Virus record (IMG/VR): IMGVR_UViG_3300030103_003543
Coordinates: 1-30,531 of that record
Source of the DNA: a virus
DNA: 30,531 bases
Reading direction: 5' to 3' (one strand)
The notes under the pieces were generated by a model. The model was not told where the DNA came from. It ran no database searches and worked only from the letters and a program-made list of their open reading frames with translations. The position numbers and the translations under genes are program-made. Below, one piece after another: positions 1 through 30,531 of the stretch (position 1 is its first letter; each line of letters starts with the position of its first letter).

Positions 1-185
1 CCTGTGATTGAGTAGTGAACTGATGCGTCATTGTTATACAACAGTGCACATAGTTCCCAGTACTTCTTACCGAACAATTGGGAATACGTGTAGTTGTATT
101 CATAGATGCAACCATCACGAACCGTGTTGTAGTTGGTGATGTTGAAACTAGTTGGGCGACCGAAAAGCATTGGTGAAGCAGTCAT
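1..185 (-). CDS. Small hypothetical early protein, 3' end outside window
   Basis: An open frame starts at ATG 185 and runs off the left edge with 61 codons visible and no stop. The protein begins MTASPMLFGRPTSF and is rich in Tyr and Asn; I do not recognise it. No Shine-Dalgarno is visible. The start is preceded by CATCATC, the same context as the 47-residue ORF upstream. A single copy of the repeated half-site lies 27 bases upstream (212-222). The position after a genome-end-like region and in a series of small ORFs suggests an early gene. Length and function cannot be judged from this fragment. Confidence 0.5.
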   Translation of the reverse strand, partial: MTASPMLFGRPTSFNITNYNTVRDGCIYEYNYTYSQLFGKKYWELCALLYNNDASVHYSIT

Positions 186-211
186 GATGATGTTGCGAGT
201 GGATGTGTTCT

Positions 212-222
212 GTTAGTGGAAT
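212..222 (-). repeat. Single half-site of the early-ORF repeat
   Basis: The plus strand reads GTTAGTGGAAT (ATTCCACTAAC on the coding strand). It is identical to the half-site at 383-393 and close to the others at 771-798 and 1001-1028. It sits 3 bases after the stop of the 47-residue ORF and upstream of the ORF starting at 185. The second half-site seen in the other copies is absent here. Confidence 0.6.
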
Positions 223-225
223 GGT

Positions 226-369
226 TCAGGCTGGATAGATGCGGTAATCGTTCTCTGTCCAGGTCTGCATGTAGATGCTGAACAATTCCACAGCGTCATC
301 CCAGCTCATCGCATTTGGATAGGTGAGATCACGCCATGCGTCGTTGAACAGGATTTGAACTGTGTACAT
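226..369 (-). CDS. Small hypothetical early protein (47 aa)
   Basis: ATG at 369, TGA at 228-226. The product begins MYTVQILFNDAWRDLTYPN and ends NDYRIYPA; it is acidic and aromatic-rich, with no membrane segment. I do not recognise the family. There is no Shine-Dalgarno; the start context CATCATCATG is the same as that of the next ORF at 185. Repeat half-sites lie on both sides (383-421 upstream, 212-222 downstream). Codon choice and amino-acid composition look protein-like, and the ORF fills the space between repeats exactly, which supports it despite its size. Confidence 0.55.
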   Translation of the reverse strand: MYTVQILFNDAWRDLTYPNAMSWDDAVELFSIYMQTWTENDYRIYPA

Positions 370-382
370 GATGATGAGTGCC

Positions 383-421
383 GTTAGTGGAATGGTAGCA
401 GCAAAGTGTCGTTAGTGCAAC
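383..421 (-). repeat. Early-ORF repeat element, two half-sites
   Basis: Two 11-bp half-sites in direct orientation: GTTAGTGGAAT at 383-393 and GTTAGTGCAAC at 411-421 (plus strand), separated by 17 bases, a period of 28. The other two-site elements (771-798, 1001-1028) have a 6-base spacer, a period of 17. The element lies between the stop of the 110-residue ORF (424) and the start of the 47-residue ORF (369). It could be a promoter or operator; the function is not shown. Confidence 0.65.
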
Positions 422-423
422 GG

Positions 424-756
424 TCAGGCACTGAGAACGTGCCACTCGTCAATTGTCATGTCATTGGATGCCTTGGCGGCAGCGTTGAACACGTACCAAG
501 TGAAGTCCTTTTGATACACACGGTCACCCTCAAAGCCAAACTCACAAAGAATGGCATTCAGTCGTGACTTGGTGGTCTTGGTGCGGTAGCCGCAATGACG
601 TACAGCTACGTATTGATCTGCAACCTGTGCAATTTCGTGCCCGTGCAGATAGATGTGTGAAATGCTCTGATCATCAGTAATAACTGATGTATTTGCTTTG
701 GACCAGTTGGAGTTTGAGTTGATCGCTGAGATCATCTCGGATTCGATCTTACGCAT
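424..756 (-). CDS. Conserved cyanophage early-type hypothetical protein (110 aa)
   Basis: The frame is open from 849, but I place the start at ATG 756 (MRKIESEMISAINSNSNW), because the upstream part covers the repeat element at 771-798 and the MRxIE start fits remembered relatives. Features are an NxNW segment, a central IYLHGHEIAQV strand and TTKSRLNAILCEFG followed by VYQKDFTWYVFN. From memory, proteins with this TTKSRLNA...FGxxGxxVYQK pattern are widespread small proteins of unknown function in marine cyanophages, often in the early region. No catalytic motif is visible. This is the main evidence that the left end of the window is early-region DNA. No clear Shine-Dalgarno is seen. Confidence 0.75.
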   Translation of the reverse strand: MRKIESEMISAINSNSNWSKANTSVITDDQSISHIYLHGHEIAQVADQYVAVRHCGYRTKTTKSRLNAILCEFGFEGDRVYQKDFTWYVFNAAAKASNDMTIDEWHVLSA

Positions 757-770
757 GTTTGAAATGAACG

Positions 771-798
771 CTAGGTGGAATAGTACTGTTAGTGCAAC
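771..798 (-). repeat. Early-ORF repeat element, two half-sites
   Basis: The 28-bp element contains CTAGGTGGAAT, a 6-base spacer AGTACT and GTTAGTGCAAC (plus strand). By hand it matches the element at 1001-1028 at 22 of 28 positions, and all but one difference are transitions. Its left edge is 14 bases upstream of ATG 756. The coding strand can also form a 6-bp hairpin (ACTGTT, GCACT loop, AACAGT), but the pairing is not kept in all copies. Confidence 0.7.
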
Positions 799-859
799 AG
801 TATGTGAAAGGCCAAAGGATGGCCAGACTGATGACAGGTCATGAACCATCGCAGCCTGG

Positions 860-997
860 TTAGCTGATCATCAGTGCCACCAACTTCACGCGCCCTCCGG
901 TGATCTGGGCGAGGCTTCTAACTTTGACGGGCTCAGAAGCGGGACCACTTGTATGAAGCCAGGCATGTCGTGCTTGGCCGTTTGTTGTGCTTATCAT
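860..997 (-). CDS. Possible small early protein (45 aa)
   Basis: ATG 997 to TAA 862-860. The product begins MISTTNGQARHAWLHTSG and ends GGRVKLVALMIS; it is basic with no recognised motif. The support is positional: it starts 3 bases downstream of the repeat element 1001-1028, as the other small ORFs follow their repeats. A GGG just before the ATG is too close to be a normal Shine-Dalgarno. A 26-residue ORF starting at the internal ATGCCTGG in another frame is an alternative. Low confidence that it is translated. Confidence 0.35.
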   Translation of the reverse strand: MISTTNGQARHAWLHTSGPASEPVKVRSLAQITGGRVKLVALMIS

Positions 998-1000
998 GCC

Positions 1001-1028
1001 CTAAGCGGAACAGTACTGCAAGCGCAAC
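1001..1028 (-). repeat. Early-ORF repeat element, first copy
   Basis: Half-sites CTAAGCGGAAC and GCAAGCGCAAC (plus strand) flank the same AGTACT spacer as the copy at 771-798. It ends 3 bases before ATG 997. This is the most upstream copy in the early direction and the most diverged one. Confidence 0.65.
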
Positions 1029-1046
1029 ATACACAGTGAAGCATGA

Positions 1047-1085
1047 CAATTGATACTAAACAATGACAATGAATCAATTGATACT
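1047..1085 (-). repeat. Direct repeat of an 11-mer, operator or promoter candidate
   Basis: CAATTGATACT occurs at 1047-1057 and 1075-1085 on the plus strand (AGTATCAATTG on the coding strand), 28 bases apart. The region between is AT-rich with repeated CAATGACAAT-like words. It lies in the non-coding stretch 998-1258, just upstream of the first early repeat element. Spaced identical sites suggest a protein-binding site. I see no convincing -35/-10 pair here. Confidence 0.5.
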
Positions 1086-1144
1086 GATGTCGCCACAGAT
1101 CGCGAGAGATGGAGAGACGAAACAGGCGCCCGCGCGGTAGTAGA

Positions 1145-1158
1145 AACACGCGCGTGTT
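1145..1158. other. Perfect 14-bp palindrome in the non-coding stretch 998-1258
   Basis: AACACGCGCGTGTT is a perfect palindrome, set in a GC-rich patch (1120-1165) unlike the AT-rich flanks. In the 261-base stretch 998-1258 I otherwise find only the 11-mer direct repeat, the hairpin at 1203-1238 and the promoter-like site at 1248-1275. It might be a binding site or part of the terminal repeat; nothing more can be said. Confidence 0.45.
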
Positions 1159-1202
1159 ACCTGTAAACCCAGTGTGCACGGCTAGTCTGTAGATCTAGAG
1201 CG

Positions 1203-1238
1203 TTAAAAAGAGGGGCCATGGGGGTGATTCTGCGGCCC
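1203..1238 (-). terminator. Terminator-like hairpin with U-tract
   Basis: On the minus strand GGGCC (1238-1234) pairs with GGCCC (1217-1213) around a 16-base loop, followed by CTCTTTTT (1212-1205). It is 20 bases beyond the stop of the last ORF after terL, so it could end late transcription. It also lies just downstream of the promoter-like site 1248-1275, so it could instead act as an attenuator. The stem is short and the loop long, so strength is uncertain. Confidence 0.5.
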
Positions 1239-1247
1239 TGCTGGTAC

Positions 1248-1275
1248 GTTATATGGCTTCAGAGATTTTTGTCAA
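1248..1275 (-). promoter_or_regulatory. Sigma70-type promoter candidate
   Basis: On the minus strand TTGACA (1275-1270) is followed after 16 bases by TATAAC (1253-1248). That is a perfect -35 and a 5/6 match to the -10. It points into the early small-ORF region and overlaps the last codons of the preceding ORF. A start near 1240 would place the hairpin 1203-1238 in the first transcribed bases. This would suit a host-polymerase early promoter near the genome end. Confidence 0.5.
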
Positions 1276-1456
1276 AATTTAAGAGGTACTTTGACTCTGA
1301 TTCGTACGGTTTCTCACTGACAAAAACCTTAAAATCATCAATATAAGGCGGAACCCAGTCCCACACTGCTACACATGACGACCAGTTAACAGGTTGAACG
1401 CAAGAAACAATAACAACAGAGTAAAAAGCAGTGACATAGTTATAGAGGGTTAACAC
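1259..1456 (-). CDS. Possible small protein after the 99-aa ORF (65 aa)
   Basis: GTG at 1456, two bases after the stop of the 99-residue ORF; TGA at 1261-1259. The product has a hydrophobic N-terminal third (LTLYNYVTAFYSVVIVSC) and an acidic C-terminal part (PPYIDDFKVFVSEKPYESES), so it could be a membrane-anchored peptide. No Shine-Dalgarno is visible. The frame is open further upstream to 1564, but that part overlaps the 99-residue ORF. An overlapping 22-residue ORF (1437-1369) in another frame is strongly hydrophobic and is an alternative product. No family recognised. Confidence 0.35.
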   Translation of the reverse strand: MLTLYNYVTAFYSVVIVSCVQPVNWSSCVAVWDWVPPYIDDFKVFVSEKPYESESKYLLNFDKNL

Positions 1457-1457
1457 A

Positions 1458-1757
1458 TTACGTGACCATTTTTGTATTATCGTTTGGTTCTGGGACATCA
1501 AAGAACGTATCTTCTTTGAATTCATCAGGAAGACCATACCCTCTGTGTTGTTCATCCATATCAAGACACCATTGCTTCAGTGCTTTACCTGTATCTGTAA
1601 ATTTAGCTACCCCTAAAATACGCCAAGCTTCTAAAGGGTCTAAACGGTATGTCGCTGCATTCTTGTAGTAACACATAAATCCATTAGGACCTTCTCTAGT
1701 TTTATGATATTCAATTTTGAAGTCTTTATCATTATGGGGGAAAGATATTCTTTTCAT
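1458..1757 (-). CDS. Hypothetical protein downstream of terL (99 aa)
   Basis: I take ATG 1757 (MKRISFPHNDKDFKIEYH) rather than the upstream TTG at 1784. The product has a central segment AWRILGVAKFTDTGKAL followed by KQWCLDMDEQHRGYGLP and an acidic tail. No domain is recognised. No Shine-Dalgarno is present, and the upstream sequence is very AT-rich. It lies where T7 has gene 19.5, between the large terminase gene and the genome end, but I see no sequence reason to equate the two. The protein-like composition and length make it more likely real than not. Confidence 0.55.
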   Translation of the reverse strand: MKRISFPHNDKDFKIEYHKTREGPNGFMCYYKNAATYRLDPLEAWRILGVAKFTDTGKALKQWCLDMDEQHRGYGLPDEFKEDTFFDVPEPNDNTKMVT

Positions 1758-1800
1758 ATAGATGATAATAAAAGATAATAACAACTAATAACCATATGAC

Positions 1801-1836
1801 ACTCACTTCACTCACGTCACTCACTTCACTCACTAC
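1801..1836. repeat. Tandem 9-bp repeat, four copies
   Basis: Four consecutive 9-mers on the plus strand: ACTCACTTC, ACTCACGTC, ACTCACTTC, ACTCACTAC. They run directly into the GTTC array at 1837. The block is non-coding and lies 159 bases beyond the end of terL. T7 has short tandem repeats flanking its terminal repeat; by position this block could be the counterpart, which is inference. Confidence 0.85.
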
Positions 1837-1864
1837 GTTCGTTCGTTCGTTCGTTCGTTCGTTT
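1837..1864. repeat. Tandem GTTC repeat, six copies plus GTTT
   Basis: GTTC is repeated six times (1837-1860), followed by GTTT (1861-1864). It abuts the 9-bp array, making a 64-bp low-complexity block. The coding strand reads (GAAC)n. Such tetranucleotide runs are unusual in a compact phage genome and may vary in copy number. Confidence 0.85.
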
Positions 1865-1873
1865 GTTGATCAA

Positions 1874-1890
1874 CCCTATATAGATGTCAA
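1874..1890 (-). promoter_or_regulatory. Possible phage-RNA-polymerase promoter between terL and the genome end
   Basis: The coding strand reads TTGACATCTATATAGGG (1890-1874). It ends in TATAGGG, like the initiation half of the T7 promoter, and has a GAC-TC-like segment before it. It lies between the terminator after terL and the tandem repeats, where T7 has the phi-OR promoter. An alternative reading is a sigma70 -10 TATATA with a weak -35 TGACAA further upstream. I found no second clear copy in the window, so this is only suggestive. Confidence 0.3.
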
Positions 1891-1910
1891 ATTGATTTAG
1901 TTGTCAGTAA

Positions 1911-1935
1911 TTAAAAGGGAGGAAAACATCCTCCC
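1911..1935 (-). terminator. Intrinsic terminator after terL
   Basis: On the minus strand GGGAGGA (1935-1929) pairs perfectly with TCCTCCC (1923-1917) around a 5-base loop, followed by TTTTAATT. It lies 60 bases downstream of the terL stop. This is a good intrinsic terminator for the late operon. Confidence 0.75.
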
Positions 1936-1994
1936 AATTGTCACAGAAAGTCGAGTCCACCCTCTCTCCTCCCTGTAATAGGTGCTTATTGCAC

Positions 1995-3725
1995 CTAAAC
2001 CCAGGTATAGACACCGTTTTGGGAAATTCCTCTAGCTGCTTGTCTTTGGTCTTTATTCATACCAAAAACGAGGTGATTTGCTGATTCTTGAGGGTGATCA
2101 ATTGATTCTTTAAGGATGTCATTCCACTCATCTAGTCGTCGTTGAGCGATGACTTGTTGAGCTGAGATTGACATGCAATCTGTAAAGTATTTAACACCTT
2201 GAGCTAAGCAGTCAATTCTGTCATCGTGTTTCACAGCGCCTTTTTCTCGACACATACGACTCATCTGATAGAAGAGCATGTAGAGGATCCGTTGTTCAGG
2301 GGGAGCGTCTTTGTTGGAGTTGTAGTCCCAATCAATAACAGAGCGATCCACAACAAGACGATGCTGGTTAAGAATGGGTTCTAGGGCGTCAATAATACGG
2401 TCTTCTTTTCTGACGTTGGCGCGGACTTCTTCGACATCAATACCTTGTTTAGTTTGAATGAGGTGTTTTTTAAATAGTTCAGATACGATACCGTCACCGA
2501 AGTTAGTTTCGATAACTAGTTTAGTTACACCGTATTTTTTACACCCTTTCAGAATGTCCAGGAGCGTTTGGTCAGAGTATCCATCTCTGTAAGCTCGCAT
2601 TTCATGCAAGTACAGAAAACCGTTACGTTGGGAGATATAAGCTGCTGCTGTTTCATCTGTGCCACGACCCGACGGATCAACAGAGCAGATTGTCTCTTGG
2701 TAGGAATCCCAGTTTCCGCTGAGCTGCATTGGACTGTAGAAATAATCTCCAGGTAATCCGACAGTCGGTAATTCCTTGATGACGTTTCGTGGGTCTGAGC
2801 ACCAGACGATGTCATCTGGAGCGGATTTAGGATTAACAGAGGTGACAATAAGGTCAGCCATTTTAAGTGGAAACTTTTCAGCGTCACTGAGTGACGTGTC
2901 AAGCATGAATTGGAGCATGAAGTTAGAGCGGCCCATTGCCGCTTCACGCTCGATAAGATCATCTTCATTAAATCTATCTGGGTCAGTTACTTGCCATTTA
3001 TCAGCACCCTGGTCAATGTCTTGTTGTAGTTGAGGTGCTATTAGACCTTCGTAGCTAGCAAGTTTACGTGGATAACGTGCAGGCCAAATAAAAGGTCTGT
3101 AGTTACGTTCAGCGAGCTTTCTATAAACCGTAAAGACCGTCTGAGGTGTACCGAGGTACATAATTCGACTGTCATCTTTAGGGGTAAGGATGGATTCAGC
3201 TTCAGTACAAAGTTGTAGAAGCTTTTCCCTCATCATTTCCGTAAGACTGTTACCGGGAACTTCAATATCGTCCAGAATCATAAGATCTGCACGACTACCT
3301 GTTAGCTGACCAGTAATACCTACTGATTTGACTGAGGGGGCCTGGTGAGGAGAACAATTAACATCAAAGCTAATACGAGACCAGCGACTATCATCTGATT
3401 TAGGTTGTAAGTGAGACAGCCAAGGTGTCTCGATGATTAATTTCTGTAGGAAGATAGACATGTTATCTGCACGTTCTTTAGACGCTGAGATAATCATGAT
3501 CTTTTTTTCTGGATCGTTGAATAGTGTCCACAACACGAAGGCACCTGTAATCCAGCTTTTGCCGACTCCTCGGAAAGCTTGAATCTGTAGACGTTTTGGA
3601 CCGTGTTGTAGATAGTCAGCGATTGCGTATTGTGCGCGTGTGGGCGAAGGAAGGTCAAGCTGCTGCCACAGTGCTTGTAGGAACAGCTTGAAATCATCCT
3701 GTAACGCCTCTAGGACGTTTGACAT
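1995..3725 (-). CDS. terL: Terminase large subunit (T7 gp19-like DNA packaging ATPase/nuclease)
   Basis: This 576-residue protein drives DNA into the procapsid and cuts the concatemer at the portal vertex. Its length is close to T7 gp19 (586). The Walker A-type motif FRGVGKS is at residues 51-57, and the Walker B-type LMILDDIE at 148-155. The C-terminal nuclease acidic residues are visible: D350 in CSVDPSGRG, E406 in VIETNFGDG and D501/D502 in KHDDRIDCLAQG. ATG 3725 lies 7 bases after the stop of the upstream basic protein, with no obvious Shine-Dalgarno. It is followed by an intrinsic terminator. All key motifs are intact. Confidence 0.97.
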   Translation of the reverse strand: MSNVLEALQDDFKLFLQALWQQLDLPSPTRAQYAIADYLQHGPKRLQIQAFRGVGKSWITGAFVLWTLFNDPEKKIMIISASKERADNMSIFLQKLIIETPWLSHLQPKSDDSRWSRISFDVNCSPHQAPSVKSVGITGQLTGSRADLMILDDIEVPGNSLTEMMREKLLQLCTEAESILTPKDDSRIMYLGTPQTVFTVYRKLAERNYRPFIWPARYPRKLASYEGLIAPQLQQDIDQGADKWQVTDPDRFNEDDLIEREAAMGRSNFMLQFMLDTSLSDAEKFPLKMADLIVTSVNPKSAPDDIVWCSDPRNVIKELPTVGLPGDYFYSPMQLSGNWDSYQETICSVDPSGRGTDETAAAYISQRNGFLYLHEMRAYRDGYSDQTLLDILKGCKKYGVTKLVIETNFGDGIVSELFKKHLIQTKQGIDVEEVRANVRKEDRIIDALEPILNQHRLVVDRSVIDWDYNSNKDAPPEQRILYMLFYQMSRMCREKGAVKHDDRIDCLAQGVKYFTDCMSISAQQVIAQRRLDEWNDILKESIDHPQESANHLVFGMNKDQRQAARGISQNGVYTWV

Positions 3726-3732
3726 TTATTGG

Positions 3733-4740
3733 TTAATAGTTTTGATTACCGGAGTATCCAGCTCTATTAGCCCTGGATTGTTTTTTGTTTTTTCTTCTTG
3801 CTACAGCTGCACGGTGTTCAGCAAGAGTTTTATGACGACCAATGTGCAAACCAGACCCGTGTTCTTTATATGTATGAGTCTTAGAGACTTTAGATTTCGG
3901 TTTAACTTGTAGTTTAGCTTGTGGTTTAGCTTGTGGTTTAGCTTGTGGTTTAGGACGTGCTGTAGATCTTGCTGCAGGCGGTTGAGGAAGTCTTGGGGCA
4001 GGAGGTGGAGTTTCACGAGAACGCTCACGTGCACGGCGCTCATCTCTATCTAAACGGTCTTTTTTAGGAGTGGTTTTTGGTTTAGAAGCTGTAGGTTTGG
4101 TTTTAGGTGATGTTGCTTTGGTTTTTTCTTGAGGTTTACCACTACGATTAGGTCCGCCACGTCTATTGCTTGAGCTTTGGTTAATAGCAGCTTTGGCGTT
4201 TTTCTTGGACATTTTATTGTACTTAGAAATTAACCCAGGAATACGCGCAAGACCTTCTCCCCTTCTAAGAGATTGATAGAGGTCATTACCAATTACACCA
4301 GCGTGAAGAAGCAAAGAAATCTTGCCAAGCAAACCAGATACAGTACGTAAAGAAGAAGTGTTAGCTGAAGTAGCACGGGCTGGTAAACGACCTTGGGGCC
4401 TATTTGGTGAATTACTAGTGCCTTGACGTGTAGTGCTAGAAGAATTATTACCTGTAATATTCCTACGACGAATACGCGGTTTTATAGATAACTCCCCGCC
4501 TTTTTTACCAGGAGGTAAAGCTGGTCTGCTACGGCCAGTCACTCTTGCACTATTTGTACCAGCACGTGCAGGAGAAGAGCCACGTGTTACTCGTGTAGAA
4601 GATCCACGGGAGCCACCTTGACCACTACGGGTGACTTTTGCATTACTAGCTTTGGATCTAGTAGCTCGTGATTTGGAACTTGTAGGACGTTTTGATGCTG
4701 CCCGTCGACTACGAGTACTACTTGATGTAGGTGTTGCCAT
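3733..4740 (-). CDS. Very basic low-complexity protein between HNH and terL (335 aa)
   Basis: ATG 4740. The first 130 residues are Ser/Thr/Arg-rich (TSSSTRSRRAASKRPTSSKS-type sequence). A short hydrophobic or amphipathic segment near residues 132-152 (VSGLLGKISLLLHAGVIGND) is the only folded-looking part. The second half is Lys/Pro/Arg-rich, with a KPQA tandem repeat near residues 264-280 and a basic C-terminus (AVARRKNKKQSRANRAGY). It resembles eukaryote-like basic tails more than a normal phage enzyme. Nucleic-acid binding is a reasonable guess, and its place beside HNH and terL suggests a packaging or virion role. No family recognised. Confidence 0.8.
   Translation of the reverse strand: MATPTSSSTRSRRAASKRPTSSKSRATRSKASNAKVTRSGQGGSRGSSTRVTRGSSPARAGTNSARVTGRSRPALPPGKKGGELSIKPRIRRRNITGNNSSSTTRQGTSNSPNRPQGRLPARATSANTSSLRTVSGLLGKISLLLHAGVIGNDLYQSLRRGEGLARIPGLISKYNKMSKKNAKAAINQSSSNRRGGPNRSGKPQEKTKATSPKTKPTASKPKTTPKKDRLDRDERRARERSRETPPPAPRLPQPPAARSTARPKPQAKPQAKPQAKLQVKPKSKVSKTHTYKEHGSGLHIGRHKTLAEHRAAVARRKNKKQSRANRAGYSGNQNY
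3901..3948 (-). repeat. In-frame 12-bp tandem repeat coding for KPQA
   Basis: Plus-strand units TTTAGCTTGTGG occur three times in a row, preceded by the diverged unit TTTAACTTGTAG. The length is a multiple of three, so copy-number change would keep frame. The repeats encode the KPQA/KLQV series of the basic protein. Confidence 0.9.
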
Positions 4741-4746
4741 AATAAG

Positions 4747-5076
4747 TTAATTAATATGCGATAAAATGAGTTCTTCTCGAAGAGGATTTAATCCAAAGCG
4801 TTCTCTCATCCAAGAACGCCAATGTGTACTTCCTTTGTCCTGATTACATGAGGTACAAGCGCATACCAGATTGCTGGTAATATCCTCACCGCCATAGGTG
4901 CGAGGATGAACGTGATCCAAAGTAAGTTCGTGTAATTCATAGGTTGCTCCGCAATAAACACATGTACAGCCAAAATGTTCTTTGATGCTGCGCCTCCAAA
5001 GACGCTTTGCTTCAGAGGATGTCATGGTTATTAGGTTGTTAAGGTAATGATCAGGAGTTGGAAGTAAGGGGGTCAT
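4747..5076 (-). CDS. HNH endonuclease next to terminase (109 aa)
   Basis: The start at ATG 5076 overlaps the upstream stop (ATGA). The HNH core is clear: CVYCG at 39-43, LTLDHVHPRTYGG at 51-63 with D54, H55 and H57, SNLVCACTSCN with N69, and a second CxxC at 74-77. Two CxxC pairs suggest a structural zinc. HNH proteins beside terminase genes take part in cutting during packaging in several tailed phages. A free-standing homing endonuclease is the alternative. Translational coupling and the place in the packaging cluster favour the packaging role, which is inference. Confidence 0.88.
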   Translation of the reverse strand: MTPLLPTPDHYLNNLITMTSSEAKRLWRRSIKEHFGCTCVYCGATYELHELTLDHVHPRTYGGEDITSNLVCACTSCNQDKGSTHWRSWMRERFGLNPLREELILSHIN

Positions 5077-5336
5077 TTAGATGCGTACTTTTTGCCTTTG
5101 CGCGGACGGGTGCGGTTAATTTTTAAGGATTCAAGTTTTCCTTTACCCTTGCCGGTATGACTTGCGTCTTTACCGTCACCGTTGCCGTATGTGCCAAGCT
5201 TTCTATTTAGCTTGTTTGCAGCTGTACGTATGTTTAGTCCCTTCTTAGACTTGTTATATTTAGCCTGCTGCTTCAGACGACGCTGTTTTGCAGCAGGGTT
5301 TTTCTTGTAATACTGAGATGTTTTACCGCTTGCCAT
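5073..5336 (-). CDS. Small basic conserved phage protein (87 aa)
   Basis: I use ATG 5336 (MASGKTSQYYKKNPAAKQRR), which overlaps the small terminase gene by 14 bases. The ORF stays open slightly further upstream, but without a better start. The product is strongly Lys/Arg-rich and carries NKLNRKLGTYGNGDGKDASH. From memory, the MASGKTSxYY...NRKxGTYGNGDGxDASH pattern recurs in small cyanophage proteins of unknown function. The stop overlaps the HNH start by 4 bases. A DNA-binding role in packaging would fit the neighbours but is not shown. Confidence 0.82.
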   Translation of the reverse strand: MASGKTSQYYKKNPAAKQRRLKQQAKYNKSKKGLNIRTAANKLNRKLGTYGNGDGKDASHTGKGKGKLESLKINRTRPRKGKKYASK

Positions 5337-5568
5337 AAAGTCTCGTTTGTACAAGTTCAGGGTCGATCTCTGGCATAACGCTGGCTAGCTTGGACAACGG
5401 GTTACCGTCATAGGCAACACCGCTGATGTCATTGGTCTTAAGCCAATCACACGCTGCTTTTAGATCCTGTGTTGTAGCTTCCCCAGATTTAATTCGAGCA
5501 AGAAACTCTTTAGTAACTAAGTTATGTAGTTCGTTAAACTGGTCTTCAGTTGCCTTCTTCTTTGACAT
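5323..5568 (-). CDS. terS: Terminase small subunit (T7 gp18-like, DNA maturase A)
   Basis: 81 residues from ATG 5568, with AAGG upstream, compared with 89 in T7 gp18. A TTG six bases upstream is also in frame, but ATG is preferred. The pattern LHNLVTKEFLARIKSGEATT, DLKAACDWLKTNDISG and NPLSKLASVMPEIDP fits the small terminase family of T7-like phages: a helical region, a second helix with a Trp-Leu-Lys cluster, then an NPL motif. It would help TerL recognise and cut concatemers. It lies upstream of terL, though separated by three genes instead of lysis genes as in T7. Confidence 0.75.
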   Translation of the reverse strand: MSKKKATEDQFNELHNLVTKEFLARIKSGEATTQDLKAACDWLKTNDISGVAYDGNPLSKLASVMPEIDPELVQTRLYGKR

Positions 5569-5725
5569 TAGCAACCTTCTTTTTCTTAGTAGTCTTTTTA
5601 GGTGGCTCTACGATAGAAACGTTAGCTTCAGAGGACTGACGTTCAAATGCTTTTTGTGCAAGTTCTTTAGAGTCAAACTCTTGAAGCACTTTGCCACGGA
5701 TGTTGTCAACGAGTTGGTAGGACAT
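5546..5725 (-). CDS. Small hypothetical protein with Lys-rich tail (59 aa)
   Basis: ATG 5725 overlaps the previous stop as TAATG, and the 3' end overlaps terS by 23 bases. The product starts MSYQLVDNIRGKVLQEFDSK and has a short helical region (ELAQKAFERQ) and a PPKKTTKKKK tail. No family is recognised. Double coupling to both neighbours supports it as a real gene despite its length. Confidence 0.75.
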   Translation of the reverse strand: MSYQLVDNIRGKVLQEFDSKELAQKAFERQSSEANVSIVEPPKKTTKKKKVANVKEEGN

Positions 5726-5979
5726 TAACTATTTCTCAATACGATTTGGTCTAATTTGTTTTCAATGCGGATCATATGATCTTCCATCCGCTTAGTCATG
5801 ACCGAAAGGTCTGCCTTTGACACGTAGTCAGTAGCAACACCTAATTCGATAGCGTCAATACGTCGATCAAGACCACTGATACGGTCGTGTACGTTATTAA
5901 CTCTTTGATGTAATCTGTTATTTAAAGCTGCACCGCCAGCAATTGCAGCGATGACTAGCGTCACTGTTGCTTCAAGCAT
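5725..5979 (-). CDS. Membrane-anchored coiled-coil protein (84 aa), lysis candidate
   Basis: ATG 5979 overlaps the upstream stop as TAATG. Residues 3-18 are hydrophobic (EATVTLVIAAIAGGAALNN); the rest looks coiled coil, with heptad-like DRISGLDRRIDAIELGV and MEDHMIRIENKLDQIV. One N-terminal membrane segment plus a long coiled coil is the architecture of an i-spanin such as T7 gp18.5, which also lies between the fibre and terL. From memory, similar short proteins occur in other cyanopodoviruses. A spanin or holin role is inference from shape and position. Confidence 0.8.
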   Translation of the reverse strand: MLEATVTLVIAAIAGGAALNNRLHQRVNNVHDRISGLDRRIDAIELGVATDYVSKADLSVMTKRMEDHMIRIENKLDQIVLRNS

Positions 5980-6635
5980 TACTTGTCGGATTTATTATTA
6001 GTAAGCGATACGATTGGTACGATGTCATTACACAGGACTTCTACTCGACTTCCAGGTCGAAAGGTAAATCCTGCTTTCATAATCTCTGTACATTTAATTG
6101 CACGAACTAGTTCGTAGTCCAAACGCATCTTCTGTTCATGGCGTCTAGCTATTTGCTTGCAGGTTTCAACCATGCCTCCATCAAGAGGTACTGAAAATCC
6201 AAGCTGAACGCCGAAGTTACTTGTACGCTGATAGGACTCAGTATGTACATCACCACCCATATAAAAGGGTTGAAATGTCATAGTAGTTCCATTACAGCTA
6301 TTGCCGTTCGAAAAATATTGTCTACTTGGTGCTCCATTATTTTGGAACTGAACGGCTTGATTGGTCACATTTCCGGTTGCCGCAGCTACAGGGTTTGATG
6401 TGTTGCTAACTTTTGGATCGTTATCCTCAGCGTAAGCAGGGCTTACTGAGAGAAAACCGATAAGGATGTAGTAGTAGACGTTTGTTCGATTACTTCTGTG
6501 ATGTCGATTGTTTCGACTACACCTGCTGCCCGAGTCACTATTTCTAGTTGAAACGGATCTCCAGATTCTGTTACTGAAAATGTAGTTGCAGAATCTTCGA
6601 TTGAGCCACTTGGGGTTACATTTGTTCCAGACCAT
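5979..6635 (-). CDS. Secreted/structural hypothetical protein, start unclear
   Basis: The convincing part begins around residue 60 (near 6458) with a signal-like segment ILIGFLSVSPAYA followed by EDNDPKVSNTSNPVAAATGN, and ends with an HEQKMRLDYELVRAIKCTE helix and four Cys in the C-terminal two thirds. From memory, EDNDPKVSNTSNPVAAATGN recurs in cyanopodovirus proteins of unknown function. The only ATG in frame is 6635, which would add about 55 Arg/Ser/Asn-rich residues that are just the shifted reading of the preceding gene. No ATG, GTG or TTG lies near the signal segment. The given 5' end is therefore an upper limit. Confidence 0.7.
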   Translation of the reverse strand: MVWNKCNPKWLNRRFCNYIFSNRIWRSVSTRNSDSGSRCSRNNRHHRSNRTNVYYYILIGFLSVSPAYAEDNDPKVSNTSNPVAAATGNVTNQAVQFQNNGAPSRQYFSNGNSCNGTTMTFQPFYMGGDVHTESYQRTSNFGVQLGFSVPLDGGMVETCKQIARRHEQKMRLDYELVRAIKCTEIMKAGFTFRPGSRVEVLCNDIVPIVSLTNNKSDK

Positions 6636-6790
6636 GATGAATAATCGCCACCATAAATTTCAGTAGCAATAGTTCTGTCAATATCAATGGTGGTCGTTGT
6701 TGTTGACTGCATTGAACCTTGCGTAAAGTTAGGCGTTACTTGAGCTGATACTGGAGCAGCTAAAAACAGTAGTAGTAGTAGTTTTTTCAA
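6443..6790 (-). CDS. Secreted/structural hypothetical protein with TTG start (115 aa)
   Basis: I choose TTG 6790 because it overlaps the upstream stop as TTGA, has GAGGA a few bases before it, and gives a classic signal peptide (MKKLLLLLFLAAPVSA, then QVTPNFTQGSMQS). The mature part is Thr/Ser-rich and beta-like (TTTTTIDIDR, IYGGDYSSWSGTNVTPSG, DPFQLEIVTRAAG) and ends SLSVFSQ. From memory, QVTPNFTQGSMQSTT is a recurrent cyanophage sequence. No enzyme motif is visible. It may be exported or be a virion component. Confidence 0.78.
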   Translation of the reverse strand: MKKLLLLLFLAAPVSAQVTPNFTQGSMQSTTTTTIDIDRTIATEIYGGDYSSWSGTNVTPSGSIEDSATTFSVTESGDPFQLEIVTRAAGVVETIDITEVIEQTSTTTSLSVFSQ

Positions 6791-7008
6791 AAGATTCCTC
6801 TTATTCCTCTGTTTTGACAAAGATTGCATTTTCTTGCTTTTGGAGGTTTTTGATACCGAATCTTGGGCATCCTTGAACATGGATTACGCCTTGAACAGTT
6901 TTTTACTGATACACCAGGTCTTCCATTTTGTCTTTTTGCTTCAGCAGGATTGCTATCGATAATTCCAACCAACGCAAGAATCAAGGGTAGAATGATTAAT
7001 TTTTTCAT
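6787..7008 (-). CDS. Small secreted Cys-containing protein (73 aa)
   Basis: ATG 7008 overlaps the upstream stop (ATGA). An N-terminal signal peptide is clear (MKKLIILPLILALVGIIDSN, cleavage probably near AEA-K). The mature part is short, basic and has four Cys (NCSRRNPCS and KCNLCQ), which could make two disulfides or a metal site. Family not recognised. It is one of a series of exported small proteins between fibre and terminase. Confidence 0.65.
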   Translation of the reverse strand: MKKLIILPLILALVGIIDSNPAEAKRQNGRPGVSVKNCSRRNPCSRMPKIRYQKPPKARKCNLCQNRGIRGIF

Positions 7009-7181
7009 TTGTTTTTTTCACGTGTGATAGAGAATGTTGCTAATGTCCCGCTTAATATCGAAGCAACGTATGTTGGATCCATTTTTTCCATCCATCCGGC
7101 ATACGAAGCTGTTAATAGTCCGGCAGACCAGACTAAAACTATGAATTTGATAAATCCTTCTTTTTTGTTATCTTGGTCCAC
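7005..7181 (-). CDS. Holin-like small membrane protein with GTG start (58 aa)
   Basis: GTG 7181 starts inside the 3' end of the upstream gene, and the TGA (7007-7005) overlaps the next ATG. The product begins MDQDNKKEGFIKF. It has a hydrophobic segment FIVLVWSAGLLTASYAG, a short loop, and a second weaker one YVASILSGTLATFSI, then a charged tail TREKNK. A charged N-terminus, two membrane segments and a charged C-terminus match small class II holins, and the position after the tail fibre is where T7 has its holin (17.5). Holin function is inference; it is the best candidate in the window. Confidence 0.72.
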   Translation of the reverse strand: MDQDNKKEGFIKFIVLVWSAGLLTASYAGWMEKMDPTYVASILSGTLATFSITREKNK

Positions 7182-7585
7182 AGTAATTTAATAATAGGTT
7201 TTAAAAGAGATACTGTCCTTTTGAAAACTGCAGTTGCCGCTAGGGTTGCTGCAACTGAAACCGTGGCTGTAGTACCAGCGGTCACAAGAATTTCGTTTGA
7301 CGGTAGAGGTACTGACATATCCGTGTATGGGATATCTACTTCTCTCATGTCATTAGGTACTGGCGGTAACTTTACCGGAGGTGTATGAGGTTTTGGTTTA
7401 GCTTTTTCTTTGTCGGATTGTGTTGTCCCTTTGACTCCCGGAGGCGGCCGAAGGTCGCTAGGAGGCACCACAAGCGGCCTGTAATTAGGTAATTCCGCTC
7501 GTGGTATGTCTATTACTGGACGGGGTAGTAATGGTGCCTCAGGGAGCCGCATAGACGGTAATACCGGCGGCTCTCCTAAATCCAT
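7139..7585 (-). CDS. Proline-rich single-pass membrane protein (148 aa)
   Basis: ATG 7585 overlaps the previous stop as TAATG. Residues 1-88 are Pro-rich (PPVLPSMRLPEAPLLPRP, then a KAKPKPHTPPVKLPPVP stretch). Residues 99-120 form a likely membrane segment (ILVTAGTTATVSVAATLAAT), and the C-terminus is basic (KLLWTKITKKKDLSNS). The topology suggests a Pro-rich arm outside and basic residues inside the membrane. It could be a virion or lysis-related envelope protein. No family assigned. Confidence 0.78.
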   Translation of the reverse strand: MDLGEPPVLPSMRLPEAPLLPRPVIDIPRAELPNYRPLVVPPSDLRPPPGVKGTTQSDKEKAKPKPHTPPVKLPPVPNDMREVDIPYTDMSVPLPSNEILVTAGTTATVSVAATLAATAVFKRTVSLLKPIIKLLWTKITKKKDLSNS

Positions 7586-7746
7586 TATTTATTAGGGAAT
7601 AGTCCGTTACGAATAAATTCGACTGCCTTGTCATCAACCTCATTGTCGGTTGACTCGGCCAGTTTAGTTAGAAGATCTACAATAAGTAGCTTAACCTTAT
7701 CTGACTGAATAAAAGAAAAAAGAATTGGACGGATAAGTGTGATCAT
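7585..7746 (-). CDS. Small protein after tail fibre (53 aa)
   Basis: ATG 7746 to TAA 7587-7585, coupled to the next gene by TAATG. The product starts MITLIRPILFSFIQSDKVKL, followed by LIVDLLTKLAESTDNEVDD and AVEFIRNGLFPNK. The N-terminal 14 residues are hydrophobic and the rest looks like two amphipathic helices. From memory this small protein follows the tail fibre in other cyanophages. The place equals T7 gene 17.5, but the hydrophobic stretch is short for a holin. Confidence 0.75.
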   Translation of the reverse strand: MITLIRPILFSFIQSDKVKLLIVDLLTKLAESTDNEVDDKAVEFIRNGLFPNK

Positions 7747-7796
7747 TGTTTTAAAATAATAAATTGTGGTTTAGTTACAACTACACTAATTCTTTA

Positions 7797-10700
7797 TTAG
7801 AGAGGAGATCCAAAGACGAGAATTCGAATGTGAGTAGGGTTGGATGGCGCTGTTTCTGGGTCAGCGTCATCACCTCCGCCTGCACCTCCTGCATCTTCGG
7901 CAGCTTTACTGTCATCACGTACAAAGACCTCAAAGCTTGCTGTCCCATCACCAGCAATGGTAGCTGCGTTGCAATATACATTTTTATCTTCAGGAGCACT
8001 TCCAAACATCAACAAATCATTATTGCTTGAAAATTTAAGACTGTCAGACAACCATACTTTGTAATTACCAGCAGCTATTTTATCAACCTGTTTAACATTG
8101 TTGTTGATTTTCATGCTGATATTAGTACCTGTACTCTGTGCGCCACTAAAAAGAACCCAAGCAGCAGCTGTAAGATTTAGATGGTCACTTGAATCTCTAT
8201 CTGTATTCTTGGTAATAATTTGACCAGTTACTTTATTTGTAAACTGAGAACCAGCACCAGAATACTTAGAGTGGGTATTAGCAGGTTTTTCGGCAGTTAT
8301 ACCAGTGACAGGCCCATTTGTGTAGTATTTAAGTCCGTCAGGATATCCTGTACAAGATATATTGGAATATTCTAAATTCTTATTAGTTGTTGTAAAAGGT
8401 GCGGCAGTAATACTAGATCCATTACTATGATAGAGGTAGACATTGCTAATATGACCTGTGTACTGATAGGACCCTGTACCATCAACCATCTTGATGGGTC
8501 CATCATTAGAGCGGTAGTTGTTAATAAACAGCGACCCTCGTGTATTAGACACGATATTAACTCCAATTTGTCCAATTATTCGGTCTGGATCGTAAGTGCT
8601 CCCAATACCAATACGACCAAATCCATCAACAGACACCCCGTCAATGCTTAGAGATTTAACACCGTCTCGGAAGTAGAATAGACCGGACCCTAATACGTTA
8701 AGCATTGCAGAACCATCTGCAAGTATGTCAATAGCCGTAGCACCTGCAGGATCGTAGTATGACGCCCATGCACCACTCTCGTAGTAATAGAGTTGTCCAT
8801 TGCTTTCAACGCGCACAGCTTCGGTAGCAGCCACACCAGTGGGATATGTTGTGCTTAAGGCACCAACTGTCGCTACCTGAGCAATTTCCGTTCTACCATT
8901 GGAATAATCAAGAGTAACCTTTTCCCAATCCGAAGTTATTTTAAAAGTTGAAAGACTAACAACTTCTTTTACATAGTATTCTCCACCCTCAGTAACTCCC
9001 ATAGATGATGAGCTTAGATTTTCTAACCTAATGGGTTCACCAACTTGGTATCCATGGCGGTCGCAAATAAGCGTATCACTACTGGCAACTAATTGAACGA
9101 TACCTTGAGTCGGGCGATAACCATCTAAACCATGTGCTACATCGTTTTGACCGTCAGATAGATAGAAGTTTTTGAGAGTTACGTCTCTATAAGCTCCCAT
9201 CTCGAAACAACGCGAAGTTCCAAGGTAGTGCTTCCTAGCAACTCCCTGTGACCAACGCTGCTGGGGAGCAACAATCTGAATGTTGCTGTATTGAATACCC
9301 CTAGCAAGAGGTGACTCACCATTATATGTAAAACATTCAAATTCAGTTCCCGGTGAAAGTCTAAAAAACTTACGTCGGATACGAACCCGTGTGCTTGTAG
9401 GAGCACTAGTAAACGTTACCGTTTTGTTGGCAAAGTCAACAGTAAATCCTGAAGTTTGAACTACTTCGGTTCCATTTGTATCATCGAACGACACTTCAAT
9501 GTCAGAGGCACCGGTGAGGTCGGTATTGGGGAATGACCAGCTAAATACCGTTTGAGTGCTAGAACCATCTACGTCATACCATTTATTTAATAGCGAGTTC
9601 CAAGCGTTACTTGACTTACCATCAACACGTTCTTCCCAATCACTTTGATGAGTTTCAAAAGGAACAGCACAGTTAACGATTCTAGTGTTGCTAATAATGA
9701 TGTTGTACGGAGAAGGCTGTGGGGGATGACCTTTAACTTCAATACCACCCATACCATTAAATGCTGTGCAGTTATCGAAAGTGATGTTCCTGCTGCCGTC
9801 GTCAATCTCAATGCAGTTGGTATTAGATGAGCTTGACTTACCACGAGTTTGTTGGAACAAACTGTTTTTAACAAGGACGTTAGAGCACCAGTGAGTAGCA
9901 ATAACATCGTCACCAGCTCCCTCTGCAATGCAATTATCGATGGTGATATATTGAGCACCAAAGATAGCTTTGCCGTTGGAATCCATAGGCATGGATGGCA
10001 TGTTAATCAAGCCATCTAGAGCACTTACAGCGCTAGTATCCTTACTTACTGGAGTAGTGATATCGATTGTCTGGCGCTTACCGTTTGAGATACGGCAGTT
10101 TTTAACAGTAATATGCTTGGCATTAGCAATTGACAATGCACATTGAGTGAAACGCCCAGCAACGGTAGGCTCTGCAATGCTTATAAACCAACGACTCTTA
10201 TTATAGTCGATTTTGATATTGTCAAGTATCACATTCGTTGTTGGTGGATAGTTTACCCAGTTACCGTTTGTACCTTCAGTAGCCGAATACGGGTTGCCAA
10301 TACCTACACAACCAATACGACCATCAATGCCATTCATACTCTTGATGGTTACATCTCCTTCGCCCCTAATGACGCAGTTAGATTTTTTGAAGAAGAGCTG
10401 ATTAGAGATCATATAGACGCCCTCAGGGAAGACCAGGGTCTTACCAGCAGCAGCTGCAATAGCTGAGTTAAGGGCGGAAAGATCATCAGTGACTCCATCA
10501 CCCTTAGCACCGTAATCTTTAACGCTAATTACAGGTGCATTGTTATCAACATAACTTTTAGTTACCAGTGTAGTATCAGAGTCAGTAATAGCAGTAGCAG
10601 TACTAGTTGCCTTTCCTGTAATTGCAATATTACCTGTACCAGTAATGTCCTTACTATTTAAATCTAAGTTTCCGCCAAGTTGAGGAGTAGTGTCTCCAAC

Positions 10701-11732
10701 AATATCAACAGTGTTTGTAGAGGCAGCGGTGACTCTGCCTTGAGCATCAATAGTTAGTGAAGGGATATTTGTTGCAGTACCGTAGCTTCCTGGAGTTACA
10801 GCAGTATTAGCAAGTTTTCCAGCAGTTACTGCGTCGTCTGCAATTTTTGCTGTAGTTACTCCAGTATCAGCCAGTTTAGCTGTAGTTACTCCATCGTCTG
10901 CTAGTTGTGTTGTTCCAATACCACCATTTGCAACTGATATTGTTCCAGAGCTAGTGAAGGGACCACCAGTAAGTCCAGTTCCGGTAGCAACGTTAGTTAC
11001 AGTACCCATGCCAGGAATCGTCCCTGTAACCCATTGAGTACCGTTGTATATCAAAGACTCATTAGTGTTAGGCGAAGGTACGCTGACGTTTGACAACTCA
11101 TTCAACGACATGTCGATTTTTGAGCCGTCAATGGTTCCAAACTTGCTTGAACCAATTGCACCATCGGCAATCGAAATAGTTACTTGATCGCCAGAATTCG
11201 CACCTCCAACTGAATCTGTTAAAGTAATACAGTCACCAGCAATAAGGTCATCAGTAATGACCTTTGCAAGCTGGTTACGATTCACAGCATCAGTGTCAGC
11301 CGCACCTTCGGCTAGAGCCTCGATTCGCTGACTATTCATATTTAAGTCAGCTCGTACCTCAGGGAAGAATTTATCTACCTTTAGGTCACGAAACTCCTGG
11401 GTTACACGGAGTAGTTGGGTGAAGTTGAGATCTAGATCCTGTCCACGTATCGAACTGCCAGGTGTAAAGTTAGGAATCTTCAGTGCATTGAAATCAGTGC
11501 GCCGGAGAATTAGTACCTGAGTGGTTGGAATACTGGTAAACGTAATCGTATTACCAGAGATTGCATAATCTGAAGTAACGGACTTCAGGTCATAGTTACC
11601 CGTAGCAGTGTTGTATAGATAAACGAATACATCGTCATCTTCAAATTTACTGTTGTTAAATGGGTAAGTATATGTAGCTGTTCCGTTTATACTCGGCAAT
11701 ACAAATGCTGCCGACGGAGTTTCAATTGCCAT
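7797..11732 (-). CDS. g17: Tail fibre (T7 gp17-like anchor, beta-helix body)
   Basis: 1311 residues against 553 in T7 gp17. Residues 1-120 are the T7-type anchor that binds the tail (TYTYPFNNSKFEDDDVFVYL, LILRRTDF, GSSIRGQDLDLNFTQLLRVT). Residues 277-315 carry short repeats (DDGVTTAKLADTGVTTAKIA). At 404-425 there is a pectate-lyase-like beta-helix opening (VKDYGAKGDGVTDD), with repeated Asn-rich turns to about 690. Residues 724-790 look like a second copy of the anchor-type sandwich. The C-terminus has a Gly/Asp linker and ends RILVFGSPL. ATG 11732 is 9 bases after the gp16 stop. It determines host recognition. Confidence 0.93.
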   Translation of the reverse strand: MAIETPSAAFVLPSINGTATYTYPFNNSKFEDDDVFVYLYNTATGNYDLKSVTSDYAISGNTITFTSIPTTQVLILRRTDFNALKIPNFTPGSSIRGQDLDLNFTQLLRVTQEFRDLKVDKFFPEVRADLNMNSQRIEALAEGAADTDAVNRNQLAKVITDDLIAGDCITLTDSVGGANSGDQVTISIADGAIGSSKFGTIDGSKIDMSLNELSNVSVPSPNTNESLIYNGTQWVTGTIPGMGTVTNVATGTGLTGGPFTSSGTISVANGGIGTTQLADDGVTTAKLADTGVTTAKIADDAVTAGKLANTAVTPGSYGTATNIPSLTIDAQGRVTAASTNTVDIVGDTTPQLGGNLDLNSKDITGTGNIAITGKATSTATAITDSDTTLVTKSYVDNNAPVISVKDYGAKGDGVTDDLSALNSAIAAAAGKTLVFPEGVYMISNQLFFKKSNCVIRGEGDVTIKSMNGIDGRIGCVGIGNPYSATEGTNGNWVNYPPTTNVILDNIKIDYNKSRWFISIAEPTVAGRFTQCALSIANAKHITVKNCRISNGKRQTIDITTPVSKDTSAVSALDGLINMPSMPMDSNGKAIFGAQYITIDNCIAEGAGDDVIATHWCSNVLVKNSLFQQTRGKSSSSNTNCIEIDDGSRNITFDNCTAFNGMGGIEVKGHPPQPSPYNIIISNTRIVNCAVPFETHQSDWEERVDGKSSNAWNSLLNKWYDVDGSSTQTVFSWSFPNTDLTGASDIEVSFDDTNGTEVVQTSGFTVDFANKTVTFTSAPTSTRVRIRRKFFRLSPGTEFECFTYNGESPLARGIQYSNIQIVAPQQRWSQGVARKHYLGTSRCFEMGAYRDVTLKNFYLSDGQNDVAHGLDGYRPTQGIVQLVASSDTLICDRHGYQVGEPIRLENLSSSSMGVTEGGEYYVKEVVSLSTFKITSDWEKVTLDYSNGRTEIAQVATVGALSTTYPTGVAATEAVRVESNGQLYYYESGAWASYYDPAGATAIDILADGSAMLNVLGSGLFYFRDGVKSLSIDGVSVDGFGRIGIGSTYDPDRIIGQIGVNIVSNTRGSLFINNYRSNDGPIKMVDGTGSYQYTGHISNVYLYHSNGSSITAAPFTTTNKNLEYSNISCTGYPDGLKYYTNGPVTGITAEKPANTHSKYSGAGSQFTNKVTGQIITKNTDRDSSDHLNLTAAAWVLFSGAQSTGTNISMKINNNVKQVDKIAAGNYKVWLSDSLKFSSNNDLLMFGSAPEDKNVYCNAATIAGDGTASFEVFVRDDSKAAEDAGGAGGGDDADPETAPSNPTHIRILVFGSPL

Positions 11733-11741
11733 AGTTAATTA

Positions 11742-14700
11742 TTAAGGGTTGTTGTACTGTCGGATCTCTTCAACACTTTCCTGTAACTGGTTCATAGTGT
11801 CTCGAGCACCATCCAAATCTCCTGCGCTAGTTTTCGTGTCAATAAGATCTTGACCACTATTTTCAAGTAGAATTTCAGGATATTCATTTTCAATAAACAT
11901 TTCAGCAGCTTGACGCGCCTGATTTTCTAGTTTATTAAGCTCATTGTATAAAGGTAACTTATCGGCTTCTATACTGAAGTTTTCAGTAGTCAACTGACCT
12001 GCACGTTTCATTGCACGCATCTTTTCGATGTCATCGTTGTAAGCCTTGTTATTCATAAACTCTCTTTCAATGCGCTTATCATAACCTAGTGATCCAACAT
12101 ACCTAGCAATAGCTTCACGTTGCTCTGCATTATATGAATAACCATCACTATGCTTCGTAAGAGTACGCATACCCGGCCAACCAGTTGAATGCAACCAAAC
12201 TCTCCAAGGTTCACCACCGTCAGAAATAGGCACAGGGCTAGTTACATTGAGAAAGCGTAAAATAGGATTATCAATTAAATTGATTTCCTTACCAGTCCAA
12301 TAATCGACACGTCGAGGTAGCGTGGCATTGACACCAGGAAGACGATTAAACAAATAGCCTTTTAGATCTTTATGGATATCTTTAAGGGAGTTGTCAATTT
12401 GTTGTGAGACAACACCTAATGTTCCAGACATTGGAATCATTGCTCGAGCTTCACGTGCTACAAACCTCTTTAATGCACCCTCCTCACCATTGATCATTTT
12501 AAGAGCAGGTTCAATTCCAGCTAATGGAGATCCGTTTAACCAGGTAGCCGAAAGTGTCCAACCTATATTACGAATAATTTGAGCTTCTTTTTCTTCTGTA
12601 ATTTGAGTCCGATACATAGCCATGTCACCTACAATTGTAAGGACAGGATCTAACATAGGCACACCTGCGTATGAAATCCATTGGTTAACGCCAGGAACAT
12701 AAATAGTTTTTTCTTGATAGTTAAAATTATCTTTAGCAAATTTTCTATCAGTAGGAGATTCTGGTCCGTTACCTCTTAGCCTTCCTTGAAGAGCGTATTG
12801 ATAGAAAACAGTACCAGCAATTGCACCCATAGTTACGCGGCCAAGGTACTCATTTTTAAGCTGCCTAAAAATAGCGATTGCATATGGATTGTTGTCGTAG
12901 TCAATGCCGTGAGCTGCTAATGCTTTGGCAATTGATTCAGGGTCACTTTCCTTAGCCCAAATAGTTGTACCGTATTTATTCATCCCTGGAATTGCTCCAA
13001 TGGGTGTATAAGAAAATCCTTTTTTTAGATAGTTTATACTAGTCCTAGGGAACATAAACAAGGACTTAAAAAGTGGAGATCGTTCAATAAGAGAGTTAAT
13101 CTGAGTCGCTGTTTGGCTGTCAAGATTAAGAGCAATTTCTTGTGAAGCAAACTTGGCTGCCTCATCAGTTAGCAGTCCTGACTTATCAAACATTTTAGAG
13201 TAATGCAGCTTTTCAGATGCCTCTAAAACTTTTTTCATATCTGCTTTATTAGTGATATCACCAGCACGTTCCATGACATCATGGTAAGCATAAATACGTG
13301 AATACAATGTACCCATAAATGTATCGGTGCTGGCATCAATCCCAGACATACCAGTCACACCCCAACGCATATAAGCATTGCGAGACATGTTGTGATGACC
13401 ACGGGTTAGGTTTAATTCAAACTGTCGGCCAAAATCCAATTCACCCGCTTCTTCCATACCTTCGAGTATTTCCCACTTTTGGTTCTCTGTAGCAACCCTA
13501 TAGTCCTTACGGATTGCTTCCAAGAAAGCATCAGGGTCTGCATTGACTTGACGTGCACGCTTAATACCGTCCATAAGAGCACGTTGACTGGTTTCAAGAA
13601 CTCCATGATGTAAATAAAAAAGCCTTTTAAGTGCTTGCCCTTTATCAAATGGAAGTTGGACAGCAGCACCAGCAAGACCATTTGTTATTTTAAATGCAAT
13701 ATCTGCGCTGTTGCCGATAGCAGCAGTACCTGCAGCAAGACCTGAAAGAACATTGTTATAACGGACTGACCACAGCTCACGTGAAAACATATTCATGCCT
13801 TCTCTGTTGAAAAGCAAGTTTTTAAAACTGAGTTGCTTGTCTACCCATTTATACAAAGCAGCAATAGTATTAACATCACCATCAGAATGTCTGAAGGCAT
13901 CCATCAACGGTTTAAGTAGTTGAGGATTCTCACGTCTAGCGGCTTCAATTGATTCTCTAAACTGCTTAATATTTGCATGCCTAGCATTTTTAGCTGTAGT
14001 GAACTCACTATTAATAAGTTGAGTAAGTTCATAAGCATCATCTGACTTACCTTGAAGTCGAGTCAGGATATCTTTATTTTTAAGCATCCAGCCGCTGATG
14101 TACTTATTAAGTCCATGCTCAGCCATCAAAAATTCAAGCTTATCGAGAACCATTTCTTGAACCCGATTGTCATCAGCAATCTCTTGGAAGGTTTCAGCAC
14201 CCTGAGCAAACGAAGTAATTTCACGCCCAAAAGTATCCATAATACGAGCACTTGATTCTGTAACTTGTCTACCTAAATAGAGATCAATAAGATCACGCAT
14301 GGCAAGTTCAGCGCCAAGGTTTTGTACTTCGTTTAAGAAATCAACCTTAGTACCATCTAAAAGTACTTGTGTAGCACGGTCATCCAAGAATAGATTTTTT
14401 AGATCAGCTGGTGACGTACCAGGATTCATGATGTCTGTATAAACCTTCCAAGCGGCATTACTCATGCCAGCACGTGTAACTCTGAAACCATTGATAACCG
14501 CATCAAAGTTGCCTGCTTCACGAGCAGACTCAGCCACACCAAGAACAGCGTTACGACTTCTACCTAGCACATTCGCTTGTCTTACCATAGATGAAGACAA
14601 GACAGGTGCAGGATCACCAATAGCACCTGTGGTTTTCAGGTAAGTAACGTCTGCCATGTTTCGGGCAACGTTAAGAGGTGGTGTGCTTTGAGTAGCAGTA

Positions 14701-15857
14701 GAAGCAGCTCGTGCAAGACGAGGCATCATCGCTGGTTCGTAATAAGCTGCACCAGCTTCCAACAGCTCAGCAGCCTCATTATCGATTTCACGAATCTGTG
14801 TTCCTTCTGCTCTTTCCATATGGGTTTCAAGAGCAGATTTGACATTGGCATCTGAAGTGCCGGTTTCATCAAGCTGCTTTAAAAGTCTTTTGTATTCTGT
14901 AGTAAGAACATTTTTGTGGTAATCACTAGGGTTGGTAGCTAGAGCCTCTTCAATTTCAAGAAGTTTGAATTGCGTATCAGGATCTGCTGCATTACGAGCA
15001 GCAGCTTGTTTGGCAGATCTAGAAACTTTATCTTGTGGATAAAACCACCGTAATGGGTTGAGACCTTTTTGAGCCAGAAAACCAACCACGTTTCCAGCAA
15101 CTGAAAGGCCAACTGATTCACTCTGATTCTTATACTTACGGATTTCTGCTGTGTCACTATCGAGTGTCTTCCATTGTTCAGGGATGGGTGCAAAACCTTT
15201 AGGACCAAAGACACCTGGCATTACGTCAGATATTGTCCGCATAGCGTTGTCATCTTGAGCAAGCTCATCGTTAACTTCTAAAATAGCAAGATCAACAGCT
15301 GCATCACCTGCAACAGTTAAAGCTCCTTTAGTAATTCCCGAGACACCTAATTTAGATACAGCAGTACTAACTCCAGCGCCACCATAAATAGCAGGAAGTA
15401 CAACAGAAGAAATCTTACGAAGTGCTTTGTACTGTGATCCATCACGATTAGAAACTTCGTCCCACATTTTTTTGAGTGAAGAAACATCGTCAGGATCAAT
15501 GTCAGTATCTCTTTCAATATCTTCGTCACCGATGCCAGTTAAATAATCAACAGTATCTATGGCGGTGTCGATAAGACCCATGCCCATAGCAACACCAGCA
15601 TCCTGGATAGGATTATTACCTTCCAGCCATGTCATTGGCCTGACAGGAACACCATTTTTGAAGACGACATTATCTTTGTGGTAGCGTTGACCATCAAAAA
15701 CTACAAAGTCTTTGTCTTCGTCATCTTCTTTAGGTTGTTCCTCCGTCTCTTTAGGCGGTACTGGATTATCTGTTAGTTCTTCTTCTTCTTCAATAGGCTC
15801 GTAACGAGCATTCTCTTCCGCAATCTCCTGTTGGATGCGGAGAAAACTATCAGACAT
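11742..15857 (-). CDS. g16: Internal virion protein, gp16-like (1371 aa)
   Basis: By size and place this is the large inner-core protein that is ejected into the host and helps form the DNA conduit (T7 gp16, 1318 residues). ATG 15857 overlaps the gp15 stop (TAATG). The N-terminus is acidic (about 45 residues rich in Glu/Asp/Pro), and the body is mostly helical with long charged segments. Glycine/alanine-rich stretches near residues 150-185 (VVLPAIYGGAGVSTAVSKLG) and around 710-740 may be membrane-active. I see no transglycosylase motif at the N-terminus, where T7 gp16 has one; that activity sits on the gp15-like protein instead. Confidence 0.88.
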   Translation of the reverse strand: MSDSFLRIQQEIAEENARYEPIEEEEELTDNPVPPKETEEQPKEDDEDKDFVVFDGQRYHKDNVVFKNGVPVRPMTWLEGNNPIQDAGVAMGMGLIDTAIDTVDYLTGIGDEDIERDTDIDPDDVSSLKKMWDEVSNRDGSQYKALRKISSVVLPAIYGGAGVSTAVSKLGVSGITKGALTVAGDAAVDLAILEVNDELAQDDNAMRTISDVMPGVFGPKGFAPIPEQWKTLDSDTAEIRKYKNQSESVGLSVAGNVVGFLAQKGLNPLRWFYPQDKVSRSAKQAAARNAADPDTQFKLLEIEEALATNPSDYHKNVLTTEYKRLLKQLDETGTSDANVKSALETHMERAEGTQIREIDNEAAELLEAGAAYYEPAMMPRLARAASTATQSTPPLNVARNMADVTYLKTTGAIGDPAPVLSSSMVRQANVLGRSRNAVLGVAESAREAGNFDAVINGFRVTRAGMSNAAWKVYTDIMNPGTSPADLKNLFLDDRATQVLLDGTKVDFLNEVQNLGAELAMRDLIDLYLGRQVTESSARIMDTFGREITSFAQGAETFQEIADDNRVQEMVLDKLEFLMAEHGLNKYISGWMLKNKDILTRLQGKSDDAYELTQLINSEFTTAKNARHANIKQFRESIEAARRENPQLLKPLMDAFRHSDGDVNTIAALYKWVDKQLSFKNLLFNREGMNMFSRELWSVRYNNVLSGLAAGTAAIGNSADIAFKITNGLAGAAVQLPFDKGQALKRLFYLHHGVLETSQRALMDGIKRARQVNADPDAFLEAIRKDYRVATENQKWEILEGMEEAGELDFGRQFELNLTRGHHNMSRNAYMRWGVTGMSGIDASTDTFMGTLYSRIYAYHDVMERAGDITNKADMKKVLEASEKLHYSKMFDKSGLLTDEAAKFASQEIALNLDSQTATQINSLIERSPLFKSLFMFPRTSINYLKKGFSYTPIGAIPGMNKYGTTIWAKESDPESIAKALAAHGIDYDNNPYAIAIFRQLKNEYLGRVTMGAIAGTVFYQYALQGRLRGNGPESPTDRKFAKDNFNYQEKTIYVPGVNQWISYAGVPMLDPVLTIVGDMAMYRTQITEEKEAQIIRNIGWTLSATWLNGSPLAGIEPALKMINGEEGALKRFVAREARAMIPMSGTLGVVSQQIDNSLKDIHKDLKGYLFNRLPGVNATLPRRVDYWTGKEINLIDNPILRFLNVTSPVPISDGGEPWRVWLHSTGWPGMRTLTKHSDGYSYNAEQREAIARYVGSLGYDKRIEREFMNNKAYNDDIEKMRAMKRAGQLTTENFSIEADKLPLYNELNKLENQARQAAEMFIENEYPEILLENSGQDLIDTKTSAGDLDGARDTMNQLQESVEEIRQYNNP

Positions 15858-18800
15858 TAATTAGCCTCCTGCAAATATCTAAGGAAAATCCTGTTTCCCA
15901 ATGAATCAGGAGTTTTGGTGCCAACACCATAAGCATCACAACTGACGTGATAATTAGTTGTTGAACCAGAACGACCCTGTGTTCCAATAAATGCTCCGGG
16001 TTGTAGTTGTTGTCCAACACGAAGACTGCCGTTTACCGTGCCAAAGTGTGCACAACGCATTTCAAATACATGTCCTGAGTCAGGATCTCTTACGTTTAAT
16101 TCAACATAATTACCAGGACCACGACGCTGATCACCCTTCTCTAAGTGGAACTGTTCGTCATTACCTCTTACAACCTTTACAACTTTGGCTGCAAATGGGA
16201 AATAGAAAGGAGTACGAGCTTTGCCATTTCCAACAACAAAATCAATACCGCCTTCACCTGGATCTTTAGGGTCAGTAATAATGATTCCTTGGTTAGTACC
16301 TGATTGAATGCCAGTTACACCAAAACCACCACGTTCAAGAAAACGCTTATAAACAGACTTTGTATATTCCTTCATGTTTGGATGACCAGGAGCAAACCCT
16401 TTGTAATTAGCGTTGTCCCATTGATCAACAGCTCCAGGGCCTCCATACCAACCAGCAGCTACACGACGAATCAGTTCTTCACCTGTATAACCAAGAGCAG
16501 ATTGCTGCTGCAACCTTTCTCTAAACTCTCCATTAGTTACAATCCTCTGAGCAGTAGGATCTGCATTAAATTGCTGAGGCGTCATCGTGTATCCGAGATG
16601 CTTTTTAGTCCAAGAAGGAATGTTGGTCGAAAGAATTTGACTTAATCCAGTAGCACCAGAATCTGCACGATAAGCAGAAGGGTCGCCACCGGATTCTTGA
16701 TTAATGATTGCATCGACAAGTGCACTATGTGCTGCTCCACCTTCTCGATAAGTCTGGATGTTCTGAGACATATATCGAGGTTGGCTATTGCCATTAGCTA
16801 ACGCTCTCTGTAACCGCTGTTCTTCCACAAGACCTCTTGCACCTTGCAATGCAATTTGAATCTGTGGATCGTTAGCACCTTGAGTTCTAAGTGAGCGTTG
16901 AAAGTCAGTTTCAATACCTTTAAAAGATTCGTCAACAACTTTAGCGTTTTGATTAAAAGCTTCGATTGGAGTTAGTTCGCCATCAGACGCTTCAGCAATT
17001 TTGTAATATTGATTGGGTATGACAATTTCTTTGCCTTCTTTTACTTGCTTAATTAAATCGAACAGTACAGGTTCAGGTATCATATTAGTGGTATTAAGTG
17101 TATTTTTGTCAGCTGTATATTGAGCAAGCTTTTTTTTCATATCAGCAATTTGGGCTTCCTGGCCTGCATTTAACCCTGTTGCACTGCCCGAAGGAGTTGC
17201 AAAACTAGGAGGGACAAATTGAGTAAAATAAGTAGGTCCTGTCGTTCTGTTTGCATTTCCTCTGCTAGATGAAGAAGAATTAGCTTTAGATTCCTCCTTA
17301 TATTTGTCAACCCGTGTTTGGACATCTTTTAGAGGGTCATTAATAGTAAAGACGCTCTCTCCGTTTAGGATCAACTTATTAACCTGATCAATTGCTTGTT
17401 TATGTGCCTTAGCGCCATCTCCAGGATCAATACTGGAGAGCTCCATAAAAAACTGTTCGTAAAGATTTAAAGCTTCTTCTAATGCTCCAGCTGCTCCAAG
17501 TGTCGATTCGTTTGAGAATTTAACTCCAAGCACCTTGCGAATACTCTCTTTTATACTCTGGGAAGCACGCTCTCTGCTATACATCCCGACCTTTCTAAGA
17601 CGCTCAAATTCCCTAGCTTGGTTTAAATATTGATTTCTAAGGTTTGGATTAATATTAGATTCAAGAACATCACGAACAGTAAGAGTCTTGTTACGAGCCT
17701 TCTCTTCTAATTCTTTTTCTTCTGCCTCAGCTTGTTTAGCATCAAGAGTGAGATCCACGTATAGCTTTTGAAATTCTGAAATCGCACTGGGTGAAACAAG
17801 ATTCTCAGTTAGGTTTTCAACAGCTTTGTCAACATCAGCTGCGGTAAGATCTTTACGATCCATTTGCTGCTTCATTTGTTGCCTCCAAAAAAGAAGAAGT
17901 TCCTCTTCGTTAGCTTTTCTTTGAGCCTTTTCTGCTTGACGTAGATCATCTACTCTTTTCGCAGCAGCTTTTTCAATGTCGTTCCAGTATTCTCCAAGCT
18001 GATCTTTTAGAGTCGTCTTACCACCACCTACATGATCAAACTGAAGCGTTGATAAAACCTGAATCAGATTCTGCGATAGATCACCAGAGTCAGCTGCTTT
18101 TTTTAAAGTATCAGCAACGTCTGCTCTTCCCATTCTATTTGAACGGAGCTGGGACATAGCAGTGTTAATAATTGCCTGAGGTTGCTTTTTCTTTACAGAA
18201 TTAAATACGTCAAGCTCATGAAGTTCATCTCGGGTTTTCTTTTGCCGTTCAGCATTTTCACGGGACCATCTTGCAGAATGAGCAGTAACTGCCTTTGTTA
18301 GCGGTTCATCGACAAGGGATGCAAATGCCTCTGTTGTAATATTGGAAAAATTATCACCAATAAACTGACGTGTAAATGCAGCTTGCCAAGCCGCCATATC
18401 AGCTGGTTTAGTAATATCGTTATATGCTTTAGGTACACCATCCTCACCAATAATGGTTAGGGTTTCCTTGGCATTTTCTAAAGCAAGAGGTGCGTCAGCA
18501 GCAATACCCTGAATTTGTGCACGTTGATATGCTGCAACGTAGTAGGGATCTCTACTGCGTACTTCCTCAGCAATAATGGAACCAGTCCCATCTTCTTGCT
18601 CAATATCGTTAGCAACTTGATTTGCTAGTTTAGACGCATTATTAATCGACTGAATAGTCGAATCTAATACACCAGGATTTTTATTTGCACCTGTGTGATA
18701 GTCAAAGTGTGCTTGAGCAGTTTGCTCTTCAATATGCTTTGAAAGAATTTGACCGCCAATTTCTGCAAGTGACGAGCTAAATTTACCAAGTTCTTTTAGT

Positions 18801-18949
18801 ACGTTACCCCTAGTCTGCTCATTTTGAATTGCACTTCTTATGTCCTCTAAAGCAAACTTTTGATTTGACTTAAGCAAATTACTTTGACGTTGCGCCTCTT
18901 GTGACTCCAGACTTGCTGTGTCTGGTTCTCTGTAATAGCTAAATGTCAT
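15857..18949 (-). CDS. g15: Internal virion protein, gp15-like, with C-terminal lytic transglycosylase and LytM-like domain
   Basis: 1030 residues from ATG 18949 (TGATG overlap with gp14; a TTG three bases earlier also opens the frame). Residues 1-600 are helical and charged, like the T7 gp15 core protein (747 residues). Residues 744-870 form an SLT-type lytic transglycosylase: INQESGGDPSAYRADSGATG with catalytic Glu 752, then GLSQIL and AAGWYGGPGAVDQW. Residues 890-1015 resemble an M23/LytM peptidase fold (GGIDF, RCAHFG, VGQQLQPGAFIGTQG), but two usual histidines are replaced (E899, N999), while D903, H968 and H1001 remain. It probably opens peptidoglycan during DNA entry. Confidence 0.9.
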   Translation of the reverse strand: MTFSYYREPDTASLESQEAQRQSNLLKSNQKFALEDIRSAIQNEQTRGNVLKELGKFSSSLAEIGGQILSKHIEEQTAQAHFDYHTGANKNPGVLDSTIQSINNASKLANQVANDIEQEDGTGSIIAEEVRSRDPYYVAAYQRAQIQGIAADAPLALENAKETLTIIGEDGVPKAYNDITKPADMAAWQAAFTRQFIGDNFSNITTEAFASLVDEPLTKAVTAHSARWSRENAERQKKTRDELHELDVFNSVKKKQPQAIINTAMSQLRSNRMGRADVADTLKKAADSGDLSQNLIQVLSTLQFDHVGGGKTTLKDQLGEYWNDIEKAAAKRVDDLRQAEKAQRKANEEELLLFWRQQMKQQMDRKDLTAADVDKAVENLTENLVSPSAISEFQKLYVDLTLDAKQAEAEEKELEEKARNKTLTVRDVLESNINPNLRNQYLNQAREFERLRKVGMYSRERASQSIKESIRKVLGVKFSNESTLGAAGALEEALNLYEQFFMELSSIDPGDGAKAHKQAIDQVNKLILNGESVFTINDPLKDVQTRVDKYKEESKANSSSSSRGNANRTTGPTYFTQFVPPSFATPSGSATGLNAGQEAQIADMKKKLAQYTADKNTLNTTNMIPEPVLFDLIKQVKEGKEIVIPNQYYKIAEASDGELTPIEAFNQNAKVVDESFKGIETDFQRSLRTQGANDPQIQIALQGARGLVEEQRLQRALANGNSQPRYMSQNIQTYREGGAAHSALVDAIINQESGGDPSAYRADSGATGLSQILSTNIPSWTKKHLGYTMTPQQFNADPTAQRIVTNGEFRERLQQQSALGYTGEELIRRVAAGWYGGPGAVDQWDNANYKGFAPGHPNMKEYTKSVYKRFLERGGFGVTGIQSGTNQGIIITDPKDPGEGGIDFVVGNGKARTPFYFPFAAKVVKVVRGNDEQFHLEKGDQRRGPGNYVELNVRDPDSGHVFEMRCAHFGTVNGSLRVGQQLQPGAFIGTQGRSGSTTNYHVSCDAYGVGTKTPDSLGNRIFLRYLQEAN

Positions 18950-19722
18950 CAAATATACCTCGAATAGTTAAGGTCAGGGATATCCATCTCATACAAATTA
19001 CTATTAAATGAAGGCATCCCACTGATTTTCAAACTTCTACTGAAATCCATCTTATTTGTATTACTGTATGGAGATTTTGGTTGGAATTTGTTGAATGCAT
19101 CAAGACCTGTTGATAACCCCCCAGTAATACCAGCAGCCAGATTCAAGTAATCCGTGAATCCTTTTTGTGGTGCTCTCTGTGGTACATAATCAGTGATGTA
19201 GTTTGTTTGGATAGGCGCAGCTGCAACAGTTGACAGTTCTTGTGATCTTGCCTCTTGCATCCGTCTATTTATACCTATGCCCTCTGTATATCTCGCTAAA
19301 TCAGCAGCACGTAATTGTGATAGTCCTGCTGCTGTTCCTCTGCCAGATAGGGCTCGTATTCTACTATTTGTAACCTGGTTAGTACCTAACCTTTGTGCCA
19401 TCTGTGCATATCTATCTCGGTTTTTCAGTACGAACTCGTCTAGAGCATTATCTATAGCTGCTTTTGATCTTGCTCTAGCTTCAACACCAGCTACTTCAAT
19501 ATTATCTAGGTTTGCACCTACTCTTGCTTTTCGGTTTTGAAAGCTTGCATTTACTTGAAGTTGATTGAATAACCTTCTTTGGTTTTCTGCATCAATTTCT
19601 GCAACCCTCTGTTTATTAGCTGCGTATGCAGCATCAGCTGCACTGTTATCAAAAAATCCTCCAAGGGCTCCAAGTATCTGGGAACCTCCAGAAAGAATCC
19701 CTAATGCTGCTGGGAATACCAT
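18949..19722 (-). CDS. g14: Internal virion protein, gp14-like (257 aa)
   Basis: ATG 19722, overlapping the gp13-like gene by 22 bases. A Gly-rich hydrophobic N-terminus (ALGILSGGSQILGALGGFF) is followed by an Ala/Arg/Gln-rich helical body (ADAAYAANKQRVAEIDAENQ) and a Ser/Asn-rich C-terminus. In T7 gp14 (196 residues) forms the outer-membrane part of the ejection channel; the hydrophobic N-terminus and the order 13-14-15-16 support the same role here. Assignment rests on architecture and position rather than a diagnostic motif. Confidence 0.85.
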   Translation of the reverse strand: MVFPAALGILSGGSQILGALGGFFDNSAADAAYAANKQRVAEIDAENQRRLFNQLQVNASFQNRKARVGANLDNIEVAGVEARARSKAAIDNALDEFVLKNRDRYAQMAQRLGTNQVTNSRIRALSGRGTAAGLSQLRAADLARYTEGIGINRRMQEARSQELSTVAAAPIQTNYITDYVPQRAPQKGFTDYLNLAAGITGGLSTGLDAFNKFQPKSPYSNTNKMDFSRSLKISGMPSFNSNLYEMDIPDLNYSRYI

Positions 19723-20234
19723 TTTGTAAATAGGATAAAGGGTAAGTTGTTGGGACCAAATTCAACCTCTTCTATAAAGGTAAATCCCAAATATTTCAGC
19801 AACCTAAGGTGTGCTGTATTGCGCTTATCTACATAGTTCCACAGAAGATTCTCGTTTCTGCTGTCTATAAAGCGTTTAGCCTGCCTAGCAAACAGAACAG
19901 GAAAGTCATGGATGGCTGGTGTACAGAGCATCCAGATAGCTCCGTTGTCGCCTATCCCAGCTAGTCCGGCAGTCCTGCCGTCAGGTACTGTGAAATATAT
20001 GCAGAAGCCTTCTAGTGCTTCCTTAGGTATTGCTTCTACAGGATCTACACCATACCCTTCAACTACTTCTCTATGGTCTTCTAGACGTAGATTAGAGGCC
20101 ACCTCTAAGGCAGCCTCTTCAGTAATTTCGTGTATAAATTTAGATCCGTTTATAAAATCTGTTGGTGTACTCTCCTTCCCAGGACATTGATTCAATGTTT
20201 GTTGGTGATGGATGAGTTGAAGAGATAGTAACAC
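19701..20234 (-). CDS. g13: gp13-like internal/assembly protein, start codon unclear
   Basis: The C-terminal part matches T7 gp13 as I recall it: LLWNYVDKRNTAHLRLLKYL with a following FIEEVEFGPNNLPFILFTK, a GNAT-acetyltransferase-like fold without a visible acetyl-CoA loop. In T7 gp13 (138 residues) is needed for core assembly. The convincing sequence starts near IHEITEEAALEVASNLR (about 20135). The first codons in frame that could initiate are GTG 20234 and a TTG at 20195, both inside gp12; after the gp12 stop only ATA, ATT or a GTG at 20102 are available. An AAGGAG at 20177-20172 has no start at normal distance. Confidence 0.82.
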   Translation of the reverse strand: MLLSLQLIHHQQTLNQCPGKESTPTDFINGSKFIHEITEEAALEVASNLRLEDHREVVEGYGVDPVEAIPKEALEGFCIYFTVPDGRTAGLAGIGDNGAIWMLCTPAIHDFPVLFARQAKRFIDSRNENLLWNYVDKRNTAHLRLLKYLGFTFIEEVEFGPNNLPFILFTKWYSQQH

Positions 20235-22851
20235 TTACGTTTGTATTCCTTTCGTAAATTGGAATTGTTCTAAAACTCCCATCTAAGTTGGGAGCCCTGT
20301 TTGCATTGTATCCATCTAGTATGGACGATTCATGTGTATCAACAAAGTCTTGTTTGCCTGTACGTTCAAGCTTTGTTTTGAATTCTCCAACCGGTCCAAA
20401 GTTTAGTTTTAGACGTTGGACTATTAACGAAGAACTCGTATCAGATACGATTTTTGTACCTTTTGTAGCGGTTGGGTAAATAGTTGGTAGTTCAATCTTC
20501 ATCTCATATTGATGACCAACCCTCACTGGATCCGATGACCAGTCACCAGTCAGACTAACTGTGCCGCTGCTAACAGTACTTGTTTCATACCTTCCTCGAT
20601 TGTCGTTTGTCTCAGTTACAACAACAGCTACTGGTTTGCCGTTAGCCAGAGGAGTATCAGATGGTAATGATAATGTAGTGGTATTAGTTGCTGAGTCATA
20701 ACTTAATTGACTTGCGGCTAAAGTTTGATAGTAGTCAAGATGGACATTAAACTCTCTGCCACTCTGTGAGACAAATGGACGAGAAGCTGTATCTGTTAAT
20801 TGTATCTTGCATAGCTCGTAATCTTCACTAACGATGTAGTATTCATCGTTAATGATAAATTGATGAAGTATGTTTTTTTCAAAGTTCCATACAAACCAGG
20901 CACCTTGCAAACGCTGTTCTGTATTTCCAAAATACTTGAAAGCATAAGCAGTATTTGTACCACGCTTACTAGCAACAATAAACTGATTTTCTCTTGAGTT
21001 GGCTACTGTGTCAATATCTTTTGGCAACAGCCTTTGTACATTCTTACTGTTTTCAATAATCTGTGGTTGAGATTCTCTGTTTACGTTGATCATTTCAAAG
21101 AACCTGCTGTATTTACCAGCATTATCAACAAAAGCTATGCTTGTACCAAGTGACAGTGGCGATACATTAATATTGTAATTATAGGTAGATAGAGTGTACA
21201 TCTTGGCCGTCTCTGGATTCAAGATATCACTATCTGTTGAGAACAAATATTGAGCTGTGCCACTAAATAAAACTAGACCAGTATTGATTTCAGTTCCATC
21301 GACCAAAGCGTTCGGACTCGATGAACTACAAGTGATGTCAATCCTATCTATTCCAGAAAATGTTAAAGCTGTTTTTTTCCAGAAATTTCCTAGGTTTCCA
21401 GGTTGCGACAAAATTAGTCTGCTACCACTTAACATACACAAACGGTCTCTATGAAACAAAAGCTTGCTGATCTTATTATTTACAAAGCTTGGTTTCTTAT
21501 TTGTATTTTCATCACCAACTTCACGGGTGCCCCAGCTGTACTGCTCTAGGGTCATCGTTGTGGCACCAGTACGTTTTAAAACATAAGGTAAGGTTGCAGG
21601 ATCAAATGAAGTTGTAATACCAGGTTCAGCACATTCTTCCCAGAAACCAGGACCATCTCTATCGTTTTCTCCAACAAACTTCAGATAATAATCATCTTCT
21701 CGTAGGTCAGCACTGTTCGTCACCTTGACAATCATGCCATGTTTACAACTTCTAGGTAACTCACTTTCATCATTAACAGTATCTGTAACGATATTAAAAA
21801 GATCTTTATCTAGTGCCTCTACGTTGAACGCACTTGTATGTGTTAGGTAAATACCATTACCAATAATCTGTTTGCTGACACTTGTAATGTCTTGTGCAAT
21901 TCCTGCAAGGACTCCAGCTGCATCAAGTGTGTTCTGATTGTCAATATCAATCGGTGTTGGTCTGATGCGATTTAGATTATTTCTGTAAGAAGTAGTATTA
22001 ATCTTATCGATATTGATAGTATGCGTACGCCCTTCGATAGTTACATCAAAGCTTGTATAGTTTCCTGTCCAGTTGCCACCATATAAAAGATCTACAGTTA
22101 CTGTGTAACTAACAAAATACTTTACCTGAAGTTGATCATCACTGTTAAAAGTTTGATCTCCAATATATGGCTGTCCTGTGCAAGTTACTCTTACAGCAAT
22201 TCCAGTATTAGGATCAGTATGGATTTTACTACCTGCTAAATCGACTTGCACAACACATGTAGGATGTGTATTACACGTTACGTTAAAACCTGGATCATTT
22301 ACTGAAACAACTCTCGCCGATTTCTCAGCAGTGTAGGTATTGTTGTCGTATATGTTTAGGCTATAAGATCGTCTAGGTATTACTTGTCTCAGCTCCACAA
22401 ATACAGAGTTTGCATCAGGTTTTGTGGGAGCCGTAGCTGTACCCATATTAACTGTTTTAGTTCTATTTGCTAAGAACGTTGTATCGTTAATAGTGAGTGC
22501 CTGAATATCTTCATCAGCTGCATGAGTTAGATATGTATCAGGTGAATTAGTTTTAGTGATTGTCATTTCTAGGCCATCGTTGCAGCGCCATACACGAACA
22601 TTTCCGTCACGCGCTACTTGACCAATATATGACCCTTCATCTTCATCACGATAATATTGGAACCAATTGCCTGCTGACTGGACATTAGTAAGAGTTTTGA
22701 CAAACTCTAGTCCTGGTCGTTTTGTTAATCCATCAATGAGATCAGGTACAACGTTCTCAGCATTTCTAACCTGCCCAGGTAGTTTCTGTTCATCTGGATA
22801 CTGAGAGATACCTCGATATAGATCAGGTATTGTTTGAGTAATCGTTGCCAT
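20140..22851 (-). CDS. g12: Tail tubular protein B / nozzle (gp12-like, 903 aa)
   Basis: ATG 22851 overlaps the gp11 stop (TGATG). The N-terminus ITQTIPDLYRGISQYPDEQK followed by NVVPDLIDGLTKRPGLEFV is the typical opening of T7-like nozzle proteins. The rest is beta-rich, with a KISKLLFHRDRLCMLSGSRL segment shared by this family. T7 gp12 has 794 residues, so about 110 extra residues are present. It forms the tail nozzle below the gp11 ring and docks the fibres. The C-terminal end overlaps the gp13-like gene. Confidence 0.93.
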   Translation of the reverse strand: MATITQTIPDLYRGISQYPDEQKLPGQVRNAENVVPDLIDGLTKRPGLEFVKTLTNVQSAGNWFQYYRDEDEGSYIGQVARDGNVRVWRCNDGLEMTITKTNSPDTYLTHAADEDIQALTINDTTFLANRTKTVNMGTATAPTKPDANSVFVELRQVIPRRSYSLNIYDNNTYTAEKSARVVSVNDPGFNVTCNTHPTCVVQVDLAGSKIHTDPNTGIAVRVTCTGQPYIGDQTFNSDDQLQVKYFVSYTVTVDLLYGGNWTGNYTSFDVTIEGRTHTINIDKINTTSYRNNLNRIRPTPIDIDNQNTLDAAGVLAGIAQDITSVSKQIIGNGIYLTHTSAFNVEALDKDLFNIVTDTVNDESELPRSCKHGMIVKVTNSADLREDDYYLKFVGENDRDGPGFWEECAEPGITTSFDPATLPYVLKRTGATTMTLEQYSWGTREVGDENTNKKPSFVNNKISKLLFHRDRLCMLSGSRLILSQPGNLGNFWKKTALTFSGIDRIDITCSSSSPNALVDGTEINTGLVLFSGTAQYLFSTDSDILNPETAKMYTLSTYNYNINVSPLSLGTSIAFVDNAGKYSRFFEMINVNRESQPQIIENSKNVQRLLPKDIDTVANSRENQFIVASKRGTNTAYAFKYFGNTEQRLQGAWFVWNFEKNILHQFIINDEYYIVSEDYELCKIQLTDTASRPFVSQSGREFNVHLDYYQTLAASQLSYDSATNTTTLSLPSDTPLANGKPVAVVVTETNDNRGRYETSTVSSGTVSLTGDWSSDPVRVGHQYEMKIELPTIYPTATKGTKIVSDTSSSLIVQRLKLNFGPVGEFKTKLERTGKQDFVDTHESSILDGYNANRAPNLDGSFRTIPIYERNTNVSVTISSTHPSPTNIESMSWEGEYTNRFYKRI

Positions 22852-23462
22852 CAGCGCCTCAATGCTTGAAATGGTTGATATGTAACGTAGTTTGTATTAT
22901 CTGGGAATCCCATAAAATTGTTATCACCCTGATTGCATTCATATTCCATGCATGCAGCACGTGCTAAAGCTTCCTGTTGACCCAACAGCTGTACTAGCTG
23001 TGGGTTGGAAACAAGTTGAGTTGCAGCACGTGTAGAAGAACGATATGTAATATATCGCTGAAATACCGATGGAATATCTTCGAAGTCATAGACCCGAATA
23101 ATATCTACTTTGATAGTATCTTCAAACTCAAACTTCTTAGATACTTTGTCATATAGCTTTCCTGCTCTCTTTACAATATTCATTGTTCTATCGTGCTTGT
23201 TGCCGCTTACGTCAATACGTAATGCATCAGTGGGCCAAACAATATATTTTGTTGTTTGATCAGGTGCCAGTGGTACTTCTTCTTCTCTGTTAAATACCCA
23301 CCCTTCATTCTGTACATCGATTAATGATTCTTTAAATATATTGTACACATAGCTGACTTCTGGGTTTGTCATATCAAGCGTTGTCAGTGGCGCTTGTCCG
23401 ATGCTCCCCAAGATTGAGTTCACAGCGGATAGTTCGGTATCGGTGCCAATTGTTGAGGACAT
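22851..23462 (-). CDS. g11: Tail tubular protein A / adaptor (gp11-like, 203 aa)
   Basis: 203 residues, close to T7 gp11 (196). The N-terminal TELSAVNSILGSIGQAPLTT followed by DVQNEGWVFNREE is the family signature. The C-terminal half has the FQRYITYRSSTRAATQLV segment also typical of adaptor proteins. It forms the ring between portal and nozzle. ATG 23462 follows the terminator 23468-23495 directly, so it is read only by polymerases that pass that terminator, or from a new start. Confidence 0.93.
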   Translation of the reverse strand: MSSTIGTDTELSAVNSILGSIGQAPLTTLDMTNPEVSYVYNIFKESLIDVQNEGWVFNREEEVPLAPDQTTKYIVWPTDALRIDVSGNKHDRTMNIVKRAGKLYDKVSKKFEFEDTIKVDIIRVYDFEDIPSVFQRYITYRSSTRAATQLVSNPQLVQLLGQQEALARAACMEYECNQGDNNFMGFPDNTNYVTYQPFQALRR

Positions 23463-23467
23463 AAGAA

Positions 23468-23495
23468 TAAAAAAAAGGGCCTCCGAAGAGACCCC
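23468..23495 (-). terminator. Intrinsic terminator after the capsid gene (T-phi analogue)
   Basis: The coding strand has GGGGTCTC and GAGGCCCT pairing over 8 positions (two G-U) around a UUCG tetraloop, followed by TTTTTTT. It lies between the capsid stop (23511) and the gp11 start (23462), as T-phi does after T7 gene 10. Partial termination would raise capsid transcript over tail transcript. Confidence 0.88.
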
Positions 23496-23510
23496 AGTAA
23501 AGAATAAATA

Positions 23511-24635
23511 TCAGAATGCAGAAGGTGCAGTACCACCCACATACAGCTCAACGGCTGCAGCAGGGTTGATGTAGTCAGCGCCCATTGCAAGGCGTCCAAG
23601 CAGTACATCGCCCTGGTAGATGACGGATACGTCTCCACTAGTAACCTGTACTTGTGGACCGATTGCTTCGACAACACCGGCTGCTTCCTTTTGGAAGATC
23701 AGACCAGCAGACACAGCGCCGAATTCGGAAGCAGTGCCGTAGTCGTTGTTGATGCCACTAGAGGCACCGGAAGCATCCTCCAAGGAAGGACCGATGAAGT
23801 CACCAGTATTGCCAGGAGAAGTCTGACCAGTAGTACCGGCATACTTGGTGCCGTACTTGCCAAGGAACGGAATGTTCATTGACTTGTAGATGTGGATACC
23901 AGCGATCTCGATGACACCGCTGCCGCCTTGCAGAGCAGTGCCCTGAACGTCACGGTTTACAAGACCATTAGAACCAACAGCTTGGATCAGTTCGTAGTAC
24001 TGACGGGGGTTCAGGACAGCGCAACGTCCGTCTGAACTAACGCCCTTTTCATCTAGAGCAGCAGCAGCGTCATAGAAGGCTGCGACAAGTGCAGAGGAAG
24101 AGAACGCATCAGATTCGTTAGAAGAAGCTCCAACGCGAATCTGAGTACCACCGGGCTCTTCAAACCCAGTTGCACTGACAGGAGATGCCGCACGAGCACC
24201 GCGAGCAATAGCGCGGAAGATCAAACGGTCATACTTTTCTGCGAGTGCATAGCCGATTTTGCGGCTAATTTCGCTTCGCAGATCGTAATGAGAAAGGGTT
24301 TCATCAAGGTCATAAACGAAAGCTGAACTGATCAGCAGGTCGTCAACCGTGATGGTCTTCTCAGCCACCGGGGGTGCACCATCGGTATTACCGAGGATTG
24401 CATTACCAGGCGTATGGTATTCAGCCTTGGTACGGCCGGTGTAAATGAACTGAAGACTTTTGCCATTCTTCAGTGTACGCTTCATCACAAGATCGCGAGC
24501 GATCGCGTTGTGCTGGAAGCCTTTGAACATCTCGCCGGAAAAGAGCTTCAGGTACAAAGCTCGCTTATCACCAGCGAGGTTAGCCTGACCTACCTGTGTA
24601 AGAGCGGTAGTCAGGGTAGAATTTTGTTGTGCCAT
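23511..24635 (-). CDS. g10: Major capsid protein (gp10-like, 374 aa)
   Basis: 374 residues (T7 gp10A 345). Conserved parts are the N-terminal MAQQNSTLTTALTQVGQANL, LYLKLFSGEMFKGFQHNAIA, KTITVDDLLISSAFVYDLDE and the C-terminal GRLAMGADYINPAAAVEL, as in T7-like HK97-fold capsids. The codon choice is richer in GC than the flanking genes, as often seen in highly expressed phage genes. There is no Shine-Dalgarno before ATG 24635; the 160-base upstream leader is full of hairpins, the last ending 7 bases before the start. A terminator follows the gene. Confidence 0.96.
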   Translation of the reverse strand: MAQQNSTLTTALTQVGQANLAGDKRALYLKLFSGEMFKGFQHNAIARDLVMKRTLKNGKSLQFIYTGRTKAEYHTPGNAILGNTDGAPPVAEKTITVDDLLISSAFVYDLDETLSHYDLRSEISRKIGYALAEKYDRLIFRAIARGARAASPVSATGFEEPGGTQIRVGASSNESDAFSSSALVAAFYDAAAALDEKGVSSDGRCAVLNPRQYYELIQAVGSNGLVNRDVQGTALQGGSGVIEIAGIHIYKSMNIPFLGKYGTKYAGTTGQTSPGNTGDFIGPSLEDASGASSGINNDYGTASEFGAVSAGLIFQKEAAGVVEAIGPQVQVTSGDVSVIYQGDVLLGRLAMGADYINPAAAVELYVGGTAPSAF

Positions 24636-24795
24636 TTTTATAGAGAGTGTTTATCATTAACTCTCTGAACGTTCAGAGTTATTCAGTTGTAAGTTGTGGT
24701 CTATCCCACCGTCTAGACGGCTAAGGGTATCCGGCTTACCGGGCCAAAGCCAATTGATGGGCAGGGGTTCACACCCTGCCACCCGTTTTAACGGA
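24636..24795 (-). promoter_or_regulatory. Structured leader of the capsid gene
   Basis: This 160-base gap holds, in mRNA order: CCGTT-AA-AACGG (24794-24783, overlapping the gap edge), GGCAGGG/CCCTGCC with a 7-base loop (24780-24760), CCGG-TAAG-CCGG (24742-24731), the palindrome CCGTCTAGACGG (24720-24709), the palindrome CTCTGAACGTTCAGAG (24678-24663), and AGAGAGT/ACTCTCT (24666-24660 with 24648-24642). The last two share bases and cannot form together. GGGT (24784-24781) can also pair with ACCC (24728-24725) to close the upstream part. This is likely a stability, processing or translation-control element. Confidence 0.65.
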
Positions 24796-24891
24796 TCATC
24801 GTTTGTATGCGACACCGCGATACTTGAGCTTCAGTTCCTTGACAGCTTGCTGCTGCTCACGGACACGTTGCTTGAGTTCAAGTTTCGTCAT
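24796..24891 (-). CDS. Tiny YRG-motif protein before capsid (31 aa)
   Basis: ATG 24891 with a strong GGAGG 9 bases upstream; TGA at 24798-24796. The product is a charged helix (MTKLELKQRVREQQQAVKEL) ending in LKYRGVAYKR. The YRG-x-x-Y ending resembles the short cyanobacterial/cyanophage DUF4278-type motif, as I recall it. Function unknown. The strong ribosome site makes translation likely; that site is part of a small UUCG hairpin (24912-24899). Confidence 0.75.
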   Translation of the reverse strand: MTKLELKQRVREQQQAVKELKLKYRGVAYKR

Positions 24892-24898
24892 TGTGTTT

Positions 24899-24912
24899 AC
24901 CTCCGAAGAGAT
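24899..24912 (-). promoter_or_regulatory. UUCG hairpin containing the Shine-Dalgarno of the 31-aa gene
   Basis: The coding strand ATCTC-TTCG-GAGGT forms a 5-bp stem (one G-U) with a UUCG loop; the GGAGG ribosome site is in its 3' arm and loop end. The core TCTCTTCGGAGG is identical to the loop part of the terminator 23468-23495, but without the U-tract. It may modulate translation of the tiny protein or act as a mild pause or processing site. Confidence 0.55.
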
Positions 24913-24951
24913 CCCAAGACCCCGTTCCATGCCTTGGGTAGCATGCGTCTT

Positions 24952-25122
24952 CTACATCGTGTCAAACAAGACTTCAAGTTTTAGTTTGTCTAGTTGAGCT
25001 TTAAGTACCAGAAGAGCTTCTTGCTCATCTGGATCACCACCAGGCCAAAACTTAATGTAATGGCTGACAGCTTTATGCATAAGTTCAACGTAAGCATCGT
25101 TGACTCTAATCTCGTATTCCAT
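24952..25122 (-). CDS. Small hypothetical protein (56 aa)
   Basis: ATG 25122, TAG 24954-24952. The product begins MEYEIRVNDAYVELMHKAVS and continues with HYIKFWPGGDPDEQEALLVL and a charged C-terminal helix. It is soluble and helical by composition, without a known motif. No Shine-Dalgarno is visible. It lies between the psbA module and the capsid leader, downstream of the promoter-like site 25218-25249. Confidence 0.7.
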   Translation of the reverse strand: MEYEIRVNDAYVELMHKAVSHYIKFWPGGDPDEQEALLVLKAQLDKLKLEVLFDTM

Positions 25123-25165
25123 AATTAAGAAGATGAACGGACGGGTTTATTAACTATCAATAAAA

Positions 25166-25232
25166 AGTCCTTTTATGTCGCGGTGAGCTAGGCCGGTGAT
25201 CCCAAAATATATAGGAAAATATAGAAAGGACT
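25166..25232 (-). promoter_or_regulatory. Long-range inverted repeat in the gap before the 56-aa gene
   Basis: AGTCCTTT (25232-25225) and AAAGGACT (25173-25166) on the coding strand are perfect complements, 51 bases apart, the second followed by TTTTATT. The loop contains AT-rich CTATAT words and a GGCC patch. It could be a weak long-loop terminator for the psbA transcript or a binding site. Confidence 0.45.
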
Positions 25233-25249
25233 ACCAGCAGAGTTGTCAA
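25218..25249 (-). promoter_or_regulatory. Promoter candidate between psbA module and capsid module
   Basis: TTGACA at 25249-25244 on the coding strand is a perfect -35. Possible -10 words are TTCTAT after 17 bases (25226-25221) or TATATT after 20 bases (25223-25218), neither ideal. The position suits extra transcription of the capsid module. Only the -35 is strong. Confidence 0.35.
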
Positions 25250-25254
25250 TAATA

Positions 25255-25377
25255 TCACTTTGATCTCTTCTTTTTTTTGCGAAGAGCTTCAATCATTGCA
25301 TTTTGCTTCTCGCGAGCACTAGAGGATTTACCTGCGGCTGTTCCTTTGAGTGCTTTTTTAATTCTTTTTAAAGGCAT
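25255..25377 (-). CDS. Small basic protein directly after psbA (40 aa)
   Basis: ATG 25377 is two bases after the psbA stop; TGA 25257-25255. The product MPLKRIKKALKGTAAGKSSS continues as AREKQNAMIEALRKKKKRSK, so it is very basic and amphipathic. Possibly nucleic-acid or membrane-surface binding. No family recognised. The tight spacing to psbA suggests co-translation. Confidence 0.7.
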   Translation of the reverse strand: MPLKRIKKALKGTAAGKSSSAREKQNAMIEALRKKKKRSK

Positions 25378-25379
25378 AG

Positions 25380-26462
25380 TTATCCAATAGTTGGCGTTTT
25401 CAGTGCAACTGGAACAATGTTGTTAGCTGCAAGATCAAGAGGGAAGTTATGAGCATTCCTTTCGTGCATGACTTCAAAGCCAAGGTTTGCGCGGTTCAGC
25501 ACATCAGCCCAGGTGTTAACGACCTGACCCTGATTGCTCAGAATCGATTGGTTAAAGTTAAGACCATTAAGATTGAAAGCCATAGTGCTGACACCCAAAG
25601 CTGTAAACCAAATGCCGACGACAGGCCAAGCTGCAAGGAAGAAGTGGAGTGAGCGGCTATTGTTAAATGAAGCATATTGAAAAATCAATCGACCAAAATA
25701 ACCATGCGCAGCAACGATGTTGTACGTCTCCTCTTCTTGTCCAAACTTGTAGCCATAGTTCTGACTAATTTCTTCAGTGGTTTCACGAACCAAAGAAGAC
25801 GTGACAAGACTGCCATGCATAGCTGAGAAAAGACTTCCACCGAAGACGCCAGCCACACCAAGCATGTGGAAGGGGTGCATCAGGATGTTGTGCTCGGCCT
25901 GGAACACCAACATGAAGTTGAAGGTGCCGGAGATGCCCAGGGGCATGCCGTCAGAGAAGGAACCTTGTCCAAGGGGATAAACAAGAAAGACAGCAGTCGC
26001 CGCTGCGACCGGAGCAGAGTACGCAACAAAGATCCAGGGCCTCATTCCCAGTCGGTAACTAAGTTCCCATTCTCGTCCCATGTAAGAGAAGATACCGAGC
26101 AAAAAGTGGAACACCACGAGCTGGTACGGTCCGCCGTTATAAAGCCATTCGTCAAGAGAACCTGCTTCCCACACTGGGTACAGGTGCAAACCGATGGCGT
26201 TGCTGCTAGGCACGACAGCGCCGGAAATGATGTTGTTTCCATAAAGAAGAGATCCAGATACAGGCTCACGAATACCGTCAATATCAACGGGTGGTGCTGC
26301 AATGAATGCAATGATGAAGCAAGTGGTTGCTGCGAGCAGGCAGGGGATCATCAGTGTCCCGAACCAGCCCACGTAGAGTCGATTATTTGTAGAAGTAACC
26401 CACTGGCAGAAGTTCTCCCAGGTCGAATTACGTCGTTGTGAAAGTGTTGAAAAGGTTGTCAT
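25380..26462 (-). CDS. psbA: Photosystem II reaction-centre protein D1
   Basis: This 360-residue thylakoid protein replaces host D1 during infection, keeping light-driven electron flow. All functional residues are present; this protein is one residue longer at the N-terminus, so standard numbers are one lower. They include Tyr162 (TyrZ), Asp171, Glu190, His191, His199, His216, His253, Ser265, His273, His333, Glu334, Asp343, and the CtpA cleavage site after Ala345 with a 15-residue tail. Position 131 (standard 130) is Glu, the form found in high-light D1 variants. No intron or frameshift. No good Shine-Dalgarno is seen before ATG 26462. It lies downstream of hli in the same direction. Confidence 0.99.
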
Positions 26463-26530
26463 TTAAATAAAAGTGCATGTCTATGTCGCCGTTAAGTAAT
26501 ACCATTTTTAGGAGTTGGCTCTCCAAAGCT

Positions 26531-26553
26531 AGGGAGGGAATTGCACCCTCCTT
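26531..26553. promoter_or_regulatory. Strong hairpin between hli and psbA
   Basis: GGAGGG (26533-26538) pairs with CCCTCC (26546-26551) around a 7-base loop, extendable to 8 pairs on the plus strand. On the coding strand no U-tract follows, so it is probably a stabilising or processing hairpin in the hli-psbA mRNA. On the plus strand it is followed by TTTATTTCT and could stop antisense transcription. The rest of the 26463-26570 gap holds nothing else I can support. Confidence 0.6.
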
Positions 26554-26570
26554 TATTTCTATTTAGCTAA

Positions 26571-26741
26571 TCACCAAAGACCAGGAATAATCTGACCTGT
26601 CAGTGCATATGATCCAAGAGCTGCAATAACACCAAGCATGGCAAGGCGTCCATTCAACATCTCTGCTTTTTCGTTGTGTGTCACGGTTACTTCAGCGGTG
26701 TACATACGTGGTTCGGTAGGCCAAATTTGCGTATCGTTCAT
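26571..26741 (-). CDS. hli: High-light-inducible protein
   Basis: 56 residues with one membrane helix. The chlorophyll-binding motif is intact: AEMLNGRLAMLG at residues 26-37, followed by VIAALGSYALTGQIIPGLW. Hli proteins bind chlorophyll and carotenoid and protect photosystem II under strong light. ATG 26741 shares bases with the upstream stop (ATGA), so it is translationally coupled to the barrel-like protein. It is followed by a hairpin and psbA, making a photoprotection pair of host origin. Confidence 0.97.
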   Translation of the reverse strand: MNDTQIWPTEPRMYTAEVTVTHNEKAEMLNGRLAMLGVIAALGSYALTGQIIPGLW

Positions 26742-27079
26742 CAGAAGCTGTACTTAGCGCCAGCCTTCACGCCATAGCTGTTGACCTCACCAGTCAAAAA
26801 GCTCAGCTCTCCGTAGGTACTCAGTGAGTCATTCACAGGAACAGAAGCACCGACCTTTCCTGACAGTTCAAAATCAGCTTCTCCTGCATCTTCCAGGAGG
26901 TAGGCAGGTCCAGCTTGAATGTACCAGTTATCACCTTCAAAACCTACGTGGGTTTCAATGGTAGTGGTTGCATAATCAGATCCAGCAAAACCGGAGTTTG
27001 ATTCAACGTTCACATAAGGGCCAGCAACAGCAGCAGTGCCGAAGCCGAGGAGGATACCAGTTGCGATAATAGATTTCAT
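26741..27079 (-). CDS. Small exported outer-membrane-barrel-like protein (112 aa)
   Basis: A signal peptide is clear (MKSIIATGILLGFGTAAVA, cleaved before GPYVNVES). The mature part shows alternating polar/hydrophobic strands (TTTIETHVGFEGDNWYIQAG, ELSGKVGASVPV, STYGELSFLTGEV, YGVKAGAKYSF) and ends in Phe preceded by YS, the usual end of outer-membrane beta-barrels. It is very small for a barrel, about six strands. I recall similar small proteins in cyanophages. It may alter the host outer membrane or be a virion component. Coupled to hli. Confidence 0.82.
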   Translation of the reverse strand: MKSIIATGILLGFGTAAVAGPYVNVESNSGFAGSDYATTTIETHVGFEGDNWYIQAGPAYLLEDAGEADFELSGKVGASVPVNDSLSTYGELSFLTGEVNSYGVKAGAKYSF

Positions 27080-27089
27080 TAAATTAGAG

Positions 27090-27239
27090 TTACTTTTTTT
27101 TTGCAGTTTTTGCGGCGCGTTTGAAGTTCTTTGCTGTGGGTGCGCCAGCAGACCCAGGCTTTCTCATTTTCTCTCCACTGCCAGCAGCGATACGCTTGCG
27201 CTTAGCGTGGATGTTTGCATAAAGACCTTGCTTAGCCAT
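27090..27239 (-). CDS. Small basic conserved protein (49 aa)
   Basis: ATG 27239, TAA 27092-27090. The sequence starts MAKQGLYANIHAKRKRIAAG and has GEKMRKPGSAGAPTAKNFKR and a Lys-rich tail. The GLYANIHAKRxRI...GSGEKMRKPG pattern is, from memory, a recurrent short protein of tailed phages without known function. GGAAA lies 12 bases upstream. It follows the scaffold region and precedes the barrel-like gene. Confidence 0.82.
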   Translation of the reverse strand: MAKQGLYANIHAKRKRIAAGSGEKMRKPGSAGAPTAKNFKRAAKTAKKK

Positions 27240-27294
27240 AACGTTTCTTAGTTTTCCTTTTAGCTAGGGGTAACTGGGGCCTGTTCTTTTTAAA

Positions 27295-27372
27295 TTAGTA
27301 TTTTTTGCCATTAGGCTTCTTCACAGCCTTGGTGTTTTTCTTGACTGGTTTATGTTTTTTGCCGTTATGCAT
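27295..27372 (-). CDS. Tiny Lys-rich peptide after scaffold (25 aa)
   Basis: ATG 27372 is two bases beyond the scaffold stop; TAA 27297-27295. The product MHNGKKHKPVKKNTKAVKKP ends NGKKY. Short, low complexity and without a motif, so its reality rests on the tight spacing and on similar Lys-rich PNGKKY peptides I recall in cyanophages. Confidence 0.5.
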   Translation of the reverse strand: MHNGKKHKPVKKNTKAVKKPNGKKY

Positions 27373-27374
27373 GG

Positions 27375-28130
27375 TTAAAAGAAATTTTCTGATTGTTCAA
27401 GTTTTTCAATAATTGCCTGCCTATATGCAGGATCACGGTCATAACGAGGATCAGACATTGCTTCAACAACCTCTGCTTGGCTTTTAAAGGTTTCGCGACC
27501 AGATGTATTTGGTGCCTTGCCTGTAATCATCTGCCCATCACTACCATTTTCAGATTCATACCTTGCGTTTAAACCAGCTACTGCAAGTTCAATTGCCTTT
27601 GCATTGCCTGTTTCAACAAGTGAATCAAATGCTTGAATTGATTCAGCATCCAGATTCTGACCTGCCCAATCCACAAGCAAATCATAATTTGCTTCACCAC
27701 CAACGCTTTCCTTAATTGACTTGACTTGCTTGTCATCTAATTGAGGCGTCGGTTGTGTATTAGCTTGAGTATTAATATATGCACTGATTAATTCTTCGCT
27801 AGACATCTCTGTCAGCATAGACATAGTTTCTGCAGACAGTTCGCCCATCTCTTCATATTCAGCAGTTGCTGAATTTAGAACCTCAATAGTACTAGACGGC
27901 TCATCAACAGGTTGTTCTTCTACCTCAGGCTCAGACTCACTCTGACTACTCAAAGCTTTCTGTGCTTCTAGATAACCTTTCTCTAAATCTTCTACACTTT
28001 TATATTTACCGGCAAGCAATTGATTGTCAGCTGCTTGCATCTGTTCACCGAGCGCAAGTGATTCTTGCTCATCGGCATTCAGTTCGGGTGCGTCTGCTTG
28101 AGACTCATCCATCGAAATAGTATTACTCAT
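27375..28130 (-). CDS. g9: Scaffolding protein (gp9-like, 251 aa)
   Basis: Acidic, Glu/Gln/Ser-rich helical protein between portal and capsid genes, as in T7 (gp9, 307 residues). An early DxLLAGKYKSVEDLEKGYLE segment is characteristic of podovirus scaffolds, and the C-terminus ends in a charged helix (DPAYRQAIIEKLEQSENFF) that would bind the capsid. ATG 28130 overlaps the portal stop by 8 bases. It guides procapsid assembly and is lost before maturation. Confidence 0.93.
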   Translation of the reverse strand: MSNTISMDESQADAPELNADEQESLALGEQMQAADNQLLAGKYKSVEDLEKGYLEAQKALSSQSESEPEVEEQPVDEPSSTIEVLNSATAEYEEMGELSAETMSMLTEMSSEELISAYINTQANTQPTPQLDDKQVKSIKESVGGEANYDLLVDWAGQNLDAESIQAFDSLVETGNAKAIELAVAGLNARYESENGSDGQMITGKAPNTSGRETFKSQAEVVEAMSDPRYDRDPAYRQAIIEKLEQSENFF

Positions 28131-29685
28131 TTTGTGGTGGTAGTGGTTGTTCTTCTTGTGGTTGCTTAGAAGGATCCATCATGGGTGCACGTGCTAGCTG
28201 ACCAGCTTGTTCTACAAGAGCTTGCTCCTGTGCCATCTGTCGCTGTGCTTGCATCTCTTGCTGAATCTGTTCTTCACGCTTGACCAATCCGAGGTAGTCA
28301 ATACCTTGAGCAGCGGCAAGTCGTTTGATAGCTTCAGTTGAATTGATGTATTTCATCAATGCTTCAGGACCAAGTGTCTGAGCAATAGTTGTGATAAATG
28401 TGGTGAGACTTTCACGGTCTTGACCACGACCCAAAGCATTCACACCAGCGACAATAGTAGGGCTGACAAAGTCTTTAGGAATTTTTGGTAGCTGTCCATT
28501 ACGTTGCAGAACCAGCATGACTCTGTTCAAGTAAGGAACGAGGAACTCGACGGTAAGCAGACTAAATAGTCCACCAAGTTGTTGTTCTAGTTCAAGTTGT
28601 GTAAGGCGAACTTCTTCAGCAGTAGTTCTTTCAGACTGTCGGATGTTCAGCTGTAAGAACGCCTCTCCAATTCGACGCTCAAGTTGTTGAGCAAGGTTGG
28701 CAGCAGTAGCAAAGTCAGCTGTCTTGCCACCGGTAGTGACGACAGTGACATCTTCCTGCCTGCCTTGAATAATTGCACCGTTACCAGCCTGTGCAAGTGT
28801 TTGTGGTTTTGTGGTGCTCGACGGGCTTACAAGGAATACAACCTTAGCCGCCGCAGCTGAGCCTTCCACCAGGGCCTGGCTCAATGCTTCCAAGCTACGG
28901 AAGTCACCCAGAAATTCTTCTACACGACCACGGCCGTAGTCTTCGCCATCACAAGTATTGAATCTAAGAACCAACCATGGGCTTGAATTCTTTGGAGCAG
29001 TACTTTTAGTACCGTCCATGACTTTACCCATGCACTCCTGATGCCAACGCCAGCGACCATTGTCTAACTTGACGTGCGTGTAGATATCTACTTCATCACT
29101 ATGTTGTGAACTTTCGTCCTGTACACTTTCTGATTTTGTCTCAAAGTCCTTCATGTTTAGAAGTTCTTTGCTGACTGATTCTTTGGTGATAATTTCTAAT
29201 ACCTCACCATTGCCATCTCGGTTGACGACGTATCGGTTTAGTGGGTAGTGCTTCAAACCATCTTTACCCATAAAGACCAAAGCATTTCCACCAACGATCA
29301 GGTGCTTTAGTGCTTGGTGCACAACAACACGATCATTAGAAGCTGCAATTGATTCCATAATGGTGCGTTCCATTTTGGAAAATGACAGGTCGAGTTCACT
29401 TCTAATTTCAGGAGTGATTTCTTCACCAAGTTTGTCTTCCTTAATCTGTAGTTTAAAGAAAGTAGTTTGTGGTGGTAGCAGAGCCAACATTAATTTTGCA
29501 GCTAATGTCACTACTGCTTTACTACCAACTGACTGCCAAGGTGTAATGAGTACTTTATGGTTTCTTGCCTCATCTTCACGTGAAATAAGATAAGGCAGTG
29601 TTAATTTAGAGCACTCTACAGCTGTGTCTAAGAATTGATGTCGGTTTGAACTTAGTTTGCTGTATCGTTCACGGGCACCAGTCAT
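28123..29685 (-). CDS. g8: Portal / head-tail connector (gp8-like, 520 aa)
   Basis: 520 residues (T7 gp8 536). Family segments include RYSKLSSNRHQFLDTAVECS near the N-terminus, LITPWQSVGSKAVVTLAAKL, RFNTCDGEDYGRGRVEEFLG, and RIGEAFLQLNIRQSERTTAE followed by EVRLTQLELEQQLGG; the C-terminus is Gln-rich and helical (barrel or crown). ATG 29685 overlaps the preceding stop (ATGA) and has AGGAGG about 10 bases upstream. It forms the dodecameric DNA gate and procapsid nucleation site. Confidence 0.96.
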   Translation of the reverse strand: MTGARERYSKLSSNRHQFLDTAVECSKLTLPYLISREDEARNHKVLITPWQSVGSKAVVTLAAKLMLALLPPQTTFFKLQIKEDKLGEEITPEIRSELDLSFSKMERTIMESIAASNDRVVVHQALKHLIVGGNALVFMGKDGLKHYPLNRYVVNRDGNGEVLEIITKESVSKELLNMKDFETKSESVQDESSQHSDEVDIYTHVKLDNGRWRWHQECMGKVMDGTKSTAPKNSSPWLVLRFNTCDGEDYGRGRVEEFLGDFRSLEALSQALVEGSAAAAKVVFLVSPSSTTKPQTLAQAGNGAIIQGRQEDVTVVTTGGKTADFATAANLAQQLERRIGEAFLQLNIRQSERTTAEEVRLTQLELEQQLGGLFSLLTVEFLVPYLNRVMLVLQRNGQLPKIPKDFVSPTIVAGVNALGRGQDRESLTTFITTIAQTLGPEALMKYINSTEAIKRLAAAQGIDYLGLVKREEQIQQEMQAQRQMAQEQALVEQAGQLARAPMMDPSKQPQEEQPLPPQNE

Positions 29686-29930
29686 GCATTAATACCTCCT
29701 TTTGTCTCCCCAGTATTAAGAGGAATCAAAAGTGAACTAGCATCTCGTTTTGCAGCTTTTGCTGGATCACGCAGACTCTTTGCTCCGTAAGCTACAGGTT
29801 TCTTTTTCTCTAACTCGACACGTCTAGGATCAAGCTTTGATGTTTTCGCAATCTCTAGTGGCTTAACTGGAGGTGGCGCAACAATCGGTTGTGGTTTTGG
29901 GGTAGGTGGGGTTCTTCTGTTAAAACACAT
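29682..29930 (-). CDS. Small virion-type protein (gp6.7/gp7.3-like position, 82 aa)
   Basis: I use ATG 29930, which overlaps the previous stop (TAATG), rather than the upstream in-frame start at 29957. The N-terminus MCFNRRTPPTPKPQP is like the MCF start of T7 gp6.7 as I recall it; the middle is Pro-rich, then DPRRVELEKKKPVAYGAKSL, and the C-terminus NTGETKGGINA recalls the GGIN- end of T7 gp7.3. Those two T7 proteins are small virion components coded just before the portal gene. The match is from memory and partly positional. Confidence 0.78.
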   Translation of the reverse strand: MCFNRRTPPTPKPQPIVAPPPVKPLEIAKTSKLDPRRVELEKKKPVAYGAKSLRDPAKAAKRDASSLLIPLNTGETKGGINA

Positions 29931-30112
29931 TAGTTTTCTATTCGTTGGATTAACCACTCCACAACTGAACGTTGTCCAGATCGATACATGATCTGACGTT
30001 CGGTCCAGTCTGGTGTAGGAGTAACGGGTGGATAGAATTCATTTAACTCTTCGATAATCGATCGAAGTTCTGGGCCAAAGATTGGCTCAAGCGTATTGGG
30101 GTAGATTGACAT
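29930..30112 (-). CDS. Small conserved hypothetical protein (60 aa)
   Basis: ATG 30112 (MSIYPNTLEPIFGPELRS) is chosen over an upstream TTG at 30124; either overlaps the 3' end of the reductase-like gene. The C-terminus has MYRSGQRSVVEWLIQRIEN, a helix that I recall as common to small cyanopodovirus proteins. No known function. The stop overlaps the next ATG (TAATG), and it lies between nucleotide metabolism and head genes. Confidence 0.78.
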   Translation of the reverse strand: MSIYPNTLEPIFGPELRSIIEELNEFYPPVTPTPDWTERQIMYRSGQRSVVEWLIQRIEN

Positions 30113-30531
30113 TACTGTGCTCAAAGAAGGCAGGCATCCGAGCTGCTTTGGTGAAGGAAAGTTCAGGTGCTTTACCCTGATACATCAGGTTGTCGCTCTG
30201 ATCTAGCCAAAACTTTTTGTCCAATTTTTTATCAGATGCTCCAACCTTCAGAGGTTGCATCACCCAATTGATTGTCGCCTTTCTCAATCGGTCCAAGGAA
30301 GGTGACGCTTCAAGCCCCAGCTCCTTGCATACGAGGCTGTTGGTTGCCACGTGTATTTGTTCATCTCTGGAGATGTCTGCAGAGACTGTTCGCATACCAG
30401 GGTCACCATTAGCTCTAAAGAATGGGAGTAGTACAAAGAAAATTGCACGCTCGGCAACCATTGCTTTGACGATCGTGTGATCTGGATGCGAAGTCCACGC
30501 ATCCCGTAGCCTGATCGCTTCCGCCTCAGCT
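30087..30531 (-). CDS. Ribonucleotide reductase beta-subunit-like protein, C-terminal part
   Basis: The frame is open at the right edge; about 147 codons are visible, ending ...FEHSNVNLPQYA. The segment VAERAIFFVLLPFF followed about 30 residues later by SRDEQIHVATN has the Glu and DExxH spacing of the last two metal-binding helices of ferritin-like class I ribonucleotide reductase small subunits (NrdB). A short reductase gene just before the head genes is typical of P-SSP7-like phages and would help supply deoxynucleotides. The N-terminal half is outside the window, so the remaining metal ligands cannot be checked. Confidence 0.7.
   Translation of the reverse strand, partial: AEAEAIRLRDAWTSHPDHTIVKAMVAERAIFFVLLPFFRANGDPGMRTVSADISRDEQIHVATNSLVCKELGLEASPSLDRLRKATINWVMQPLKVGASDKKLDKKFWLDQSDNLMYQGKAPELSFTKAARMPAFFEHSNVNLPQYA

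Follow-up and report, generated by a model that had tools for sequence, protein, structure and literature searches.

Three groups of phages carry repeats that resemble, in arrangement, those described here. Cluster K mycobacteriophages have asymmetric repeats (SAS and ESAS) just upstream of the starts of small nonstructural genes of different families; of the two, the start-associated sequence SAS is one 13-bp block (GGGATAGGAGCCC) and ESAS an inverted repeat of 17 bp (PMC3203893; PMC12699233). In Microbacterium phages of Cluster EC, 18-bp asymmetric repeats in one orientation occupy small intergenic gaps 21–30 bp before gene starts, each a single block upstream of the ribosome-binding site, with 12 copies across the genome (PMC7302621). 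The stoperators of Cluster A mycobacteriophages are single asymmetric 13-bp sites, oriented with transcription, with copies at the early promoter and others distributed over the genome; the protein that binds them is known, a monomeric immunity repressor that stops elongation (PMC9283540). Among SAS, EC repeats and stoperators, function has been proven for the stoperators only. In T7-like phages with both a MarR-like regulator and an integrase, MarR sites have been proposed to flank the promoter of the RNA polymerase (RNAP) gene (PMC10134795). For T7-like cyanophages, Shitrit et al. reported no known repressor homologues, and no lysogeny in S-TIP37 (PMC8776855).

The window analyzed here comprises bases 1–30,531 of a 43,821-base IMG/VR virus record (IMGVR_UViG_3300030103_003543). 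Its genes, which include psbA and those for the capsid, the tail and internal virion proteins, lie almost entirely on the minus strand, and its terminase is 85% identical to those of S-RIP2 and of the uncultured phage S28-C3; the remainder of the record encodes DNA replication proteins, RNAP, an integrase, a MarR-like regulator and small early proteins. On these genes we assign the record to an uncultured T7-like marine cyanophage. Comparison with contig L065 indicates that it was probably cut within the early region, with ~0.7 kb absent between its ends, and we therefore place window positions 1–1030, in minus-strand sense, at the start of the early region, directly past the terminase end, as in named relatives. 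A run of Ns at contig 30532–30541, right past the window end, identifies the record as a scaffold interrupted at that point. From 1800 to 1867 the window has short tandem repeats, first 9-mers of the CACTCACTT type and then CGTT tetramers, which separate the terminase gene from the ORF next to it.

The array consists of five copies, all on the minus (coding) strand, of a 28-bp unit made of two direct 11-bp half-sites (ACYRTTSCRCT) offset by 17 bp. Like SAS, the units are asymmetric repeats just before several gene starts, (nearly) all in one orientation. Unlike SAS, which puts GGGATAGGAGCCC in the place of the ribosome-binding site, they are 17-bp-offset direct repeats with no Shine-Dalgarno match, and one copy lies on a promoter-like sequence; no sequence relation was seen between the two. 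With the Cluster EC repeats they share asymmetry, a common orientation and a place in small intergenic gaps, but they are bipartite, restricted to the early region, 0–18 nt from the ATG and without a ribosome-binding site. As with stoperators, the units are oriented with transcription; they differ in being two-part sites and in that the regulators are candidates only. The promoter at the upstream-most unit (W1) is weak by consensus, with a register that recurs in relatives. The gene order resembles that of LUZ100-type T7-like phages, in which a MarR-like gene likewise immediately precedes the integrase and both a tRNA-Leu sequence and the RNAP gene are close by, but the 28-bp unit is absent from the place around the RNAP promoter where MarR sites are proposed in those phages (PMC10134795). 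Because the arrangement is known elsewhere, neither the sequence nor the 17-base direct repeat is matched in SAS, EC repeats or stoperators, and no report of such repeats in cyanophages was found in the searchable literature (which leaves out most subscription journals), we regard the array as a variant, not previously reported in cyanophages in the literature searched, on the known arrangement of start-associated or stoperator-type repeats.

The repeat unit and its distribution

A preliminary description of this DNA reported four short minus-strand ORFs, each headed by a motif of one or two 11-bp half-sites. The ATG starts at 997, 756, 369 and 185 were confirmed, as were the sites, with exact matches to GTTAGTGSAAY at 212–222, 383–393, 411–421 and 788–798 and looser copies at 771–781, 1001–1011 and 1018–1028. 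W1 (1028–1001) and W2 (798–771) do match at 22 of 28 positions, and five of the six differences are transitions. What had to be revised is the spacing, given as a period of 17 or 28 bases and attributed to two separate sites. Seventeen base pairs proved to be the fixed offset of the half-sites within one bipartite unit, which replaces the separate sites, and 28 bp is the unit length, repeated where W3a and W3b abut. The site at 212–222, described as single, is real and has a weaker second half at 195–205.

Across 15 sites in five contigs, the summed partner score at offset 17 is 104, compared with 30–64 (about 47) at other offsets, and offset 17 is among the best partner positions at 13 of these sites. 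An alignment of 18 sites shows ACYRTTSCRCT repeated, the conserved A and C of the spacer being the ACY of the second half. Within the window the stop-to-start gaps are nearly filled by units (Table 1): W3a and W4 start within stop codons, and W3b reaches the ATG. Four of the five precede three ORFs, all on the minus strand, at unit-to-ATG distances of 0, 13 and 18 nt. The W3a plus W3b double arrangement is also found in L076 (3566/3594).

Table 1. Features at the start of the early region (window coordinates; ranks and scores are from the relatives-only matrix)
Feature	Position	Strand	Remarks
Weak sigma70-like promoter, TTGCAG-N17-CATGAT	993..1021	-	7/12 consensus matches; unflagged by promoter scanner
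W1 (GTATGTTGCGCTTGCAGTACTGTTCCGC)	1005..1032	-	rank 4, score 20.8
W1 half-sites	1018-1028 and 1001-1011	-	upstream-most copy; overlaps weak sigma70-like promoter
Noncoding early leader between W1 and W2	803..992	-	no conserved frame in L073, L068, L082
W2 (TACTGTTGCACTAACAGTACTATTCCAC)	775..802	-	upstream of ORF starting at 756; rank 1, score 30.7
Early gene, 110 aa, Kyano_Gp96 family	424..756	-	PF23790, E=1.7e-34
W3a (GACCGTTGCACTAACGACACTTTGCTGC)	398..425	-	rank 2, score 27.3; starts on the central base of the preceding ORF's TGA stop
W3b (TACCATTCCACTAACGGCACTCATCATC)	370..397	-	rank 5, score 18.1; abuts W3a; ends at ATG 369; second half weak
Early gene, 47 aa, no known family	226..369	-	homologues in L076, L065, L078
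W4 (AACCATTCCACTAACAGAACACATCCAC)	199..226	-	upstream of ORF starting at 185; rank 3, score 22.2; starts on the final base of the preceding TGA stop
Early gene, at least 61 aa, truncated by contig end	1..185	-	homologues in L076, L065, L068

The strict half-site GTTAGTGSAAY occurs four times in sense orientation in window 1–1460 (0.003 expected), and four sense and no antisense copies are present in the whole contig. A looser pattern, RTTSCRCTWRS, has nine sense and no antisense matches in 43.8 kb, six of the nine within the array. Because the half-site pattern derives from the window's own sites, we also scanned the whole record, on both strands, with an out-of-sample matrix of 28 positions built from ten units of L076, L073, L068 and L082. 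The window's units took ranks 1–5 in the 43.8-kb contig; the best score among 40 random (shuffled-control) sequences was 16.8, and the next real match reached 13.2. A matrix made from the window only recovered five units in L076 (33.3–17.6) and two in L073 (23.9 and 23.7), all on the coding strand. With it, L068 and the known L082 site score at background, so the full unit appears confined to a small lineage comprising the window, L076 and L073. A looser relative of W1 is present in L068, in L082 and in L082's allies, and the GTTGC-N12-GTTYCRCT arrangement of W1 is found at the same place in L068, L073, L082, L083 and L086, followed by leaders that differ.

Within the record, units occur in the early region only, with none in structural genes or in middle or late intergenic regions, and six cultured cyanopodoviruses have no copies. 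A host origin of the motif was rejected after 84,980 bacterial and archaeal genomes gave no match. The exact dyads that a search of all viral contigs found in four more contigs (L158, L159, L161 and L162) stand in different contexts and number about what chance predicts, and were taken as chance.

The preliminary description had named further early-region copies in relatives as a test of its idea of a shared element. Such copies exist in L076 and L073, in the same orientation and spacing and sometimes before different genes, and the idea survived: a common cis element before successive early genes stands, which may be a promoter, an operator or a translation signal. Conservation is higher in the half-sites than around them; the leader of the 185 gene keeps TTCCACTAAC at 10 of 10 positions between the window and L076, with a spacer and a downstream part that have diverged. 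It should be noted that sites within one genome may partly share ancestry via duplication, so that their number overstates independent support, and conservation across genomes is the stronger argument. The evidence consists of sequence alone, that of an incomplete record and of the short contigs of two close relatives (L076 and L073).

The promoter-like sequence, the leader and the early genes

Half-site 2 of W1 sits in the spacer of the weak sigma70-like promoter, between the −35-like and −10-like hexamers, and a comparable register is seen in L073 (TTGCAC-17-CATGAT) and L082 (TTGTGG-17-TATGCT). ORF 997, which the preliminary description counted among the ORFs headed by the motif, was rejected as a gene: its ATG lies within the −10-like hexamer CATGAT, and its frame is lost in L073, L068 and L082 (14 aa, 29 aa and an immediate stop, respectively). 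We read the region instead as a conserved noncoding leader. One block of this leader (827–895, minus strand, 69 bases) is identical in L073 and nearly so in L076, with a predicted branched stem, and may be a structured early leader RNA, three sequences being too few as proof of the structure. The folding energy of the whole leader is no better than that of shuffled sequence. An exact search with the core of the block found it in no other viral contig, and it is absent from cultured phages. A different conserved block, common to L068 and L078, lies at the same place.

The claim that ORFs are headed by the motif holds for those starting at 756, 369 and 185, which we accept as credible genes. The Gp96-family ORF has a relative in 405 phage records and is common in T4-like cyanophages. 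Homologues of ORFs 369 and 185 were found only in a few metagenomic contigs and not in cultured phages; the 47-aa proteins share 55–70% identity within their family. The gene behind the same leader is a Gp96-family gene in the window, a DUF7178-type gene in L076 and a homologue of the latter in L073. This change of gene shows cassette exchange in the region, and the modular-cassette idea of the preliminary description fits the same unit standing before different genes in relatives.

Possible functions of the units

Our preferred reading, to which we give a probability of roughly 40%, is that the repeats are directional, bipartite protein-binding DNA sites, operator- or stoperator-like, on the early transcription unit. 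W1 would sit on a presumed early promoter for the host RNA polymerase, with the remaining units filling the short gaps before each following early gene. A phage-encoded regulator would bind the units, the candidates being the MarR-like protein, of winged-helix type, and a small early-region protein that resembles ribbon-helix-helix regulators. The bound regulator would damp initiation at W1 and, at the internal copies, elongation or local initiation, acting on passing or locally starting polymerase. The outcome would be early expression that is tuned or shut off, comparable to the action of operators and stoperators in Cluster A mycobacteriophages.

W1 and the internal units have the half-sites in common but not the −35 and −10 hexamers. 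Because the internal units keep the half-sites and lose the hexamers, the half-sites probably bind a factor other than sigma70, most likely a regulatory protein. The standout offset of 17, the relatives-only ranks, the single orientation, the early-only location, the W1 arrangement kept in L068, L073, L082, L083 and L086, and the unchanged TTCCACTAAC all argue for protein-binding sites. Against them counts that direct repeats 17 bp apart fall on different helix faces; that start codons follow W2, W3b and W4 after 0–18 nt and stop codons contain the beginnings of W3a and W4, positions that suit an RNA function too; that words shared by early and RNAP leaders in other MarR/integrase phages are no more than suggestive; and the findings of Shitrit et al. 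on repressor homologues and S-TIP37 lysogeny (PMC8776855).

The strongest rival is an RNA-level start or intercistronic element, in which G-poor, unstructured leaders recruit ribosomes or an RNA-binding protein and so replace the Shine-Dalgarno sequence. G makes up 9.2% of the three gene leaders in the window (9.4% of the L076 leaders) compared with 22% of the genome. The leaders have no Shine-Dalgarno match, as first described, and those of the window have weak predicted folding on average, W3, W4 and three of the four L076 leaders folding no better than shuffles. The near filling of stop-to-start gaps is also as expected of such an element, and the start-associated sequences of Cluster K are found at this position too (PMC3203893). 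However, W1 precedes no credible gene and overlaps promoter-like sequence, the unit-to-ATG distance varies, short hairpins occur in W2 and in the first site of L076, and the early leaders of S-TIP37 also lack a Shine-Dalgarno sequence yet have neither such repeats nor low G. We consider this explanation somewhat unlikely. A hairpin as the shared RNA feature was rejected because W3, W4 and the other sites have none. Known RNA families gave no match at gathering score, and the one sub-threshold match, to an animal miRNA family, is meaningless.

Promoter arrays and recombination linkers fit less well. We think it unlikely that each unit is a promoter, whether a weak one used by the host polymerase or one for the phage's single-subunit RNAP, even though the half-site's CACTAAC resembles the CACTAAAGG core of T7-family promoters and TCCACTAA precedes the RNAP gene of three phages (the present one, P-SSP7 and S-CBP1). 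Starts by a phage polymerase are required in the middle and late intergenic regions, and as these contain no copies, the phage-RNAP promoter was dropped as a leading idea. Host sigma70 promoters would require −35 and −10 hexamers 16–18 bp apart at every copy. W1 is in register with the sigma70-like promoter (7/12) and W2 overlaps TTCACA-17-TACTAT (9/12), but the other units have no recognizable −10, W3b and W4 having no such match, and the six sigma70-like sites found in the region are not clearly enriched over shuffles (3.8 ± 1.7). That the units are recombination linkers, i.e., short shared sequences for early cassette exchange with no regulatory role, is very unlikely despite the different genes behind the same leader, given that conservation is greater in the half-sites than around them, that their spacing is exact and constant, and that short recombination homology needs no 17-bp bipartite unit.

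If the units are protein-binding sites, a more specific version would be a stoperator-like repressor circuit in integrase-carrying T7-like cyanophages, with one regulator acting at W1 and at roadblocks before every early gene. We regard this as improbable; if true, it would supply an integrated-state regulator of the kind reported absent in these phages. The array bears on two questions, early-gene control in T7-like cyanophages and the coupling of integrase and repressor, and the bipartite site, fixed in form, directional and repeated over the early unit, offers a concrete target for distinguishing a regulator from promoters or a nonstandard translation signal.

Candidate regulators and the integration region

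The MarR-like regulator (contig 42072–42428; phrog_9665, E=2.2e-32) is encoded next to the integrase and the tRNA-Leu attP fragment. It is a candidate because control by such regulators has been proposed for T7-like phages that have temperate features (PMC10134795). Its link to the unit is weak, since the leaders of the MarR-like and RNAP genes have loose half-sites and, in the relatives-only matrix scan, no full 28-bp unit. The tRNA-Leu gene piece (43 bases; L008 10340–10382, contig 40871–40913; 100% identical to S-TIP37) lies between the integrase and RNAP genes and is likely the attP site. Past it are a 15-bp palindrome, CTAAGTTTCACTTAG, and a hairpin that resembles a terminator. An 80-aa early protein (L008 11975–12217, contig 42506–42748) is ribbon-helix-helix-like, its ParD match (E=0.12) being weak and below the cut-off.

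We also compared early leaders with RNAP leaders in six MarR/integrase phages. The leading shared words are TTCCACTAA in this phage, ACCTGTGC in S-TIP37 and TATCCAC in P-SSP7, and random pieces did no worse in 10%, 6% and 1% of the trials, respectively; sharing is at chance in the other three, and across the six phages it is only suggestive. In S-TIP37 (L156), ACCTGTGCC has three copies, all sense, at 427 and 567 in the early leader and at 5041 before the RNAP gene. The copies at 567 and 5041 belong to the palindrome CTGTGC-N6-GCACAG, and ACCTGTGCC is possibly the operator of that phage's MarR-like regulator. The early regions of the cyanopodoviruses L007, L147, L150 and L082 have strongly repeated words of their own (e.g., TCAAGGACG and ACAAGGACGC), part of them lying within hairpins upstream of early genes, for example GCGTCATCAAGGACGC.
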